A DNA stretch of 64,000 nucleotides, from NCBI RefSeq assembly GCF_030064895.1, contig NZ_JASJEB010000006.1:1-64000 (forward strand), read 5' to 3'. The position numbers and the translations under genes are program-made. The notes below the pieces were generated by a model. That model was not told the DNA's origin, ran no database searches, and saw nothing but the letters and a program-made list of their open reading frames with translations. Source of the DNA: Crocosphaera sp. Its GTDB lineage: Bacteria > Cyanobacteriota > Cyanobacteriia > Cyanobacteriales > Microcystaceae. Of the stretch, positions 1-64,000 are shown one piece after another (positions within the stretch are counted from its first letter, which is position 1; the number at the start of each line of letters is the position of its first letter).

Positions 1-232
1 AGCCAAATTTCTGACCTGGCTTCCCCACTATTAATTTTCCTCCATTCTTAAAAACTAATAAACTTCTCATAGGTTTATTAGGGATGATTTTTTAAAAAAG
101 TCTTTTCATTTTCTTTTTACAAACAGTCTCTAATGATATTTCATCTCATTGTAATGGAATTAGAGCTAAAGTATTGCTATAATAACCTAAATATTAAATT
201 ATTGTCCTTTTAAAATTAGAGTGTATTTTGTT

Positions 233-493
233 ATGAAAGCTTACGAATTAACCGCAACTGTAACTGATAATGGACAAATTCAATTACCTGATTTTCGTTT
301 AGCTTCTACTTCCTCCCAACCCTCAACGGTTAAAGTAATTATCTTAGTAGATGAAATTGAAGAAAATCAGAATGAATTAGATAGTTCTGATGAAAATTTT
401 TCCGAGGAAAGCTTTAAAAAATCTTGGCAACAAGCAATAACAGGAGATACTGTACCCTTATCTGAATTATGGGAGGAGACAGATATTGTTTGA
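233..493 (+). CDS. small antitoxin-like protein
   Basis: This acidic 86-residue protein begins MKAYELTATV and has the layout of small cyanobacterial antitoxins: a short beta-rich N-terminus (TDNGQIQLPD) and an acidic tail ending in ELWEETDIV. A GTG at 221 is also in frame, but the ATG at 233 matches the usual MKAYE-type start of this family and I prefer it. The stop overlaps a TTG that opens a second short reading frame (486 onward), the normal position for a toxin gene. That toxin is cut off after about 14 codons, so this looks like the surviving antitoxin half of a broken module. The family assignment rests on layout and motif style only. Confidence 0.6.
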   Translation: MKAYELTATVTDNGQIQLPDFRLASTSSQPSTVKVIILVDEIEENQNELDSSDENFSEESFKKSWQQAITGDTVPLSELWEETDIV

Positions 494-527
494 AGTAATA
501 GCAACTCGTGAATTTCAAAAATTTGCC
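486..527 (+). pseudogene. truncated toxin 5' end
   Basis: A reading frame opening at the TTG of 486, overlapping the antitoxin stop, reads LFEVIATREFQKFA. This resembles the first strand and helix of RelE/ParE-type toxins (xTREFQKxx). From about 525 the DNA belongs to an unrelated hicB fragment on the other strand, and the frame closes at 563. The toxin therefore lost everything after its first 13-14 residues. RelE-like assignment from such a short stretch is tentative. Confidence 0.4.
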
Positions 528-626
528 ATGAGTATGAAATTGTTGCCAAGAAAACTCAGGTAAATGGACTAAAAATAGTTGATCTTCTTCTGACCATTGA
601 ATGACCATACTATAATGATATTTCAT
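525..626 (-). pseudogene. hicB: hicB antitoxin 5' fragment
   Basis: On the minus strand the frame from the ATG at 626 reads MKYHYSMVIQWSEEDQLFLV and goes on to LPEF...QQFHTHG. This is the characteristic HicB N-terminal strand-turn-strand (RNase H-like fold). Homology stops at the glycine encoded at 525-527; the open frame runs on to 414 but codes unrelated sequence antisense to the upstream antitoxin. HicB antitoxins neutralise HicA mRNA interferases, but no hicA is visible here. About 34 residues remain, so it is a non-functional remnant. Confidence 0.7.
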
Positions 627-706
627 GATTCACCTTTCATTTTTGCTTGTTTGTCTAGTGCGGTAACTAAGACATATTATAGAAGACAAGATATAATGTT
701 TATAAC

Positions 707-727
707 TGGTCACTGATAACTGATATG
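707..727 (+). repeat. STRR heptamers at Roco start
   Basis: Three successive heptamers (TGGTCAC, TGATAAC, TGATATG) run directly into the Roco start codon, which lies inside the third unit. The same heptamer family recurs at 10305-10339 and 22268-22288, with a related TGATAAA pair near 20625-20640. Confidence 0.6.
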
Positions 728-3295
728 ACAGACGAAGAATTATTACAGGTTATTGAAGAAGCAGCAAGGGATAAAATAGAATCCTTGGATCTTTGGAATG
801 AGAACTTAAATTCTTTACCCCCTGAAATTGGTCAATTAACTAATCTCACTTCACTTTCTCTGTCGAATAACCAACTAACAAACCTTCCCTCTGAAATTTG
901 TAAACTAACTAATCTCACTTCACTTTCTCTGTGGAATAACCAACTAACAAACCTTCCCTCTGAAATTTGTAAACTAACTAATCTCACTTCACTTTCTCTG
1001 TGGAATAACCAACTAACAAATATTCCTGCTGAAATTGGTCAACTAACTAATCTCACTTCACTTTCTCTGTCGAATAACCAACTAACAAATATTCCTGCTG
1101 AAATTGGTCAACTAACTAATCTCACTTCACTTTATCTGTCGAATAACCAACTAACAAATATTCCTGCTGAAATTGGTCAACTGACTAATTTACAAGTTCT
1201 TTCTTTGTTAAATAATCAATTAATAAATCTTCCTCCTGAAATTAGTAGATTAACTAATCTATATAGATTATCTGTAGGTTTATCTCAATCAAATAGTTTA
1301 TCCAGTGATCTTAATATAATAATTGACCTAACTAATACAAATAAAATTGATAGACTTTCTATATCATTTAAAAAACTCATTAATATTCCTTATGATATTT
1401 TCAAAATAACTCAATTAACTGCACTTGATTTATCTAACAACCAACTAAATACTATTCCCTCTGAAATTGGTCAACTATCTAATTTAGAAATTCTCGATCT
1501 TAGCAAAAATAAATTAAATACATTACCAAAAGAAATTAGTAAATTATATAACTTAAGAAATTTAGCATTACGAGATAATCAATTTACAAAGCTTCCTGCT
1601 GAAATTGGACTATTGGCATTACAAAGATTAACCTATGGAAATAATCCCTTACAATCTCCTCCAACTTCAATTAGAAAAAAAGGGGTTGCAGCAATAAGAA
1701 ACTATTTAAAACAACAATTAGAACAAAAAATTGAGCATCTTTATGAAGCAAAATTATTAATTGTTGGAGAACCAGGTGCAGGAAAAACTACCTTAGCGCA
1801 AAAAATAAAAAATAATAATTATCAACTCAAAACCTATGAAGAATCTACGGAAGGAATAGATGTCATTCAATGGTCTTTTCCCCTAGATAACGGGAAAAAC
1901 TTTAGAGTTAATATTTGGGACTTTGGGGGACAAGAAATTTATAAAGAAACCCATCAATTTTTTCTCACCGAAAGATCACTTTATACATTAGTTGCTGATA
2001 CTCGTAAAGAAAACACAGACTTTTATTACTGGTTAAACGTGGTTGAATTATTGAGTAATAGTAGTCCTATTTTAGTCATTAAAAATGAAAAGCAAGAACG
2101 CAAAAGAGACATTAACGAACGACAATTAAGAGGAGAATTTACTAATTTTAAAGAAACTTTAGCCACTAACTTCGCAACTAATAGAGGTTTACCTGAAATT
2201 TTAAATAAGATTCAACACTATATCAGTAACTTACCTCATATTGGTGAAGAATTACCGGCATATTGGGTCAAAGTTCGAGAAGTTTTAGAACAAGATACCC
2301 GTGATTATATTACTTTTGAAGAATATTTAAACATCTGTAAAGACAAAGGATTTAAAGAGTTAGAAGATATGTTAGTTTTAAGCGGTTATTTTCATGACTT
2401 AGGGGTATTTCTACACTTTCAAAATGATGATCTTTTACAGAAAACTATTATTCTTAATACTGCTTGGGGAACTGATGCAGTTTATAAAGTCTTAGATAAT
2501 GAAAATGTTAGGGCAAATTTAGGTAAATTTAATAAAAATGATTTAAACAATATCTGGAATGAGGAAAAATATATTACCATGCGTAGCGAACTTTTAAAGT
2601 TAATGATGAACTTTAAACTATGTTATGAAATACCTAGTCAACCAGGAAATTATATTACACCTCAATTATTAAATGCAGAACAACCAGAGTATGATTGGTA
2701 TGAAGAAAATAACCTACTTTTGCGCTATGAATATGAATTTATGCCTAAAGGAATTTTAACCCGTTTTATTGTAGAAACCCATGCTATCATTGAGAATGAA
2801 ACTTGTGTTTGGAAAGAAGGAGTGGTCTTAACTAAAGATGGTGCAAGAGCAGAAATTATTGAACGTTATCGCTATCATAAAGGAGAAATTCGTATACGAG
2901 TCTCAGGAACCCGTAAACGAGATTTATTAACCACTATTAGATATGAATTAGACAAAATTCATAATTCTTATGAACGTCTTAAATATAAAACATTAGTCCC
3001 CTGTAACTGTTCAAAATGTAAAGGTAGTCAGTCACCCCATTTTTATCCTTGGGATGTGCTTAATAAATTTATTGATGATAAACAACCTACAATTCAATGT
3101 CCAATTAGTTATGATATGGTGAATGTACAGGGTTTAGTCAATGATATTATTTCACCCGACCGAACTCCATCTATAAATAACGAGGAAAGTGAAATATCAA
3201 ACCAATATATAAATAACACAATTAATGTAAATGGTTCCGCTCAAATTCATCAACAAAATCAAGGTGAAGGACAATTCAATATCGATCCTTCTTAA
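725..3295 (+). CDS. LRR-Roco (Roc-COR) GTPase
   Basis: An 856-residue Roco protein. Residues about 20-330 are leucine-rich repeats of the LxxLxLSNNQLTNLPxEI type. The Roc G domain follows, with P-loop GEPGAGKT at 348-355, switch WDFGGQE at 398-404, and the NEKQER motif that replaces NKxD in cyanobacterial Rocos. The COR dimerisation domain spans about 520-790 and contains a cysteine cluster (VPCNCSKCKG) that may bind metal. The polar tail ends INVNGSAQIHQQNQGEGQFN. Roco proteins are dimeric nucleotide-regulated switches; the LRRs probably sense a ligand. There is no kinase domain. The ATG lies inside a heptamer repeat without a clear Shine-Dalgarno. The next ORF is in the same frame 33 bases after the stop and repeats the tail. 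Confidence 0.93.
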   Translation: MTDEELLQVIEEAARDKIESLDLWNENLNSLPPEIGQLTNLTSLSLSNNQLTNLPSEICKLTNLTSLSLWNNQLTNLPSEICKLTNLTSLSLWNNQLTNIPAEIGQLTNLTSLSLSNNQLTNIPAEIGQLTNLTSLYLSNNQLTNIPAEIGQLTNLQVLSLLNNQLINLPPEISRLTNLYRLSVGLSQSNSLSSDLNIIIDLTNTNKIDRLSISFKKLINIPYDIFKITQLTALDLSNNQLNTIPSEIGQLSNLEILDLSKNKLNTLPKEISKLYNLRNLALRDNQFTKLPAEIGLLALQRLTYGNNPLQSPPTSIRKKGVAAIRNYLKQQLEQKIEHLYEAKLLIVGEPGAGKTTLAQKIKNNNYQLKTYEESTEGIDVIQWSFPLDNGKNFRVNIWDFGGQEIYKETHQFFLTERSLYTLVADTRKENTDFYYWLNVVELLSNSSPILVIKNEKQERKRDINERQLRGEFTNFKETLATNFATNRGLPEILNKIQHYISNLPHIGEELPAYWVKVREVLEQDTRDYITFEEYLNICKDKGFKELEDMLVLSGYFHDLGVFLHFQNDDLLQKTIILNTAWGTDAVYKVLDNENVRANLGKFNKNDLNNIWNEEKYITMRSELLKLMMNFKLCYEIPSQPGNYITPQLLNAEQPEYDWYEENNLLLRYEYEFMPKGILTRFIVETHAIIENETCVWKEGVVLTKDGARAEIIERYRYHKGEIRIRVSGTRKRDLLTTIRYELDKIHNSYERLKYKTLVPCNCSKCKGSQSPHFYPWDVLNKFIDDKQPTIQCPISYDMVNVQGLVNDIISPDRTPSINNEESEISNQYINNTINVNGSAQIHQQNQGEGQFNIDPS
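836..1180 (+). repeat. five 69-bp LRR coding repeats
   Basis: Five consecutive 69-bp units encode 23-residue LRRs (residues 38-152 of the Roco protein) that are almost identical at DNA level, for example the recurring block ctaactaatctcacttcact. The flanking LRRs further downstream are much more diverged. This points to recent unit expansion or homogenisation within the gene. Confidence 0.9.
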
Positions 3296-3415
3296 TCGAC
3301 TTTATTAAAAAATAACGAGGAAAATGAAATGTCAAATAAAACCATAAATAATACTTTTCATATTAACGGTTCTACTCAAATTCATCAACAAAACGAAGGT
3401 GAAGCAAACTTTAAT
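3175..3415 (+). repeat. tandem 106-bp duplication
   Basis: Bases 3175-3280 (Roco C-terminus) and 3310-3415 (start of the next gene) are gapless diverged copies offset by 135 bp, a multiple of three. Both encode NNEExExxSN...INNT..NGSxQIHQQNxGExxFN. In copy 1 the codon is ATA; in copy 2 the same position is ATG and serves as the start codon of the next gene. Confidence 0.88.
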
Positions 3416-3718
3416 AACTATGCTTCCCATGCGTCTATCAACAATGCAATAGATGAAATTAAAAATATCCTAAATAAATTAAATAATAAATATTCCAATG
3501 TTAGCGAAACAACAGCAACAGAAATTATTAATGCAGAGTTTACACATATTCAAAATAACCAACCCGAAAAATGGGCAATTATCAAACATATATTTGATGG
3601 AAAACGCTGGTTAAATGGAGGGAAAACAGCATTTATAAAAGTCGGTGAACATTACAGCGAAAATAACGTATTTTGTAAAGCAGTAGTGGGTTTTGGTGAA
3701 GGGTTTAGCGACAGTTAA
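3329..3718 (+). CDS. small protein with Roco C-terminal tag
   Basis: A 129-residue protein that I cannot assign to a named family. Its N-terminus (INNTFHINGSTQIHQQNEGE) copies the C-terminal tail of the upstream Roco GTPase. The middle is helical (AIDEIKNILNKLNNKY), and the C-terminus (KRWLNGGKTAFIKVGEHYSE, then GFGEGFSDS) resembles tails seen at the ends of cyanobacterial signalling NTPases; that resemblance is from memory. GAGGAAAA just upstream can serve as ribosome binding site. The frame is the same as the Roco gene with one TAA between and no other stop across the 33-nt gap. It could be a separate partner, a split-off Roco C-terminal domain, or a readthrough extension. Confidence 0.7.
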   Translation: MSNKTINNTFHINGSTQIHQQNEGEANFNNYASHASINNAIDEIKNILNKLNNKYSNVSETTATEIINAEFTHIQNNQPEKWAIIKHIFDGKRWLNGGKTAFIKVGEHYSENNVFCKAVVGFGEGFSDS

Positions 3719-3736
3719 TTATTAATATCCCACATT

Positions 3737-3766
3737 TGTAGAGACGTTTCATGAAACATCTCTACA
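3737..3766. repeat. 30-bp palindromic repeat
   Basis: An inverted repeat TGTAGAGACGTTTC/GAAACATCTCTACA with one mismatch. A second member of the same 30-bp family lies at 38937-38966 after gap1. It is a dispersed intergenic palindrome that could also act as a terminator hairpin, though no U-tract follows. Confidence 0.7.
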
Positions 3767-3816
3767 GGAAATCAGTTTATTTATTGTATAATTAGGTTAA
3801 AGACAAATTAATAACA

Positions 3817-4131
3817 ATGGCTTCAATTTCCACAGATTATAAACACATTCACCTGAATGAACAAGGTACAGCAATAATTATAGGTTCAACCCTCAAAGTC
3901 ATTGATCTTGTAATAGCAAAAATGGCTTATGGTTGGACACCTGAAGAAATACAGGTTAATCATCGTCATTTAACCATGAGTCAAATTCATTCCGCATTCG
4001 CTTATTATTGGGAATATAAAGAACAATTAGATCAAGAAATTCAACAAGAGGTTGAATACGTTAAAAAGTTGCGTTCCCAAGCAGGAGACTCTCCCTTTGT
4101 AACCCGACTCAAAGCTGAAGGAGTTCTCTAA
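3817..4131 (+). CDS. DUF433 antitoxin
   Basis: A 104-residue protein with the DUF433 helix-turn-helix signature: IGSTLKVIDLVIAKMAYGWTPEEI followed by HLTMSQIHSAFAYYWEY. DUF433 proteins are predicted antitoxins that bind the operator of their own operon and pair with DUF5615 PIN-like toxins. The toxin gene starts on the base after this stop codon, so translation is probably coupled. The C-terminal part after residue 70 is charged and likely wraps the toxin. Assignment by motif and neighbour is firm; activity is inferred. Confidence 0.85.
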   Translation: MASISTDYKHIHLNEQGTAIIIGSTLKVIDLVIAKMAYGWTPEEIQVNHRHLTMSQIHSAFAYYWEYKEQLDQEIQQEVEYVKKLRSQAGDSPFVTRLKAEGVL

Positions 4132-4479
4132 TTGACTTTACCCCTTTATATGGATGAAAATGTACATGGTGCAATTACCATAGGCTTACGTTTGCGAGAA
4201 ATCGATGTTTTAACTGTTCAAGAAGATGGTTATTCTGGTGTAGATGATATCATAATTTTAGACCGTGCAACTACCCTAAAAAGACTTATTTTTAGTCAAG
4301 ATAAAGACTTTTTAATAGAAGCGAATAATCGTCAAGTACAAGGTATGGAATTTGTCGGAGTTATTTATGGTCATCAACTAATGATATCTATCGGTGATTG
4401 TATTCGAGATTTAGAGTTAATTGCCAAGTTAGGAAAGTTAGAAGAATTTGCCAATAAAGTACAATATTTACCTCTTTAA
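4132..4479 (+). CDS. DUF5615 PIN-like toxin
   Basis: A 115-residue PIN-fold-like protein. Visible acidic motifs are YMDENVHGAI near the N-terminus, the conserved internal Asp in VQEDG and LDRATTLKRLIFSQDKDFL, which match the DUF5615 pattern of putative RNases. It starts with TTG immediately after the DUF433 stop, so spacing is zero and start choice is forced by reading frame. Together the two genes form a type II-like toxin-antitoxin operon. All acidic residues expected for metal binding appear present, so I see no sign of inactivation. Confidence 0.82.
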   Translation: MTLPLYMDENVHGAITIGLRLREIDVLTVQEDGYSGVDDIIILDRATTLKRLIFSQDKDFLIEANNRQVQGMEFVGVIYGHQLMISIGDCIRDLELIAKLGKLEEFANKVQYLPL

Positions 4480-4530
4480 TTGTCAAATATCATTCGTATT
4501 GTACAATCTTTGACGAATAAGAAAATTAAA

Positions 4531-4555
4531 GTAAGGTGGGCATTGCCCACCCTAC
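4531..4555. terminator. hairpin between DUF5615 and gcvP
   Basis: Inverted repeat GTAAGGTGGGC / GCCCACCCTAC with a 3-nt loop and one mismatch sits between the convergent DUF5615 and gcvP genes. On the minus strand it is followed by a T-rich stretch, so it may end gcvP transcription. Its sequence is also a common cyanobacterial intergenic palindrome. Confidence 0.5.
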
Positions 4556-4561
4556 AATGTG

Positions 4562-7528
4562 TTAGTCTTCTTTATAAGCGTCCATTCCGTCGCAAGGACA
4601 AATTGAAGGAGTGAAGTTTCTGTCACCATAAGCGTTATCAATACGTCCTACGGTTGGCCAGAACTTATGTTCTTTACTCCAAGAAGCCGGATAAGCTGCC
4701 TTTTCACGGGAATAAGGACGATCCCACTCTTGACAAATTACCGTTTCTGCGGTATGGGGCGCATTTTTCAAAGGATTGTTTTTAGGATCAATTGTACCAT
4801 CTGCGATCGCTTGAGCCTCTTGGTGGATAGTTATCATCGCATCACAGAAACGATCTAACTCCGCTAAGTCTTCGCTTTCCGTGGGTTCAACCATCATGGT
4901 CCCACCAACAGGCCAAGATACGGTAGGTGCATGGAAACCAAAGTCCATCAACCGTTTAGCAATATCATCCACCCCTACCTCTGCTTGGTTTTTCAGGGGA
5001 CGCAGATCAATGATACATTCATGAGCGACACAACCGGATGCACCTTTGAACAAGATGGGATAATAGTCAGCTAAACGAGAGGCCATATAGTTGGCGTTGA
5101 GGATAGCCACTTTTGTCGCCTCAGTCAGCCCTTTTTCCCCCATCATAGCGATGTACATCCAAGAAATGACCAGGATACTAGCACTACCCCAAGGGGCTGC
5201 GGAAATGGCTCCTATGGATGTGTCTACTTTACCATTACTGTTGGGGTTGGTGAATTTATCCAGGTTGGTTGTGGGTAAGAAGGGGATCAAATGTTCTTTA
5301 ACACCGATGGGACCCATTCCCGGACCACCACCACCGTGAGGGATACAGAAGGTTTTGTGCAGGTTGAGGTGACAAACATCGGCCCCAAAGTCAGCGGGAC
5401 GACATACCCCTACTTGGGCGTTCATATTAGCCCCATCCATATATACTTGTCCACCGTGACGATGAACGATATCACAGATGTTAATAATTTCTTCTTCAAA
5501 TACACCGTGAGTGGAAGGATATGTTACCATTAACGCTCCTAAATTTTCGGAGTGTTTTTCGACTTTTGTCTGCAAGTCTGCAATGTCAATGTTACCCTCT
5601 TTATCACATTTCACGGGAACCACTTTCATCCCACACATGACTGCACTAGCAGGGTTTGTGCCGTGTGCAGATGTGGGAATTAAGCAGATATTTCGGTTAG
5701 TTTCGCCACGATTTTCATGATATTGACGAATTACTTGTAAACCTGCATATTCACCTTGAGAACCAGCGTTAGGTTGTAAAGAAATACCATCAAATCCTGT
5801 TATCTCGCCTAACCATACTTCTAACTGTTGGAAAAGAATTTGATAACCTTCGGTTTGGGATAAGGGGGCAAAAGGATGGAGTTTACCAAACTCTGGCCAA
5901 GTTACTGGCATCATTTCGGCTGATGCGTTCAATTTCATAGTACATGATCCCAAGGGAATCATGGAAGTATTCAAAGCTAAGTCTTTGCTTTCTAACTGGT
6001 GTAAATAACGCAGTAATTTACTTTCAGAATGATACTGATTGAAAACAGGATAAGTTAAATATTCTGAAGTACGTTTAAAAAAGATAGGGAATTCAAAATT
6101 AACTTGTTCTGCTATCTCTTCAACGGTGAAAGGTAAATCATCTTTAGCTGCAAAAATTTGCCACAACTCAACCACATCATGAACTGTAGTAGTTTCATCT
6201 AAGCTAATACATAAGACACCTTCTTCGTATAACCTGATATTAATTTTCCGTTCTGCTGCTGCTGCAATCACAGCTTTTACACTGGCATCACCTACCCCAA
6301 CTTTAACCGTGTCAAAGAAGGGTTCCTCATTAACTGTGTAGCTTAAAGTTTGTAATCCTTTAGCTAAAATTACCGTTAATTGATGTATTCTCTGAGCAAT
6401 ATTTTTAATACCCTCTGGACCATGATACACACCATACATTCCGGCAATAACTGCTAGTAATACCTGCGCTGTACAGATGTTACTGGTAGCTTTGTCTCTA
6501 CGGATATGTTGTTCTCTGGTTTGCAGTGCTAATCTTAAAGCAGGGTTTCCTTGTGCATCCTTAGATACTCCCACAATACGGCCTGGAATCTTCCGTTGAT
6601 AGGCTTCTCGGGTGGCGAAATAGGCTGCATGAGGTCCACCATACCCCAAGGGTACACCAAAGCGTTGAGTGCTGCCTACGGCGATATCTGCGCCAAATTC
6701 TCCGGGGGGTGTTAATAGTGCTAAGCTCAAGGGGTCAGCCGCAACGGTAACTAATGCACCCTTACTATGTGCGCTTTCGATAAAGGTGCGATAGTCGTAG
6801 ATAGTGCCATCGGTAGCAGGATATTGTAATAATGCGCCAAAAATTTCTTTATCAAACTCAAAGAAGCGATGATCGGCAATAATTAACTCAATACCTAATG
6901 GATACGCCCTTGTTTTAATGACTTCAATGGTTTGGGGGTGACAATGGGAGTCCACAAAGAAAGCATTAGCATTTTTATTCTTACATAAACCATAACTCAT
7001 GCTCATGGCTTCTGCTGCTGCTGTACCTTCATCAAGTAAGGAAGAGTTAGCAATTTCGAGTCCAGTTAACTCTACTATCATAGTTTGATAGTTTAACAGT
7101 GCTTCTAGTCTTCCTTGAGCAATTTCTGCCTGATATGGGGTGTAAGCAGTATACCAACCTGGATTTTCTAGGATGTTGCGTTGAATGACTGGGGGAGTGA
7201 TACAGTCATGATAACCCATGCCGATATAGGAGCGAAATATCTCATTTTTGGAAGCAATAGACTTTAATTGAGCTAATGCACCGTATTCGCTCTGTGCTTC
7301 GGGTAAATTCAGTGGTTTACTGAGGCGGATGGCTTGGGGTACTGTAGCATCAATGAGTTGATCTAGGGTGGAAAATCCTAGCACCTTGAGCATTTTATCA
7401 ACTTCTTGGCTATTGGGCCCAATGTGTCGATTGATAAAGCTATCAGTAGGAGCAAGCTTATTTTCAAGATTATAAGTTTTATTGTCGTTTGTTTTGGTTT
7501 GATTAGCAGTAATATCCAGGTTAGGCAT
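4562..7528 (-). CDS. gcvP: glycine dehydrogenase (decarboxylating), P protein
   Basis: A full-length 988-residue single-chain P protein of the glycine cleavage system. It decarboxylates glycine with PLP and passes the aminomethyl group to the lipoyl H protein, which is needed for photorespiratory glycine turnover. The N-terminal half ([20 protein letters not shown], then [20 protein letters not shown]) and the C-terminal half with the PLP lysine in [18 protein letters not shown] are both intact. No gcvT or gcvH is adjacent, as is usual in cyanobacteria. About 230 bases upstream I see no glycine riboswitch. The gene is convergent with the DUF5615 toxin. Confidence 0.97.
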
Positions 7529-7764
7529 ATCAATGATGATGGTTTTCTTATGTTAGAGTGTCACAAATGAGCGTCCTGGATACTTATTGTAATCTTTTGT
7601 AACATTAATCTGCAATGTTTATTCAATATTTTGATTAAGATTATTTTTTTGTCTATAAAAAATAGAAGGTTAGCAAGATAAAAATGAGCAAATAATTATT
7701 AATATTGATGCTCCTTTGCCCACCTCAAAAATATCATACTTTTTATTGTTATTAGCTAGTCAAG

Positions 7765-7992
7765 TTATTGATTTTCTGCCATAATTTGAACAATCCCATC
7801 TAACATTTGACCAACAGTAAAACTATATATTTCCGTCTGTTGGCCATATAAACTTATAACGCCTCTTCTATCAAAAAAATCATCTGGAACTTCAATATTA
7901 AAATGTTCTTCGATTTCCATTATAAGCTCAACCGAATCCAAAGAATCTGCTCCTAAATCTTCAATATTACTGTCTATGGTAATTTTATCCAA
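7765..7992 (-). CDS. acyl carrier protein-like, start uncertain
   Basis: An ACP-fold protein with the phosphopantetheine attachment motif [19 protein letters not shown]. After IEVPD the family usually continues into a short loop and helix IV; here there is about 14 extra residues ([14 protein letters not shown]) before [10 protein letters not shown]. Helix I homology ([19 protein letters not shown]) extends upstream of the TTG at 7992, and the open frame continues to 8067 without an ATG, GTG or TTG before the TAA at 8068-8070. The true start is therefore missing or non-standard. It is not the housekeeping fatty acid ACP; no synthase genes lie nearby. It may be decaying. Confidence 0.6.
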
Positions 7993-8117
7993 TTCAATTT
8001 CTAATTGCTCACTAACTATATACTGAACTTGAGAAAAAATATAGGCTACATTTTCACTTCGTTCTGATTAGTTTAATTTTTTTGATAAATCACTTAATCG
8101 TGATTCATCAATCTGTT

Positions 8118-8423
8118 TTATGAGAGATTTTTTAGCAGCATATTTGGTTTTTTCTTCATAGATTTTTCTTTTTTTTCAGCGTTAATCTTAGCAAAATGTC
8201 TATTTAAAGTTTCAATTCGTTCATTGATGACATTACAAATAATTGATAATTCAATTTTATATCCACTTTCAGTATAAATTTTTGATGCTATTTTATAAAC
8301 TAGATCATCACATTGATCAACAAGCATATTTAACCCTATTTCATTGTTAGGTATATTGTCATCTAAATAAGATGAGATAACTTTTTTGATAATCTTTAAA
8401 GTGTATGCTTGATCATCAGTCAT
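8118..8423 (-). CDS. hypothetical protein, probable frameshift
   Basis: A 101-residue helical, lysine-rich ORF (MTDDQAYTLKIIKKVISSYL...) of unknown function. Near its end the minus strand has a run of eight A (8169-8176). Shifting frame there gives RKIYEEKTKYAAKKSLIKQI and ends in SRLSDLSKKLN at 8068, only one codon boundary before the ACP open frame and in the same frame as it. The alternative tail looks more protein-like than the annotated KKKPNMLLKNLS end. Either a natural indel, a sequencing homopolymer error, or programmed slippage would explain this. No family recognised. Confidence 0.5.
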   Translation of the reverse strand: MTDDQAYTLKIIKKVISSYLDDNIPNNEIGLNMLVDQCDDLVYKIASKIYTESGYKIELSIICNVINERIETLNRHFAKINAEKKEKSMKKKPNMLLKNLS

Positions 8424-8536
8424 TTTTATAGATACTCCTAAATAAGTCTAGTTATAATATTCCCAAAATTGACAATTAAGTGATCATCTATCATTGATCT
8501 TTTTTTAATCTAGACTAAGCAATATATTACAAGTTT

Positions 8537-8598
8537 GGGCATAATAATATTATGCCCCTACGAATACATTATTGTAGGGGTTTAACAGTGTTAAACCC
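8537..8598. repeat. composite palindromic repeat, left of higA
   Basis: Three adjoining inverted repeats: GGGCATAATAATATTATGCCC (8537-8557), CCCTAC...GTAGGGG (8555-8580) and GGGTTTAACAGTGTTAAACCC (8578-8598). A near copy of the first two flanks the other side of the HigA gene (8949-8994), and a relative of the last occurs at 22154-22178. Confidence 0.75.
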
Positions 8599-8648
8599 AG
8601 AAAGCTAATTTTCTAATAACCGAAACCTGATTATTATCTAATTTAACC

Positions 8649-8945
8649 ATGAAGAATGTTTTATTATCTAATCCCCATGCAGGTGAAATTTTGAAATATG
8701 AATTTCTAGATGAATTAAATATGAGTAACGATGACTTAGCAAAAGTTATTCATGTTTCTAATTTAATCATCAACAAAATTATTAATGCTGAAACTCCTGT
8801 TACTGCTGAAATTGACTTACGGTTATGTCGCTATTTTAATTTATCAGACGGTTATTTTTTAAGACTCCAGAATGATTATGAAATCATGGAAGCAAAAAGA
8901 ACATTAGGAGAAACTTTAAACAACATTATTCCTCTCAATCAATAA
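8649..8945 (+). CDS. higA: HigA-type XRE antitoxin, orphan
   Basis: A 98-residue HigA-family protein. It opens with the typical NPHAGEILKYEFLDELNMS signature, followed by a helix-turn-helix (NDDLAKVIHVSNLIINKIIN) and LRLCRYFNLSDGYFLRLQND. HigA antitoxins repress their own operon and bind the RelE-fold toxin HigB, normally encoded just upstream. Here the 225 bases upstream contain only palindromic repeats and no higB, so it is an orphan. It may act as a stand-alone regulator or protect against related toxins. Near-identical palindromes lie on both sides of the gene. Confidence 0.85.
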   Translation: MKNVLLSNPHAGEILKYEFLDELNMSNDDLAKVIHVSNLIINKIINAETPVTAEIDLRLCRYFNLSDGYFLRLQNDYEIMEAKRTLGETLNNIIPLNQ

Positions 8946-8948
8946 TTT

Positions 8949-8994
8949 GGGCATAATAGTATTATGCCCCTACAATATATAATAAATGTAGAGG
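8949..8994. repeat. composite palindromic repeat, right of higA
   Basis: GGGCATAATAGTATTATGCCC (8949-8969) followed by CCCCTAC...GTAGAGG pairing (8967-8994). It matches the first two modules of 8537-8580 in the same orientation, so the HigA gene is bracketed by direct copies of a palindromic element. Confidence 0.75.
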
Positions 8995-9011
8995 TTTACT
9001 TGAGGTTACTT

Positions 9012-9593
9012 ATGAATCAAGTTGTATCAATTACTAAATCAATCAATAGTTATGAAGATGTTCATCAAAAGTTCAATCTGAAAAGAACTGAAAAAGAACA
9101 ATTTTTTTTAGAATGGTTTGAAAATATACCAGAATTAACCGAGTATGAAAAATCAACTTTAGACAAAATCAGACAGAGATATATTAATCATAGGGAAAAA
9201 GGACTACTAACAGAATCAACTGTAATTATTTTAGTGATTGCACCTCTATTAGAATTAGCTGGTTTTTATGATCCACCCTTTATGATTAAAGCAGAGGAAT
9301 CTCTAGAAATTGAATTACAAAACCAAGAAGAAATTTTAAGAGGGTGTATCGATGTTTTAGTAATTAAAGATAAGTTATGGATATTAATAGTTGAAGCAAA
9401 AAATACACAATTAACTGCTGAATTAGCTATTCCTCAATGTTTAGCTTATATGATGGGTCATTCTAATATTGAAAAACCTATTTTTGGATTAGTTAGCAAT
9501 GGAGGAGAATTTATATTATTAAAACTGAGTAAACAAGAAACAGCAGAATATGATATTTCTAGAATCTTCTCTTTATTACCTCGTCAAAATTAA
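9012..9593 (+). CDS. PD-(D/E)XK nuclease-like protein
   Basis: A 193-residue protein resembling the N-terminal nuclease region of type I restriction R subunits, a stand-alone family common in cyanobacteria. The core shows Asp in RGCIDVLVIKDKLW and then ILIVEAKN (E-x-K), followed by a glutamine-containing helix (AIPQCLAYMMG): the D...ExK...QxxxY layout of PD-(D/E)XK enzymes. The N-terminal third is helical. The frame opens at 8964 inside a repeat, but the ATG at 9012 (MNQVVSITK) gives a sensible start. No methylase or specificity subunit is nearby, so a classical restriction role is unsupported. Confidence 0.72.
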   Translation: MNQVVSITKSINSYEDVHQKFNLKRTEKEQFFLEWFENIPELTEYEKSTLDKIRQRYINHREKGLLTESTVIILVIAPLLELAGFYDPPFMIKAEESLEIELQNQEEILRGCIDVLVIKDKLWILIVEAKNTQLTAELAIPQCLAYMMGHSNIEKPIFGLVSNGGEFILLKLSKQETAEYDISRIFSLLPRQN

Positions 9594-9648
9594 TTGTATA
9601 ATGTTTTTAGTTTTCTGAAACAGATTAAAAATTAACTTAAAAATACCT

Positions 9649-10293
9649 ATGATAGCAGTACAATTACAACAAATTTCTATTCCCCCAGGACAACATATTG
9701 TCTTAAAAAATATCAATTGGCAAAAATTTGAGAACATTCTTCTAGAATTAGGAGAAAGTCGATCATCTCGAATATATTATTATCAAGAAACTTTAGAACT
9801 TATGACACCATTACCAGAACATGAACGAATAAAAGTTATTTTATCAGACTTAATTAAAGTCTTATTAGATGAATTAAACATGAACTGGGAATCACTGGGA
9901 TCAACAACTTTTAAACGAGAAGATATGCAAGCAGGAGTTGAACCTGATGACTGTTTTTATATTCAAAATTATGAACAAGTAATCGGTAAAAATAGAATTG
10001 ATTTAACTATTGATTCACCTCCAGATTTAGTATTAGAAATTGATCTAACATCCAAAACTCAAATTAACGCTTATCAATCTCTAAAAGTTCCTGAGATTTG
10101 GATATATGACGAAAGTAAACTTGAAATTTATTGTTTACAAAATGAACAATATATACTTTCTCAAAATAGTATAATTTTTCCTGATTTTCCTATACAAGAA
10201 GCTATGATAAGGTTTTTAAAAATGAGTCAAAGCATAGGAACAACCCAAACTTTAAAACAGTTTCGTAACTGGATAAGATCAGCTATTAATTAA
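9649..10293 (+). CDS. Uma2 family (DUF820) nuclease-like protein
   Basis: A 214-residue Uma2-family protein with the PD-(D/E)XK-like core: PLPEHERIK in the first helix, EPDDCFYIQN, PPDLVLEIDLTSKT and the strand VPEIWIYDESKLEIY. Uma2 proteins are very abundant in cyanobacteria, and their cellular role is not established. The usual E-V/I-x-S-P-S motif is EIDLTSK here, which is common. Spacing to the upstream nuclease-like gene is 55 bases. A fragment of another Uma2 gene lies at 56449-56550. Confidence 0.85.
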   Translation: MIAVQLQQISIPPGQHIVLKNINWQKFENILLELGESRSSRIYYYQETLELMTPLPEHERIKVILSDLIKVLLDELNMNWESLGSTTFKREDMQAGVEPDDCFYIQNYEQVIGKNRIDLTIDSPPDLVLEIDLTSKTQINAYQSLKVPEIWIYDESKLEIYCLQNEQYILSQNSIIFPDFPIQEAMIRFLKMSQSIGTTQTLKQFRNWIRSAIN

Positions 10294-10304
10294 AAACCAA
10301 TAAT

Positions 10305-10339
10305 TGATAACTGATAACTGATAACTGTTCACTGTTCAC
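10305..10339 (+). repeat. STRR heptamer array
   Basis: Five perfect heptamers in a row: TGATAAC three times, then TGTTCAC twice. This is the short tandemly repeated repetitive (STRR) sequence style of cyanobacteria. It lies between the Uma2 and DCC genes. Confidence 0.85.
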
Positions 10340-10381
10340 TAAAAATATGTTAAGCTATAAAAAAAATTATTTTAAAACATC

Positions 10382-10804
10382 ATGGTTTATCATATTATTT
10401 ACGACGGAAACTGCAATCTTTGTGTAACATTTACCCAACTTTTAGCACAGTTTGATCAAGGAAATATTTTTGATTATATTCCCATGCAAGATCAAACAAC
10501 ATTACAACAGTTTAATATCACTCCAAAAGATTGCGAAATGGGGATGATTTTAATAGATGATAATAACACAAAAAAACGTTGGCAAGGGAGTAATGCAGCA
10601 GAAGAAATCGTTAATTTATTGCCATTAGGACAAGCATTTATCCTCGCTTATCGTGCTTTACCAGGAATGAAATGGTTAGGGGATAAAACCTATGAACAAG
10701 TGAGAGATAACCGTTATAATTGGTTTGGAAAAAGAGACAATACTTATCAGTCTCCTTATCCCTTTGGTTGTCATGAAAACGATAATTGTTCTGTTTCTAA
10801 TTAA
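10382..10804 (+). CDS. DCC family (DUF393) protein
   Basis: A 140-residue protein with the thioredoxin-like DCC motif YDGNCNLCV at residues 8-16, providing the CxxC pair (C11 and C14). The family (DUF393) is thought to include thiol-disulfide oxidoreductases; substrate unknown. The C-terminal half has the family's GxKWLGDKxYExVRDNRYxWFGKR stretch, so it is complete. Its stop abuts the stop of the convergent aminotransferase with no spacer, so transcription terminators are shared or absent. Confidence 0.85.
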   Translation: MVYHIIYDGNCNLCVTFTQLLAQFDQGNIFDYIPMQDQTTLQQFNITPKDCEMGMILIDDNNTKKRWQGSNAAEEIVNLLPLGQAFILAYRALPGMKWLGDKTYEQVRDNRYNWFGKRDNTYQSPYPFGCHENDNCSVSN

Positions 10805-11998
10805 TTAAAACATCAACGAAATAGCCTTAATTAATTGTTCAATTTCATCTGGTAAAGTAAAGTAATGAACACAAGCACGGATACTGTCAGGATCACGCAG
10901 TTTTCTTAATAAAAATCCTTGCTTTTCTAACTTCTGAACAATAGTTTGATGACTCATATTACTATCAACCGTAAACGAAACCAAGCCAGATTCTGGAGGA
11001 GAATTTTTTAAACAGTTAATAGCAGAAATATTGGATAAACCTTGCCATAGATATTCACTCAATCGACAAATTTGTTGATAACGTTGTTCTGAATTTCCCC
11101 AATTATTATGAACAGAAATAGCCGCCCTTAAACCTTCATATTGAGGATATGATGATGTAGCAACCTCAAACTTTTCTCCATTACTTTTAAAATCAATAGG
11201 TTGACCTTTTTCATCAATATTAATGCTTCGCCAACCAATAAAAGTAGGACTAACTAAATCAAAAATTTCTGGACGGATATAAAGTCCCCCAACACCAGCC
11301 GGTCCACAGAACCATTTATGACCAGTAAAAGCATAAAAATCAACCTCAGTTTCTGCTAATTTTAAAGGTAAAGAACCAGCAGATTGCGCAGCATCAGCTA
11401 AAACTAAAATAGGGCGATCGCTCCCCGAATAATTATGACAAAGAGAGCTAATTTCTTTCAATGGCAAAATCTGTCCAGTATTCCATAATAAATGACTAAA
11501 AACCAACAGTTTTGTTTGTGGTTTTAAGTATTGTTTAATAACCTCAACTGGATCACCTTCATTTAAAGTATTTAAAATAGGACAAACATCAATTTCTACC
11601 CCAAACCTTTTAGATATTTCTTGCGCTGTAGCAATGATTCCATGATGTTCACAATCAGTCATTAAAATGCGATCACCCTGCTGCCAATCAAGTCCCCAAA
11701 GAGCAATATTACAGCCATAAGTAACATTTTCTGTTAAAGTAATTGTTGAAGGTTCAACACTTAACTCTTGAGCGATCGCTGCTCGTAATAATTCCGTTTT
11801 TTGTGTAATCCAATCATAAACTTTTAAAGAAAAAGGACCCTGTTGTTGTAGAAAATTATGAGCATCAATAATCGCTTCTAAACCGGCACGAGGTAAAGTA
11901 CCTTGTCCCCCAAAATTAAAATAAACTTTATTATTTAGTCCAGGAAACTCTTGTCTTTGTTGTTGGACTTCAGAAAGAAAAGCTTGGGGATAAATCAT
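10805..11998 (-). CDS. class V aminotransferase
   Basis: A 397-residue PLP enzyme of aminotransferase class V (cysteine desulfurase / isopenicillin N epimerase-like). The PLP lysine is in FYAFTGHKWFCGPAGVGGLY, preceded by the Asp-containing LVLADAAQSAG strand. A group-forming ENVTYGCNIALWGL segment marks the cofactor phosphate region. It lacks the C-terminal cysteine loop expected of IscS/SufS, so sulfur donation to clusters is uncertain; a cysteine/cystine lyase-like activity is possible. It is convergent with the DCC gene and preceded by a G-rich intergenic block. Confidence 0.85.
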   Translation of the reverse strand: MIYPQAFLSEVQQQRQEFPGLNNKVYFNFGGQGTLPRAGLEAIIDAHNFLQQQGPFSLKVYDWITQKTELLRAAIAQELSVEPSTITLTENVTYGCNIALWGLDWQQGDRILMTDCEHHGIIATAQEISKRFGVEIDVCPILNTLNEGDPVEVIKQYLKPQTKLLVFSHLLWNTGQILPLKEISSLCHNYSGSDRPILVLADAAQSAGSLPLKLAETEVDFYAFTGHKWFCGPAGVGGLYIRPEIFDLVSPTFIGWRSINIDEKGQPIDFKSNGEKFEVATSSYPQYEGLRAAISVHNNWGNSEQRYQQICRLSEYLWQGLSNISAINCLKNSPPESGLVSFTVDSNMSHQTIVQKLEKQGFLLRKLRDPDSIRACVHYFTLPDEIEQLIKAISLMF

Positions 11999-12116
11999 AC
12001 AGTAAGTAATCGAAATTAGCTAAAAAATAAGTAGAGGATAAAAATTATCCTTATTTTAGTCTATGAGCGATCCCTAATTTTAGCAATAGAACTTATATTA
12101 CTTTTCGGTTGAGTGA

Positions 12117-12162
12117 GTGTGGGGAGTTTGGGAGGGGTGGGGAGGGGTGGGAAGTGTGGGGA
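12117..12162 (+). repeat. G-rich tract, possible G-quadruplex
   Basis: A stretch with seven runs of three or more G (GGGG AGTTT GGG A GGGG T GGGG A GGGG T GGG ... GGGG) separated by mostly one-base loops, in an otherwise AT-rich genome. It lies 120-165 bases upstream of the minus-strand aminotransferase start and just outside the IS right end. Confidence 0.7.
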
Positions 12163-12203
12163 CTATTGAGATTTTAATGTTTAATCTATGCAAATGAAAG
12201 CAA

Positions 12204-12390
12204 TTGACGCTCTCCTGGCTGAAGCGCAGGAGATTCATAACGAATCCCTGTCGGGATGGTTATTTTCTTGATTGAATAGACTTAATTGAAAAGCATATTC
12301 TTTCAAGTTCCCAGGCTCATTACGTTTGCCATTGCTGGCGTAATGATATTTCCTTTTACCCGTTGTTAGTTCAACGGTGGGCGTTTGAAA
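12204..12390 (-). ncRNA. putative TnpB guide RNA (omega RNA) region
   Basis: TnpB nucleases use an RNA copied from the 3' end of tnpB and the IS right end; the guide begins where the element ends. Here the minus-strand hairpin at 12232-12212, starting two bases after the tnpB stop, is followed by GAGAGCGTCAA and then flanking DNA beginning TTGCTTTCATTTGC, the natural guide position. The 5' limit given is arbitrary. Presence follows from family knowledge; expression was not shown. Confidence 0.45.
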
Positions 12391-13719
12391 CAAATTTAAT
12401 TGTTTCGGTTCCGGCAAGTCCCTCCGTACCTTTTGGCTAAACTTTTTAACTATGTTTAAGCTATAGTGATTAATTGCCTTATTCTTGATATTAATACTCG
12501 CTTGAAAATTGGCATCATCAACATGACCACAGTTAGTACAAAGGAATTTTTCTCCTTCTCTATTATCGGGATCTATATGATGACAAACCGAACATTCTTG
12601 CGAAGTATGGCGGGGATTAACCCTTAAAACAATCTTTCCTGACTTAGCAGCCATGTACTCAATTTTTTGGGTCAATGAATACCACGAAGCATCAGCAATT
12701 AATCTGTTTAAAGCCCTTTTAGCACTTTGTCCATTTTTCAGAAACCTTCCTGTGTTTTGATCATATTTAGGTTTGCACCTCTTAATCATGTTAGAAATCT
12801 GCAAATCCTCTACCGCTATGCCATCAGATTTTGAGACAATTTTTTTAGCTGTTTGCCATTGATAAGATTCTCGCTTAACAGCAATTCGATGTTGAAACCG
12901 AGAAAGTCTTCTCCCCACTTTTTGCCTATTATTAGATCGTTTCTTTTTGCGACTAACTCTCCTTTGACGAATTTTATGTAATCTTTTAGTTGTCTTATTT
13001 GTGGCAAATCTAGGATTGTCAATAGCTGAATAGTCTGAACAATAAATCAACTTACCTAAACCCATATCTAACCCCGTTACTGTTGTAATCTCTTCTAGGT
13101 TTTTTACAGGGAAAGTAGGGACTGATTTATCTTCTATTCTGACTGAAATGTAATAACCGTTACTCTTTTTTCTAACTGTAACTGACTTAATCTTAAACCC
13201 ATCAGGCATAGGACGAGAATTGTAAAATTTTACCCATCCCAATTTAGGTAAATAGATTTTATTTCCCTTTATTTTTACTCCAGTGGCATAAGTAAAAGAA
13301 CGATATTTACTCTTGTTCTTAAATTTAGGAAATCCTTTTTTCTGCTGAAAAAAGTTGTTATAGGCTTTATCTAACCGTCTGAGATTTTGTTGTAGGACAG
13401 TAGAATCTATTTCGTCATACCAAGGTCTTGCTTGTTTTAGATTAGGTAGTTCGGTTATTTGTATATTAACTGGGCTTCTTTTCTTACCTTTGTTAGACCA
13501 AGGATTCCCCGTTGCCCCTCCTAATAAACAAGTTAAAGGAGTAATAATGACTTTTGTTCTTAAATCGCAATAGTCTCCACAAATATATCTTTGATAATAG
13601 GTATCTATGCGATCTGCTAAAGACCAATTATAGTTAGCTCTAAGCATATCTATCCATCGGTCAATCTTGTCTGACTGACTTATATTTGGACGCAGCTTAT
13701 AGCAATACCCTAAAATCAA
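12235..13719 (-). CDS. tnpB: TnpB RNA-guided nuclease (IS605 OrfB)
   Basis: A 494-residue TnpB. The RuvC-like nuclease residues are all present: D218 in GLDMGLGKL, E304 in IAVEDLQI and D402 in DDANFQASINI, with the zinc ribbon cysteines at 376, 379, 394 and 397 inserted as usual. TnpB cleaves DNA next to a TAM when guided by an RNA from the element end, which helps the IS persist. The frame starts with TTG at 13719; no upstream ATG is in frame. The C-terminal tail after residue 420 is long and basic. The protein appears intact. Confidence 0.93.
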   Translation of the reverse strand: MILGYCYKLRPNISQSDKIDRWIDMLRANYNWSLADRIDTYYQRYICGDYCDLRTKVIITPLTCLLGGATGNPWSNKGKKRSPVNIQITELPNLKQARPWYDEIDSTVLQQNLRRLDKAYNNFFQQKKGFPKFKNKSKYRSFTYATGVKIKGNKIYLPKLGWVKFYNSRPMPDGFKIKSVTVRKKSNGYYISVRIEDKSVPTFPVKNLEEITTVTGLDMGLGKLIYCSDYSAIDNPRFATNKTTKRLHKIRQRRVSRKKKRSNNRQKVGRRLSRFQHRIAVKRESYQWQTAKKIVSKSDGIAVEDLQISNMIKRCKPKYDQNTGRFLKNGQSAKRALNRLIADASWYSLTQKIEYMAAKSGKIVLRVNPRHTSQECSVCHHIDPDNREGEKFLCTNCGHVDDANFQASINIKNKAINHYSLNIVKKFSQKVRRDLPEPKQLNLFQTPTVELTTGKRKYHYASNGKRNEPGNLKEYAFQLSLFNQENNHPDRDSL

Positions 13720-13735
13720 TGTAGTTAGCTGAATT

Positions 13736-14239
13736 GTGGACTATACTATACTTATCTACATCATTCTAACATTATATTTTCTAGATGTCACAACAAGCGG
13801 TGCGACCCCGGCGATTCGTAATCGCCTAGGGAACGCGCACCAAGACAACAGAAAAACTTCACATACTGTTTCACTGATTAATTATCATTTTGTCTGGATA
13901 CCTAAACGGAGGAAAAAAGTCTTAGTTGGTGACGTGGAGAAAAGATTACGTCAGATTATTTGGGAAGTTTGCCAAGAGAATGATTGGATTATTATAGCTT
14001 TAGAAATCATGCCAGACCATGTACACTTATTGGTTAATGTTTTACCAACTATTCCTCCTCATAAAATCGTCAAAGCTATTAAGGGAAGAAGTTCTCCATA
14101 TCTACGCCAAGAATTTCCCCATTTGATGAAAATTCCTAGTCTTTGGACACATTCTTATTTCGTCTCAACTGCTGGTAATGTTTCCTCTGAAACTATTCGT
14201 AGATATATCGAAGAACAACGACATCATGATACCACTTAA
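13736..14239 (+). CDS. tnpA: TnpA Y1 transposase (IS200-like), 5' end altered
   Basis: A Y1 HUH transposase: the HUH motif is PDHVHLLVNV (H95, H97) and the catalytic tyrosine is Y157 in IRRYIEEQ. It cuts and joins single-stranded IS ends. Homology to the family starts only at about residue 39 (RKTSHTVSLINYHFVWIPKR). The upstream 38 codons have no ATG; the frame opens with GTG at 13736 and reads through a 43-bp palindrome (13799-13841) coding SGATPAIRNRLGNAHQ. The native start seems replaced or lost, so expression may be poor. Divergent from tnpB with a 16-bp gap. Confidence 0.85.
   Translation: MDYTILIYIILTLYFLDVTTSGATPAIRNRLGNAHQDNRKTSHTVSLINYHFVWIPKRRKKVLVGDVEKRLRQIIWEVCQENDWIIIALEIMPDHVHLLVNVLPTIPPHKIVKAIKGRSSPYLRQEFPHLMKIPSLWTHSYFVSTAGNVSSETIRRYIEEQRHHDTT
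13799..13841. repeat. nested palindrome in tnpA 5' region
   Basis: Outer arms GGTGCG / CGCACC (13799-13804, 13836-13841) enclose an inner hairpin GGCGAT tcgta ATCGCC (13810-13826). It is GC-rich in an AT-rich gene and sits exactly before the first residues that match TnpA, suggesting a small palindromic insertion or an element-associated structure. Confidence 0.75.
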
Positions 14240-14294
14240 TGCTTTTCCATAAGTCGATGTTCACGGCTAATAAATTAGCCGAGTCGTGCTTCAT

Positions 14295-14320
14295 CTCCTA
14301 CTTAAAAGATAGGAGTTTTT
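14295..14320 (+). terminator. rho-independent terminator after tnpA
   Basis: Stem CTCCTA / TAGGAG around a 9-nt A-rich loop, followed by TTTTT. It lies downstream of tnpA and just before the 3' end of convergent murT; it may belong to the IS left end. Confidence 0.6.
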
Positions 14321-14336
14321 GCACTCCCGTGTTTTG

Positions 14337-15683
14337 TTATAAAATTTGGCGACCTGTTAAGATACCTCTAACTTCTAACATAGCGGAGTAGGTGGGGACA
14401 ATGTGTAAAGTTTCTTCTTCTTTTGTCAGGTTTAAGGCTGTTTCTATGGCTTCTTTTAAATCTTCTTTCACCACCAGTTTAACACAACTATTTTTTTCTG
14501 GTTGGGTCTCCTGACTATATTTGAGACGTAAGGCCATGTCATAAGTGCGATCACCACTAACTACTAAGTTCCCACCTAATTTGACTAAAGGTTCTGTATC
14601 TACATCCCAGATCCAAGAAACATCTGTTCCATCGGGAATTCTATCATTTAATACTAATAATGTAGTAGAAGATTTACCTGTTTTTTTAATATCATTAACC
14701 GCCCTAATAGTTTCATTCATCCCCACTGGGTTTTTAGATAATAAAATACGAACGTGTTTACCATTAATTGTTAATTCTTCTGCTCTACCAAAGGCGGCTT
14801 TAAAGTTCTTAACTGTCTGAAAAATTGCAGGTTTTTCAATGTTTAATTCTTGCGCAATCAACCCAGCAGCTAAAGTGTTATATTTATTATAAACTCCGAT
14901 CAAAATTTGTGGCCAGTCTTGACTATCTAAGGCGAGTTTACTTTTTTTGAATCCACATTTTTCGCAATTATAATCCCCTAAATGAGATAAATAAACCCCT
15001 TGATAGGTTAAAGGATGACCACAACTAGGACAGTAAATTGAATCAACAGCATGGGGAATTTCTTCTAAATACAAATTCGGTTCAGAAAGGCCAAAATAAC
15101 TAATTTTTTGGTTTAACTGTTGTCCTAAATAAGAAAGAGTGGGATCATCAGCATTTAAAATAATAACCGTATTAGGAGAAAGAGGCGCTATAGCTTTTTG
15201 CCAGCGTTGACTAATAGCATCAACTTCACCGTAACGATCTAATTGATCTCTAAATAGATTCAGTCCTAAAATAACTCTAGGTTGACAGTCCTTTAATAGA
15301 AGCGGCACAATGTTTTCGTCCACTTCCAAAATAGCATAATCTGCCGTTAATGTACCAACTAAGTTAGTATTTCCTAATAAAGCTGTGACCAAGCCATTAA
15401 TTAAGTTAGCACCGGTTTCATTATGGGCAACTTTATAATTTTGGTCTTCTAAAATACTTCTTAATAGTAGAGAAGTGGTAGTTTTCCCATTGGTTCCTAC
15501 TACTAAGATAACCCCTTGTTTCACTTGTTCACAGAGTAAGGATAAGAGTCTAGGATGAAAACGACGAGAAATAGCCCCAGGCAACACACTAGCAGCCCCT
15601 AAACCAAAGAAACGAACCGTAGCAGTGACAGTTTTTGCTACAACTACAGCTAACCCTAAACGAACACGATCAACTACATTCAT
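14337..15683 (-). CDS. murT: lipid II isoglutaminyl synthase, MurT subunit
   Basis: A 448-residue Mur-ligase-like MurT. The ATP-binding loop is VVGTNGKTTTS (GTNGKTTT at 63-70). The family's zinc ribbon is present as CPSCGHPL ... CEKCGF, and the C-terminal DUF1727 region contains NDRIPDGTDVSWIWDVD. MurT activates the alpha-carboxyl of D-Glu in lipid II and GatD supplies ammonia, giving D-isoglutamine in the peptidoglycan stem. In Firmicutes the two genes form an operon; here gatD is at 60509-61300, so the subunits are encoded separately. The N-terminus contains a hydrophobic segment. Confidence 0.93.
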   Translation of the reverse strand: MNVVDRVRLGLAVVVAKTVTATVRFFGLGAASVLPGAISRRFHPRLLSLLCEQVKQGVILVVGTNGKTTTSLLLRSILEDQNYKVAHNETGANLINGLVTALLGNTNLVGTLTADYAILEVDENIVPLLLKDCQPRVILGLNLFRDQLDRYGEVDAISQRWQKAIAPLSPNTVIILNADDPTLSYLGQQLNQKISYFGLSEPNLYLEEIPHAVDSIYCPSCGHPLTYQGVYLSHLGDYNCEKCGFKKSKLALDSQDWPQILIGVYNKYNTLAAGLIAQELNIEKPAIFQTVKNFKAAFGRAEELTINGKHVRILLSKNPVGMNETIRAVNDIKKTGKSSTTLLVLNDRIPDGTDVSWIWDVDTEPLVKLGGNLVVSGDRTYDMALRLKYSQETQPEKNSCVKLVVKEDLKEAIETALNLTKEEETLHIVPTYSAMLEVRGILTGRQIL

Positions 15684-15967
15684 AGTTTAGATAGTTTATC
15701 CTAGATAACCTTTAAATTATTTAGAATAACACGATTAACTTATTTTTGTTAACTTCCATAACCGAAAAAACTGTCACTGATGACTGTCCAGAAATAACAA
15801 TTAACATATATCATCTTTTTTTTACCATAAATTAACTCAGACCAAATGAGGTGTAGCAAAAATTTATAAACAGCTTGTAGTAGCTTTTAAGCTTCAACTA
15901 AAGGGTAATTATTTTAGGATACCAATGTTCAATTAAATAACTTGTTGTTCCTTAAAAAAATAATTTA

Positions 15968-16861
15968 TTAGGCATTTTTTTCTTGATTATAATAACGAAT
16001 CATGGCTTGAGTTCCCTGTTCTTTTCCCTCACCATTATCCAGATTAGCTACTACTTTTAAAAAGTTTTCTGCTAAGGTAACTCCTGGTAATTTACCATCT
16101 GATTGTGCCATGATTTCTTGAACTAATCGTAAATCTTTTAATAGATGTTTAATAGCAAAACCTGGTTCTAAATCTGAGTCTATAATTTTGGGGCCCAAGT
16201 TAGCTAAAGCCCAGGAACCAGCAGCCCCTGTACGACAAACTTCTATCATTAAATTGGGATCAATATCTTGTTTTTCTGCCATTTTTAGTGCTTCACACAA
16301 GGCAATCATGTGAACCGCACATAAGGCTTGATTACACATTTTAACAGCTTGTCCATTGCCTGTAGAACCGCAATATATAATATTTTTTCCCATCGCTTCA
16401 AAATAGGGCAAACATTGCTCAAAATCTTTTTTTTCTCCCCCAACCATGATAGTTAGAGTTCCTTGTTTAGCACCAATATCTCCCCCAGAAATTGGGGCAT
16501 CTAAAAAACGAAAATTTTGCGCTTTTAATTGATTACCAATATCACGGGCAGCTTGGGTACCAATGGTGCTAAAATCAACAATTAGTGAGCCAGGTTTAGC
16601 ATAGTTAATAATACCATTTTCTTGAAAGATAATATCATTAACATCAGGCACATCTCCGACACAAGTAAAAATAACTTCAGCCTCTCTAACAGCCGCTTCA
16701 ATGGAAGGGCAAATAGTCGCACCTGCTTCCTGTGCTATGGTAATGCCAGGACGGTTCGGGGTACGATTCCAAGCGTTGACAGCAAACCCTTTTTTGGCTA
16801 AATTTGCTACCATAAACCCTCCCATTAAACCAAGTCCAATAAATGCTAGTTTTTTTGTCAT
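15968..16861 (-). CDS. NAD(P)-dependent beta-hydroxyacid dehydrogenase
   Basis: A 297-residue member of the 3-hydroxyisobutyrate dehydrogenase / tartronate semialdehyde reductase / glyoxylate reductase family. The Rossmann motif is FIGLGLMGGFMVANL, followed by the Arg in WNRTPNRPG that usually signals NADPH preference. Substrate motif DAPISGGDIGAKQGTLTIMVGG and catalytic lysine in GNGQAVKMCNQAL are intact. Succinic semialdehyde/glyoxylate reductase (GLYR-like) is the most likely role; the exact substrate cannot be told. No operon partners. Confidence 0.88.
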   Translation of the reverse strand: MTKKLAFIGLGLMGGFMVANLAKKGFAVNAWNRTPNRPGITIAQEAGATICPSIEAAVREAEVIFTCVGDVPDVNDIIFQENGIINYAKPGSLIVDFSTIGTQAARDIGNQLKAQNFRFLDAPISGGDIGAKQGTLTIMVGGEKKDFEQCLPYFEAMGKNIIYCGSTGNGQAVKMCNQALCAVHMIALCEALKMAEKQDIDPNLMIEVCRTGAAGSWALANLGPKIIDSDLEPGFAIKHLLKDLRLVQEIMAQSDGKLPGVTLAENFLKVVANLDNGEGKEQGTQAMIRYYNQEKNA

Positions 16862-16988
16862 GAGTAATTCAATAAATTGTTTTTTGTAATGGTTAATACT
16901 ATTTTATAATAAAGAGAAATTATAATAAAAATTTTAGTGAAACTTAACGATTGACGATTCAAGAATTAAGATGTTTGTTAGAAAGGAA

Positions 16989-17117
16989 TTAAGCAAATAC
17001 AACAGTGCGATTTCCATAGACTAACACTCTATGTTGTAAGTGTAAACGAACTGCTCTCGCTAAGACAACTCTTTCTAAATCTTTTCCTTTACGAATTAAG
17101 TCAGCAATTTCTATATT
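16989..17117 (-). pseudogene. purU: purU 3' remnant
   Basis: Minus-strand frame reads [20 protein letters not shown] and then [20 protein letters not shown] followed by a stop. This is the C-terminal 40 residues of formyltetrahydrofolate deformylase (PurU). Upstream in the same frame a TAG (17118-17120) closes it and no further PurU sequence is seen before the MscS gene. The rest has been deleted. It occupies most of the identifiable content of the 512-base gap 16862-17373; the remainder is AT-rich with no other recognisable feature. Confidence 0.75.
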
Positions 17118-17373
17118 CTAACTAAAATTTCTCAAAAACTCTATTAACTGTTCAGTGAAAATCAATCTTTGATAATTTCTCAGTGAACATTAATCTAAAT
17201 TATCTCTTTGTGAAGCTAGATATTAGGTTTAATTTTGTTTAATTTATTAATATTTTGAATTCTTTAATAAGATTTCTTGAATTTTTAATAAAACTAAAAA
17301 AAGTATTAATTTTGATTGTTGATTCAAGGTTTCAACTTTAGAATATTATATGCGAATCTAAGGGTAAATTTTA

Positions 17374-19212
17374 ATGATTATCAAGACTCGAACAATAAGG
17401 TCTCTTTTTTTAACAATGCTTTTAACCTTGCTTTGTTTAGTGAGTCTTCATTTTTGGATGCCAAGTATCGCACATATTCAAGCAATTAGCTGGTCAGAAA
17501 TCAGTAATCAAAAACAATTACCATCTCAATATATTTTAGCTCAAGAAAAAGAGCAAGAAAATAATAAATATAATGGAGATAATCAAGAATCTTCTTCTGA
17601 TAATTTAGACAAAAAAAATTATCCTCATCCAGTTACATTAGATGGAGAAATAATATTTGAATATAAGCTCCAAGTAGAAAAACTACAAAATAAACAACGA
17701 GCAGAAGAAGCCAGCGAAAGAGTTAAAGACATTGCTAATGATCGTTCAATTTCTGTAGAAGATTTTTCTATAAGAGATTTAAAAGCTTTAGAATTGGAAG
17801 GTTTGCGCTTAATTTTTGCTGATAATAAAATGATCTTAGCTATCACTCAAGCTGATGCTGATGTTGAGAATCAATCTCTAGATGAACTAGCTGAATCTTA
17901 TTTACAAGAAGTTAAGAAGGCTATCATCAAATATCGAGAGGAAAGAAAATTACAGAACTTTATATTGAGAGGAATAGGTATTATATTATCTACTATTGTT
18001 CTGATTTTTATCTTCCGATTTTTAAACTGGTTTTTTCCTTGGCTAGGTCGTCAAATTACTAGAGATCAAGGTTTTATTTTTAGAAATATAAACATTCAAA
18101 ACTGGAATATTCTTACTGTTAAACAAGAAAAAAGGATTGCTCTGTTTATTTTAAAACTAATTCGCTGGTTTATTACCCTAACTTTTCTCTATTTTTATAT
18201 ACCTTTTCTATTAAGTTTATTTCCTCAGACAGAACGGTTAGCAAACAGTATTTTTAGTTCATTTTTTGGAGTATTGGCAAAAGTTTGGGCTGAATTTATT
18301 GCTTATGTACCTAATTTATTTTTAATTGTTGTTACGCTTATCATAACACATTATTTAATCCGTTTATGTGACCCATTTTTTAAAGCTATAGAAGACGAAA
18401 GAATTATCATTTCTGGATTTTATCCTGACTGGGCGCAACCAACCTATAAATTAACTGTTATTTTAATTTGTGGTTTAGCAGCAGCCATAATTTTTCCCTA
18501 TTTACCAGGGTTTAATTCTCCTGCATTTCAAGGAATTTCTATCCTTGCTGGTGCCTTAGTCACGTTTGGAGGAGCGAGTACCATTGCTAATTTAATTGCA
18601 GGATTTGTGGTTATTTACACCCGCGCTTTTCAACTAGGCGATCGCATAAAAGTTAGTGAATATCGAGGGGTTGTAATTGACAAAACGATCCTATCAACTC
18701 GTATTTGTAACGGTAATAATGAAATTATTACCATCCCTAATTCTATTTTAATCGCCAGTTCAATTATTAATTATAGTGCGACAATAAGGGATTTAAAAGA
18801 ACCTTTAGTCATTGATACTACTATCACATTAGGCTACGATGTTCCTTGGCGTTTAGTCTATGAAACCTTAATTAATTGTGCTTTAGAAACCACTGATATT
18901 TTAGAATATCCTGAACCTTATGTATGGCAAACAAGTTTAGATGATTTTTATATTAGTTATCAACTTCGGGTTTACACAAATAAGACAAAATCCGTTGCTA
19001 TTGGTAATATTTATAGTGAATTACATCAAAATATTCAAGATAAATGTGCGGAAGTTGGCATTGAAATTATGTCTCCTCATTATGCTGCGGTTAGAGATGG
19101 CCATCAAAACACGATTCCTGAAGATTATTTACCTAAAGATTATGAAACTCCAGGGTTTCGTTTGCAGCCATTAAAATCATTTTTTAAACAAAATATTGAG
19201 AAAGATAATTAG
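17374..19212 (+). CDS. MscS-family mechanosensitive channel
   Basis: A 612-residue MscS-type channel. A hydrophobic N-terminal segment (residues about 10-35) is probably a signal/anchor, followed by a periplasmic charged region to 200. Transmembrane helices are near 207-235, 263-290, 310-335 and 360-385. The pore helix and beta domain are recognisable: ILAGALVTFGGASTIANLIAGFVVIYTRAFQLGDRIKV, then VVIDKTILSTRI and the NSIL loop. These channels release solutes on osmotic downshift; homologues may also serve calcium or bicarbonate-linked roles but nothing here shows that. Monocistronic. Confidence 0.9.
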   Translation: MIIKTRTIRSLFLTMLLTLLCLVSLHFWMPSIAHIQAISWSEISNQKQLPSQYILAQEKEQENNKYNGDNQESSSDNLDKKNYPHPVTLDGEIIFEYKLQVEKLQNKQRAEEASERVKDIANDRSISVEDFSIRDLKALELEGLRLIFADNKMILAITQADADVENQSLDELAESYLQEVKKAIIKYREERKLQNFILRGIGIILSTIVLIFIFRFLNWFFPWLGRQITRDQGFIFRNINIQNWNILTVKQEKRIALFILKLIRWFITLTFLYFYIPFLLSLFPQTERLANSIFSSFFGVLAKVWAEFIAYVPNLFLIVVTLIITHYLIRLCDPFFKAIEDERIIISGFYPDWAQPTYKLTVILICGLAAAIIFPYLPGFNSPAFQGISILAGALVTFGGASTIANLIAGFVVIYTRAFQLGDRIKVSEYRGVVIDKTILSTRICNGNNEIITIPNSILIASSIINYSATIRDLKEPLVIDTTITLGYDVPWRLVYETLINCALETTDILEYPEPYVWQTSLDDFYISYQLRVYTNKTKSVAIGNIYSELHQNIQDKCAEVGIEIMSPHYAAVRDGHQNTIPEDYLPKDYETPGFRLQPLKSFFKQNIEKDN

Positions 19213-19222
19213 ATAACTAAGG

Positions 19223-20269
19223 TTAATTTCCACGATGAATTTTAGTTAAATCAGAGATGCCAAAATAACAAAGAAGTCCACCCAAACCGGCTACAATAAA
19301 AGAAACTATATTTTTGCCTCCGATCGCATAAAATATAGTAACAATCTCGTTAACTTGCTCAGTGGTGTCTCTTGATTGCTCAAAATAGCTCAAATATCCG
19401 TACAATACAGCCGAGAGAATAAAAGCAGAAATTCCCCCATAAATACGTTGTTGTGCCTTCCTTTTGAGGCGTTTACGATGAGAACTAGGAGAAGTTACAA
19501 TGGGTGTCTTATGTACATTGGAAACATCAGTCTCCGTGTTTAATTGACCGGAACTGCTATAGTTATGTGCTGATTCTGGGGTACTATTAGCCTCTTCTGC
19601 TATTTTTTCGCGTTCTCCTTCTTTTTCAAGTTTAATCGATTGGATTTTATCGATAAGATCCGAATTATTGGGATTTAGTTGTAAAGAAGTTTGATACATA
19701 CACAAGGCAGACATTAAGTCTCCCATCTCTTCCAAAACATTTCCCTGTCCTTCTAACGCGATCGCATAATCTTTTGGGGTAATATAAGGATCGATACCCT
19801 CGATGCTTTGATAAGCTTCTAAGGCTTTCTCAGATTGTCCCATTAATTGCCAAATATGGGCTTTTTCGATGGTATAACGAGGACTATTCGGTTCTAAGTC
19901 TGCGCCAGTTTCCAGATAATTAAGAGCTTGTTCATAATTTTTGGACTTAATTTCCAAAAGTGCCAAATAAAAATAGGCTTTAGGATAAGCACAGGGATAA
20001 AAAGAGATTTTCTGCTTATTTTTGTCTGGATGATCACAGTTTAGATAATGTTCATGGTCAGAGGGATGCCAAAATTTTATATATAAGTTACCTTGTTTAT
20101 CTTTAAATTGTGTCTGATAATCTAGGGGACAATGTTTGATAACTGATAATAACAAGGATTGAGCTTTGCTGTACTCTTGTTTGGAGAAAGCTTTAATGGC
20201 TAAATCGACTAATTTGGCATCTTTAGTTTCTCTGTTGTCTATTGTAGAGGTAACTTTATAGTTTGGCAT
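19223..20269 (-). CDS. TPR protein with C-terminal membrane anchor
   Basis: A 348-residue protein with TPR units at about 20-220 (e.g. AKAYFYLALLEIKSKNYEQALNYLETG and ALEGQGNVLEEMGDLMSALCMYQTSL). Between the first two repeats is an unusual insertion with two Cys and several His/Asp (WHPSDHEHYLNCDHPDKNKQ). A charged linker leads to two hydrophobic segments at about 280-300 and 318-340. Specific function unknown; TPRs mediate protein contacts, probably at the membrane. Convergent with the MscS gene, ending 10 bases from it. Confidence 0.75.
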   Translation of the reverse strand: MPNYKVTSTIDNRETKDAKLVDLAIKAFSKQEYSKAQSLLLSVIKHCPLDYQTQFKDKQGNLYIKFWHPSDHEHYLNCDHPDKNKQKISFYPCAYPKAYFYLALLEIKSKNYEQALNYLETGADLEPNSPRYTIEKAHIWQLMGQSEKALEAYQSIEGIDPYITPKDYAIALEGQGNVLEEMGDLMSALCMYQTSLQLNPNNSDLIDKIQSIKLEKEGEREKIAEEANSTPESAHNYSSSGQLNTETDVSNVHKTPIVTSPSSHRKRLKRKAQQRIYGGISAFILSAVLYGYLSYFEQSRDTTEQVNEIVTIFYAIGGKNIVSFIVAGLGGLLCYFGISDLTKIHRGN

Positions 20270-20679
20270 GATTCTTAATTAAATAGGTAGCGGGAATGTA
20301 GGATGATATGTAGACCATCGGTTAATTTAGGAAGAGGAAACACTTATTTAAAAGCAAACTCAGAATTCCTATTTTCTGTTTATTTTTACCCATATAGAGA
20401 TAAGTCTTTACATAGCTTAACCATAGCAACCTACTCATACAAATTTAGATAGATAGGATCTCTATAAATATAGTTTTCCCGTTTTCTCATCAAAAATAAT
20501 CTTTTCTGAAAAATTGACACTAAAAAAGGTAGTATTCCATTATTTTACAAAAATCATCCTTCGAGTTTGACGGGGAGACGAGGAGTATAGGAGAAGTCAG
20601 AAGTCAGAACTCAGAAGTATAATTGATAAATGATAAATTCTGTGGACATTGTGTGGATAGTTAGGTTAAAGAAAAAAAG
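20270..20679. other. intergenic region before first Ser/Thr kinase
   Basis: A 410-base AT-rich gap between divergent genes. It holds low-order repeats only: GTCAGAAGTCAGAACTCAGAAGT near 20598 and a TGATAAA pair near 20625-20640 (STRR-like). No ORF, RNA gene or clear promoter box stands out. Confidence 0.5.
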
Positions 20680-22146
20680 ATGATTAATTCTATTATTGCA
20701 GATCGCTATAAAATTTGCGATCGCTTAGGAGAAGGAGGAACTGCTATTACTTACAAAGCGGTTGATTTAAACACTTCTCAAGAGGTTGCTATTAAGGTGT
20801 TATCTTTGGATAATGTTGATTGGAAACAAGCTGATCTTTTTGAAAAACGAGAAGTTAAGACATTAAGACAACTAAACCATCCTAGAATACCTCGATATAT
20901 TGATTATTTTGTTAGTGATCATGAAGATAATTTTTATTGTCCTATGATATCTCAAAAGTCATTACAAGATTTTGTGGAAGCAGGAATTTTACTTCAAAAA
21001 TTCTATTTAGTACAGGAATTAGTTAAGGGTAAAAACTTAGTTGAATGGCGAGATAATATTAATAAAGTTAATCAAAAAGAAATAGAAAATATTGCTATAC
21101 AAGTTTTAGATATATTAACTTATTTACAAACTTTAATACCTCCAGTTGTTCATAGGGATATTAAACCACAAAATCTAATTTATACGGAGAATAAAGAGAT
21201 ATTTTTGGTTGATTTTGGAGCCGTTCCTGATCAAGTTGGTAAGACAAGTTATGGTACTACTTTTGTGGGAACACAAGGATATATGGCACCAGAACAAGGA
21301 AGCGGTGGTAAAGTGTCTTTAGCTACTGATTTATATGGGTTAGGAGCAACTTTAATCTATCTTTTATCGGGTAGAAATCCCTCAGACTTACCTCTTAAAA
21401 GATTGAAAATAAATTTTAGACAAGAGATTAAACTATCTTCTAAGTTTGCTCAATGGTTAGATGTGTTATTGGAGTTTGAGCCTGAAAATCGTTTTCAGAA
21501 TGCTCAAATAGCATTAAATGTGTTAGAAGGTCAAGGTAACATAAAAGACTATATTAAAAAGAATCTAGGCCGACCTAAATATAGTTCAATTAGTTTAACT
21601 AAGACGAAGCAAGAATTAATGATTAAAATTCCTTGTGCATTAAACCGTAAACGTTGGAATTATGCTTTAGGTATCCTAGGAATTAGTTTTTATATTATTG
21701 CTTTTTTAATTCTTTTAATTATCACAATTTCTACTTATAATATTTTTTGGCGAATTCCTATTTTTATTTATGCTTTCTTATTAGTGCTTCAACCTTTTAA
21801 AAAGTTTAAAGATGTAAAAATAGTTAAGTTGGTAATTTTAGTAGGAAGCATATTACCTTTTATTTTAAATGTAAATTATTCCATAATAGCTTCATTCTTA
21901 ATATTGATTATAGAAACTTTTTCTGGTGATTTGATATCTAAGATTGTCAGGGATTTATTGTTTGACACTCAAATTAAAATTAAGAAAAATACTGGGATAT
22001 TTTTACAAGAAAAATTTAGTTTTCTTGTAAAGCAAAATAGAAAATTATTGTTTAAAGAAACATCACTGAGTAAAATATCAAAATTGTTAACTAGAAGAGA
22101 AAAACAATGGTTAAATGATGAAATCAAACGCTTTTTAAAAGATTAA
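20680..22146 (+). CDS. Ser/Thr protein kinase with membrane segments
   Basis: A 488-residue Hanks-type kinase. Glycine loop GEGGTA (17-22), lysine K39 in VAIKVL, catalytic HRDIKPQN (H158-D160) and DFG (D178) are intact, followed by the activation segment GTQGYMAPEQG. After residue about 320 come two to three hydrophobic segments (ILGISFYIIAFLILLIITI and following). The C-terminus ends LTRREKQWLNDEIKRFLKD, a motif shared with the kinases at 39166 and 40475. The kinase domain precedes the membrane region, so catalysis is cytoplasmic. It is followed after 192 bases by a second kinase. Confidence 0.9.
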   Translation: MINSIIADRYKICDRLGEGGTAITYKAVDLNTSQEVAIKVLSLDNVDWKQADLFEKREVKTLRQLNHPRIPRYIDYFVSDHEDNFYCPMISQKSLQDFVEAGILLQKFYLVQELVKGKNLVEWRDNINKVNQKEIENIAIQVLDILTYLQTLIPPVVHRDIKPQNLIYTENKEIFLVDFGAVPDQVGKTSYGTTFVGTQGYMAPEQGSGGKVSLATDLYGLGATLIYLLSGRNPSDLPLKRLKINFRQEIKLSSKFAQWLDVLLEFEPENRFQNAQIALNVLEGQGNIKDYIKKNLGRPKYSSISLTKTKQELMIKIPCALNRKRWNYALGILGISFYIIAFLILLIITISTYNIFWRIPIFIYAFLLVLQPFKKFKDVKIVKLVILVGSILPFILNVNYSIIASFLILIIETFSGDLISKIVRDLLFDTQIKIKKNTGIFLQEKFSFLVKQNRKLLFKETSLSKISKLLTRREKQWLNDEIKRFLKD

Positions 22147-22153
22147 TGTATCA

Positions 22154-22178
22154 GTAGGGGTTTAATACCATTAAACCC
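22154..22178. repeat. palindromic repeat
   Basis: GTAGGGGTTTAATACCATTAAACCC, the same family as GTAGGGGTTTAACAGTGTTAAACCC at 8574-8598. It begins seven bases after the kinase stop. Confidence 0.65.
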
Positions 22179-22267
22179 ATTCAAACCAATACTAGAATGT
22201 TAAAGAGATTCCTCGTACCTCGGAATGAAACAGAAAGAGACATAGAAATGGCCATTAAATATACAAC

Positions 22268-22288
22268 TGTTTACTGTTCACTGTTCAC
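22268..22288 (+). repeat. STRR heptamers
   Basis: TGTTTAC, TGTTCAC, TGTTCAC in tandem, upstream of the ankyrin kinase; same family as 10305-10339. Confidence 0.75.
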
Positions 22289-22338
22289 TGTTAAAATTTT
22301 TGCTACAATAAAGAACATATTATAATCAGGAAACTATT

Positions 22339-24147
22339 ATGATACCATCCTATCGAAAAGACTCCCTAGAAGAAAACTATAAAAAACTACATGAACTCGG
22401 TAAGGGAGGAATGGGAACAACTTATGCAGCAGAAGATGTAAATACAGGCAAAAAAGTTGCTCTCAAAGTTATTTCTTTACAAAATCAAACCGATGTTAAA
22501 AGTCTTGAATTATTAGAAAGGGAAGTTACAGTATTAAAAAAGCTAAATCATCCTAATATTCCTAAATATATTGATTATTTTCAACTAGAAGACGACAATA
22601 AATTATATCTAGTACAAGAATTAGTTGCAGGAAAAAACTTAAATCAAAAAATAGAAGAAGGACTAAGATTAACAGAAAAAGAAGTTAAAAATATTACTGT
22701 TCAAATTCTCTCTATTCTTGACTACTTGCATAATTTTGATCCGCGCATTATTCACCGAGATATTAAACCCCATAACTTGATTCTTTCTGATGATGGACAA
22801 ATATTTTTAGTAGATTTTGGTGCGGTACATAATGCTTATTATAATACGATGATGGGGGAAACAGTCGGTATTGGAACCATTGGTTATATGTCCCCTGAAC
22901 AACAAATAGGTAAACCGGTTCCTGCATCTGATTTATATAGTTTAGGAAGAACATTACTTTATTTATTAACTCGTCGTCCCCCTGATAATTTATTGCCACA
23001 TAAAGCAACGGTGAATCTTGAGATTATTGGTGATTATATTCAACTATCTGATGAGTTTATCGAGTGGTTAGAAAAAATCTTAGATCCTGATGTTGATGAG
23101 CGTTTTTCTTCTGCAAAAAAAGCATTAAAAGCGTTAAAAAATCCTAAGTTATTTAAGCAAGAAAAATTAAGTAAAATAAGATGGTTTGCTTGGTTAGGTT
23201 TAGGGTTTGCTTGCGTTGAAATAGCGACTTTTTCTTATAATCATAGATGGAAAATTTTTAATACTTTAAGTTTTCCAACACCTTTAGAAATTTGTAACAA
23301 ACCTAATATTAAGACAATACATGAATACTTTAATAGTGGTGGGAAATTAACAAAAAGTGATGCTCAGAAATGTAGAATTTTCTGGCATACCCAATTAAGG
23401 GAAGACACTAAAGAGATATTAAAAGTCTTAATTAATCATGGTGCTGATGTTAATGCTAAAAATGAATATGGAGAGACTCCACTTCATACTGCGGTATTAA
23501 GTGAAAATAAAGAGATAGTAGAATTATTAATTAATCATGGTGCTGATGTTAATGCTAAAAATGAATATGATGGAAAGACTCCACTTTATAGTGCAGTATT
23601 GACTAAAAATAAAGAGATAGTAGAATTATTAATTAATCATGGTGCCGATGTTAATCTTCAAAATGAAAAGGTATTTACTCCACTTGATATTGCAGGAAAG
23701 GCAAACAATAAAAAGATTGCAGAGTTATTAATTAATTATGGTGTTGATGTTAACACCAGAGATAAATCTGGAAACACTCCACTTTATAGTGCAGTAGAGA
23801 ACAACAATAAAAAGAGAGTAGAATTATTAATTAATAATGGTGCTGATGTTAATGCTAGAGATAAACATGGATTTACTCCACTTCATAATGCAGTATGGAA
23901 AGAGAATAAAGAAATAGTAGAATTATTAATTAATAATGGTGCTGATGTTAACACTAGAAATAATTATGGATTTACCCCACTTAATAGTGCAATATGGAAA
24001 GAAAACAAAAAAATAGTAGAATTATTAATTAATAATGCTGCCGATGTTAATGCTAAAGATAAACATGAATTGACTGCATTTGATTATGCAAAAGAACGTG
24101 GCAATGGAGTGATAATGAATTTACTGAGAAAACACGGTGCAAGATAA
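22339..24147 (+). CDS. Ser/Thr kinase with ankyrin repeats
   Basis: A 602-residue kinase. Kinase domain at 14-270: glycine loop GKGGMG (21-26), K43 in VALKVI, HRDIKPHN with D141, DFG with D159, and GTIGYMSPEQQ. A single hydrophobic segment at about 281-300 (WFAWLGLGFACVEIATFSYN) follows. Residues about 365-600 contain seven 33-residue ankyrin repeats (NHGADVNAKNEYGETPLH type), several very similar to each other. Ankyrins bind proteins, here probably substrates; with one membrane pass they would lie on the other side of the membrane from the kinase unless the segment is not membrane-spanning. The nucleotidyltransferase gene starts six bases downstream. Confidence 0.9.
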   Translation: MIPSYRKDSLEENYKKLHELGKGGMGTTYAAEDVNTGKKVALKVISLQNQTDVKSLELLEREVTVLKKLNHPNIPKYIDYFQLEDDNKLYLVQELVAGKNLNQKIEEGLRLTEKEVKNITVQILSILDYLHNFDPRIIHRDIKPHNLILSDDGQIFLVDFGAVHNAYYNTMMGETVGIGTIGYMSPEQQIGKPVPASDLYSLGRTLLYLLTRRPPDNLLPHKATVNLEIIGDYIQLSDEFIEWLEKILDPDVDERFSSAKKALKALKNPKLFKQEKLSKIRWFAWLGLGFACVEIATFSYNHRWKIFNTLSFPTPLEICNKPNIKTIHEYFNSGGKLTKSDAQKCRIFWHTQLREDTKEILKVLINHGADVNAKNEYGETPLHTAVLSENKEIVELLINHGADVNAKNEYDGKTPLYSAVLTKNKEIVELLINHGADVNLQNEKVFTPLDIAGKANNKKIAELLINYGVDVNTRDKSGNTPLYSAVENNNKKRVELLINNGADVNARDKHGFTPLHNAVWKENKEIVELLINNGADVNTRNNYGFTPLNSAIWKENKKIVELLINNAADVNAKDKHELTAFDYAKERGNGVIMNLLRKHGAR

Positions 24148-24153
24148 AATTCT

Positions 24154-24528
24154 ATGACTATTTCTAATGAACACAAACGAGCAGATATTATCCAAAAAAT
24201 ACAACTAGCACAATCTCAAGGTAGAGAATTATTAGCTAGTATGAAGCAAAGACAACAACAAGGTTGGGAAGTTGCTAAAAATAGTGCAGAAATTCTTAAA
24301 AAACAATTTGGGGTTAAACGAGTTGTTTTATTTGGTTCAATGCTTAATCTTGAAGACTTATCCCCTCACTCAGATATTGACTTAGCTGTATGGGGACTCC
24401 CTCCCAATGCTATATTTAAAGCAGGAGCAGCTATTGAAAAAGGCCATGAATTTACTATTGATTTAGTTGAAGCAGAAAAAGCTAAACCTTATATTCGCCA
24501 AGCTATTGTAATGGGTGTTGAACTTTGA
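24154..24528 (+). CDS. MNT-type nucleotidyltransferase
   Basis: A 124-residue minimal nucleotidyltransferase with motif LFGSMLNLEDLSPHSDIDLAVWG (GS-x10-DxD) and a later acidic position in FTIDLVEAEKA. MNT proteins usually pair with HEPN toxins and silence them by AMPylation. It starts six bases after the ankyrin kinase. A possible HEPN gene should follow, but the overlapping TTG frame (LKEEKIKE) stops at 24551 after eight codons. So it is an orphan or the partner has been deleted. The N-terminal 50 residues are an extra helical extension. Confidence 0.82.
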   Translation: MTISNEHKRADIIQKIQLAQSQGRELLASMKQRQQQGWEVAKNSAEILKKQFGVKRVVLFGSMLNLEDLSPHSDIDLAVWGLPPNAIFKAGAAIEKGHEFTIDLVEAEKAKPYIRQAIVMGVEL

Positions 24529-24936
24529 AAGAAGAAAAAATTAAAGAATGAATACATATTTAAAATGGTGGGTTACGGCTTAGATAAAAGTTGATGATCT
24601 TTTCATTACAATTAATCCCACGCCTAACCCACCCTACCATTGCCACGATCGCATCTACCATGATCATAACCATAGCAGAGCCAAAACATTGAAAAATTCG
24701 GCATAATATAATAGGAGCAGCTTGAATAAGATCCATGTTTGATCTTACAATTGCAGCAATTCAACCCCTTTGGTCATTTCATTTATCATTTAACATTTAT
24801 CATTTATCATTCGTTTGGAAGTAGGCTTGAAACCTCTCCCAAACTTCTTTCTCACTAAAGGGAGAGGCTTGAAACCAAAATGAAAGATGTTCAATGTTCA
24901 ATGTTTGGTCAGTTCCTATCGAGTTACATAAGATAT
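24529..24936. other. repeat-rich intergenic region
   Basis: About 400 bases without a supported gene. It contains an inverted repeat GGTGGGTTA / TAACCCACC (24567-24575, 24625-24633), a heptamer-like run of CATTTATCATTTA type (about 24775-24811), and a stem CCTCTCCC / GGGAGAGG (24833-24840, 24860-24867) framed by two copies of AGGCTTGAAACC. The open frame of the next gene extends back to 24880 across this region but that part is probably not translated. Confidence 0.6.
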
Positions 24937-25434
24937 ATGTCTGCTTCTGAAGTACAACCTCCTCAATCCTACCGCAAAGAGGAAGTTCAAGAAATTTTAC
25001 ATTTGGCCATTGCTCGCAAAACCGAGGTTGAAGAATTATCTCGTAGTCAACTTTGGGAAATTGCGGCAGAATTAGATATTGATTCCGATGTTTTACAAGT
25101 GGCCGAAAAAGATTGGCTATTGCAAAAACAACGTCAGGAAAAAAAGGATGAATTTAATCAATATCGTCAAGGACAACTCAAACGAAAAGTTATCCGCTAC
25201 GCTATTATTAATTCCTTCGCTATGTTGCTCAATTTCTTGGCAGCAGGGAACCTATCTTGGTCATTATACATCTTACTTTTTCTAGGACTTCCCCTAACCT
25301 TAGATACCTTTAAAACCTTCCAAACAGAAGGAGAAGAATACGAAAAATCCTTTCAACAATGGTATTTAAAAAAGGAAATAAAAGCCTCAATTTCCAGTGT
25401 CTGGAATCGTATTAAAACTGCTTGGCTTTCCTGA
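24937..25434 (+). CDS. 2TM-domain membrane protein
   Basis: A 165-residue protein starting MSASEVQPPQ; the in-frame ATG at 24880 would add 19 residues encoded in repeat-like DNA. The N-terminal part (SYRKEEVQEILHLAIARKTE, then LSRSQLWEIAAELDIDSDVL) is a helical domain typical of cyanobacterial proteins that precede a 2TM module. Two hydrophobic helices follow (IINSFAMLLNFLAAGNLSWSLY and ILLFLGLPLTLDTFKTF), then a charged tail. The function of this family is unknown. It is separated by 130 bases from the DUF697 gene in the same orientation. Confidence 0.72.
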   Translation: MSASEVQPPQSYRKEEVQEILHLAIARKTEVEELSRSQLWEIAAELDIDSDVLQVAEKDWLLQKQRQEKKDEFNQYRQGQLKRKVIRYAIINSFAMLLNFLAAGNLSWSLYILLFLGLPLTLDTFKTFQTEGEEYEKSFQQWYLKKEIKASISSVWNRIKTAWLS

Positions 25435-25564
25435 AAAATGCCTGATGATTACTGCAACACAAGCAGGATGCTTGTAATAGCTTAGAAAACTGCCAGTTGA
25501 TTGAAAAATACCCCCAAAAAGAGTACAATCAAAACAAAGAAATTTAGGGCAATTTTGAGGGGAA

Positions 25565-26947
25565 ATGATGAGAGTTAAGGTAAAAAAACCCATTCTGGTG
25601 GCAGGGTTAGGAATTTCTTTCTTATTATGGTTAGGAGAATCTCTCCATGAACAAGCGATCGCAATGGGAGAATGGGGTGTTTTGAGTCTGATGGCCGTGG
25701 GTACGGGTGTTTGGTGGTGGCAAAAAAAACAACCACAAAAACCAGCTTATAAAACCCTTTCACCTTTAACAATAACAGAAGTTAATCAGGCAATTTCTGA
25801 GGGAAAAAAAATATTAAAAATAGTTAAACAAGAAGACTCAAACTATAACCTAGTAGAATTAGAAACTCAGTGGAAAAATTTACCACAAAAACTCAATAAT
25901 CAATCTGTTTCTTGGGGAATAATCAGCAACTCTAACACAGATAAAAATAGTTTAAAACAACTCTTAGAAAAAGAAAAAATTGCCGATAATTTCAACTATT
26001 TAGAATCAGAAGATGATGAAAATGTCAAGCAAAAACTAGATTTAATTGTTTTTTTGATCAACACAGATTTAACTGAAAGTCAATGGCAAATGATACAAAA
26101 ATGCCATCAAAATCATCAACGGGTTTTAATTAGTTTAAATCAAAGCGAACAATATAACACAGAAGAACAAGAAATTATCTTACAAGAAATAAAACAACGG
26201 GTTAAAACTATTATTCAATCTGATGACGTAATAGGCATTAATTCAAAACAAAAAATAATAAAAGTTCGTCAATATAAAGAAGATAAATCCTATCAAGAAT
26301 GGAATGAAACTCAACCTCCTAATATTCTAGCTTTAATAACTAAATTAGACTCTATTTTAAGCCAAGAAAGAGAAAAATTAATATTAGGAAAAGTATGGAG
26401 AGAGGCACAAAAAATAAAACAACAAGCTAAAGTAATTTTAAATAAAATAAGACGCGATCGCGCCGTTCCCATGATGGAAAAATATCAATGGATAGCAGCA
26501 GCAGCAGCCTTTGCCAACCCCGTTTCCTCCTTAGATTTGTTAGCAACAGCAGCAATTAATGCGCAAATGATAGTCGATTTAAGCAGCATTTATCAACAGA
26601 AATTCACCCTATCTCAAGGACAAACCATAGCAGCAACTATCGGTAAATTAATGATAAAATTAGGCTTAGTTGAACTATCAACCCATGCCATTAGTAGCCT
26701 ACTAAAAAGTAACGCTATTACTTATGTAGCCGGAGGCGCAACCCAAGGTATTAGTGCAGCCTATTTAACCCGTGTAGCTGGTTTAAGTTTAGTGGAATAT
26801 TTCCAGGAACAAGAAATTAACCCAAACCAAAATCAAAGCCTAGATATAGAAAAACTTTCCACAAAAATAAAACAAGTATTTGAGCAAACAAAACGAACAG
26901 AAATATTGCAAGGCTTTGTGAAACAAACCATTCCTCAACTATCATAA
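25565..26947 (+). CDS. DUF697 domain membrane protein
   Basis: A 460-residue protein. N-terminal hydrophobic segments (ILVAGLGISFLLWLGESL and WGVLSLMAVGTGVWWW) lead into a cytoplasmic region of about 230 residues without a complete GTPase motif set. The C-terminal DUF697 region has WIAAAAAFANPVSSLDLLATAAINAQMIVDL, LSQGQTIAATIGKLMIKLGL and THAISSLLKSNAITYVAGGA. DUF697 occurs in YcjF/Era-like GTPase-associated membrane proteins. Role unknown. GAGGGGAAATG precedes the start, so either of the two tandem ATGs fits. Confidence 0.78.
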   Translation: MMRVKVKKPILVAGLGISFLLWLGESLHEQAIAMGEWGVLSLMAVGTGVWWWQKKQPQKPAYKTLSPLTITEVNQAISEGKKILKIVKQEDSNYNLVELETQWKNLPQKLNNQSVSWGIISNSNTDKNSLKQLLEKEKIADNFNYLESEDDENVKQKLDLIVFLINTDLTESQWQMIQKCHQNHQRVLISLNQSEQYNTEEQEIILQEIKQRVKTIIQSDDVIGINSKQKIIKVRQYKEDKSYQEWNETQPPNILALITKLDSILSQEREKLILGKVWREAQKIKQQAKVILNKIRRDRAVPMMEKYQWIAAAAAFANPVSSLDLLATAAINAQMIVDLSSIYQQKFTLSQGQTIAATIGKLMIKLGLVELSTHAISSLLKSNAITYVAGGATQGISAAYLTRVAGLSLVEYFQEQEINPNQNQSLDIEKLSTKIKQVFEQTKRTEILQGFVKQTIPQLS

Positions 26948-27132
26948 GTAAGGCTGCTTAATCAACTATTGCCCATTGCTTAGTGTAGCTAGAAAAAAAA
27001 TCATAAATCCCAACTCCTAACTCAGGTTAGTTTGCTTTTTTGCGAGTAAAAAAAATTAAATCTAAATTATGACTGTTTCTGATTCTGAAACCACCCCAAC
27101 TCCCACTGATAAAACCCTAGATACTACCAACC

Positions 27133-27138
27133 AGGAGG
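27133..27138 (+). promoter_or_regulatory. Shine-Dalgarno deciding MFS start
   Basis: AGGAGG lies five bases before the internal ATG at 27144 (MARSNSSKK), while the upstream ATG at 27069 has no purine-rich leader. This favours the shorter protein. Confidence 0.6.
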
Positions 27139-27143
27139 AATCT

Positions 27144-28514
27144 ATGGCCCGTTCTAATAGCTCCAAAAAGCCCCCCCGTGAAGGGTTTGCTGCGGTGTTA
27201 GAAAATCCTCAATTTTTAATTCTCTGGATAGGACAAATCTTTTCTCAACTAGCAGATAAAGTTTATTTAGTGTTGATGATCTCCTTTATTGCTGGCCATT
27301 TTCAAGGAGAAAATCAACCTATTAGTGGTTGGGTATCAGCGATCATGATCGCCTTTACTATTCCGGCGGTTTTCTGTGGTTCCTTGGCCGGGGTATATGT
27401 GGATCGCTGGCCAAAAAAAGGGGTTTTAGTAATCTCTAACTTCGTTCGTGCAGCCTTTGTATTTATTATTCCTCCCTTACTCTGGTTATCTCAAGGAGAC
27501 AATATCAGCATTAACCTAACTTGGTTACCTCACTGGTTAAGAAGTTGGCAAAATCAAACCCAAGAAGCCTTTTTATTACCCTTAGGCTTTGCCATCCTCT
27601 TAACATTAACCCTCATAGACTCTACCATCACCCAATTTTTTGCCCCGGCCGAACAAGTGACTATCCCACTCTTAGTCAAACGTCGTGATTTATTATCCGC
27701 TAATTCTCTGTTCACCACCACTATGATGGCCATGACCATCGTAGGGTTTGCCATTGGGGACCCTTTATTAGACGTGGCCTCTCATTTTGCCGAAAATTTC
27801 GGTTTTTCTTGGGAAGAAGGAAAAGCATTTTTGGTGGGAGCGTCTTATTTTATAGCTGGTTTAGTCCTCCTATTCTTGAAAACAGGGGAAAAACGCTACC
27901 TACAGGAAAAAGAACAGCCCCATGTCTTAGAAGATATTAAAGACGGTATTCGTTACCTCAAGGATAATCATCGGGTTCGTAACGCCTTAGTTCAATTAGT
28001 AATTTTATTTTGTATTTTTGCCGCCTTATCCGTTTTAGCTGTACGCATGGCAGAAACCATCCCAGGGATGAAAGCGGAACAATTTGGCTTTTTATTGGCT
28101 ACTGGTGGCTTAGGAATGGGCTGTGGGGCTGCTGTTTTAGGGGGTTGGGGACAACAATTTCAGAATAATAAGTTAGGTTTGTGGGGTGCCATCGGTATGG
28201 CTGTTTCTTTGGTGGGTTTATCCCTATCTACTCACAGTTTATGGTCAACCCTACTGATGATCACATTTTTAGGAGTATTCGCTGCTTTTGTCGGGGTTCC
28301 TATGCAAACCATTATCCAAGCTGAAACCCCTGTGGAGATGCGAGGGAAGGTTTTTGGCTTACAAAATAATGCTGTTAACATTGCTTTGTCTTTACCCTTG
28401 GCTTTAGCTGGTATTGCCGAAACCTTATTTGGGTTACAACCAGTTTTATTGAGTTTGGGTGTAATGGCTGTTTTAGGGGGTATTTTAACGGGGTTGATGG
28501 GTATGAAAGAATAA
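27144..28514 (+). CDS. MFS transporter
   Basis: A major facilitator of the MFS_3-like group (drug or solute/H+ antiporters). From the ATG at 27144 it is 456 residues; the frame also opens at 27069, adding 25 polar residues. Twelve hydrophobic segments are visible, the first being FLILWIGQIFSQLADKVYLV and the second-third loop carrying the signature GVYVDRWPKKGVL. The second half repeats the fold (EQFGFLLATGGLGMGCGAAV). A central charged loop (FLKTGEKRYLQEKEQ) lies at the midpoint. Substrate not predictable. Convergent with the next small gene at a 6-base distance. Confidence 0.9.
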   Translation: MARSNSSKKPPREGFAAVLENPQFLILWIGQIFSQLADKVYLVLMISFIAGHFQGENQPISGWVSAIMIAFTIPAVFCGSLAGVYVDRWPKKGVLVISNFVRAAFVFIIPPLLWLSQGDNISINLTWLPHWLRSWQNQTQEAFLLPLGFAILLTLTLIDSTITQFFAPAEQVTIPLLVKRRDLLSANSLFTTTMMAMTIVGFAIGDPLLDVASHFAENFGFSWEEGKAFLVGASYFIAGLVLLFLKTGEKRYLQEKEQPHVLEDIKDGIRYLKDNHRVRNALVQLVILFCIFAALSVLAVRMAETIPGMKAEQFGFLLATGGLGMGCGAAVLGGWGQQFQNNKLGLWGAIGMAVSLVGLSLSTHSLWSTLLMITFLGVFAAFVGVPMQTIIQAETPVEMRGKVFGLQNNAVNIALSLPLALAGIAETLFGLQPVLLSLGVMAVLGGILTGLMGMKE

Positions 28515-28520
28515 GCAAAT

Positions 28521-28706
28521 TCACGTAAAGCGAATGCGCCCTTCATCCATTTCTGACATCAACAACTCTAACGCCTCGTAGTCCACATCAGAAATATAAC
28601 CAGTACGGGTTAACTCACGGTTAATAGCAATCTCAATTTCTGGGGTTAAACGTTTAAGATATAAAGCTTTTTCGACTAATTGGCGAATTAAGGGAGGCCG
28701 GTTCAC
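28521..28706 (-). CDS. conserved small cyanobacterial protein
   Basis: A 61-residue protein (MNRPPLIRQLVEKALYLKRL ... SEMDEGRIRFT) with two predicted helices and no cysteine. Composition, clean ATG and compact fit against the MFS 3' end suggest it is real. I believe similar short proteins are common in cyanobacteria but cannot name a family or function. Confidence 0.65.
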   Translation of the reverse strand: MNRPPLIRQLVEKALYLKRLTPEIEIAINRELTRTGYISDVDYEALELLMSEMDEGRIRFT

Positions 28707-29174
28707 AGATGTTTCTCCGCTCTTGACAACAGGGAATTTTCAGCTAAGTTGGTAGATGTGGAGAAACATCTTACTTCCACGATGAGCAATGACTGACAAC
28801 CTTTAGGATGTTTTAACAACGGTTATCAAATCCAGTAAACCATTGATTGGGTTGTGACTTTTGTAGCTTGCTTAACTTTTTTTAACAAAAAAACTGATAC
28901 AATGCTAAACTGTCATTCATTACTCCAAAAAGTAAGAGAATGTTCGGACTAAATTATGTCAATTTTGGGTAAAGTCTAGAATATAATGGACGAAAACTCG
29001 GATTTGACTAAAATACACAAAAAGTATGATTCAGTTATAAAAGTTAACTTATTATTAATCTAAGGTTAATTTCTTAGAGAAACATATTAAAAGAGTTAAG
29101 ACTGAGTCAATTAACAAAAAAGTGATTATAATTTGGTCATACCATAAGTAAACTAATTTTCAAATTGAGGATAG
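28707..29174. other. 468-base divergent promoter region
   Basis: The gap between the small minus-strand gene and the STAS gene. TATAAT at 29127-29132 could be a -10 box for the STAS gene, without an obvious -35. There is a weak hairpin GATGTGGAGAAACATC near 28756. No ORF or structured RNA is evident. Confidence 0.35.
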
Positions 29175-29534
29175 ATGCTGATGATGGGGAGTCTTTTGAC
29201 TAATTTAGGAGTGGCTGTTTTTGAACCCAGTGGTTATCTTACTGCAGCCAATGTGGATAGTTTTCAACAAGAATTAACAAATTTTGTTACTCAAAACTCT
29301 TATAGAGAATTTTTGGTGGATATGCGCCAAGTGGAATTTATTGATAGTGCGGGACTCATGGCTATTGTGTCAGCGTTTCGTTTAGCTCAGCGTTTAAATA
29401 AAAAGTTAAGCGTTTGTTGCCTATCGCCATCGGTAAGGATTATTTTTGAATTAACCCAGTTAGATAGAGCTTTAGAAATTTATGAAAGCCGTCAAACCTA
29501 TAAAGTCTCATTGAATGAGACAATGGCTGCTTGA
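29175..29534 (+). CDS. STAS-domain anti-sigma factor antagonist
   Basis: A 119-residue SpoIIAA-type STAS protein. The phosphorylatable serine is S58 in VEFIDSAGLMAIVSAFRLAQ; nucleotide-binding strand FLVDMRQV precedes it. In such systems the unphosphorylated protein binds an anti-sigma factor kinase (RsbW/SpoIIAB-like); in cyanobacteria partners are often two-component or PP2C-like proteins. None is encoded nearby. Two further in-frame ATGs (positions 3 and 4) make the exact start uncertain by a few residues. Confidence 0.9.
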   Translation: MLMMGSLLTNLGVAVFEPSGYLTAANVDSFQQELTNFVTQNSYREFLVDMRQVEFIDSAGLMAIVSAFRLAQRLNKKLSVCCLSPSVRIIFELTQLDRALEIYESRQTYKVSLNETMAA

Positions 29535-29642
29535 GATAAGAAAGCTATTAATAATCTCAAAAATTGGCCTACTCCTCCACACTTCCGATATATTAGAAAA
29601 GCATGAGAAAATAAGGGAAGTGCCGGAGGTTTGCTTTTGACT

Positions 29643-32213
29643 ATGAAGATTGAAAAATTACTGACCCCAGAGATTAATAAACCTGCCCGTTATTTGGGCA
29701 ACGAATTAGGAGCTAAACATAAACCTTGGGAACAAGCAACGGTACGCTGGGTGTTAACCTATCCAGAGGTTTACGAGTTAGGGGCATCCAATTTAGGCCA
29801 TATCATTCTCTACAATATTCTCAATACCCAACCCCGTCAACTCTGCGATCGCACTTACTTACCTGCACCAGACTTAGCCGAGAAATTACGATCCACAAAA
29901 ACCCCCTTATTTGCCCTAGAATCTCGTCGCACTCTGACAGATTTTGATATTTTAGGCTTTAACCTCAGTTACGAGCTAGGAGCGACCAATATCCTAGAAA
30001 TGCTGGATTTAGCTCAAATTCCCTTAACCTGGAAGGAAAGAGAATCAGATAATTATCCTTTAATTTTTGCCGGGGGACAAACCGCCACTTCTAACCCCGA
30101 ACCCTTTGCAGAATTTTTCGATTTCATGGCACTAGGAGATGGAGAAGAAATATTACCGGAAATAGGTTTAATTATTGAACAAGGAAAAGCAAATAAACTC
30201 GATAAAGAAGCATTATTATTAGATTTAGCGCAAATTCCAGGGGTTTATGTGCCTCGCTTTTATGACGTAACCGAAGCAGGGGAAGTGATTCCCAACCGGC
30301 CCGATGTCCCTGCTAGAATTTTACGCCGTGTTTCCCCTCCTATGCCAGCTTATGCCATAGGTTTAGTGCCGTATATTGAAACCATACACGATCGCTTAGT
30401 AGTGGAAATAAGACGAGGTTGCACCAGAGGTTGTCGTTTTTGTCAACCAGGAATGTTAACCCGTCCGGCAAGAGATGTACAACCAGACGATATTATCGAA
30501 ACCATCGAACGAGGTATTAGAGAAACAGGCCATAATGAATTTTCTTTATTATCCTTGAGTTGTTCCGACTATTTAGCCCTTCCGGCGGTGGGAACAGAGA
30601 TTAAAAACCGTCTTAAAGGTGAAAATATTACCCTTTCTTTACCCAGTCAACGGGTAGATAGGTTTGATAAAAATATTGCCAATATTGTCGGGGGAAACCG
30701 CCAGTCAGGGCTAACTTTTGCCCCAGAAGCAGGAACCCAAAGAATGCGCGATGTGATCAATAAAGGGTTAACCAATGAAGAGTTATTGCGAGGGGTGAAA
30801 ACCGCCGTTGAAGAGGGTTGGGATAAGGTTAAACTCTATTTTATGATCGGTTTACCAGGAGAAACGGATCTCGATGTTCTGGGTATTATGGAGACAGTGC
30901 GCTGGTTACGGCAAGAATGTCGTATAAAAGGTCGTAAACCCCTACAATTTACCATTACAGTATCTAATTTTACCCCGAAACCCCATACGCCGTTTCAGTG
31001 GCATTCTGTCTCTACTTCAGAGTTTAAACGGAAGCAGGAGTTATTACGGGAGGCATTTCGTGGCCTAAGAGGGGTTAAAGCTAATTATACCGATGTCAGA
31101 ATTTCTGGCATGGAGGACTTTATCGGACGAGGCAATCGCCGTTTAGCCCCGGTCATCCGTCGCGCCTGGGAATTAGGGGCCGGGATGGACTCTTGGTGGG
31201 AAAATGCTCAACAAGCTTATGAAGCTTGGGAACAGGCCATCGATGAGGCCGGGTTGAGTTGGAAATATCGTCAGGTAGAAGCAGGAGAATGGAACGTTTT
31301 TGAAGGCAATACTGACCTATACAACGCCCCTTTACCTTGGGATCATATCAATACAGGCATTGAGAAAAAATGGTTACAAAAGGACTTACAACAGGCCCTA
31401 GAAGCAGCAACGGTTCCCGACTGTTCTTTTGACAGTTGTTACCATTGTGGTGTTTGTGGGTTAGATTTTGGTCATAACGTGGTGGTGCAACCCCCACCAA
31501 TTCCTGAGTTTAGCGGTCATTTCCAGCCAAACCAAGAGCGTTTACAGAGGTTTAGGGTTTATTTTGGCAAAATTGGGGAAATGGCTTTAGTTAGCCACCT
31601 TGATCTGGTGCGGTTATTTGATCGCTCGGTACGTCGTGCAGCTTTACCGATCTCTTTTACGGGGGGATATCATCCGGGCCCGAGAATTTCTATTGCTAAT
31701 GCGTTAACTTTGGGTGTTACCAGTAGTGGTGAAATTGTGGATTTTGAGTTAACAAAGGTGATGAATATTGATGAGTTTCGTCACGCTTTAGAGAAGGAGT
31801 TACCTTCGGATATTCCTATTTTAAGGGTGGAAGAAGTCCCAGTTAATTCTACTGCAGCGACTCGCTTATTAGAGGAAGCAGAATATTTAATTACGGTGGA
31901 AACTGAGGAGATATTTTCTGAGGAAACTTGGAAAAATTGGGTTACATCTGTCTTAGAAAGTTCGGAGATTAACTGGGAGAAAACTACTAAGTCAGGTAAA
32001 AAGAAAACGGTTAATTTACGCGATCGCTTATCTCATTTATCGTTAGAATCTTATCAAAATAATAGTGTTGTTTTGCGCTATCTTGGCAGTTGTCGTAATG
32101 ATGGAACAATGTTACAACCTCAACAGGTTACTTTGATGTTAGAAAATATATCTGGGATGGAATTACAGTTAGTTAAAGTTCATCGTCAACGATTGATTTT
32201 AAGTGATTCTTAA
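29643..32213 (+). CDS. B12-binding-type radical SAM / DUF2344 fusion
   Basis: A long radical SAM protein of the TIGR03960/TIGR03936 type, fused as usual in cyanobacteria. The N-terminal region resembles a B12-binding fold (YPEVYELGASNLGHIILYNI). The cluster cysteines are GCTRGCRFCQPG (CxxxCxxC). The SAM barrel continues with FAPEAGTQRMRDVINKGL and FMIGLPGETDLDVLGI. A middle cysteine cluster SFDSCYHCGVCGLDFGHN may bind a second cluster. The C-terminal third is DUF2344 (HLDLVRLFDRSVRRAALPISFTGGYHPGP). Substrate not known; tRNA or rRNA modification is often suspected. GGAGG at 29625-29629 is ideally spaced (7 nt) for the TTG at 29637; the ATG at 29643 is the conservative start. Confidence 0.9.
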   Translation: MKIEKLLTPEINKPARYLGNELGAKHKPWEQATVRWVLTYPEVYELGASNLGHIILYNILNTQPRQLCDRTYLPAPDLAEKLRSTKTPLFALESRRTLTDFDILGFNLSYELGATNILEMLDLAQIPLTWKERESDNYPLIFAGGQTATSNPEPFAEFFDFMALGDGEEILPEIGLIIEQGKANKLDKEALLLDLAQIPGVYVPRFYDVTEAGEVIPNRPDVPARILRRVSPPMPAYAIGLVPYIETIHDRLVVEIRRGCTRGCRFCQPGMLTRPARDVQPDDIIETIERGIRETGHNEFSLLSLSCSDYLALPAVGTEIKNRLKGENITLSLPSQRVDRFDKNIANIVGGNRQSGLTFAPEAGTQRMRDVINKGLTNEELLRGVKTAVEEGWDKVKLYFMIGLPGETDLDVLGIMETVRWLRQECRIKGRKPLQFTITVSNFTPKPHTPFQWHSVSTSEFKRKQELLREAFRGLRGVKANYTDVRISGMEDFIGRGNRRLAPVIRRAWELGAGMDSWWENAQQAYEAWEQAIDEAGLSWKYRQVEAGEWNVFEGNTDLYNAPLPWDHINTGIEKKWLQKDLQQALEAATVPDCSFDSCYHCGVCGLDFGHNVVVQPPPIPEFSGHFQPNQERLQRFRVYFGKIGEMALVSHLDLVRLFDRSVRRAALPISFTGGYHPGPRISIANALTLGVTSSGEIVDFELTKVMNIDEFRHALEKELPSDIPILRVEEVPVNSTAATRLLEEAEYLITVETEEIFSEETWKNWVTSVLESSEINWEKTTKSGKKKTVNLRDRLSHLSLESYQNNSVVLRYLGSCRNDGTMLQPQQVTLMLENISGMELQLVKVHRQRLILSDS

Positions 32214-32215
32214 CT

Positions 32216-32431
32216 CTAATTTTGTCGTAATGATTGAACTTTTAAGTAAACTTTGCGACATTCATCTACTATCTTAGTTTGTTCTATTTTCATGGATTTT
32301 GTAATGTCTTCTAAAGACTTGTTTTCCTGTCAATAAGTAATAATTATCTTTTGTTTAGGGGTTAACTCGTTCCAAAATGTTTCCCACTGTTTAGAGGTTA
32401 ACCCTAAATTATTGTCTTTTTCTTCAGTTGT
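32216..32431 (-). pseudogene. sigma-region-4/HTH-like remnant
   Basis: A minus-strand frame without start codon reads TTEEKDNNLGLTSKQWETFW, then NELTPKQKIIITY, an in-frame TGA, then QENKSLEDITKSMKIEQTKIVDECRKVYLKVQSLRQN and a stop. The pattern LTPKQxxIIxxYxxxxSLxxIxxxxxI resembles a sigma-70 region 4 type helix-turn-helix. The internal stop and absent N-terminus suggest a decayed gene at the end of the small-ORF operon 32443-33057. TGA readthrough cannot be excluded from sequence alone. Confidence 0.5.
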
Positions 32432-32442
32432 ATAATAATTTA

Positions 32443-32856
32443 TTATCTTATAATATAATATATATAAAGATGATAGTCGACAGCATTGTGAGAAGCTTCA
32501 TGAGCAGCTCCATGACCAACCCCATGACTCACTAAATTATCTCTACCTTTTTCATTAAAGTCTATAAGGAAAATCGATTTTCTCTGAACAAAACTCTTAT
32601 TTAATTGGGTTTGATTATTACTAACTATATTATCTTCTTTCTCTTGATCATCAAATCTTTTAATTTCACTCCAATCAACAAAACTGATACCTAAACCAAC
32701 AGTTAAAGCAACAATAAATCCTTGTGGATTACCTCCCGTTAATAATAACATAATGATAAATCCAACCAAAACTTGAGAGGTTTGTTTAACCAGAGAACTC
32801 AAACTAGATTTTGCTTGTTGATAAAGACTAATATGATTATGATTCAGGGGAGTCAT
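32443..32856 (-). CDS. small membrane protein with His-rich tail
   Basis: A hypothetical protein of 137-139 residues. Hydrophobic segment about 30-60 (VLVGFIIMLLLTGGNPQGFI then VALTVGLGISFVDW). The C-terminal tail is histidine-rich: SHGVGHGAAHEASHNAVDYH, which could bind metal. The first ATG (32862) lies directly on the purine box AGAGGAA; the second (32856) has a proper 8-nt spacing, so I prefer it. The gene overlaps the 3' end of the preceding small ORF by 20 bases, implying coupled translation. No family recognised. Confidence 0.6.
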   Translation of the reverse strand: MTPLNHNHISLYQQAKSSLSSLVKQTSQVLVGFIIMLLLTGGNPQGFIVALTVGLGISFVDWSEIKRFDDQEKEDNIVSNNQTQLNKSFVQRKSIFLIDFNEKGRDNLVSHGVGHGAAHEASHNAVDYHLYIYYIIR

Positions 32857-32959
32857 TGTCATTTCCTCTATTATTATTCGACCAAAGACTTCTAAACTCT
32901 ATGATAAAACGACCTAAAATACGACCAGCTAAAACAACCCACAATAAAAAGTCCTCCAT
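32837..32959 (-). CDS. 40-residue membrane peptide
   Basis: A short overlapping ORF: MEDFLLWVVLAGRILGRFII followed by a polar tail EFRSLWSNNNRGNDNDSPES. One amphipathic or membrane helix and a Asn/Asp-rich tail give a protein-like composition. It overlaps the 42-residue ORF upstream by 31 bases and the His-tail gene downstream by 20. I recognise no family; reality rests on the overlapping, co-directional layout. Confidence 0.45.
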   Translation of the reverse strand: MEDFLLWVVLAGRILGRFIIEFRSLWSNNNRGNDNDSPES

Positions 32960-33057
32960 AAAGATCCTAACAATTTTTGACCAATTAAGTCTAAAGGTTC
33001 CCAAATATGCTCTAAAATTTTCTCAGTTTGTTGACCCCAAGAAGTTTGTAGTGACAT
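32929..33057 (-). CDS. 42-residue small protein
   Basis: Minus-strand ORF MSLQTSWGQQTEKILEHIWE then PLDLIGQKLLGSLWRTFYCGLF. It is an amphipathic helix protein without recognisable family and is the first of three overlapping ORFs (33057 to 32443). A longer overlapping plus-strand frame exists here but looks like a shadow. Confidence is moderate because of the short length. Confidence 0.4.
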   Translation of the reverse strand: MSLQTSWGQQTEKILEHIWEPLDLIGQKLLGSLWRTFYCGLF

Positions 33058-33196
33058 TCTATTGAAATAAAAACATTAAACAAAGTTTTTGGTCAAGAAT
33101 CATCTTTAGTAGTTAAGTTTAGCAGAAAATGCTATATAATAACAATGAGAGATTATTCCAGATGAAAAATTTTAACTATTGATAGTGGAGGAATAG

Positions 33197-33406
33197 ATGG
33201 AACTTAGTATCAGTGATGAAAAGACTAAGGAACTTTTAACCGAAGTTATGATTGAATTAATCAAAACAAGACGAGATATATTTCATGAAATTATTATAGA
33301 AGCATTAGAAGAAGTTGGTTTAGCTAATGCCATCATCGAAGGGAGAAAAAATGATTATGTTCCCGAAGAAAGAATATTTGCTCTACTTGATGACGAACAA
33401 AAATGA
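33197..33406 (+). CDS. antitoxin of RelE-type module
   Basis: A 69-residue acidic protein MELSISDEKTKELLTEVMIE ... EALEEVGLANAIIEGRKNDYVPEERIFALLDDEQK. The composition (helical dimer part, then toxin-wrapping tail with EGRxxDYVPEExIFxxLD) is typical for antitoxins paired with RelE/ParE toxins in cyanobacteria. It overlaps the toxin gene by ATGA (33403-33406), so translation is coupled. A purine box GGAGGAATAG precedes the ATG. Confidence 0.85.
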   Translation: MELSISDEKTKELLTEVMIELIKTRRDIFHEIIIEALEEVGLANAIIEGRKNDYVPEERIFALLDDEQK

Positions 33407-33669
33407 AAGTAAAATTTGAATCTAGTTTTGAAAAGGATTTAAAGTTGATAAAAGATGCAAAATTATTACAGAAACTAAAGTCAGTAATAATTGAGTGCAA
33501 AAACTCAGATAAGTTGCTCGATATCAAAAACCTGCAAAAATTAAAAGGCTATAATACTTTTTATCGTATCCGAATAGGTAACTATAGGCTAGGAATTGAA
33601 GTTGAAAAAGATACACTCATTTTTACTAGATTTCTACACAGAAAAGATATTTATAAGTTCTTTCCTTAA
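33403..33669 (+). CDS. RelE/ParE-family toxin
   Basis: An 88-residue RelE-fold protein: MKVKFESSFEKDLKLIKDAK, then NLQKLKGYNTFYRIRIGNYRLGIEVEKDTLIFTRFLHRKDIYKFFP. The YRIRIGNYRLGI strand and C-terminal LHRKDIYKFF carry the basic and aromatic residues that RelE-type toxins use for ribosome-dependent mRNA cleavage. It is complete, with a 4-base overlap with the antitoxin. ParE-like gyrase poisoning is a less likely alternative. Confidence 0.88.
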   Translation: MKVKFESSFEKDLKLIKDAKLLQKLKSVIIECKNSDKLLDIKNLQKLKGYNTFYRIRIGNYRLGIEVEKDTLIFTRFLHRKDIYKFFP

Positions 33670-33761
33670 AGATGCGATCGCTACAAAATCGAGGTATTTT
33701 TTGAGCGCATACTGAATTCTTATATAATTAAATATTAGTCTGATCAACAAAAACTTTAACC

Positions 33762-34241
33762 ATGAATATTCGCATCGGTAACGGTTATGATATCCATCGT
33801 TTAGTCCCTGATAGAGACTTAATTTTAGGAGGTGTCAACATTCCCCATTCTTTAGGATTATTAGGACATAGCGACGCTGATGCGCTTACCCATGCCATTA
33901 TGGATGCTATGTTAGGAGCATTAAGTTTAGGGGATATTGGTCACTATTTTCCCCCCTCCGATGCCAAATGGTCGGGGGCCAACAGTTTATCATTATTACA
34001 ACAAGTAGACCAGCTAATAAAAGCCCGAGGTTGGCACGTTGGTAATATTGATTCTGTGATTGTTGCTGAACAACCCAAAATGAAACCCCACCTACCGGCC
34101 ATGCAGGAAAAAATTGCTAGTACCCTACAAATTAATCGTGATCAAGTGGGGATCAAAGCAACTACTAATGAAAAATTAGGACCTGTGGGACGACAAGAAG
34201 GGATTGCAGTTTATGCAGCAGTCTTGCTATTTAGGGGTTGA
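33762..34241 (+). CDS. ispF: 2-C-methyl-D-erythritol 2,4-cyclodiphosphate synthase
   Basis: A 159-residue IspF, the fifth step of the MEP isoprenoid pathway that feeds carotenoid, quinone and phytol synthesis. Metal ligands are the D and H in GYDIHRL and the H in [31 protein letters not shown] and the C-terminal [19 protein letters not shown] substrate motifs are intact. Full length. The 3' end overlaps the convergent ferredoxin-like gene by 11 bases. Confidence 0.97.
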
Positions 34242-34788
34242 AATGCTTGGTTAATAACTCCTCAACTTCACGGGGTTTAACTTGGGAATAACGAGCTTTA
34301 TGGGGCATAATCACCACGTTTGGCCCTTTTTTACACTGTTTTAAACATCCTGTTAACTTAATCTTAATGCGATCGCTTAGTCCCTGTTCTTCTAACTCTT
34401 GTTCTAAGCGTTGACAAAGACTCTCTCCCCCTCGTTTCCAACAACTGGATTTTTGACAAACCAGAATTTTTCCCACAGAACTTGACTCCGGTTCTGAGAC
34501 TACCACTGCACAAGGAATGTCAGGGTTTGGTAACAATTTGATTTGACTGGCCTCTAGTTCAAAAAAGCCCTTTTTCTTCTTAAATTCCCGATTTCCTGTG
34601 ATTTCTAACCAGGTTCCAGTCATCATAGTTAGATCGATTTCTGGACGTAATTTTTTGGGAATTTTCAGCCAATATTCCTTTTCTTCTACTTTCATGCGTA
34701 GATATTTGACTTTGTCACCTTTCTTAATGACAAAGCTTTCTAGTTGACCGACGAGACGGAATTGTGACGTTGTGGTAGTTTTTGACAT
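34231..34788 (-). CDS. thioredoxin-like 2Fe-2S ferredoxin domain protein
   Basis: A 185-residue protein. The N-terminal half ([20 protein letters not shown] ... [10 protein letters not shown]) looks like an OB-fold-like RNA/ligand-binding module. The C-terminal half is a NuoE-type thioredoxin-like ferredoxin with [18 protein letters not shown] and [16 protein letters not shown], providing four cluster cysteines. The electron partner is not known. The gene sits upstream of a small conserved gene on the same strand order (35073-34822) with a 33-base gap, so these may be co-transcribed. Confidence 0.82.
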
Positions 34789-34821
34789 TATTTTTTATTT
34801 AAAATTTTTTTAACTGATAAT

Positions 34822-35073
34822 TTAACGCTTGTTAAGATTCCAACAACTTTTAAGCCAGTCAATCAACTCCTGACGAGAGGCTGAATATTGTTTGGTGACA
34901 CTCCACAGTTGAATCATGGCTGTGGGGCTAGATGCCTCGGCCTGTAAGGGTTTTTGAGTCTCACAGCAGCAAGGAATATCTAGTTCTTGAAGGCGATGAT
35001 AGACGAGCCAGCGATCGCACCAGTCAACTTCGACAACTTGCCTGGGTTCAACAGGGAGGTTAGTTGCATTCAT
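34822..35073 (-). CDS. conserved small cyanobacterial protein
   Basis: An 83-residue protein, starting MNATNLPVEPRQVVEVDWCDRW (the ATG at 35085 would add four residues). It has YHRLQELDIPCCCETQKPL with three adjoining cysteines and a helical C-terminus ending in WLKSCWNLNKR. The family and function are unknown to me. Co-directional with the 2Fe-2S protein gene, and the cysteine triplet hints at redox or metal chemistry, but that is speculation. Confidence 0.7.
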   Translation of the reverse strand: MNATNLPVEPRQVVEVDWCDRWLVYHRLQELDIPCCCETQKPLQAEASSPTAMIQLWSVTKQYSASRQELIDWLKSCWNLNKR

Positions 35074-35322
35074 AGACTCAAGCAAATGAAGATAATTGTC
35101 ATTGTTTCTTTACCTACTGTACCAAATAAATGCAAGTATTTGTCAACTATTTTCAAAAAAAATTTTCAGCTTAACCCAGACCAAAAGGGAGGGAAGACTT
35201 TACCTAGTTGGGGTTGACCAAAGTTAAAATTTTCTAGATGGTTTTCTATAGTTTTGATAAACTGTTGATAAAATGAGTTATTTTAATGATAGAAGTGTCG
35301 TTACAAAAAGGGAATTACAGAC

Positions 35323-35874
35323 ATGGCAACTGTTCAAGGCTTACTCCAATCTTTTGGGGATGTAAAAGAAAACCCAGTTTTATTAGATAAGAGTGTTACT
35401 GTTCCTGTTTGCGAAGGGTTAAACATTCTCATTGCTAGTTTCCAAGGGTTGTTCTTACAGTACGAAAAACACCATTTTGTGGTTGAAGGTTCAGAATTCC
35501 TCTCTTTACACGAATATTTTAACGAAAGCTACGAAAAGGTTCGCGGTCATGTTCATGATTTAGCAGAACGTTTAAATGGACTCGGTGGTATTCCTGTGGC
35601 CAGTTTCAGTAAACTAGCTGAACTCTGCGTATTTGAACCTGAAGCAGATGGTATGTACGACTGTCGTTCTATGGTTGAGCATGACTTGGCAGCAGAACAA
35701 GCCATTATTCAAGTTTTACGCAGACAAGCTGCTCAAGCCGAAAGCTTAGGAGACAGAGGAACTCGTTATCTACTCGAACAGATTATACTGGAAACCGAAG
35801 AACGTGCTTATCACTTAGACCACTTCTTGACTCCTGATAGCTTAACCTCTGCATTTGTTGGCAACAATAACTAG
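35323..35874 (+). CDS. dps: Dps-family ferritin-like protein
   Basis: A 183-residue Dps. The ferroxidase-type motif is [28 protein letters not shown], with the first helix [26 protein letters not shown]. Dps dodecamers oxidise and store iron and protect DNA under stress. The canonical inter-subunit ligands (H..H...D...E) are partly present as HHFVV and the second helix His/Glu. The gene stands alone with a strong terminator directly after it. Cyanobacteria have several Dps paralogues; which one this is cannot be told. Confidence 0.9.
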
Positions 35875-35905
35875 ATTTTTGATTATCTGAATATAACTTA
35901 AGTTT

Positions 35906-35942
35906 AGCTAGTGACTGCTGTGAGTCACTAGCTGTTTTATTT
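35906..35942 (+). terminator. rho-independent terminator of dps
   Basis: Perfect 11-bp stem AGCTAGTGACT / AGTCACTAGCT with a six-base loop, followed by GTTTTATTT. It starts 32 bases after the dps stop codon. Confidence 0.9.
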
Positions 35943-35981
35943 AAACCACGTAGTTAACCAGGGGGCATTGTTAAATTTTTC

Positions 35982-36308
35982 TTAATTTAATACTTTGATT
36001 TTAACAGGAATTCTCCCTGATTTTAGGGAACCAATAGCTCTAAAGGCACTTTGAGATAAATCGAGACTACAACGACAGCGATCTACAATACGAACTATAA
36101 CACTTTTTCCAGTTCTGCGATTGGTCACTTTAACTTTTGTGCCAAAGGGCAAACTGCGATGGGCCGCCATCATAGCATTATTATTGAAGCGTACCCCTGA
36201 TGCTGTTTTCTGCCCTTGATAATGAGAAGCATAATAAGTGGCTGTTTGTGCCTGTGCAGGTACGGAGGCTAAGGCTATCATCAAGATAGATAATGATAAT
36301 TTTTTCAC
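35982..36308 (-). CDS. RlpA-like double-psi beta-barrel protein
   Basis: A 108-residue exported protein. The signal peptide is MKKLSLSILMIALASVPAQAQ with an AQA-type cleavage site. The mature part is an RlpA-like double-psi beta barrel: TASGVRFNNNAMMAAHRSLPFGTKVKVTNRRTGKSVIVRI, then DLSQSAFRAIG. RlpA proteins act on denuded glycan strands or bind peptidoglycan at septa. The catalytic Asp is possibly VDR (V-R-I-V-D-R); two extra cysteines (CRC) replace the usual GPF, so activity is uncertain. There is no SPOR domain. Confidence 0.82.
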   Translation of the reverse strand: MKKLSLSILMIALASVPAQAQTATYYASHYQGQKTASGVRFNNNAMMAAHRSLPFGTKVKVTNRRTGKSVIVRIVDRCRCSLDLSQSAFRAIGSLKSGRIPVKIKVLN

Positions 36309-36461
36309 GGTCTACTATTCCTCACCACAGGATATATGTCTAAGCTAATATACCTAGTTATTTTCAATCTGTCGAGTTGACAAAAAGTAGTTTTTATGCT
36401 TAGCAATGAAGTTGGGATAAGTGTCAATCAAATACCTTTTTAATAAACATAATTTAGTTCA

Positions 36462-37208
36462 ATGTTTAATTTTATGCGCAGCGTTGCCATATTTTCGCTA
36501 TTTCCTGTGACTAACACTTTCAAAAACAAGAATTCTTTATTTTACTTATGTTCATTGTTGCTTATCAGTTTAACAATTGGTTGTGGTGCATCTTCTTCGG
36601 TTCCCATTGAAACCTCTGTATTGACGGTGGATAATGGGGAAATGGTGCAGCAAGGGATTGAAAAAAGCCGTCAGGGAAATTATAAAGGAGCTTTAAGGGA
36701 TTTTAATCAAGTTATTGCCGAAAATCCCCAAGATATTCACGCTTATTTTAATCGGGGTTTTGCTCACAGTAGTTTAGGCCAGTTTCAGCAAGCGTTAGCT
36801 GATTTTACGGAAGCGTTGAAATTAGATCCCCAGATGGTTGAAGCTTATGTTAACCGGGGCAATGTTTATCTACAATTGGGAGAAGATAAAAAGGCGATCG
36901 CAGATTATGAAAAGGCTTTAAAAATCAATCCTCAGGATGCTTTTGCGCAAAATAACTTAGGATTAGCTCATCTTAACTCAGGAAGCCCAGAATTGGCAAA
37001 AATTGACTTTACTGAAGCGGTGACCATTGATCCTTTGTATGGGGAAGCTTATTATAATCGAGGGTTAGCGTTGATTGATCTCGGGGAAGCAGAAAAAGCG
37101 ATCGCAGATTTCCAAAAAGCTGCTGATATTTGGCAAGAAATGGGGGAAAATATAGCTGCTGAGGCTGCTTTAGCAGAGATTGATGCTTTAAAAAAAGCGA
37201 GTCAATAA
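36462..37208 (+). CDS. TPR lipoprotein
   Basis: A 248-residue TPR protein. The N-terminal hydrophobic stretch ends LISLTIGCGASSS, a lipobox-like site, so it is probably a lipoprotein. Five TPR units follow from about residue 58 (e.g. IHAYFNRGFAHSSLGQFQQALADFTEAL and AYVNRGNVYLQLGEDKKAIADYEKAL). Function: protein-protein contacts at the periplasmic face, partner unknown. An earlier set of residues (MFNFMRSVAIF...) makes the signal region unusually long; the internal ATG at 36474 is an alternative start. Confidence 0.82.
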   Translation: MFNFMRSVAIFSLFPVTNTFKNKNSLFYLCSLLLISLTIGCGASSSVPIETSVLTVDNGEMVQQGIEKSRQGNYKGALRDFNQVIAENPQDIHAYFNRGFAHSSLGQFQQALADFTEALKLDPQMVEAYVNRGNVYLQLGEDKKAIADYEKALKINPQDAFAQNNLGLAHLNSGSPELAKIDFTEAVTIDPLYGEAYYNRGLALIDLGEAEKAIADFQKAADIWQEMGENIAAEAALAEIDALKKASQ

Positions 37209-37302
37209 CTGTCAGTTAAAACAAATTTTTTGTTAAAAAATCGTAGTTTAAGCAGTTTAAAAACTATAATTAAATAGTCAAATTATATTCAATTAATTGA
37301 TT

Positions 37303-37500
37303 ATGACTATTACTTTAAAAGTTCCTAGTATTGCCTGTGGTGGTTGCGCTGATACTATTACTAAAGCCATTACAGGACAAAAACCAGAAGCAAAGGTTTC
37401 TGTTGATGTTGAGGGGAAAATGGTAACTGTGGATAGTGATGCTTCTGTAGAAATTATTAAAGAAATTATCACAGAAGCTGGTCATACAGTGGATAATTAA
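37303..37500 (+). CDS. copper chaperone Atx1-like (HMA domain)
   Basis: A 65-residue heavy-metal-associated domain: MTITLKVPSIACGGCADTIT ... SVDVEGKMVTVDS ... EAGHTVDN. The copper-binding loop is ACGGC. The layout matches the cyanobacterial Atx1 that hands Cu(I) to CtaA/PacS ATPases for plastocyanin and cytochrome oxidase. The frame opens at a TTG (37297), but the ATG at 37303 fits the family start. No copper ATPase is adjacent. Confidence 0.9.
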   Translation: MTITLKVPSIACGGCADTITKAITGQKPEAKVSVDVEGKMVTVDSDASVEIIKEIITEAGHTVDN

Positions 37501-38923
<1,423 letters not shown>

Positions 38924-38936
38924 TCAAGTTTTCTCT

Positions 38937-38966
38937 TGTAGAGACGTTTTTCGCAACGTCTCTACA
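38937..38966. repeat. 30-bp palindromic repeat
   Basis: TGTAGAGACGTTT ... AACGTCTCTACA, same family and same 30-bp length as 3737-3766. It lies 14 bases after the gap1 stop and may double as a terminator hairpin. Confidence 0.75.
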
Positions 38967-39165
38967 GGGAGCATCCTATTTTTGTAAAAGCTGAACCCAA
39001 AGTAATCATAAACCAAGGATTTCAGCACCTCTTGAAAGAGCTACTCTGCAAAATTGAGATGCTCCGTCTCTACATTTTGTGAAGGTTCAGGAATATTATC
39101 TATAGACTATCAACACCTAGATATATTATGATAGTAATGAGGTTTAACTATAATAAATAAGTTAT

Positions 39166-40461
39166 TCAATTACCATGATAATATAACCAATCTTGAATTT
39201 CTTTTGCTAACCAAGCACATTCTTCTTCTTTAAGATTTTCTCCTATAATATAACTTCTTTTTCTCGTTCTAATTTTCACTGAATGATTTTTATATCCTTC
39301 ATATAAGAAAACACCGAGAATATCATCAATTGAACCATTAATAGACTGATAAGTTAACCCCAATATACTTCTTTTAATTTTAAATGAATTCTCTAATAAA
39401 AGAACTTTCATGTCCTTACAATATTGATGAACAAATAATAAAACCAATAGAGAAAATGGGAAAAATGCCAAGATAATTATAGCAAGAATAAAAATTGTGA
39501 TAAATAAACTGGTACTTCCCATTTTATACATTGCAGATGGGGGTAAATGAAAAGATAGTTTATTCTCTGTTTTATCAACAACAAAACGACTATATTTAGG
39601 TTGATAAAATTTATTGCGAGAATCATCTAAATTAATACTTGAATCTGTAGCTTTTTTATTTTGTAAAGATATTAATGCTTCTTGTGCTGTTTGAAAACGT
39701 TTTTCTATGGAAATATTAGTTGCTTTTTTTAACCAATAAATAAAATAATTGGCAACATTAACTTTATCATAAAATTGAATTTGAGAGTCTTTATGAGGTA
39801 AGTCAACTGGGGATATTCCTGTTAATAAATGAATCAAAGTTGCCCCTAATGCGTAAATATCGGAAGCTGGTACTGCCCTACCCCAAAATTGTTCTAACGG
39901 GGCGTAACCACTACTTCCTACTACTGTAAATGTTACACCAGTCATAGCACCTTGTGCTTGTACCGCACCAAAATCAATTAAATAAATATGATTATCTTTT
40001 CCTAAAATTAAGTTACTAGGTTTAATATCTCGATGAATAACTAAAGGGTTTAGTTGATGTAAATATACCAAAATTTCTAAAATTTCTAGGGCAATATTAT
40101 AGGTTTCTTTTTCAGTAAAATTTTTGCCTCTTTCTAACAATTCTTGTAACGATGTTCCGGGGATATAATCTTGTACTAAACCAAACCAAGCAACCCCACC
40201 ACCCAAGTCTTTATCTATATCAAAATAGTCTCGATATTTAGGTATTCTCTGATGCTGAAGAGACTGTAAAATTTTGGCTTCTCGTTCAAATAATTTTAAT
40301 TCTTCCCATTGCATTTGAGGACTAAATGCTAATAGTTTTAGGGTAATATTTTCCTGGGATAGCTTATCTATAGCTAACCAAGTTTGATGGCCTGTTGCTG
40401 TATGACCTAATCTTTGTTTGAGTTGGTATTTTTCAACCAGAATATCACCAGATTTAAACAT
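39166..40461 (-). CDS. Ser/Thr protein kinase, membrane-anchored
   Basis: A 431-residue Hanks-type kinase. Nucleotide loop is degenerate (LGHTATGHQ), lysine K42 in ITLKLLAF, catalytic HRDIKPSNLIL, IDFG and GSSGYAPLEQF are intact. After the kinase domain (about 285) two hydrophobic segments (LFITIFILAIIILAFFPFSL and LLVLLFV) precede a C-terminal globular part ending LKEEECAWLAKEIQDWLYY. It lies 13 bases downstream of a close paralogue on the same strand; the pair likely arose by tandem duplication. Confidence 0.9.
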   Translation of the reverse strand: MFKSGDILVEKYQLKQRLGHTATGHQTWLAIDKLSQENITLKLLAFSPQMQWEELKLFEREAKILQSLQHQRIPKYRDYFDIDKDLGGGVAWFGLVQDYIPGTSLQELLERGKNFTEKETYNIALEILEILVYLHQLNPLVIHRDIKPSNLILGKDNHIYLIDFGAVQAQGAMTGVTFTVVGSSGYAPLEQFWGRAVPASDIYALGATLIHLLTGISPVDLPHKDSQIQFYDKVNVANYFIYWLKKATNISIEKRFQTAQEALISLQNKKATDSSINLDDSRNKFYQPKYSRFVVDKTENKLSFHLPPSAMYKMGSTSLFITIFILAIIILAFFPFSLLVLLFVHQYCKDMKVLLLENSFKIKRSILGLTYQSINGSIDDILGVFLYEGYKNHSVKIRTRKRSYIIGENLKEEECAWLAKEIQDWLYYHGN

Positions 40462-40474
40462 AATTTTCCTAATT

Positions 40475-41974
40475 TTAATTTAACCAATCTTCAATTTCTT
40501 TAGCTAACCAGATAGCTTCTTCTTCTGTTAATTGATTTCCTAATTGATAAATCATTTTTCTAGTATTAATTGTCACGTTATATTTATGACGTAATTCATG
40601 AATATAAATTCCGATAATGTTGTTTTTTGATTCTTCTTCTTTATCATACTCGAATCCTAAGATTTTTTCTTGCATTTTTAATGTTTCTTTATCTAACGAA
40701 AAACAAGTATTGGAACTTACTTTGCTAATTACATACAAAAATAAGAAGACAAAAACAATTAAAAAACTCATTCCTCCCATTATTTCCAAAGAAGCTACTA
40801 TAAACGAAGAATTTTGGAGCACAATTCCTGTAAAAGTTAACGAAAATGGAATCAAAAATAGACCAGAAACAGTCATTAAAGGAATAAATCGGCTTAACTC
40901 TAACTGGTTATTCATAAAATTGGTTTCTAATTTTAATAATTTTTGAAACAGTTTTAATTTAGATGAAGGAACTAGAAATTGCAGAGATTCATCTGTTTTA
41001 GTTAATCCTAGTTTAGTTATTAATTCCTCTTTCTTTTCTGCTTTAAGTAAATTATTATTTCTATTGCTGTTCTTGAGTTTTCCTGTTTTTAATGAGGTTA
41101 ATGCTTCCCTGGCAGTTTGATAACGTTGAGATATCTTAATCTCAACTAAAGTAGTTAACCAATCTTTCAAAAAAGGATTAATTTTCCCTTGATCTTGAAA
41201 CTCAATTTGATAATCTTGGTCGTGTAATTCTGTAGGAGAAATACCCGTTAAAAGATGAATTAAAGTTGCTCCTAATGCGTACAAATCAGAGGAAAAAACT
41301 GCCTTTCCCCAAAATTGTTCCAAGGGAGTATAACCACTGGTTCCCACCACAGTAAAACTAATATTGGTCACAGAATTTTGATCTTGAACTGCACCAAAAT
41401 CAATTAAATAGATGTTATTATCTTCCCCTAAAATCAAATTACTAGGTTTAATATCTCGATGTAAAACAGGAGGATTTAATTCGTGTAAATAAGTCAAAAT
41501 TTTGAGAACCTTTAGAGCAATTTTACGAATTTCTTTCTCAGAAAATCTTTCCCCATTTTCTAATAATTCCTGTAAAGATTTTCCTGGAATATAATCTTCC
41601 ACTAACCCAAACCAAGGAACCCCATTTCCCTGTTCTTCAGACAGTTCAAAATAGTTACGATAACAGGGAATGAAAGGATGCTCTAATCCTTGTAAAACTT
41701 TAGCTTCTCGTTCAAATAGTTTAAACTGTTCCCAAGATAATTGTGGATTAAATGCTAATAATTTAACCGTAACTTTCTCATAAACTTTAGCTATAAAAAC
41801 CTGATGAAAATCAAAAACCCACTTTAACAAAGGTAATTGTTTTTTTCTTGTAGCATATAAATCAATAGGGGAAAATAAATCATCCGCCAACCAAGTTTGA
41901 TGGCCAATAGCTGTTTTTCCCAAAACTTTTACAAGTCGATAACGTTGACAAAGAATATCCCCAACCTGAAACAT
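40475..41974 (-). CDS. Ser/Thr protein kinase, paralogue with insertion
   Basis: A 499-residue kinase, first gene of the tandem pair. Relative to its neighbour it has about 29 extra residues between the glycine loop (LGKTAIGHQTWLA, 18-30) and the lysine K71 in VTVKLLAF: SPIDLYATRKKQLPLL then KWVFDFHQVFIAKVYE. Catalytic HRDIKPSNLIL, IDFG and GTSGYTPLEQF are intact. Two hydrophobic segments (FIPLMTVSGLFLIPFSLTF and FIVASLEIMGGMSFLIVFVFLFLYVI) follow, then the common C-terminal module ending LTEEEAIWLAKEIEDWLN. The insertion would fall in the N-lobe beta2-beta3 region. Confidence 0.9.
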   Translation of the reverse strand: MFQVGDILCQRYRLVKVLGKTAIGHQTWLADDLFSPIDLYATRKKQLPLLKWVFDFHQVFIAKVYEKVTVKLLAFNPQLSWEQFKLFEREAKVLQGLEHPFIPCYRNYFELSEEQGNGVPWFGLVEDYIPGKSLQELLENGERFSEKEIRKIALKVLKILTYLHELNPPVLHRDIKPSNLILGEDNNIYLIDFGAVQDQNSVTNISFTVVGTSGYTPLEQFWGKAVFSSDLYALGATLIHLLTGISPTELHDQDYQIEFQDQGKINPFLKDWLTTLVEIKISQRYQTAREALTSLKTGKLKNSNRNNNLLKAEKKEELITKLGLTKTDESLQFLVPSSKLKLFQKLLKLETNFMNNQLELSRFIPLMTVSGLFLIPFSLTFTGIVLQNSSFIVASLEIMGGMSFLIVFVFLFLYVISKVSSNTCFSLDKETLKMQEKILGFEYDKEEESKNNIIGIYIHELRHKYNVTINTRKMIYQLGNQLTEEEAIWLAKEIEDWLN

Positions 41975-42116
41975 AATCTTGATAATTAATTTATAATTTA
42001 TTCTCTATTTATATATTAACTACTCGCAACAAAGGAAAATAATTGATGAAAATTTATATTTTTTGCAGCCACAACCTTCCATAATAGAAAAAGATAGTTA
42101 CAAGAGATATTCAAGA

Positions 42117-43109
42117 ATGAGTAGTCATCAGACCATGAGAGTTGGTATACTAGGCTTCGGGGGACTCGGACAAGCAGCAACTAAAGTTCTCGCCCCAAAA
42201 CAAGAAATGACTTGGGTTGCAGCCGCAGACCTCAAGGGTTATGCTTATTGTGAGACAGGATTAGATCCTCAAACGGCCATCGCTACTTATAGCCAACAAG
42301 GATCAATCGGTTATTTAGACCCCTACGGAACCCTTAGCAACCATAGTATCAAAGACCTCCTAGAAACCGCTAAAGTCGATGGCTATTTTTTAGCCCTTCC
42401 TAACCTTCCTAACACTTTTATGGCTGATGTTGCAAGACAGTTTATCGCTTCGGGGTGGAAAGGGGTGTTAGTGGATGCTCTAAAACGCACCAGTGCAGTC
42501 GAACAACTGCTACAATTACAAGGGGACTTACAAGCAGCCGGTATCACCTATATGAGCGGTTGTGGAGCAACTCCTGGCTTGTTAACTGCTGCGGCCGCGG
42601 TTGCTGCTCAGAGTTATCACGAGATTCACAGCGTTAAAATTACCTTCGGTGTAGGTATTGCCAACTGGGAAGCCTACCGTGCCACTATTAGGGAAGATAT
42701 AGCCCATTTACCAGGGTTTAACGTGGATAGAGCTAAAGCTATGAGTGACGCTGATGTGGAAGCTTTCCTCGACCAAACCAATGGTATTCTCACCCTAGAA
42801 AATATGGAACACGCTGACGATATTATGTTAGAGTTGGCTGGTATTTGTTCCCGCGATCGCGTTACAGTTGGGGGTGTGGTAGATACCCGTAACCCGAAAA
42901 AGCCTTTAAGTACAAATGTTCAAATAACTGGTCGTACCTTTGAAGGGAAAATATCCACCCATACCTTTACTTTGGGGGATGAAACCAGTATGGCCGCTAA
43001 TGTTTGTGGACCAGCTTTTGGTTATCTTAAAGCAGGTTTATCTTTACACCGTCGTGGTATTCATGGGTTATTTACTGCTGCTGAAATAATGCCTCATTTT
43101 GTTAAATAA
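42117..43109 (+). CDS. saccharopine dehydrogenase-like oxidoreductase
   Basis: A 330-residue protein with the Rossmann motif [19 protein letters not shown] and the family regions [29 protein letters not shown] and [21 protein letters not shown]. It belongs to a cyanobacterial group usually named saccharopine dehydrogenase-like; true saccharopine activity is doubtful. The frame opens with TTG at 42063, but the ATG at 42117 (or 42135, MRVGIL) is a better start. Substrate unknown. Divergent from the kinase pair; no operon. Confidence 0.78.
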
Positions 43110-43320
43110 AGAGGTAAGGGGAAGAGAAGGAATTTAGAATTAAATTGAGTTCTAAATTTTTATCCATCTTCCCATACTTACTCAACCGTAATTCTTTTAA
43201 TAACCCTATTTCTAAGCAAAATACCCCGCTTAATTCCATAAGCAAAATTAGCCTAAAATAAACAGATTATTAGGAAAAAAGTAGGTAACAAATCTCCCGT
43301 AAAAATCAGGTTGAAATATT

Positions 43321-45048
43321 TTACCTAACCTGTTTAAGAGTTTCCACCTTCTTATTAAACAGTTCTGTAATTAAACTAAGTACCGTACGATTTTCCCGAA
43401 CCTGAATGTTAGCAGTTATGGACATTCCTGATTTTAAAGAAATTTCACGGTCAGCAGTTTTTAAGTATTGATCATCCAGTGCAACTGTAGCAGGAAATCG
43501 ATAAAATTGATAAATTTCATCCGGTTCTAAGGCATCCGAACCAATAGAGATAACTTCTGCTTTGATATCGCCAAACTCACTAAAAGGAAAAGAATCAATT
43601 CGCACATCAACTTTCTGCCCCACTCGAACAAAACCGATATCTTGGTTAGTAATATTAACCTCCGCAATTAAATTATCGTCAGGAACAATTCTCAGCAGAG
43701 GTTCCATTTGGTTTGGGGGAGGAACATAACCAGGTGAGGCGTTAAGATCAAACACCGTACCACCCACAGGAGCCTTTATTTCTTGATATTTGAGATTTAC
43801 CTCGGTGCGACTAATTTGACTGGTTAACTCGGCAATTCTTTTATTGTTTTCTACGATAGTTTTATTGAGTTGACTATCAATATCAGCGATTCTTTCGTTA
43901 TTATCAGAGACTTTATCCCTTAAATCTTTTTCCGTTACCTTAACAGTATTCAATAGTTGGGCTTTAGCTTGAGAAATAGCGATTGTTAAGCGTTTTTCCT
44001 CTTGGGTAAAACGATCAATTTCCTTGAGACGATCTTGAACCTGTTGTTTTTGGCGATCGTGTTCGATGGTACCATTAGCCCGTTGTTCTGTAATTTGTTG
44101 TCGTCGTTCAGCAATAGTTTGTCGTTGTCGTTCCACCTGCAAACGGGCCACCCCTCCCTCTTCAACTAGGGGCATAATATCTTTGAGGATATCCTCTTCA
44201 ATTTCTAAAGCTCTTTCTGCTTCAACGATCGCGTTTGTATTTCTTTGATCGATTTCCGCTAAGACTTTGCGATCGTCAAGTAATTGTGTTCTCGCATCGG
44301 CTAATTCCACTTGAGCTTGTCTAAGTTGTTTTTCTAGCTGGTCCATTTCTAACCGGGCAGCTAAAGCCCGAGAATCTGATTCTGCCTGAGAAGCACGGAG
44401 TCGAGCCAGTTGTTCTGCCGTTAGAACACCCCCTGCCGTTGAATTACCCAGTTCTACTTGGTAAAGGCTATTTTCTGCGATTAAAGCCGCACGATGACGG
44501 GCCAGGGAGGCCACTTCTATGGGTAAATCTAACTGGATAATCGCTCTTTCTACGTCTGAGGGGTCAAGGGATTGATTCATCAACGTCCGATAGAAGCGGT
44601 TTTCTTGTTGTAAGCTTGCCTTAACTTTTTGTAAGGATTTTAATTCGGCGGTATTGGCTTCGGAGTCTAAGATAATAACCACATCTCCTTGTTTAACTTT
44701 ATCCCCATCTTCAACTAAAACTTTTTCAACGATGGCACCACCAACAGGAGGGACATGGACTTCTTGAACCGGGTCCTGGGGTTTGAGTTGTCCTTGTGCT
44801 GCTACCACCTGTTCAATTTTGGCAATGGATGCCCAGACAAGACTAGCAGTTGTCACCCCAATGATTGTCCAAACAACACCCCTAGACCAACTGGGAGATT
44901 GACGGAGGATGACGGCGTGTTCAGAGGTAATAGGAGCAAGGGAATTGCTAGAAAAGGAATCATTATTCTGATTCGTGGTGGCTAAGGCTGATGAATTTTT
45001 TTGGGTGAGATCGTCGTTTTGTTCTTGTCTACCATTATTGTTAACCAT
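43321..45048 (-). CDS. hlyD: HlyD-family membrane fusion protein
   Basis: A 575-residue periplasmic adaptor of type I secretion. A short cytoplasmic tail of about 50 polar residues is followed by a membrane helix (GVVWTIIGVTTASLVWASIA), a lipoyl half-motif (VPPVGGAIVEKVLVEDGDKVKQGDVVI), a very long coiled coil (about 130-400; many EIDQRN/QVQDRLKEIDR-type heptads) and the closing barrel (IKAPVGGTVFDLNASPGYV). It bridges the inner-membrane ABC transporter to a TolC-like outer-membrane protein. It lies 151 bases downstream of its transporter on the same strand. The pair resembles HlyB/HlyD used for S-layer export in Synechocystis. Confidence 0.93.
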   Translation of the reverse strand: MVNNNGRQEQNDDLTQKNSSALATTNQNNDSFSSNSLAPITSEHAVILRQSPSWSRGVVWTIIGVTTASLVWASIAKIEQVVAAQGQLKPQDPVQEVHVPPVGGAIVEKVLVEDGDKVKQGDVVIILDSEANTAELKSLQKVKASLQQENRFYRTLMNQSLDPSDVERAIIQLDLPIEVASLARHRAALIAENSLYQVELGNSTAGGVLTAEQLARLRASQAESDSRALAARLEMDQLEKQLRQAQVELADARTQLLDDRKVLAEIDQRNTNAIVEAERALEIEEDILKDIMPLVEEGGVARLQVERQRQTIAERRQQITEQRANGTIEHDRQKQQVQDRLKEIDRFTQEEKRLTIAISQAKAQLLNTVKVTEKDLRDKVSDNNERIADIDSQLNKTIVENNKRIAELTSQISRTEVNLKYQEIKAPVGGTVFDLNASPGYVPPPNQMEPLLRIVPDDNLIAEVNITNQDIGFVRVGQKVDVRIDSFPFSEFGDIKAEVISIGSDALEPDEIYQFYRFPATVALDDQYLKTADREISLKSGMSITANIQVRENRTVLSLITELFNKKVETLKQVR

Positions 45049-45199
45049 AATTTATACCTATCAAGAAAATTCAATTGGTGTGGGAGCAAACAGTGATTAC
45101 TTATCAGTTATTGCTAAAAGAAGATATAGCAGTTCTCACTTTGAGGCAGGAGTTAGGTGTACCTCACTGGTTGCGAGAAACGCTACAACTAAATCAAAT

Positions 45200-48100
45200 T
45201 TATTGATTGCCTTCTTGTTGTTTATAGAGGTAGTAATAACGACCTTTGAGGGCCATTAATTCGTCGTGGGTTCCCTGTTCAACAACCGATCCCGAATCCA
45301 TCATTAAAATGACATCTGCACTTCTGATAGTTCCTAAACGGTGGGTGATGAAGAAAACGGTGCGATCGCTAAAGGCTTTTAAGAGGTTGACACATACTTG
45401 CTGTTCCGTGGCATAGTCCAAGGCACTGGTGGCTTCATCAAGTACCAATACTTGTGGATTTTGCAACACAGAGCGAGCAATAGCGATCCGTTGTCGTTGT
45501 CCCCCAGATAGAGCAGATCCTCTTTCCCCTACATTTGTATTGTACCCATTTGGTAAGGTCATGATAAACTCATGGGCTGCAGCTACCGTGGCAGCTTCGA
45601 TAATCTCTTCCGTGGTAGCATCGGGGTTAGTCAGGGCGATGTTATCCTGTACCGATCCCTCAAATAAAAGGGTTTCTTGGGGAACCACACCCACTTGACG
45701 ACGCAAAGAATAGAGTTCCACTTTAGAGATATCATAGCCATCGATTAAAATGCGTCCTGCTTCTGGTTCGTACAGTCGTGAAATGAGTTTAGTTAGGGTA
45801 CTTTTCCCGGCACCACTGCCTCCTACTACAGCCATAAAGGTTCCAGCTGGAAATTCAATATTGATGTTTTTTAATTGTAGGGGCCCGTGTTGTTTGAAGC
45901 GGAAGGAGACATTCTCGTATTTAACCGCTCCTTGAATGGCGGGCATAGGAATATTTTTGCGATCGCGTTCTGCTTCTTGAGGGGTATCCACAATATCAGC
46001 TAACCGTTCTAGGGATAGGGCCGTTTCTTGGAAGTTTTGCCACAGTTGGGTTAGTCGTAAAATGGGTGAAGTAACGTAACTGGCAATGATGCGGAAAGCG
46101 ATTAATTGTCCTAAACTGAGTTCTTGTTGCAGGACTAAATAGGCCCCAACCCATAACACCAATAACCCGGACAGTTTATTGAGAAAGCCACTGGTAGAAC
46201 TAGCTAAGGTAGAAGTAATTACTGTATTAAAGCCGGCTGAAACGTAACGGGCGTATTTTTCTTGCCATTGCCAACGAGAACGCAGTTCGATATTTTGCGC
46301 CTTAACGGTTTGTATCCCTGACATCACCTCCACTAAGTAGGACTGGGTTTGGGCATTTCTTTCTGCTTTAGTTCTCAGTTGCCGGCGAATGGTGGGGGAG
46401 AAAATTAGGGTCATGGCCACGAAAACGGGTACAATCCCTAATGCGACTAAGGTTAACAGGGGACTATAAAACACCATTACCGCAATATAAACCACAGAAA
46501 AGACGGCATCTAACACCACTGTGAGTGCGGTTCCTGTCAAAAATTGACGGATATTTTCTAATTCATTGACCCTTGTGGAAATTTCTCCCACTGGCCTCCT
46601 CTCAAAATACCGTAAGGGCAGCCGCAATAGGTGGTCAATAATTTCTGAACCTAAACTCATATCGATGCGGTTGGTGGTATCGACAAATAAATAGGTTCGC
46701 AGGGTGGTTAAAACCGCTTCAAAAACGGCGATAATTAAGAGGAATGTCCCCAATACTTGTAGGGTATCGGCACTATTCTGCACAATCACCTTATCAATGA
46801 TTACCTGAATCATTAAAGGGTTAGCTAAGCCGAATAGTTGTACAAAAAACGAAGCGATAAATACTTCTACTAACACCCGACGGTATTTTCTAAGAGCCGG
46901 AACAAACCAACTCAAACCAAACCGTTGTTGAGGGGTATCTTTGGTGGGTTGTAATAATAATACTTCTCCACTCTCTCCCCACTGCTCAAGAAACTCACGG
47001 GGGTTGCGACGTAAGATCCCTAGTTCTGGTACGGCTACCACCACCTCTTTCTCACTAACATCGTACAAAATCGTCAAACTATCCTGCCACATAATTAAAG
47101 CAGGGGTTTTTAGTTGGGTGAAGGAAGAAGCAGGAATTTTGATTAATTGGGCATTTAGTCCCATTAATTCTGTAATAGCCCCACATAAGGGTAAAGATAA
47201 GGTTCCTGTTCGTTGCAGTTGTTGCGCTAGAATACGGCGAATGACATCCCGACGATAGGGCATACCAAAATACTGACTTAGCATTTGAAAACAGGCTGAT
47301 CCCACTCCTAAAGGGGTTTTTCCCTTCATAAAAGGATAGGATTTCCGTTTTTTCTCTTTCGGCGATGGTTCGGGGGTGGGGGCAACTCCCACCACTTCCA
47401 CATCTGCATAAGGAATTTCTTCTTCTTCGACTTTATCTAGAGAAATATCCGTTGATGCTTGGCCTAAGGGTGAGTGGGTAGGGCTTTTTCTTTTTTCGAG
47501 ATCCAGCAAGGGTAAAATAATCACACGAGCCGGTTGCGGTCCTTTAACTACTACAGATGTTTGCCCATTATCTGAGCTTAAACGATTACCTACAGCAAAA
47601 TTTTCGATGCTACCGCCCCCACTAACTAACCATAATTGTTGTTGATGTTCAGGGGGAAGATTATGGGTTCCTGGGGCTAAATAGTGAACTTGTGCATCTT
47701 CGAGAAGGTCTTCGGCCAGAGCTTTGATATCGATGTCTGCTTGTGCCTCTTGTGCTAAACGGGTTCCCAGGAGATCATAAAGTTCGCTCAAGGTACATTG
47801 ATCTTGAAATTGGTCTTTGAGTCTGGGATACTCTTCTAATAGGTGCCAAAAGTCTTCTTGTTTTAGGGCGATGCCTACTGCTTCTGTAGAAGCGATTACG
47901 GTTTCACAGGGAACTCCACGTATCAGGTTAACATCTCCTACCACAGAACCCGGTGTTAACCGTTGTAGAGTGCTAGGCATTTGAGTACGGGGATCGTATC
48001 CTAATAACCGGCCCTGTCCTTCTAGGAGAATGGTCACATAAGATGACAGTTTCCCTCGCATCAAAATCACTTGACCCATACGATAACGCCAAATTTGGGA

Positions 48101-48205
48101 GTGGTTGGCTATTTGGGTAATGACTGTTTCGGAAAGTTGGTCAAAGGGGTCTATTTGATGAAGAAAGTCTTTGATGTCGCTGGTAGTATGAGTCATAATG
48201 CTCAA
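45200..48205 (-). CDS. hlyB: type I secretion ABC transporter with cNMP and C39-like domains
   Basis: A 1001-residue ABC exporter. Order: cyclic-nucleotide-binding-like domain (about 20-150; FDQLSETVITQIANHSQIWR), linker, a C39 peptidase-like domain (about 300-425), six-helix membrane domain (about 435-720) and NBD (about 755-1000) with Walker A GGSGAGKSTLTKL, signature LSGGQRQRIAIARS and Walker B VLVLDEATSALD. The C39 region reads LGVGSACFQML where active peptidases have (D/E)CGxxC, so the catalytic Cys is Val: it is a non-cleaving C39-like domain that probably binds substrate. Exports a large protein with HlyD; the likely substrate is not in the window. Confidence 0.93.
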   Translation of the reverse strand: MSIMTHTTSDIKDFLHQIDPFDQLSETVITQIANHSQIWRYRMGQVILMRGKLSSYVTILLEGQGRLLGYDPRTQMPSTLQRLTPGSVVGDVNLIRGVPCETVIASTEAVGIALKQEDFWHLLEEYPRLKDQFQDQCTLSELYDLLGTRLAQEAQADIDIKALAEDLLEDAQVHYLAPGTHNLPPEHQQQLWLVSGGGSIENFAVGNRLSSDNGQTSVVVKGPQPARVIILPLLDLEKRKSPTHSPLGQASTDISLDKVEEEEIPYADVEVVGVAPTPEPSPKEKKRKSYPFMKGKTPLGVGSACFQMLSQYFGMPYRRDVIRRILAQQLQRTGTLSLPLCGAITELMGLNAQLIKIPASSFTQLKTPALIMWQDSLTILYDVSEKEVVVAVPELGILRRNPREFLEQWGESGEVLLLQPTKDTPQQRFGLSWFVPALRKYRRVLVEVFIASFFVQLFGLANPLMIQVIIDKVIVQNSADTLQVLGTFLLIIAVFEAVLTTLRTYLFVDTTNRIDMSLGSEIIDHLLRLPLRYFERRPVGEISTRVNELENIRQFLTGTALTVVLDAVFSVVYIAVMVFYSPLLTLVALGIVPVFVAMTLIFSPTIRRQLRTKAERNAQTQSYLVEVMSGIQTVKAQNIELRSRWQWQEKYARYVSAGFNTVITSTLASSTSGFLNKLSGLLVLWVGAYLVLQQELSLGQLIAFRIIASYVTSPILRLTQLWQNFQETALSLERLADIVDTPQEAERDRKNIPMPAIQGAVKYENVSFRFKQHGPLQLKNINIEFPAGTFMAVVGGSGAGKSTLTKLISRLYEPEAGRILIDGYDISKVELYSLRRQVGVVPQETLLFEGSVQDNIALTNPDATTEEIIEAATVAAAHEFIMTLPNGYNTNVGERGSALSGGQRQRIAIARSVLQNPQVLVLDEATSALDYATEQQVCVNLLKAFSDRTVFFITHRLGTIRSADVILMMDSGSVVEQGTHDELMALKGRYYYLYKQQEGNQ

Positions 48206-48320
48206 TTCTAATTGGCAATTTTATATTAATGTTTCTCGTCTCTAGTTTTAACAGTATTTTGATTTATCAGCACTTCTCAAGATCAAACCCTTCGTTTTAA
48301 ACTGATAGCTTACTAAAAAA

Positions 48321-48350
48321 GGTTGAGTTTTCCTGATAATGAACTCAACC
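48321..48350 (-). terminator. terminator of psbN
   Basis: Stem GGTTGAGTT / AACTCAACC with a 12-nt loop; on the minus strand it is followed by a six-T run (TTTTTTAGTA). It lies about 40 bases after the psbN stop. Confidence 0.75.
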
Positions 48351-48392
48351 ACTTGTGTTTAACAAAAAAGCCTTATCACCCTTTGAGACCAT

Positions 48393-48524
48393 CTAATCTT
48401 CATGATCTTCAAAGGGATCACTCAACTGAGCAGATGGGGGACCGAAAGCCATATAAACAGCATAACCCGTGATCGCAAGCAAAATTGAGCCAATCGAGAC
48501 ACTTAAAACAGTTGCAGGTTCCAT
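48393..48524 (-). CDS. psbN: photosystem II protein PsbN
   Basis: A 43-residue protein [43 protein letters not shown]: the one-helix PsbN with its diagnostic N-terminus MEPATVL and C-terminus DPFExHED. PsbN is needed for assembly/repair of photosystem II rather than being a stable subunit. In many genomes psbN lies next to psbH on the opposite strand; no psbH is visible here, aroB follows instead. A good terminator hairpin follows at 48350-48321. Confidence 0.95.
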
Positions 48525-48684
48525 AAGTTTTTTTTAACATAATTTACAGATCATCTTAATATTATAGTTAAAAATCGTAACATTATGGGGTGTAATTTCC
48601 TCACTGTTGTCACCAAATCCCAAAAATTGAACAATTTTCTAGTTATTCTGTTATTTTTGTAGAGGATAGTCCACAGTAAAATTT

Positions 48685-49809
48685 ATGTCTTCTCTCATTG
48701 ACGTTACTTTACCTCACACCAGCTACAAGATCGTTATTTCTCCTAACAGTTTAGAAGATATAGGAAGAAATTTAACTTCGCTAGATTTAGGTAAAAAAAT
48801 TCTGGTTGTTTCTAATCCAGAAATTTTTAATTACTACGGAAAAACTGTTGTTAATTCTTTGAAAAAAGCAGGATTTAACGTTTTTCATCATCTGATACCA
48901 GCAGGAGAAACTTACAAAACCTTAGAGAGTATTTCTAATGTTTATGATGTTGCTTTAAAACATCGTTTAGAACGCTCATCAACCCTATTAGCATTAGGAG
49001 GTGGAGTAGTCGGAGATATGACAGGGTTTGCCGCCGCAACTTGGTTAAGAGGCATTAATTTTGTGCAAGTTCCTACTTCTTTATTGGCCATGGTGGACGC
49101 TTCCATTGGCGGAAAAACAGGGGTTAATCATCCTCAAGGAAAAAATTTAATAGGAGCATTTTATCAACCTCGTTTAGTGTATATTGATCCAACAGTATTA
49201 AAAACCTTACCTATGCGAGAATTTCGAGCAGGAATGGCAGAAGTAATTAAATATGGAGTTATATGGGATCAAGATTTATTTCGACAGTTAGAAACAGAAA
49301 AAAAACTAGATAGTTTAGATAATATAAATGTAGAAGTTATGGAAAAAATTATAACCAAATCTTGTCAAGCAAAAGTTGATGTGGTTAGCCAAGACGAAAA
49401 AGAAGCAGGAATTAGAGCTATATTAAACTACGGTCATACTATTGGTCATGCCCTAGAAAGTTTAACAGGTTATAGTAAAATTAATCATGGAGAAGCTGTG
49501 GCGGTCGGCATGGTAGCAGCAGGAAAAATAGCAGTCAAATTAGGGATGTGGTCAGCAGAAAACACCCAAAGACAAGACAATCTCATTAAAAAAGCTGCTT
49601 TACCATCAACCATTGATAATAGTTTAAAATCCCCAGAAATTTTAGATAGTTTGCAACTAGATAAAAAAGTTAAAGCAGGAAAAATTAGATTCATTTTACC
49701 CACAAATATTGGCCAGGTAGAAATCACTGAGAATATTGCCAGTGAAGTGATTACCACAGTATTAGAAGAAATAAAAAATCAATATCCCGTCGTTAACAAC
49801 GGTGTTTAA
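48685..49809 (+). CDS. aroB: 3-dehydroquinate synthase
   Basis: A 374-residue AroB, second step of the shikimate pathway (DAHP to 3-dehydroquinate; NAD and metal dependent). Visible: NAD loop [40 protein letters not shown], the metal-binding region [12 protein letters not shown] and [17 protein letters not shown] with conserved histidines. Complete and monocistronic; the start ATG ([16 protein letters not shown]) fits the family. Confidence 0.97.
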
Positions 49810-49841
49810 AAATGTGCTAAAATATGGTCAAGCCACAGCAA

Positions 49842-49918
49842 AATAACCGAATCTGTTAAAAAAGCAACAAAATTCCTGAACAAGACATATAATTGAATCA
49901 GGTCGGTTAGTCGGTTAT
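49842..49918. other. inverted repeat upstream of clpP
   Basis: A 9-bp inverted repeat AATAACCGA / TCGGTTATT (49842-49850, 49910-49918) in the 204-base gap before clpP; AGTCGGTTATT adjoins a half repeat GTCGGTTAG. It may be a binding site or leader structure; no known motif recognised. Confidence 0.35.
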
Positions 49919-50013
49919 TGTCCTAGAACCGTTAGCGGTGCAATCAGACAAGGTTTGACCTTAACTACCGAAACAAATGTATTAGAAACATTTTTAACCC
50001 AATCTTCAAGGCT

Positions 50014-50703
50014 ATGATGCAATCGCGATCGCTAGATTATACAATATTCAGTAAGCGTCCCTCAGAAATTTACGCAGCCCCTGAAAGCGTGGTGCCGATG
50101 GTGGTGGAACAGTCAGGCGTAGGGGAAAGAGCCTTTGATATTTATTCAAGACTACTACGGGAAAGAATTGTTTTTCTGGGAACCCCAGTGAATGATCAAG
50201 TAGCTGACTCCATTGTGGCTCAACTGTTGTTTTTGGATGCAGAAGACCCCGAGAAAGACATTCAACTCTACATCAACTCTCCAGGGGGTTCAGTCTATGC
50301 AGGATTAGCTATTTATGATACCATGCAGCAGATACGTCCTGACGTGGTAACCATCTGTTTTGGCTTAGCTGCCAGCATGGGAGCCTTTCTGTTATCAGGG
50401 GGAGCCAAAGGAAAGCGCATGGCCTTACCCAGTTCTCGGATTATGATCCATCAACCCCTTGGAGGCGCGCAAGGTCAGGCCGTAGAAATAGAAATTCAAG
50501 CTAAAGAAATTCTCTATATCAAAAAACGACTCAATGATATGCTGGCTGAGCATACAGGACAACCCTTCGACACCATTGCTGCTGATACAGAACGGGACTT
50601 CTTCATGTCGGCCCAAGAAGCAGTAGACTATGGTTTGATAGATAAAGTTATTGCTCGGTCAGATTTATCCGATCCCACAGTCCCTGTAACCTCACTCAAC
50701 TAA
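50014..50703 (+). CDS. clpP: ATP-dependent Clp protease proteolytic subunit
   Basis: A 229-residue serine peptidase. Catalytic triad: S121 in [13 protein letters not shown]146 in MIHQPLGG, D195 in TERDFFMSA; oxyanion glycine motif SPGGSVYAG. ClpP rings degrade proteins unfolded by ClpX or ClpC. The gene is followed 14 bases later by clpX, the arrangement of the ClpP2/ClpX pair in cyanobacteria. The N-terminal propeptide is longer than average (about 30 residues); the second ATG at 50017 is equally possible. Confidence 0.97.
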
Positions 50704-50717
50704 CTCAACCACTTCTT

Positions 50718-52055
50718 ATGTCTAAATACGACTCCCACCTAAAATGTTCATTTTGTGGAAAATCCCAGGAGCAAGTCCGAAAGCTAATCGCCGGCCCGGG
50801 AGTCTACATCTGCGATGAATGCGTCGAGCTTTGTAACGAGATTCTAGACGAAGAACTAATGGGAACAGCAGGAGAGACAGCCTCAAATACTGCTGCTTCC
50901 CCTGCTCCCAAACGTCGTGCTGCCAAAGATGGAACTGCCCTCAAAGAACTACCGAAACCAATGGAGATCAAGGATTATCTTGACGAGTATGTGATAGGTC
51001 AAGATGAAGCCAAAAAAGTGCTTTCCGTGGCGGTTTATAACCATTATAAGCGTTTGAGTTTGGTTCAAGCAAACAAAGGTGACGGTGATGAGGATAACGA
51101 TAACATTGAACTACAAAAATCAAATATCCTGCTCATGGGTCCAACTGGTTCAGGGAAAACCCTTCTCGCCCAAACCCTAGCCCAAGTTTTAGAAGTTCCC
51201 TTCGCCGTGGCCGATGCTACCACCTTAACAGAAGCAGGTTATGTGGGAGAAGACGTGGAAAATATACTACTGAGATTATTACAGGTAGCCGACCTCGACG
51301 TAGATGAGGCACAAAGAGGAATAATTTATATAGATGAGATCGATAAAATTGCCCGTAAAAGCGAAAACCCCTCCATTACTCGGGATGTTTCAGGAGAAGG
51401 TGTGCAACAAGCCCTGCTGAAAATGCTAGAAGGAACGGTTGCTAATGTACCTCCTCAAGGGGGGCGCAAACATCCCTATCAAGACTGTATTCAAATCGAC
51501 ACCAGCAACATTTTATTCATTTGTGGTGGTGCGTTTGTAGGTTTAGAAAGGGTGATTGAACAACGCATCGGTAAAAAATCTATGGGCTTTGTTCGTCCAG
51601 GGGAAGGGCAGTCCAAAGAAAAACGCACAGCAGACCTAATGCAGCGAGTAGAACCCGATGATTTGGTCAAATTTGGCATGATTCCAGAATTTGTGGGTAG
51701 AATTCCCGTAATGGCTGCTTTAAACCCCTTGACAGAAGAAACCTTAATTGCGATTTTAACCAAGCCCCGCAACGCCTTGGTGAAACAATATCAAAAACTG
51801 TTAAACATGGACAATGTAGAACTAGAGTTCTCCCCAGAAGCAGTTAAAGCTATCGCACAGGAAGCTTATCGACGGAAAACCGGTGCTAGAGCTTTACGGG
51901 GGATTGTAGAAGAATTAATGTTAGATGTAATGTACGAGTTACCCTCTCGCAAAGATGTTCAGAAGTGCATGATCACGGGGGAAATGGTAGAAAAACGCTC
52001 AACTTCAGAACTCTTGGTACATCCATCCTCTTTAGTCACCCCAGAGTCTGCTTAG
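50718..52055 (+). CDS. clpX: ATP-dependent Clp protease ATPase subunit ClpX
   Basis: A 445-residue AAA+ unfoldase. N-terminal zinc finger cysteines C10, C13, C32, C35 (CSFCG...CDECVELC); Walker [15 protein letters not shown]; Walker [11 protein letters not shown]; ClpP-binding IGF-like loop present as [11 protein letters not shown]; sensor 2 [12 protein letters not shown]. It selects substrates and feeds them to ClpP, encoded directly upstream in the same operon. The linker between zinc finger and AAA domain is alanine/proline-rich (about 52-70). Confidence 0.98.
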
Positions 52056-52057
52056 AA

Positions 52058-52247
52058 GGAGGCAGGAGTTGAAAGGCAGGAGGCAGGTATAGATGGGCGT
52101 TTTAAGCCACATCTAACAGAATACCAAAAAATCGAGTTGCTACTCCAGGCGATGTGTAATCACTATTGGAAAGCGCACAGCGTACTAATAGACTCTTTGC
52201 TATAACTCAAAATCTTCCCTCCTGCCTCCTGCCCCCTGCCTTCTGCC
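52058..52247. repeat. long inverted GGCAGGAGG repeat
   Basis: Purine-rich array AGGAGGCAGGAG...GGCAGGAGGCAGG (52058-52088) and its complement CCTCCTGCCTCCTGCCCCCTGCC (about 52215-52247), spaced by 125 bases, in the convergent clpX/PMT gap. GGAGGCAGGAG (52059-52069) pairs exactly with 52219-52229. This repeat style is widespread in cyanobacterial intergenic DNA and could form a large stem that ends both genes. Confidence 0.75.
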
Positions 52248-52262
52248 TCGCCCGAAGCATTG

Positions 52263-53618
52263 TTAAATCCAATTAGGTAACATTCTTTTTGTAAACTCTT
52301 GTGAAGATAAAGGAAGTCCTAAATAAATAGGCAACCAATAAATAAAAGCAAAAGTAATTAATAACAAGAAGAAAATTCCTAAACGACGATTAAAAATAGA
52401 GGAACTAATTAAACATTGTTCAATGATTAGAGAAATTGCTAATAAAGAAAAACTATAAGCAGACATATAATGATATAAAAAAGTACAACGACTTACTAAC
52501 ATCCAGGGCAATAAATTAGCAAAATAATTAATCAGAATAAAACTCAAAAATGCAAAATAAGAATTGTATGTTTGTTTAACTAAAATAATTAATATAAACA
52601 GACTTAAAATAATAATTGCTCCCGTTGCCAACCACCAAAGAATAGGATTTCCCATAGCATGAACATCATGAATAATCGTTCCTGATGGTGTATTTTTTGT
52701 TTGATAAAAATAAGCAATTGGCCGAGCCATAATCAACCAACTATACCATTTAGAACAATAGGGATGAACATCGGAACTATTACCAATACTTTGATGAAAA
52801 GACCAGATTTTTTGGTGAATTTCCCAAAAACTATACTCAGAATTTAATAATAGATAAGGTAACCAAAGAATAGCATAAGTAAAAACAGGAACCAGGCAGA
52901 AATTACATAAGAGTAACCAAGGTTTGAGTAGTTTTATCTTGGCAAATATTTCTAAGTTTCGTAACTCAAATAAACCCTGAAAACCTGGAGAAATATAAAC
53001 CATAAAAATAAGTAAATAAATACCTAATAAAAACCCTAAACCATTCCATTTAATCGTTGCTGAAGCTCCTAAAAATATACCACTTAGGGTTAAATAAAAA
53101 TACTTTTCTTGATTGAGAAATAAGAGAAAAAATAAATGTCCTAATAAACCAAAAGTTACTAAATAAATATTATTCAAAGCATAGCGAGATTCAACTAAAA
53201 ATAACCCCTCCATCCCTGCTAATAAACTAACAATTATAGCCAGAGAACGACGGTGAGTTAATTGATAAGCGATCGCTCCCAAAATTAAAGAAAAAAAAGA
53301 ACCAGTTAAAGCATTTAACCAACGATAACTAATCGTTGAACGCCAAGATCCTGTTAAATTATTAGTGATGTCAGAAGAATACTGAAACCAAGAACCTAAC
53401 CACATTCCCAGTGCAATTAAATATTCCGTTAAAGGAGGATGAGAATTAAAGAAAGGGGTTTGAGTTAAATAATGATTAGCAAATTTAGCATAATAAACTT
53501 CATCAAATACTAAAGTATTAAACTGTCCTAAATTCCAAAAACGTAATCCTAAAGATAGTAAAAAAATCACTACAAGTATTAATATAAATCTCAGCATTTT
53601 TAATAAAAGCAGTAACAA
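52263..53618 (-). CDS. PMT-family glycosyltransferase
   Basis: A 451-residue integral membrane GT39-type protein (dolichyl-phosphate-mannose protein mannosyltransferase-like). The acidic catalytic loop after helix 1 is FNTLVFDEVYYAKFANHYL; HPPLTEYLIALGMWLGSWFQ follows. At least nine further hydrophobic segments are visible and SRCTFLYHYMSAYSFSLLAI is the C-terminal 4TM region. It probably transfers a lipid-linked sugar to a periplasmic protein. Full-length within a smaller variant of the family; no partner genes. Several MET-like starts overlap; the first ATG is used. Confidence 0.85.
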   Translation of the reverse strand: MLLLLLKMLRFILILVVIFLLSLGLRFWNLGQFNTLVFDEVYYAKFANHYLTQTPFFNSHPPLTEYLIALGMWLGSWFQYSSDITNNLTGSWRSTISYRWLNALTGSFFSLILGAIAYQLTHRRSLAIIVSLLAGMEGLFLVESRYALNNIYLVTFGLLGHLFFLLFLNQEKYFYLTLSGIFLGASATIKWNGLGFLLGIYLLIFMVYISPGFQGLFELRNLEIFAKIKLLKPWLLLCNFCLVPVFTYAILWLPYLLLNSEYSFWEIHQKIWSFHQSIGNSSDVHPYCSKWYSWLIMARPIAYFYQTKNTPSGTIIHDVHAMGNPILWWLATGAIIILSLFILIILVKQTYNSYFAFLSFILINYFANLLPWMLVSRCTFLYHYMSAYSFSLLAISLIIEQCLISSSIFNRRLGIFFLLLITFAFIYWLPIYLGLPLSSQEFTKRMLPNWI

Positions 53619-53758
53619 AATGGAATATTCTCCAGGAAGAATCTATAAAAATTTCTCTGATGGATCTCTCATAAGTTATCTCATAAAATTTCTCAGGGTT
53701 TCCTCATGAGATCCTTTATTTTGGAAGGGCAAGATATATTTATTAATACTAGCATAGT

Positions 53759-53926
53759 ATGTACTGTAGAACCGATATTATTGCCGAAGGAGTAGAAACT
53801 CAATTACAATTAGAACAATTAGAAAGCTTGGGTTGTGAACAAGGACAAGGTTACTTTTTTGCCAAACCCCTACCCTCTTCAGAAGTAGAAAAATTGCTTA
53901 AAAACCCGCCAACTTGGAACTATTGA
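53759..53926 (+). pseudogene. EAL-domain 3' fragment
   Basis: A 55-residue frame reads MYCRTDIIAEGVETQLQLEQ then LESLGCEQGQGYFFAKPLPSSEV. IAEGVET..QL..L..LGC.QGQGY.F.KPLP is the C-terminal end of EAL cyclic-di-GMP phosphodiesterase domains. All upstream EAL motifs (EAL, DDFG) are absent, so it is the 3' remnant of a deleted gene. It happens to open with ATG but should have no enzymatic activity. Confidence 0.8.
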
Positions 53927-54037
53927 GATTCTCTCTAAAACAATCTATTAAAAACATTAAAATTGTGGTAATATAGTGATCAATTGGAAACTCAATAGAG
54001 TTGTTAATCTATAATCAATCATATATATAAACTTTTT

Positions 54038-55489
54038 ATGCTATTCAATTCTATTGATTTTGCTATTTTCTTGCCTATAGTATTCATTTTATATTGGTTG
54101 TTAAAAGATAAGAGTTTAAGACTTCAAAATCTTTTAATTGTAGGAGCTAGTTACTTCTTTTATGGTCAGTGGGATTATCATTTTCTCGGATTGATTATTT
54201 TTAGTACCTTGACAGATTACTTGATTGGTTTAGGACTGGGAAAACCTCAATTAAAACCTATAAAGAGAAAAGCTTTACTATTGAGCAGTATTATAGTTAA
54301 TTTAGGAATCTTAGGAATCTTCAAATATTATAACTTTTTCTTAGAAAATATTAGCGCAATTTTTTATTTTTTCGGACAAGAAATTCAACTAAGCTCTCTG
54401 AGTATTATTCTGCCTGTGGGCATAAGTTTTTATACATTTCAGACCTTAAGTTATTCCATAGATGTTTATAAAAGAAAGATACAACCAACCAAAAACTTGA
54501 TAGCTTTTGCAGCATTTGTTAGTTTTTTTCCACAATTAGTTGCCGGACCAATTGAAAGAGCTTCCCATCTGTTACCCCAATTTAATCGACAAAGAAAGTT
54601 CAATTATTATCAAGGAGTAGATGGTTTAAGACAAATACTTTGGGGTTTATTCAAAAAGATGGTAATTGCCGATAATTGTGCTATTTACGCTAACGAAATT
54701 TTTAATAATTCCTCAAATTATTCAGGGAGTACCTTACTGTTAGGTGCTTTCTTTTTTACCTTTCAAATTTATGGTGACTTTTCAGGCTATTCTGATATAG
54801 CCATTGGTGTGGCCAAATTATTTGGATTTGATTTGATGCAAAATTTCGCCTTTCCCTATTTTTCAAGGGATATAGCCGAATTTTGGAGACGGTGGCATAT
54901 TTCCTTATCTACTTGGTTTCGAGACTATCTTTATATCCCTTTAGGGGGTAGTCGTGGAGGAACTTGGATGAAAGTAAGGAATACATTTTTGATATTTTTA
55001 GTTAGTGGTTTTTGGCACGGTGCAAACTGGACGTTTATTATTTGGGGAGGGATTAATGCTGTCTATTTTTTACCCTTATTATTATTGAAAAGAAATCGTC
55101 AAAATCTTCAAGTTGTTGCTCAAGGAAGATACTTACCATCAGCAAAAGAAGCTCTCTCTATTGCAGTAACTTTTAGTTTGACTATGTTGGCTTGGATATT
55201 TTTTCGTGCTGAAAATTTAAACCATGCTTTGAGTTATATTAAGGGTATTTTTGATACATCTCTGTTTAGTATTCCCGATTTTCCCAACAGAAGAAATGCA
55301 GCTTTATTTTTAATATTAATTGTTTACTTTTTGTTGATTGAATGGTTGGGAAGAGAAAATAAATACGCAATAGAAAAATTATTTGTAAGAAGGAATCGTA
55401 TTTTAAGATGGATTTATTATTATTCCATTATTTATATGATAGTATTTTTCGCTGGACAAGAACAGGAATTTATTTATTTTCAATTTTGA
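54038..55489 (+). CDS. MBOAT O-acyltransferase (AlgI-like)
   Basis: A 483-residue membrane-bound O-acyltransferase. Signature regions: FWRRWHISLSTWFRDYLYIPLGGSRGG and the catalytic histidine in VSGFWHGANWTFIIWGG; preceded by the N-terminal ASYFFYGQWD. About ten hydrophobic helices. AlgI-type enzymes pass acetyl (acyl) groups across the membrane for modifying extracellular polysaccharide, with an SGNH-like partner. The next gene (8 bases later) has that kind of fold. The last 81 bases of this gene are repeated at 56551, upstream of the second partner copy. Confidence 0.93.
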   Translation: MLFNSIDFAIFLPIVFILYWLLKDKSLRLQNLLIVGASYFFYGQWDYHFLGLIIFSTLTDYLIGLGLGKPQLKPIKRKALLLSSIIVNLGILGIFKYYNFFLENISAIFYFFGQEIQLSSLSIILPVGISFYTFQTLSYSIDVYKRKIQPTKNLIAFAAFVSFFPQLVAGPIERASHLLPQFNRQRKFNYYQGVDGLRQILWGLFKKMVIADNCAIYANEIFNNSSNYSGSTLLLGAFFFTFQIYGDFSGYSDIAIGVAKLFGFDLMQNFAFPYFSRDIAEFWRRWHISLSTWFRDYLYIPLGGSRGGTWMKVRNTFLIFLVSGFWHGANWTFIIWGGINAVYFLPLLLLKRNRQNLQVVAQGRYLPSAKEALSIAVTFSLTMLAWIFFRAENLNHALSYIKGIFDTSLFSIPDFPNRRNAALFLILIVYFLLIEWLGRENKYAIEKLFVRRNRILRWIYYYSIIYMIVFFAGQEQEFIYFQF

Positions 55490-55497
55490 GGTGAATT

Positions 55498-56439
55498 ATG
55501 CTTAAATATTTTTTATTAAAAACTTCAACTTTTTTATCTATTCCCTTAGCTTTAATACTCTTGGTTGGCATAACATTTCCTCCGACACCTAGATCATCAA
55601 CATCTTTACTATTTGCTAAAATCGATAAAGATAAGCTCCTAAAAGAATCTCCGTCTCCTCGCTTAATTATGATTGGTGGTTCTAATTTAAGTTTTGGCAT
55701 TAATAGTCAAAGAATTAAAGATACTCTAGAATTAAATCCAATCAATACAGGAATTCATGTTGCGATTGGTTTAAAATATATGATGGATGATGTATTAGAG
55801 CATATTAAACCAGGAGATATTGTGGTTATTGCCCCAGAATATCAACAATTTTATGGAGATGGAGCATACGGACGCAACGAACTTCTAAGAATTGTTATTG
55901 ATATTGATCGAGAGAGTTTAAATGATTTGAATACAAAACAATGGCTAAAAATATTGCCATATTTTCCGAGATTTTCTCTTTCTAAACTTAAACCGAGTGA
56001 ATATTTTTTTCAGCAAAGTAAAAAAATTGGAGTCTATGAAAGACGGGCTTTTAATCAATACGGAGATTTAGATATACATTGGAATAAACCTCGTAAAAAA
56101 GTTGAACCTACAGGTAAATTACCCAATGATTTTAATCATCAGCTCATTCGAGAAATGGTAGATTTTAGGGATAAAGTTACTAAAAAAGGAGGTAAAGTCT
56201 ATGTTACTTTTCCAGGTTATCAAGAAGATTCATTTCAAAATGCTCAAGAGGGAATTGCTGAAATTGAAAAGAAGTTATTTGAAAAAGATTTTATATTATT
56301 AGGTTCTCCAGAAAGATATAAAATACCAAACGAGATGATCTATGACACCCCTTATCACCTCAGTAAAGAAGGAGTGGACTTAAGAACTCAAAGATTAATC
56401 GAAGATTTAAGCCAAGCTATCAACAAAAATGAACCATGA
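55498..56439 (+). CDS. SGNH-like polysaccharide-acylation partner, copy 1
   Basis: A 313-residue protein with an N-terminal membrane/signal helix (FLSIPLALILLVGITF). The motif IMIGGSNLSFGINSQ looks like the nucleophile block of SGNH/GDSL hydrolases (GxSN with Ser following Gly), and IYDTPYHLSKEGVDLRTQRL near the end gives the D..H block. By position after an AlgI-like MBOAT it is likely the periplasmic acyl transfer partner (AlgJ/AlgX/PatB-like). Family assigned from motifs and context. RBS GAGGTGAATTATG is strong and the gene is 8 bases after the MBOAT stop. Confidence 0.72.
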   Translation: MLKYFLLKTSTFLSIPLALILLVGITFPPTPRSSTSLLFAKIDKDKLLKESPSPRLIMIGGSNLSFGINSQRIKDTLELNPINTGIHVAIGLKYMMDDVLEHIKPGDIVVIAPEYQQFYGDGAYGRNELLRIVIDIDRESLNDLNTKQWLKILPYFPRFSLSKLKPSEYFFQQSKKIGVYERRAFNQYGDLDIHWNKPRKKVEPTGKLPNDFNHQLIREMVDFRDKVTKKGGKVYVTFPGYQEDSFQNAQEGIAEIEKKLFEKDFILLGSPERYKIPNEMIYDTPYHLSKEGVDLRTQRLIEDLSQAINKNEP

Positions 56440-56448
56440 TTATTATAG

Positions 56449-56550
56449 ATATCCGAATTATGGGTGTATCATCAAGATAAATTAACCATCTATATTTGGC
56501 AAGAAAAAGAGTATCAAAAATACTCTATTAGTCTTAATTTTGGCGATTCA
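56449..56550 (+). pseudogene. Uma2 fragment between duplicated copies
   Basis: The spacer of the duplication reads ISELWVYHQDKLTIYIWQEK and then EYQKYSISLNFGDS without start codon. It matches the C-terminal strand region of Uma2 proteins (PEIWIYDESKLEIY in the complete gene at 9649). It ends exactly at the copy 2 junction (56551). No N-terminal part of Uma2 is present. Confidence 0.65.
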
Positions 56551-56639
56551 TGGATTTACTATTATTAAATTATTTATATGATTGTATGTTTTGCTGGACA
56601 AGAACAGGAATTTATTTATTTTCAATTTTGAGGTGAATT

Positions 56640-57581
56640 ATGCTTAAATATTTTTTATTAAAAACTTCAACTTTTTTGTCTATTCCCTTAGCTTTAATGC
56701 TTTTCATTGGGGCAACATTTCCCCCAACACCACGAGCATCAACATCTTTATTATTTGCTAAAATCGATAAAGATAAGCTCCTAAAAGAATCTCCGTCTCC
56801 TCGCTTAATTATGATCGGTGGTTCTAATTTAAGTTTTGGCATCAATAGTCAGATGATAAAAGATGCTTTAGACTTAAATCCAATTAATACGGGAATTCAT
56901 GCTGATATTGGTTTAAAATATATGATGGATGATGTATTAGAGCATATTAAACCAGGAGATATTTTGGTAATGGCTCCAGAATATCAACACTTTTATGGAA
57001 CTTATGCTTATGGACGTCACTCACTTCTAATAACTGTTGTAGATGTTGATCGAGATAGTTTAAATAATTTGAGTGCAAAGCAATGGTTAGACATACTACC
57101 ATTTTTTCCTAAATTTTCTTTCTCTAAACTTAAACCGAGTGAATATTTTTTTCAGCAAAGTAAAAAAATTGGAGTTTATGAAAGAAGATCATTTAATCAA
57201 TATGGAGATGTAGATATACATTGGAGTCACCCTGGTAAAAAAGTTAGACCTAACGATAAATTTAATGACAATATTAATGAAAATTTAATTCAAGAAATGG
57301 TTGAATTTAGAGAAAAAGTAAGCCAAAAAGGAGCAATACTTTATCTTACATTTCCAGGTTATCAAAAAGCTTCATTTGACAAGAATAAAGAAGAAATTTA
57401 TAAAATTGAAAAAAAATTAAGTCAAAATAATTTTCTTTTGTTGGGTTATCCAGAAAGATATAAAATACCAAATAATATGATGTATAACACTCCTTATCAC
57501 CTTAATAAAGAAGGAGTGGACTTAAGAACGCAAAGATTAATCGAAGATTTAAGCCAAGCTATCAATAAAAATGAACCATGA
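56640..57581 (+). CDS. SGNH-like polysaccharide-acylation partner, copy 2
   Basis: A 313-residue paralogue of the gene at 55498 with the same length and the same motifs: MIGGSNLSFGINSQ, EYQHFYG, and YNTPYHLNKEGVDLRTQRL. The catalytic-type Asp of the D..H block in copy 1 (YDTPYH) is Asn here (YNTPYH), as noted from direct comparison. So copy 2 may be catalytically altered or use another Asp. The coding parts have drifted most in the middle (GTYAYGRHSLLITVVDVDR versus GDGAYGRNELLRIVIDIDR). It keeps the GAGGTGAATT leader and may still be co-transcribed. Confidence 0.7.
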   Translation: MLKYFLLKTSTFLSIPLALMLFIGATFPPTPRASTSLLFAKIDKDKLLKESPSPRLIMIGGSNLSFGINSQMIKDALDLNPINTGIHADIGLKYMMDDVLEHIKPGDILVMAPEYQHFYGTYAYGRHSLLITVVDVDRDSLNNLSAKQWLDILPFFPKFSFSKLKPSEYFFQQSKKIGVYERRSFNQYGDVDIHWSHPGKKVRPNDKFNDNINENLIQEMVEFREKVSQKGAILYLTFPGYQKASFDKNKEEIYKIEKKLSQNNFLLLGYPERYKIPNNMMYNTPYHLNKEGVDLRTQRLIEDLSQAINKNEP

Positions 57582-57634
57582 TTATTATCTTCTAATTCAT
57601 TCTTGCCATCTTCAATTGTAAAATCGTTTAAACC

Positions 57635-57832
57635 TCAAAAATCTCTCATAGATTGATTATAACAGTTGTTTAAAGAACCTGTCAGTGTAGTAGAACCAAC
57701 CTTCCCATCTGAATAAACAATAAAAACTTTCTCGCCAATGAGCCTTGTAATTAAATAACATCTCCAATTTACGGATAAAGAATAGCTAAAATCTAATAGC
57801 TGAATAATTTTCTGCTTTAATATTGTCTTCAT
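57635..57832 (-). pseudogene. sulfotransferase-like N-terminal fragment
   Basis: A 65-residue minus-strand frame with VFIVYSDGKVGSTTLTGSLNN. The S-x-GKVGST-(S/T)-(L/V) phosphate loop is the PAPS-binding block of carbohydrate/putative capsular sulfotransferases. A full enzyme has over 200 residues; this stops soon after the motif. It looks like a truncated gene at the end of the polysaccharide locus. A stand-alone small protein cannot be excluded. Confidence 0.55.
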
Positions 57833-58026
57833 TTTGTTAATGATGATTAATGATTGAATATAAAAGGCATAGTGGACAAGAGAAGATTAGCAACAAAGCT
57901 CAAAAATTGTTCGTCTTCGTAACCGACAAGAAACAATAACCAGACAATTCTAACATTGCTATAGAAAAAATTGAGTACACTAAAACAAGAAAATACACTA
58001 ACAGCGATCAGCGAGATAGCTAAACT

Positions 58027-58530
58027 ATGTTTTCCATGCCCATTATCTTCAAAAAAAACACCCTAGTAACCCTCAGTTGTACCCTAACGGCGATGGCGGC
58101 CATGATCGCCCTGAAAACCATTCCCAGAAACGTACAAGCCCAAACCCTAGCCCCGAATAGTCCCCTTACCGTTCGCTCCGATATCCAAGAAGCCAACTCA
58201 GAAACCGGCGTAGTCACCGCCAGAGGTAACGTACAATTTTTCTACCCTGCCCGACAAATTCAAGGTACATCCGCACAAGCACAGTATTTCAGCCGAGAAC
58301 GGCGTTTAGTTCTCACCGGAGACGTTTATGTACTGCAAGAAGGCAACAGTATGAGGGCCGAAACCATGACCTATCTCATCGACGAAGGACGCTTTATTGC
58401 TACCCCAGAATCAGCCCAACAAGTAGAATCAATTTACCTCGTCACAGAAAACCAAAACAACCCCCCTCAACCCACCCCCGTGTCACCGGCACCACCCTTA
58501 GACACCACCTTGCCCACCCCCGACTTTTAA
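58027..58530 (+). CDS. lptA: LptA/OstA-like periplasmic LPS transport protein
   Basis: A 167-residue protein with a long signal peptide (LSCTLTAMAAMIALKTIPRNVQAQ) and a short beta-jellyroll LptA/OstA domain: VRSDIQEANSETGVVTARGNVQFFYPARQI, then RLVLTGDVYVLQEGNSMRAETM. LptA forms the periplasmic bridge moving LPS to the outer membrane. The C-terminus after residue 135 is proline-rich. The operon order lptA-lptB-lptF/G with 10- and 36-base gaps supports the assignment. Confidence 0.88.
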   Translation: MFSMPIIFKKNTLVTLSCTLTAMAAMIALKTIPRNVQAQTLAPNSPLTVRSDIQEANSETGVVTARGNVQFFYPARQIQGTSAQAQYFSRERRLVLTGDVYVLQEGNSMRAETMTYLIDEGRFIATPESAQQVESIYLVTENQNNPPQPTPVSPAPPLDTTLPTPDF

Positions 58531-58540
58531 ATGCCGAGCA

Positions 58541-59257
58541 ATGACACTAATTTTAGAAAATATCCATAAAAGCTACGGAAAAAGAGACATTGTTAACCGC
58601 GTCAATATTAATGTTGCCCCTGGAGAAATTGTTGGGTTGCTCGGACCCAATGGTGCAGGGAAAACAACCACATTTTATATAGCCACCGGTCTTATTAAAC
58701 CCAATAAAGGCAAAGTTTGGTTAAATCAACAAGAAGTGACGCGCTTACCCTTAAATAAGCGCGCTCGTCTCGGTATTGGCTATATGACCCAGCAACCCAG
58801 TATTTTTCGTCATCTCAGCGTGGCCGAAAATATTCAAGTTGCCCTGGAACAAACCAACGTTCCCTTTCGCCAAAGACCCCAACGCCTTCATAGCTTACTC
58901 AAAGAATTTCGTCTGGAAAAAATTGCCAACACCAAAGGCTCTCAAGTTTCCGGGGGAGAAAGACGGAGAACAGAGTTAGCCCGTTCCTTAGCAGTAGGTA
59001 AACAGGGGCCAGACTTTTTATTATTAGATGAACCCTTTGCCGGGGTTGATCCCATCGCTGTCTCAGAAATTCAAACCATGATCGCCCAATTACGCGATCG
59101 CCAAATGGGTATTTTGATCACAGATCACAATGTTCAAGCCACCCTAGCCATTACTAACCGCGCTTATATTATGAGGGATGGTCAAATTTTAGCCGCCGGC
59201 AGTGCCGAAGAAATTTATAACAATCCTTTGGTACGACAATATTATTTAGGAGATTAG
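58541..59257 (+). CDS. lptB: LPS transport ATPase LptB
   Basis: A 238-residue ABC ATPase. Walker A LLGPNGAGKTTTF, signature QVSGGERRRTELARSLA, Walker B FLLLDEPFAGVDP and ITDHNVQATLAI switch histidine: all as in LptB. It powers extraction of LPS from the inner membrane together with LptF/LptG. It follows lptA after 10 bases and precedes the permease. Confidence 0.95.
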   Translation: MTLILENIHKSYGKRDIVNRVNINVAPGEIVGLLGPNGAGKTTTFYIATGLIKPNKGKVWLNQQEVTRLPLNKRARLGIGYMTQQPSIFRHLSVAENIQVALEQTNVPFRQRPQRLHSLLKEFRLEKIANTKGSQVSGGERRRTELARSLAVGKQGPDFLLLDEPFAGVDPIAVSEIQTMIAQLRDRQMGILITDHNVQATLAITNRAYIMRDGQILAAGSAEEIYNNPLVRQYYLGD

Positions 59258-59293
59258 AGAAAATCGGTCAACTCTAAAAGCACACACAAAATT

Positions 59294-60478
59294 ATGGATA
59301 TTGGTCAAGCAAACCCCCTTAAAATCAAATTAAAACCCAGCATCCCTGGTTTAGCAATCATGGATCGTTACCTATTTATTGAACTGCTGTTGCCTTTTCT
59401 GTTTGGCATGGGTATCTTCACCTCTTTAGGTTTATCCATTGGTACATTATTCGACCTGGTGCGTCGCGTCACCGAGTCAGGGTTAATGTTATCAGTCGCT
59501 TTAAAGGTTTTACTGCTAAAAATGCCAGGCTTTGTTAGTTTGGCCTTTCCTATGGCCATGTTATTAGCAGCTTTGATGGCTTATAGTCGTTTATCCAGTG
59601 ACAGCGAAATTATCGCCTTACGCAGTTTGGGGGTAAGCGTTTATCGTTTAATCATCCCCGTGATTCTTTTTGGTTTCGTGGTTACAGGATGCGCTTTTGT
59701 TGTCAACGATTGGATCGCACCGGCGGCCACCCATGAAGCTGCTGTTACCTTAGAACGGGCAGTCAACCAAGAACGACCGGATTTTAAAGAGCGCAATATT
59801 GTTTATCCCGAATATAAAACCATTCAAGAGGAAGACGGACAAGAAGCCACTGTTTTGAGCCGTTTATTCTACGCCGAAGAATACAACGGCGAGCAAATGC
59901 AAGGGTTGACCATTTTAGACCGCACCCAAGAAGGAGTTAACCAAATTGTTACCTCAGAGTCCGCTACCTGGAATATTTCCAGCAATACTTGGGACTTTTT
60001 CAATGGGACTATTTACTTGATTGCCCCAGATGGTTCCTATCGCAATATTGTGCGCTTTCAACATCAACAATTAGCTTTGCCCCGGGCCCCGTTAGATTTA
60101 GCCAACCGTCGTCAAAATTTCACAGAAATGACCATCGCCGAAACCAAAGAATATCTCAAAGCCATGCAATTAAGTGGCAACGAGAAACGGGTAAGAAAGG
60201 TTAAGGTTCGTCTCCAAGAAAAGTACGCTCTACCTTTCGTATGTTTAATCTTTGGTTTAGTGGGGGCTGCCATTGGTGTTAGACCCCAAAATACCAATAA
60301 GGCCACCAGTTTTGGGGTCTGTGTCGGTTTAATTTTCGGTTACTATCTACTGGCCTTTATGAGTACGTCCCTCGGTATTTGGGGCATTTTAACCCCCTTT
60401 CTGGGGGCTTGGTTACCCAATATTCTTGGATTGGTTGCCGGTAGCTTATTATTAGTTCAATCAGCAAGTTTACGATAG
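59294..60478 (+). CDS. LptF/LptG-family LPS permease
   Basis: A 394-residue YjgP/YjgQ permease. N-terminal helices (LFIELLLPFLFGMGIFTSLGL, VALKVLLLKMPGFVSLAFPMAMLLAALMAYSRL) and C-terminal helices (FVCLIFGLVGAAIGVR..., LLAFMSTSLGIWGILTPFL) flank a periplasmic beta-jellyroll-like domain (about 150-300). It is the transmembrane unit with LptB. Only one such gene is present here where proteobacteria have two (LptF and LptG), suggesting a homodimer or a second gene elsewhere. Confidence 0.92.
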   Translation: MDIGQANPLKIKLKPSIPGLAIMDRYLFIELLLPFLFGMGIFTSLGLSIGTLFDLVRRVTESGLMLSVALKVLLLKMPGFVSLAFPMAMLLAALMAYSRLSSDSEIIALRSLGVSVYRLIIPVILFGFVVTGCAFVVNDWIAPAATHEAAVTLERAVNQERPDFKERNIVYPEYKTIQEEDGQEATVLSRLFYAEEYNGEQMQGLTILDRTQEGVNQIVTSESATWNISSNTWDFFNGTIYLIAPDGSYRNIVRFQHQQLALPRAPLDLANRRQNFTEMTIAETKEYLKAMQLSGNEKRVRKVKVRLQEKYALPFVCLIFGLVGAAIGVRPQNTNKATSFGVCVGLIFGYYLLAFMSTSLGIWGILTPFLGAWLPNILGLVAGSLLLVQSASLR

Positions 60479-60508
60479 TCCACGTATTAATCAATTGTTA
60501 ATTGCTAT

Positions 60509-61300
60509 ATGTCTGAACCCCGTTCCTTAACCATCGGTTGGCTTTACCCCAACTTAATGAGTACCTACGGCGATCGCGGTAACGTTATCTGTATACAACG
60601 CCGTTGTCAATGGCGAGAGATTCCTGTAACTATTCTTCCTTTGGATCAGCAAACAGAAGCAGATTTATTTAAAAGTGTTGATGTGATTGTTGGCGGTGGG
60701 GCCCAAGATCGTCAACAAGAAATCGTTATGCGAGACTTACAAGGGGCAAAAGCTGATATTCTCCGCAGTAAGTTAGACGGAGGGACTCCTGGGGTGTTTA
60801 CCTGTGGTTCACCCCAACTTCTGGGCCATTATTATGAACCGGCTTTAGGCCAGCGTATCGAGGGGTTAGGTTTATTAGATTTAGTCACCAAACACCCCGG
60901 CCCAAATGTCTCCCGTTGTATCGGTAATGTGGTCTTTGAAATTACTGCTTCTCCCCTGGCAGAAGATTTAAAAAAAATGTTGGGTCAACCACCGATTATT
61001 ATTGGCTTTGAAAATCATGGGGGACGCACTTATTTAGGGGATGTACAACCCTTGGGTAAGGTTCAGTCAGGATACGGCAATAACGGGGAAGATGGTTACG
61101 AAGGGGCTTTTTATCGTCATGCGATCGCGACTTATTCCCACGGGCCTTTATTACCAAAAAATCCTTTTGTGGCTGATTGGTTGATTAAAACAGCATTAAA
61201 GGAAAAATATCAAACAGAAATCGAGTTAATACCCCTCGATGATACTTTGTCCCAACAAGCAAGGGAAGCCATGTTAAAACGCTTAGAAACCTCAGCCTAA
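60509..61300 (+). CDS. gatD: lipid II isoglutaminyl synthase, GatD glutaminase subunit
   Basis: A 263-residue class I-like glutamine amidotransferase of the CobB/CobQ type. The nucleophile is C99 in GVFTCGSPQLLGHYYE and the histidine is H211 in ATYSHGPLLPKNP. GatD releases ammonia from glutamine for MurT, which amidates D-Glu of the peptidoglycan stem. MurT is in this window at 14337-15683 but on the opposite strand and 45 kb away. gatD instead follows lptF/G after 30 bases, so envelope operon regulation is likely. Confidence 0.93.
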   Translation: MSEPRSLTIGWLYPNLMSTYGDRGNVICIQRRCQWREIPVTILPLDQQTEADLFKSVDVIVGGGAQDRQQEIVMRDLQGAKADILRSKLDGGTPGVFTCGSPQLLGHYYEPALGQRIEGLGLLDLVTKHPGPNVSRCIGNVVFEITASPLAEDLKKMLGQPPIIIGFENHGGRTYLGDVQPLGKVQSGYGNNGEDGYEGAFYRHAIATYSHGPLLPKNPFVADWLIKTALKEKYQTEIELIPLDDTLSQQAREAMLKRLETSA

Positions 61301-61316
61301 TTAGATAATTAACTCC

Positions 61317-61514
61317 ATGAGCAAATCTACGTCATTTAAAATTTCTTTTCTTAGCCTAGCTTTGATTAGTTTTATTGTCATTACCTTAACTACCTATATT
61401 TTAAGAGGGTTAGGAATCTTAGGATTTATACCAGGAATTGTTATTTTGCTGTTAATCGCTGTCTCAATTTTTATAGCCATTTTCTACAGTATTTCAGGGA
61501 GAAGACGTTTCTAG
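61317..61514 (+). CDS. small two-helix membrane protein
   Basis: A 65-residue hydrophobic protein with two predicted membrane helices (ISFLSLALISFIVITLTTYI and GFIPGIVILLLIAVSIFIAIFYSI) and a basic C-terminus (GRRRF). It starts 16 bases after gatD and ends before a 145-base gap, so it is probably the last gene of that operon. No recognised family; it may assist one of the envelope enzymes encoded upstream, which is inference from position. Confidence 0.7.
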   Translation: MSKSTSFKISFLSLALISFIVITLTTYILRGLGILGFIPGIVILLLIAVSIFIAIFYSISGRRRF

Positions 61515-61659
61515 AAACAACCATTTTTGAAACATTTTTCTGAAAAAGCTTTTGACTCAAAGTTGAAATTTGGTTAAAATAACCTCTGGTCAACAAAATA
61601 CGTTAACCTACCTTAAGTACGGGTAAAATACCTGAAACTTCTAGAGAACACCAGAAATT

Positions 61660-62607
61660 ATGACTGGAAAAGTATTCGATGGTAATCCGACTCCGGCTGC
61701 CTTCCTGATCCTTATTCTTCCCCTTGCCGCCATTATTGTCCTTCTTTACAAGGCTTGGATCTGGGTATTAGGATTTGTTGCATTAGTGATTGTCTGGAAA
61801 TTAGTGGACAATTATCAATGGCAGCAGTGGAGTGCTAAGATTAACCCCATTTTTAACCAATTAATTCAAGAAAATCAGGGACAAATCACCCCGATGGATT
61901 TATCCCTCAAAGCAAATTTAAGTGCAAGAGGTGCTAAACGTTTCTTGGCCAGAAAAGCTGAAGAATTTAGCGCAACTTCTCGGGAATTACCAGAACAAGG
62001 AAAAGTATATTATTTCATTACTGCCAGCACTTTGGGCAGTATTCTTGATGATAGTGAACCAGTGGCAGAAGAACCAGAAGAACCCGAAACCTTTGACATT
62101 GACGAGGATGATGATGAGCAAATTGAGACACCTCCCAGTAATCAGGTAACATCCCAATCTTCTGAGGTGTCTTCACCCCCATCTACTACCTCTTCCTCTT
62201 TATCACCTTCCGAGGTGTCTTCTTCTCCATCCACTACCTCTTTATCAAGTCCTTTTGCTCAGTTGGCCGCCCTCAAAGAAGAACGACTACAACAAGATCA
62301 ACCTTCACCAACAGAAACACCACAACCCCCACCAACTCTATCAACCCCTCCTGAAACTCCCCCAGAAGTTACTTCTTCTGAATCTGAAAAAACCTCTGCT
62401 GATGGCAAGGAAAAGGAGAAACTACGGCTTATTCAATCGGATTTGGCTAAAAGACTCGATACAACTCCCAGTACCATTGGCCGCCGTAAAACCGATGCTA
62501 GTTTCGCCGAATGGAGTCAAAGTAAAGATCCCGATGGTATCGCCTGGAAATATCTGAGACAGTCTCGGGTGTTTATCCCTGTTGACCCTGATAAGCGTTA
62601 TGTCTGA
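61660..62607 (+). CDS. membrane protein with proline/serine linker and terminal HTH-like parts
   Basis: A 315-residue protein. Two N-terminal membrane helices (AAFLILILPLAAIIVLLYKAW, IWVLGFVALVIVWKLV) are followed by a helix-turn-helix-like region (ITPMDLSLKANLSARGAKRFLARKAEEF), a low-complexity acidic, then Ser/Pro/Thr-rich stretch (about 140-250), and a second HTH-like element (LIQSDLAKRLDTTPSTIGRRKTDASFAEW) at the C-terminus. A membrane-tethered DNA-binding role is possible but not shown. Start is the ATG at 61660 with no strong Shine-Dalgarno. Confidence 0.7.
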   Translation: MTGKVFDGNPTPAAFLILILPLAAIIVLLYKAWIWVLGFVALVIVWKLVDNYQWQQWSAKINPIFNQLIQENQGQITPMDLSLKANLSARGAKRFLARKAEEFSATSRELPEQGKVYYFITASTLGSILDDSEPVAEEPEEPETFDIDEDDDEQIETPPSNQVTSQSSEVSSPPSTTSSSLSPSEVSSSPSTTSLSSPFAQLAALKEERLQQDQPSPTETPQPPPTLSTPPETPPEVTSSESEKTSADGKEKEKLRLIQSDLAKRLDTTPSTIGRRKTDASFAEWSQSKDPDGIAWKYLRQSRVFIPVDPDKRYV

Positions 62608-62615
62608 CAAGATCT

Positions 62616-62647
62616 ATCCCCCCTCTGTAAGGGGGGTTAGGGGGGAT
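62616..62647. repeat. C/G-tract palindrome
   Basis: ATCCCCCC, then GGGGGG twice, ending GGGGGGATC: an intergenic palindromic repeat directly after the preceding gene. It could terminate transcription, but no U-tract follows on the plus strand. Confidence 0.6.
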
Positions 62648-62825
62648 CAAATGGGAGAAATATAAAGGTTTGTTAAGAATTCAGTTAGGCAGGAACAAAA
62701 ATTGATATATTAGTAATTGAAGCAAGGAAAGCTTCCCTGGCAGATAAAACAGCCCAGTGAAAGTCAAAAGTGAAAGAAAGAGGTAAGTAAACGCTGTTTA
62801 AACTAACGTCTGTCTCGTATCCCAC

Positions 62826-62990
62826 AACAACACCCAATCCGAAAATGGATAATTCCTCAAATGGGTAAATAGGAAGTAATACCGCAAGGTGAGCTTAGGA
62901 AGTAGGAAAGATTTAAGCAATTGCTAGGTATCTTCAGATAGTATCACAAAGGAGAGGAAAGAAATCTGAGAGTAGGATATGGGTGTTGTT
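62826..62990 (+). ncRNA. candidate structured leader RNA
   Basis: Two segments 140 bases apart pair: AACAACACCCA (62826-62836) with TGGGTGTTGTT (62980-62990), an 11-bp perfect helix extended inward by ATCC/GGAT (62837-62840, 62975-62978) past one bulged base. Inside are a GNRA-capped hairpin ACC GCAA GGT (near 62900), TATCTTCAGATA and several GGAAG-type motifs. The closed domain lies 83 bases before a GAF sensor gene, so it may be a 5' UTR element or a stand-alone RNA. It matches no riboswitch or RNA family that I recognise. Confidence 0.4.
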
Positions 62991-63072
62991 TGTTACATTA
63001 ATCAAGGAATTGCCATTATCTAGGTCATTGGAGTTAGACTATAAGTGGTGTCGTTTTAAATAGGGTTTTCTC

Positions 63073-64000
63073 ATGTCAACCCATTCCCTTGACCAACAGA
63101 TTGTTAAACAACGCTTAATAGAAATTATAAGGAAGATTCACGAATGTGTAGAGTTGGCTAAACTACGGCACTTAATTGCCACTGAACTCAAAGCCTTGCT
63201 TAAGGTAGATAGAGTTTTGATACATGAGCTAAGAGAGGAGTTAGACGAAGTTAAGACACCTCCATCGGACAGAGCAGATCGATACGCCAACTCTGTGCCT
63301 AAAAGCTTGGAAGAAGTCTATCATAGTAATCTGCAATCGACTCTCATGATATCAGAAAATTGGGAGCATTCTCTAGAAATAGGTGGTGAAATTACTCAAA
63401 TATTCATACCTATTGTCTCAAAAAGACGAGAATGGGGAATATTAGTCATAGAGCATAAATCAAAACTGCGCCCTTGGGAACTAGAAGATAGCAAGTTGGT
63501 GCAGGAAGTTGTATTTCATATTAGTATTGCAGTAGAGCATCATCGAATGTACCAAGAAGAACAAAAGCAAAAGCGAATTCTTAATCTAGCAGTGGAAAGA
63601 GTTGCAGAAGAACACATTACTATTGCTGGTATTATCGATAAAATTCGCCGCTCTCTTGACATCAAGACCATATTAAGAACAACCACAGCAGAAACCCGCA
63701 AATTTTTCCAGTGCGATCGCGTGGCAATTTATCGCTTCAATACAGACCATAGTGGAGAATTTATTGCTGAGTCTGTTGCAGAGGGTTGGCGATCGCTGAG
63801 GAAAAATTCTCCTCAAGATGTTGATAACCAGGGGGAAGAGTACTGTACGAACCTTTGGGATAATCTAGAATTCAGTGACACTTATTTAGAAGGAACTGCC
63901 GCCAAAACCTTTAACCCTGAGGACTTGTTTCGAGTTTGTGACGATATCTATGAAGCCGGTTTTTCTCAAGACTATGTACAACTACTAGAAAAATATCAAG
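63073..64000 (+). CDS. GAF-domain sensor protein, 3' end outside window
   Basis: The first 309 codons of an open frame beginning MSTHSLDQQIVKQRLIEIIR. Two GAF-type domains are visible: residues about 15-170 and about 190 onward. The second has the cyanobacteriochrome/phytochrome-like signature RKFFQCDRVAIYRFNTDHSG then EFIAESVAEGW, and EAGFSQDYVQLLEKYQ at the window end. In that last motif the chromophore Cys-His pair (usually xCHxxLLE) is Asp-Tyr, so bilin binding is unlikely. The output domain (histidine kinase, GGDEF or other) lies outside the window. Several short coiled-coil stretches (QEEQKQKRILNLAVERVAEE) link the GAFs. Confidence 0.85.
   Translation, partial: MSTHSLDQQIVKQRLIEIIRKIHECVELAKLRHLIATELKALLKVDRVLIHELREELDEVKTPPSDRADRYANSVPKSLEEVYHSNLQSTLMISENWEHSLEIGGEITQIFIPIVSKRREWGILVIEHKSKLRPWELEDSKLVQEVVFHISIAVEHHRMYQEEQKQKRILNLAVERVAEEHITIAGIIDKIRRSLDIKTILRTTTAETRKFFQCDRVAIYRFNTDHSGEFIAESVAEGWRSLRKNSPQDVDNQGEEYCTNLWDNLEFSDTYLEGTAAKTFNPEDLFRVCDDIYEAGFSQDYVQLLEKYQ

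Follow-up and report, generated by a model that had tools for sequence, protein, structure and literature searches.

A short tag shared by a Roco GTPase and a small helical protein in Crocosphaera: a candidate recruitment system of cyanobacteria

Known systems built on shared motifs and adaptors

Motifs that are rich in N, Q and G, terminal, self-similar and fast-turning are typical of amyloid signalling in fungi and bacteria (PMC7889193, PMC9815663, PMC12261475). In bacteria, such links are represented by BASS, which connect NLRs to BELL-domain proteins (Dyrka et al. 2020, as summarised in PMC7889193, PMC8086366 and PMC9815663), and in fungi by NWD2/HET-S. Homotypic adaptors of another kind, common to NTPase and effector proteins, have been described as EADs by Kaur, Burroughs, Iyer and Aravind (PMC7159879, PMC8195603). 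At the C-terminus of Roco proteins, at least 24 domains were listed by Kaur et al. 2021, and conflict functions were predicted for them (PMC8195603, section 15).

A Roco gene and a small gene with a common tag

The window analysed here, a stretch of 64,000 nucleotides from Crocosphaera sp., carries a Roco GTPase gene followed by a gene for a small protein. The features of the locus are:

725..3295, forward (+) strand: Roco GTPase gene (LRR-Roc-COR, 856 aa) with its own tag at the end (ORF list, Pfam)
1751..2089, forward: Roc GTPase domain, residues 343-455 of the Roco protein (Pfam Roc, 5.8e-24)
2255..3145, forward: COR-A and COR-B, residues 511-807 of the Roco protein (Pfam COR-A 1.4e-43, COR-B 1.2e-43)
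3164..3298, forward: tandem repeat unit, copy 1, with Shine-Dalgarno-like GAGG (3182-3185), ATA (3194-3196) and tag ISNQYINNTINVNGSAQIHQQNQGEGQF
3293..3295, forward: TAA by which the ancestral fused ORF is split, relatives having no stop at the same place
3299..3426, forward: tandem repeat, copy 2, with Shine-Dalgarno-like GAGG (3317-3320), ATG (3329-3331) and tag MSNKTINNTFHINGSTQIHQQNEGEANF
3329..3718, forward: small tag-module protein, 129 aa
3428..3715, forward: predicted helical module, residues 34-129, with helices 35-54, 60-77, 79-89, 91-110 and 114-128 (AlphaFold2, alignments)
3817..4131, forward: DUF433 gene, antitoxin-like, a syntenic neighbour (Pfam 1.9e-05), also 3' of the fused gene in genome G655
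4132..4479, forward: DUF5615 gene, PIN-like, toxin-like (Pfam 1.8e-10)

The large protein is a Roco by its domain order, a Roc GTPase followed by COR, with Pfam Roc, COR-A and COR-B in that sequence. Its LRR region (822-1260) is a 69-bp tandem array of about 6.4 units with 90% match, which suggests that repeats of the sensor part have expanded recently. A separate direct repeat of 128 nt (3164-3291 and 3299-3426; gapless, 77% identity, spacing 135) spans the 3' end of the Roco gene and the beginning of the small gene, and its copies are in frame because of the offset of 135. The top ungapped self-match within 2900-3718 reached a score of 68 at this offset, whereas none of 40 phase-preserving shuffles scored above 16. 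This rules out a chance repeat, and the 23% of positions that differ between the copies rule out an assembly artefact. The gapless in-frame repetition of the Roco 3' end noticed by a first-pass annotation of the window is thereby borne out, and the single TAA at 3293-3295, the 33 open in-frame bases behind it (3296-3328) and the ATA of copy 1 opposite the ATG of copy 2 are all present as it had described. The GAGG of copy 2 lies 8 bases 5' of the small-gene ATG, and this element is duplicated within the repeat. Over 30 codons the copies show 7 synonymous and 11 non-synonymous differences; the tag is N/Q/G-rich, and copy 1 has preserved its core NGSxQIHQQNxGE. Apart from copy 2, no convincing match to the copy-1 tag was found in the same genome, where a weak further match (contig C65) was rejected as non-coding.

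When modelled by AlphaFold2 with 58 relatives, the small protein has pLDDT below 50 over residues 1-29 and five helices over residues 35-128 with pLDDT mostly 70-94, and is predicted to be a disordered tag followed by a five-helix module. The protein and its module belong to no Pfam or NCBIfam family; PADLOC, Pfam and NCBIfam returned only sub-threshold noise on the module, e.g. Drt3b, and EAD profiles matched none of the 31 module members scanned with Pfam/NCBIfam models. A fold search against the PDB gave nothing convincing (Foldseek best E 0.52), and the best VIA-align Z, 5.2 to SmcR, is a score that is uninformative for helical bundles. Relatives of the small protein were absent from IMG/VR contigs and INPHARED phages.

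Compared with BASS at the level of their description, and with amyloid behaviour putative here, the candidate system is similar in that an NTPase receptor shares a short self-similar motif with the protein of an adjoining small helical gene, and in its many motif families, its occurrence in cyanobacteria and some TIR partners. However, BASS as summarised in the articles cited above place the motif at the N-terminus of the NLR and at the C-terminus of the BELL-domain effector protein, whereas here the termini are exchanged, the motif being C-terminal on the receptor and N-terminal on the partner, and because this defining polarity differs, the window tag system is not filed as BASS. The system here, unlike those descriptions, also includes Roco GTPases among the receptors, and single genes in which receptor and partner are fused and an internal start is kept. 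The partner, on which BASS would have a BELL domain, matched no Pfam or NCBIfam model, and its five-helix bundle found no clear counterpart in the PDB. The best reading of the sequences is a system that would be BASS-like in its working, reversed in polarity, inclusive of Roco proteins and possibly amyloid.

EADs resemble the tags as homotypic adaptors on NTPase and effector proteins, but they are folded helical domains, whereas the tags here have ~25-30 residues, are N/Q/G-rich and are disordered in models. In architecture, the window protein and its fused relatives also fit the AP-GTPase (Roco) conflict systems, whose bacterial LRR-Roc-COR proteins differ in their C-terminal effectors: LRR-AP-GTPase-COR is combined with a variable C-terminal effector or adaptor. 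The five-helix module, in contrast to the EADs and the domains of these systems, matches no Pfam or NCBIfam model. As in NWD2/HET-S, receptor- and effector-side versions of one motif come from adjacent genes, but the sequences are other ones, the system here is bacterial, the polarity is reversed and the tag fold here is only putative. In the literature searched, most of it open-access, neither a pairing of tags on Roco proteins nor the fused form with an internal start was found described.

Tags of receptors and partners across cyanobacteria

The small protein has a match in 77 of 390 cyanobacterial genomes, and about 10 kb was taken around 80 matches for locus comparison. At these loci the module is invariably C-terminal and behind a short tag. 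It can be fused to Roco (L035, L037, L086) or to NACHT-HEAT NLRs, one of which has an N-terminal trypsin-like domain, or it forms standalone proteins of 107-250 aa, sometimes behind HEAT repeats, that are encoded downstream of NLRs or Roco; two-gene layouts of receptor and tag-module are common in other genera. The small protein was thus found, as had been surmised, as the C-terminal part of longer Roco proteins, and since such fusions occur in several genera its homologues are not always unrelated to Roco genes. A scan of genome contigs with a single module member provided 12 named loci; named fused examples are WP_114085638.1 on plasmid pNsp_i of Nostoc sp. ATCC 53789 and WP_261892289.1 on plasmid pREC3 of Acaryochloris marina MBIC10699. 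Roco C-termini in fused relatives are the module, a second module family, or TIR-like or TM regions. This second, related helical family ends in ALxxLLxHPAxxFxxAAI, is preceded by Met and another tag, and is present on a second Roco of the window genome (L149, G000 contig C177) as well as on Rocos of other genera (L151-L153). In genome G531 (L154), a Roco has a Met-tag end (MSNDKSISISGGVFNAEVLNLGENSGG) followed by a low-complexity tail, and is perhaps a fusion minus its module.

At standalone loci, the large upstream protein ends in ~30 residues that are similar to the N-terminal tag of the partner. When the largest upstream ORF was chosen as partner at each of 40 loci, without inspection, own pairs had a mean tag-tail score of 53 and other pairs one of 28, and the observed sum was reached in 0 of 20,000 permutations (p<=5e-5). 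Sorted by tag type (FPNAxKVQIFE, GNVEGD, DLRGAxI, NTGxVTIxGDQ, AxNLGGTIxGDQIG, GGxFxDFVA and QIIExNxGxVIG), 27 pairs were concordant and 0 discordant, the remainder having no assignable tail or tag; the regular expressions for these types were drawn up after the sequences had been inspected, and the permutation test is independent of them. No matching upstream tail was found at about 15 standalone loci, in part because of absent partners or contig ends. On the module tree, at least 13 changes of tag type were counted over 26 loci, and at every one of these loci the tail agreed in type. L062 independently shows the arrangement of the window, a separate pair with another tag type that answers to the Roco/tag pairs anticipated in other cyanobacteria: behind a Roco with tail DLRGASIGNWAE comes a tag-module protein that bears DLRGANIGNFAE. 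Moreover, at L098 and L107 a TIR_2 protein adjoining a tag-module NLR bears the tag of that NLR N-terminally. The type matching in the permutation test rules out the tag as a generic linker, a caveat of the first-pass annotation, whose proposal of an assembly or recruitment link between the GTPase and a separate module now has strong, if indirect, support from these comparisons. The matched tags point to a like-binds-like recruitment code that would resemble fungal amyloid immune signalling.

Other tag arrangements were also seen. The type FNQQxATIGVNYAAEGS (L050, L052, L059, L065-L067, L069, L076, L080, L093, L102, L103, L106, L108) occurs in fused proteins only, never in standalone ones, and at L044 the opposite strand (871-2886) encodes a NACHT protein of 672 aa that has TM segments and, at its N-terminus, the GNVEGD-type tag of the locus.

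How the tags would bind can be read in more than one way. Within one type, the version on the receptor differs from that on the partner, e.g. NATEVKIFENVDxYHE vs NAQKVQIFEQVDTYIE, yet the two are complementary. Together with the unstructured tag in the AlphaFold2 models, this is consistent with ordinary pairwise binding, either by a dimer-forming peptide or by a docking strand that is not amyloid (beta-augmentation, beta-solenoid capping). This account is possible but doubtful, since self-similarity on both partners, N/Q/G richness, high turnover of types and terminal placement are all typical of amyloid motifs.

History, expression and proposed working of the locus

Within the genus, contig C77 of genome G655 has one 931-aa ORF encoding Roco, a single tag and module, with the DUF433 gene next in line as it is in the window, and single Roco-tag-module ORFs are likewise found on G655 contig C113 and in genome G623. 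Because these same-genus orthologues are single ORFs, one of them syntenic, the fusion is ancestral, and because they carry one tag, the tag was duplicated and the stop gained on the window lineage. The window is thus a derived state, in which a stretch of Shine-Dalgarno element, ATG and tag was duplicated before the TAA was gained. Two origins had been offered earlier: the splitting of a longer Roco with two tags, of which the split is upheld and the two ancestral tags are not, and a partner arisen by duplication, which fits the tag but not the module, already in place before. Readthrough of the TAA, another earlier suggestion, is superfluous, as stop-less relatives are fused, and the Shine-Dalgarno element and ATG kept by relatives at the same place account for separate production.

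Loss is under way in the genus, since a TGA splits the gene before the tag in G675, a TAA lies within the tag in G664 and the Roco-module gene is truncated in G637; for the small protein, G652 and G684 were without a match and that in G673 was weak. With the Roco locus decaying in related genomes, the window split could be degenerative, the duplication and TAA being neutral damage to a dying fusion without a functional split, and the excess of non-synonymous over synonymous codon differences between the copies (11 vs 7) agrees with this. Such decay is nevertheless unlikely, given that both window ORFs are intact across their full domains, that the stop sits right behind the copied tag and the second ORF begins at a conserved Shine-Dalgarno element and ATG, that the tag core is retained in copy 1, and that two-gene arrangements are common in other genera.

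Compared with the window, the tag of G623 is identical at 7/29 positions and its module at 79/97, so that this tag appears to have been replaced within the genus, between conserved domains. That the matching reflects linkage and shared descent only, the tags being leftovers of gene fusion and splitting with no interaction code, would suit the local duplication behind the window copy and the interconversion of fused and split forms, but is decidedly improbable in view of this replacement, the type changes followed by the partner each time, receptor- and partner-side subtypes stable over long times, and the tags on unrelated TIR proteins. Receptor and tag could also be exchanged jointly by a single crossover where tag and module meet, without selection for matching.

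In fused genes, a Met stands at the junction, where a standalone protein would start, in 28 of 30 proteins (Met frequency elsewhere 1.3%), and a Shine-Dalgarno tetramer precedes the junction ATG in 14/32 genes, whereas the other in-frame ATGs of these genes have one in 27/363 cases (Fisher 2e-7, an optimistic value because the rows are phylogenetically related, a non-independence that the Met statistics share). Standalone starts have such an element at a similar rate (20/49). This suggests that fused genes may also make the free tag-module, two products from one gene; the junction start may persist merely because the fusions are young. A precedent for internal in-frame initiation is Cas11b (PMC11899642), likewise the C-terminal part of a defence gene that is also produced as a separate protein; for the fused tag-module genes the evidence is one of sequence, the retention of the Shine-Dalgarno element and ATG.

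Genes between the receptor and a standalone module, or 3' of fused genes, are very often toxin-antitoxin genes, with RelE (7), PIN (5), UPF0175 (4), ParE (4), DUF433 (2) and DUF5615 (2) in a set of 47, and UPF0175 (12), DUF3368 (7), XisH (2) and XisI (2) in a set of 43. Among the 25 families listed for 86 control ORFs, small ones from unrelated stretches of the same genomes, no toxin-antitoxin family had more than one member. The DUF433-DUF5615 pair of the window (3817-4479) conforms to this pattern, and at L049 such a pair lies between NLR and tag-module. The pairs seen at these loci (L049, L043, L056, L057, L063, L072, L074, L078 and the window), where they are much commoner than in the control stretches, are RelE, ParDE, PIN/UPF0175, HicAB and DUF433-DUF5615.

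Altogether, the observations are best explained jointly, with moderate confidence, if the repeat is a homotypic recruitment tag and the Roco a receptor-like switch that captures the tagged small protein. The LRR-Roc-COR protein would sense a trigger and assemble, so that its C-terminal tags cluster and capture the same-type N-terminal tag of the five-helix protein, most likely via beta-arch (amyloid-like) templating; the helical module would thereby be concentrated and switched on as effector or adaptor, with cell suicide or defence as the presumed outcome, and tagged TIR proteins would be captured likewise by homotypic tags. The ancestral Roco-tag-module ORF probably made both the full-length protein and the free tag-module, because a Shine-Dalgarno element and ATG stand in front of its tag. 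In the window, tandem duplication of this stretch, change of the copy-1 ATG to ATA and then the TAA left two genes, receptor-tag and tag-module, and if the ancestral gene had two products, the split would alter the product set little. A wider reading can be put forward only tentatively, in which cyanobacterial NLRs and Roco GTPases have one rapidly changing code in common, made up of seven or more short amyloid-like tags at their C-termini, and by it recruit N-tagged partners (the new five-helix module, TIR enzymes); many of the genes would yield two products, receptor-tag-module and, by internal initiation, free tag-module, and toxin-antitoxin genes would belong to the unit.

The window catches the step from a fused gene to a two-component system, while the fused ancestral form persists in sister genomes. 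The bacterial tag pairs lend themselves to direct tests of specificity rules, being short, numerous and swapped in nature. Whether signalling amyloids exist in NLR-independent bacterial pathways has been asked (PMC7889193), and a Roco GTPase (LRRK2/DAPK1 class) that carries a matched tag would provide such an NLR-independent bacterial case.

Follow-up and report, generated by a model that had tools for sequence, protein, structure and literature searches.

MBOAT acyltransferases and SGNH-fold partners are encoded together in the PatA/PatB, DltB/DltX/DltD and AlgI/AlgJ/AlgX systems. As in these systems, the MBOAT gene of the Crocosphaera locus described here is directly followed by the gene of an SGNH-fold partner. 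The locus differs in having two tandem partners for one MBOAT, and in that the partner matches nothing above cut-off in Pfam or NCBIfam. Passages of PMC12148441 describe the hexapeptides FIYSSF and FIYANF as C-terminal acyl-shuttle motifs of PatA. The MBOAT studied here ends in FIYFQF, which matches this hexapeptide with its invariant Tyr.

A similar arrangement is found in the orphan immunity arrays of the Vibrio cholerae T6SS. According to sections of PMC5361080, an incoming module sits next to the resident one, whose partner gene persists downstream, sometimes together with the 3′ end of the gene that was displaced, and homology-facilitated illegitimate recombination has been proposed. The Crocosphaera locus also keeps an extra partner and an MBOAT 3′ end. 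Relative to the arrays described in those sections, however, it concerns an envelope acyltransferase partner with no toxin-immunity logic, and has a single extra partner that appears to have been blended by conversion. Excerpts of PMC3924818 report gene conversion in tandem paralogues, likewise with near-identity tracts within divergent neighbours; in contrast to the cases in those excerpts, the divergent parts here may have arisen before the two genes became neighbours, provided that the copies represent alleles of two lineages. In the open-access literature searched, neither this locus nor a double SGNH partner was the subject of any paper.

Layout of the locus

The window is a stretch of 64,000 nucleotides from a Crocosphaera sp. 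draft genome, and handles beginning with G denote other genomes of the genus. The relevant features are as follows.

53759..53926, plus strand: relic, C-terminus of a PAS-GGDEF-EAL gene (PF00563, E 8e-9); left edge of the exchangeable segment
54038..55489, plus strand: MBOAT acyltransferase gene (PF03062, E 9e-30, 104.5 bits against a cut-off of 27)
55498..56439, plus strand: partner copy 1, SGNH-fold, Asp283 (ORF and fold model; orthologues 74-83%)
56449..56547, plus strand: internal Uma2 fragment, codons 148-180 of 213 (tblastn E 3e-11)
56551..56631, plus strand: MBOAT 3′-end relic containing the copy-2 leader (alignment and translation)
56640..57581, plus strand: partner copy 2, Asn283 (intact ORF)
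57578..57841, minus strand: decayed NKWYS (PF10364) remnant with internal deletions and frameshifts
58027..58530, plus strand: gene which we take from its context to be LptA-type; right edge of the exchangeable segment; in relatives its syntenic counterpart lies next to Uma2, NKWYS or the partner

The preliminary description reported a precise tandem duplication. The repeat has exact limits, 55409-56446 and 56551-57588, and the two 1038-bp units, offset by 1142 bp, give an ungapped alignment in which 887 of 1038 positions are identical (85.5%). Beyond these limits, in-register identity drops to 20-42% per 50 bp, and chance similarity over such a length is excluded. The right edge, however, is the point at which two flank types lose homology. 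Both partner ORFs are intact, with 313 codons each, 797 of 942 nucleotides identical and 77% amino acid identity.

The 104-bp spacer between the units (56447-56550) had been described as the tail of a captured Uma2 gene. It is indeed Uma2, matching by tblastn residues 148-180 of the 213-residue G002 protein, but it is an internal piece that lacks 147 codons at the 5′ end of the gene and ~33 at the 3′ end. Nor was it captured: its DNA is 93%, 89% and 82% identical to the locus-linked Uma2 genes of G007, G004 and G002, respectively, which makes it the scar of a Uma2 gene resident at the locus. Close Uma2 proteins (86-100% amino acid identity) occur in three of the nine genus genomes, only at this locus, the next best reaching 55%. 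Filler DNA donated from elsewhere in the window genome was rejected, as that genome has no second DNA match to the fragment, and none of the other Uma2 proteins that it encodes exceeds 49% identity to the locus type.

The NKWYS remnant is 63% identical to the G003 protein in residues 2-58 (E 1.7e-16), and a second piece corresponds to residues 195-245, with a natural 3′ end. Close NKWYS genes are again found only at this locus, in G003 and G008, and are 92% identical to each other. Since the Uma2 fragment follows copy 1 and the NKWYS relic follows copy 2, two versions of the locus appear to have been fused.

The MBOAT-partner pair is present in five of the eight other Crocosphaera genomes, always with one partner, and two independent partners without the MBOAT tail were found in none of the eight. 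Uma2 directly follows the partner in G002 and G004, minus-strand NKWYS follows it in G003, and in G005 the partner lies immediately upstream of LptA. LptA is preceded by Uma2 without a partner in G007 and by NKWYS in G008. G006 has neither Uma2 nor NKWYS at the locus, and its PAS-GGDEF-EAL gene at the left edge is complete (910 aa). Of the genomes compared, G007 is the nearest to the window genome, with 91% identity at LptB-YjgP. Uma2 and NKWYS lie side by side in none of the eight genomes, and no donor-type genome carrying the exact allele was found. Outside Crocosphaera, Bacteroidota is the only phylum in which this analysis found near relatives of the cassette.

The FIYFQF codons of the intact MBOAT lie at 55469-55486. 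The closing codons are the same in G001-G005, and the MBOATs of the Bacteroidota relatives L048 and L060 also end in FIYFQF. The relic upstream of copy 2 still encodes FIYFQF and has an in-frame TAA at 56566-56568. A DltX-like micropeptide encoded by the relic (17 codons, ATG at 56578) was judged very unlikely, because the relic lacks a full transmembrane stretch and a convincing ribosome site. Inspection of the Uma2/MBOAT junction revealed neither clear microhomology nor a long shared word, and the junction is illegitimate-looking.

Mosaic divergence of the two copies

The similarity between the copies is concentrated in five tracts.

55451..55535, plus strand: shared tract 1, 85 identical bp (copy 2: 56593-56677)
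55610..55673, plus strand: shared tract 2, 64 identical bp (copy 2: 56752-56815)
55765..55821, plus strand: shared tract 3, 57 identical bp (copy 2: 56907-56963)
55981..56033, plus strand: shared tract 4, 53 identical bp (copy 2: 57123-57175)
56389..56446, plus strand: shared 3′ tract, stopping where the flank types diverge (copy 2: 57531-57588)

Over 255 bases of these tracts the copies differ at 6 positions, against 36-45 in 14 other pairs, whereas the remaining 675 bases hold 139 differences, against 92-150 in those pairs. Synonymous divergence (dS) is split in the same manner, at 0.088 within the tracts and 0.50 outside, the inter-species range being 0.48-0.84. The non-tract divergence of the copies is therefore of inter-species level, and they are closer to each other than to orthologues in the tracts only, not along the whole unit. 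In the extended run test (15 pairs, G001 left out), the copies gave the strongest run-length statistic, a value reached in 0 of 5000 shuffles. When the test was run on codons, leaving out the leader and the 3′ end, the signal for the copies was weaker (21 pairs; p 0.017, uncorrected). Excess runs also occur in the pairs G003-G004 and G003-G005, so recombination between genomes muddies the picture. Interrupted gene conversion is the best account of the mosaic.

In the whole-gene tree, copies 1 and 2 are sisters (UFBoot 79; AU 0.90), and the dS between them (0.37) is below that to any orthologue (0.56-1.28 for copy 1; 0.48-1.03 for copy 2). When Bacteroidota sequences serve as outgroups, copy 2 branches close to the root and separately from copy 1, the supports for this deep position being weak (about 49-76 in the two full-length trees). 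Long-branch attraction may contribute to such a placement. With outgroups, sisterhood of the copies is not rejected on the full alignment (AU 0.102), and on non-tract residues it has an AU p of 0.041. Because these regions were picked after inspection of the data, the non-tract tests are biased towards a fusion of alleles. Taken by themselves, the gene trees do not decide where the copies came from.

Origin of the second partner

On balance, the two partner genes are probably alleles of one exchange-prone locus, placed head-to-tail. One allele would have had the order MBOAT-partner-Uma2 and the other MBOAT-partner-NKWYS-LptA. A segment arriving from a related Crocosphaera would have paired by homology at one end, while its opposite end was joined illegitimately, with the junction lying in Uma2 on one side and in the closing codons of the second MBOAT on the other. 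The resulting order would be a full MBOAT, partner 1, a fragment of Uma2, a 3′ fragment of MBOAT and partner 2. Conversion between the adjacent partner genes would subsequently have made the leader, the 3′ end and several internal tracts alike. A route in two steps, in which local duplication precedes allelic replacement of the right flank, would likewise introduce the second allele. These recombination steps are reconstructed from sequence comparison.

The preliminary description had the duplication arise in place. Although the repeat is real, a simple duplication is doubtful, as the flank types differ and the non-tract divergence is of inter-species level. A local tandem duplication in the window lineage, copying the stretch from the MBOAT end into Uma2 and followed by Uma2 decay and fast divergence of copy 2 under relaxed constraint, is possible but has a distinctly lower probability than the fusion of alleles. 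It would readily yield the return from Uma2 to MBOAT at the junction, the whole-gene sisterhood and the low overall dS, and the high-identity patches would be either unchanged remainder or later conversion. Copy 2 is also under weaker constraint and its protein is evolving faster (omega 0.50 against 0.25 for copy 1; 16 unique residues against 4), as this account expects. However, it requires either the Uma2-NKWYS adjacency seen in none of the other genomes or a later replacement of the flank. Relaxed constraint cannot explain the division by tract, as the division is also present in synonymous divergence.

A duplication dating back to the ancestor of the genus would accommodate the position of copy 2 near the root; the five sampled relatives would then have lost one copy, and conversion would have kept both copies similar in the window genome. 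Such an old event is improbable, since five losses, independent or shared, would be required, yet tblastn with copy 1 finds one place only in the interval of each of the five relatives, with no relic of a second partner. Least probable of all is a chimeric assembly of two strains' alleles, for although the window genome is a 188-contig draft, several relatives are MAGs and two alleles are apparently present, a misjoin needs a long shared word, which the junction lacks, and the relics have decayed like old scars (MBOAT stop, cut Uma2, frameshifted NKWYS).

If the partners are fused alleles, a clean-looking tandem duplicate can be the scar of interspecies allele exchange and gene conversion, and dating such copies by their identity is therefore misleading.

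Partner proteins and predicted acyl transfer

The structure model of copy 1, with a mean pLDDT of only 69.8, has its highest match with 7bxd (VIA Z 14.4, rmsd 2.8, 167 aligned), and also matches 2o14 (Z 13.3, rmsd 3.3, 180 aligned), DltD 3bma_B (Z 11.8, rmsd 4.7, 241 aligned) and PatB. Ser62 and His287 are invariant in 24 of 24 sequences and are predicted to be catalytic, Ser62 as the nucleophile. By analogy with other MBOAT-SGNH pairs, the MBOAT is predicted to acylate the Tyr of its own C-terminal FIYFQF. The partner would accept the acyl group through Ser62 and then hand it over to a surface polysaccharide.

The Asp/Asn difference between the copies is at residue 283, four residues ahead of His287 in the D-T-x-x-H motif rather than at the DxxH spacing of block V, and Asp is present in 23 of 24 sequences. 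It had been put forward as a sign of subfunctionalisation. Two of the three single-copy Bacteroidota relatives (L046 and L060) also have Asn, L048 having Asp, so the substitution does not support that proposal. Parts of PMC9487903 note that the block V Asp is missing from some SGNH enzymes. Asn as an ancestral state retained in copy 2 was considered and rejected: of the 16 residues unique to copy 2, 5 are shared with L046 and 5 with L060, which is not significant in comparison with the six remaining sequences (Fisher p 0.13 and 0.11).

The one intact MBOAT could, by the same analogy, serve both partners. More speculatively, and we consider this unlikely, module displacement left an orphan partner, so that one MBOAT serves an Asp-type partner, usual in Crocosphaera, and an Asn-type one, also found in Bacteroidota. 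If true, this would be a route to new acylation specificities, comparable to orphan immunity genes for toxin resistance. If both partners are active, the locus offers a natural test of one MBOAT acyl shuttle feeding two SGNH transferases, and of the contribution of the block V acid.

A separate promoter for copy 2 was rejected, as promoter-like sites show no excess (22 against 22.6 in shuffles). Of three terminator-like sites, none lies between the copies. As first described, the second partner does have its own ribosome-binding leader.

Repeat structure and versions of the locus

Two partner genes of predicted SGNH fold follow the MBOAT acyltransferase gene in this Crocosphaera genome:

54038-55489, MBOAT gene
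55498-56439, partner copy 1, 313 codons
56640-57581, partner copy 2, 313 codons, frame still open

The repeat unit at 55409-56446 recurs ungapped at 56551-57588 (887 of 1038 positions identical), and this alignment confirms exactly the coordinates of the preliminary description. The 104-bp spacer had been read as the tail of a Uma2 protein; it encodes instead an internal piece, residues 148-180 of 213. The MBOAT part of the repeat is indeed present before copy 2, but as a relic with a stop codon. This relic, which retains at 56578-56631 a 17-codon frame closing in the acyl-shuttle motif FIYFQF, is probably just a scar that also bears the ribosome-binding leader of copy 2. The reading frame of copy 2 is intact, whereas its neighbours have decayed.

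Single-copy relatives, the comparison suggested earlier, occur in five of eight other Crocosphaera genomes (G001-G005, 74-83% identity), each with one partner directly behind MBOAT. The other three genomes searched (G006-G008) hold only distant homologues of the partner, or none. The segment between the end of the EAL gene and the LptA-type gene differs among the genomes:

G002, G004: MBOAT-partner-Uma2
G003: MBOAT-partner-NKWYS, the latter on the minus strand
G005: MBOAT-partner alone
G007: Uma2 alone
G008: NKWYS, where the contig ends
G006: intact PAS-GGDEF-EAL gene, nothing more
G001: MBOAT-partner pair and LptA on separate contigs; the pair's neighbours differ

Relics of both flank types occur in the window alone: copy 1 is followed by a piece of Uma2, and copy 2 by an NKWYS (PF10364) remnant with frameshifts, whose natural 3′ end abuts copy 2. 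Across the nine genus genomes, neither the locus-type Uma2 (86-89% identical to that of G002) nor the 92% NKWYS type was found away from the locus. As both are confined to it, the relics mark two versions of this locus. The argument for the origin of the copies is carried by these flanks, and a two-allele origin followed by conversion is best supported. Homology-facilitated illegitimate recombination could have united two alleles in one step, or duplication could have been followed by flank replacement; either route would then have been followed by conversion between the copies. The closest precedent comes from Vibrio cholerae, with its arrays of orphan immunity genes (PMC5361080).

A relic of about 50 codons at 53759-53926 corresponds to the C-terminus of the PAS-GGDEF-EAL gene, which G006 has in full at this site; G002-G005 and G007 show similar matches. 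The variable segment may thus have replaced this gene. G003 has a second MBOAT (L053 2077-4611, 64% identical); the 348-aa protein encoded behind it looks unrelated. The LptB-YjgP stretch (58541-60478) has two 88% copies in G002 on separate contigs (C257, C167), perhaps a strain mixture in that assembly.

Probable conversion between the copies and tree tests

The copies differ overall by dN 0.132 and dS 0.371; dS to G002-G005 is 0.56-0.79 for copy 1 and 0.48-0.73 for copy 2. With G001 excluded, five tracts of near-identity (255 nt) hold 6 differences between the copies against 36-45 in the 14 other pairs, and the remaining 675 nt hold 139 against 92-150. The corresponding dS between the copies is 0.088 in tracts and 0.50 outside. 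Since the tracts were chosen by agreement of the two copies, a run test on the whole alignment was added: the statistic for the copies, the strongest of 15 pairs, was equalled in 0 of 5000 shuffles, and values were also low for G003-G004 (0.0018) and G003-G005 (0.0028). Exact matches of 85, 64, 57, 53 and 35 bp span the leader together with the first codons, three tracts inside the gene, and the 3′ end, where identity stops as the Uma2-type and NKWYS-type flanks diverge. Such patchiness is what gene conversion limited by heterology produces.

The copies are sisters in the whole-gene tree (UFBoot 79) and not in the middle of the gene. In AU tests with 5000 resamplings, too few according to the program, sisterhood was kept on the full gene (0.90) and codons 13-110 (0.96), while codons 201-288 left it in doubt (0.066). 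Adding three Bacteroidota outgroups places copy 2 close to the root together with G001 and apart from copy 1, with weak support; sisterhood stands unrejected on all residues (AU 0.102) and is weakly rejected on non-tract residues picked post hoc (AU 0.041). Given these mixed results, the trees do not decide the origin of the copies.

Function and relatives beyond Crocosphaera

The MBOAT protein matches PF03062 (104.5 bits). Its C-terminal FIYFQF fits the hexapeptide of PatA, whose Tyr bears the acetyl group (PMC12148441). The predicted model of copy 1 (mean pLDDT 69.8) matches SGNH hydrolases, DltD and PatB. All 24 aligned family members have Ser62 and His287, and 23 have Asp283, the exception being copy 2. 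Its Asn had been taken to suggest subfunctionalisation, a reading that is not supported: of three further single-copy relatives, L046 and L060 have Asn and L048 has Asp, the acid lies four rather than three residues ahead of His, and some SGNH enzymes lack it (PMC9487903). Asn283 thus gives no indication that the enzyme is dead or specialised. Sequence evolution does set copy 2 apart from copy 1, with omega of 0.50 (0.32-0.85) against 0.25 (0.15-0.39) in 120 codon bootstraps, and 16 against 4 unique residues among seven sequences.

At E 1e-30, the cassette was not found in 385 other sampled cyanobacterial genomes, a sample evidently without the five orthologue-bearing Crocosphaera relatives; the window genome was the sole match. 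Among 395 genomes from L046's phylum, two gave a match, L046's own genome being one, and the cassette is also present in a Mucilaginibacter MAG. Beyond Crocosphaera, the cassette (54038-57581) has its nearest relatives in Bacteroidota, with MBOAT at 66% in L060 and the partner at 49-53% in L046, a similarity which suggests cross-phylum transfer.
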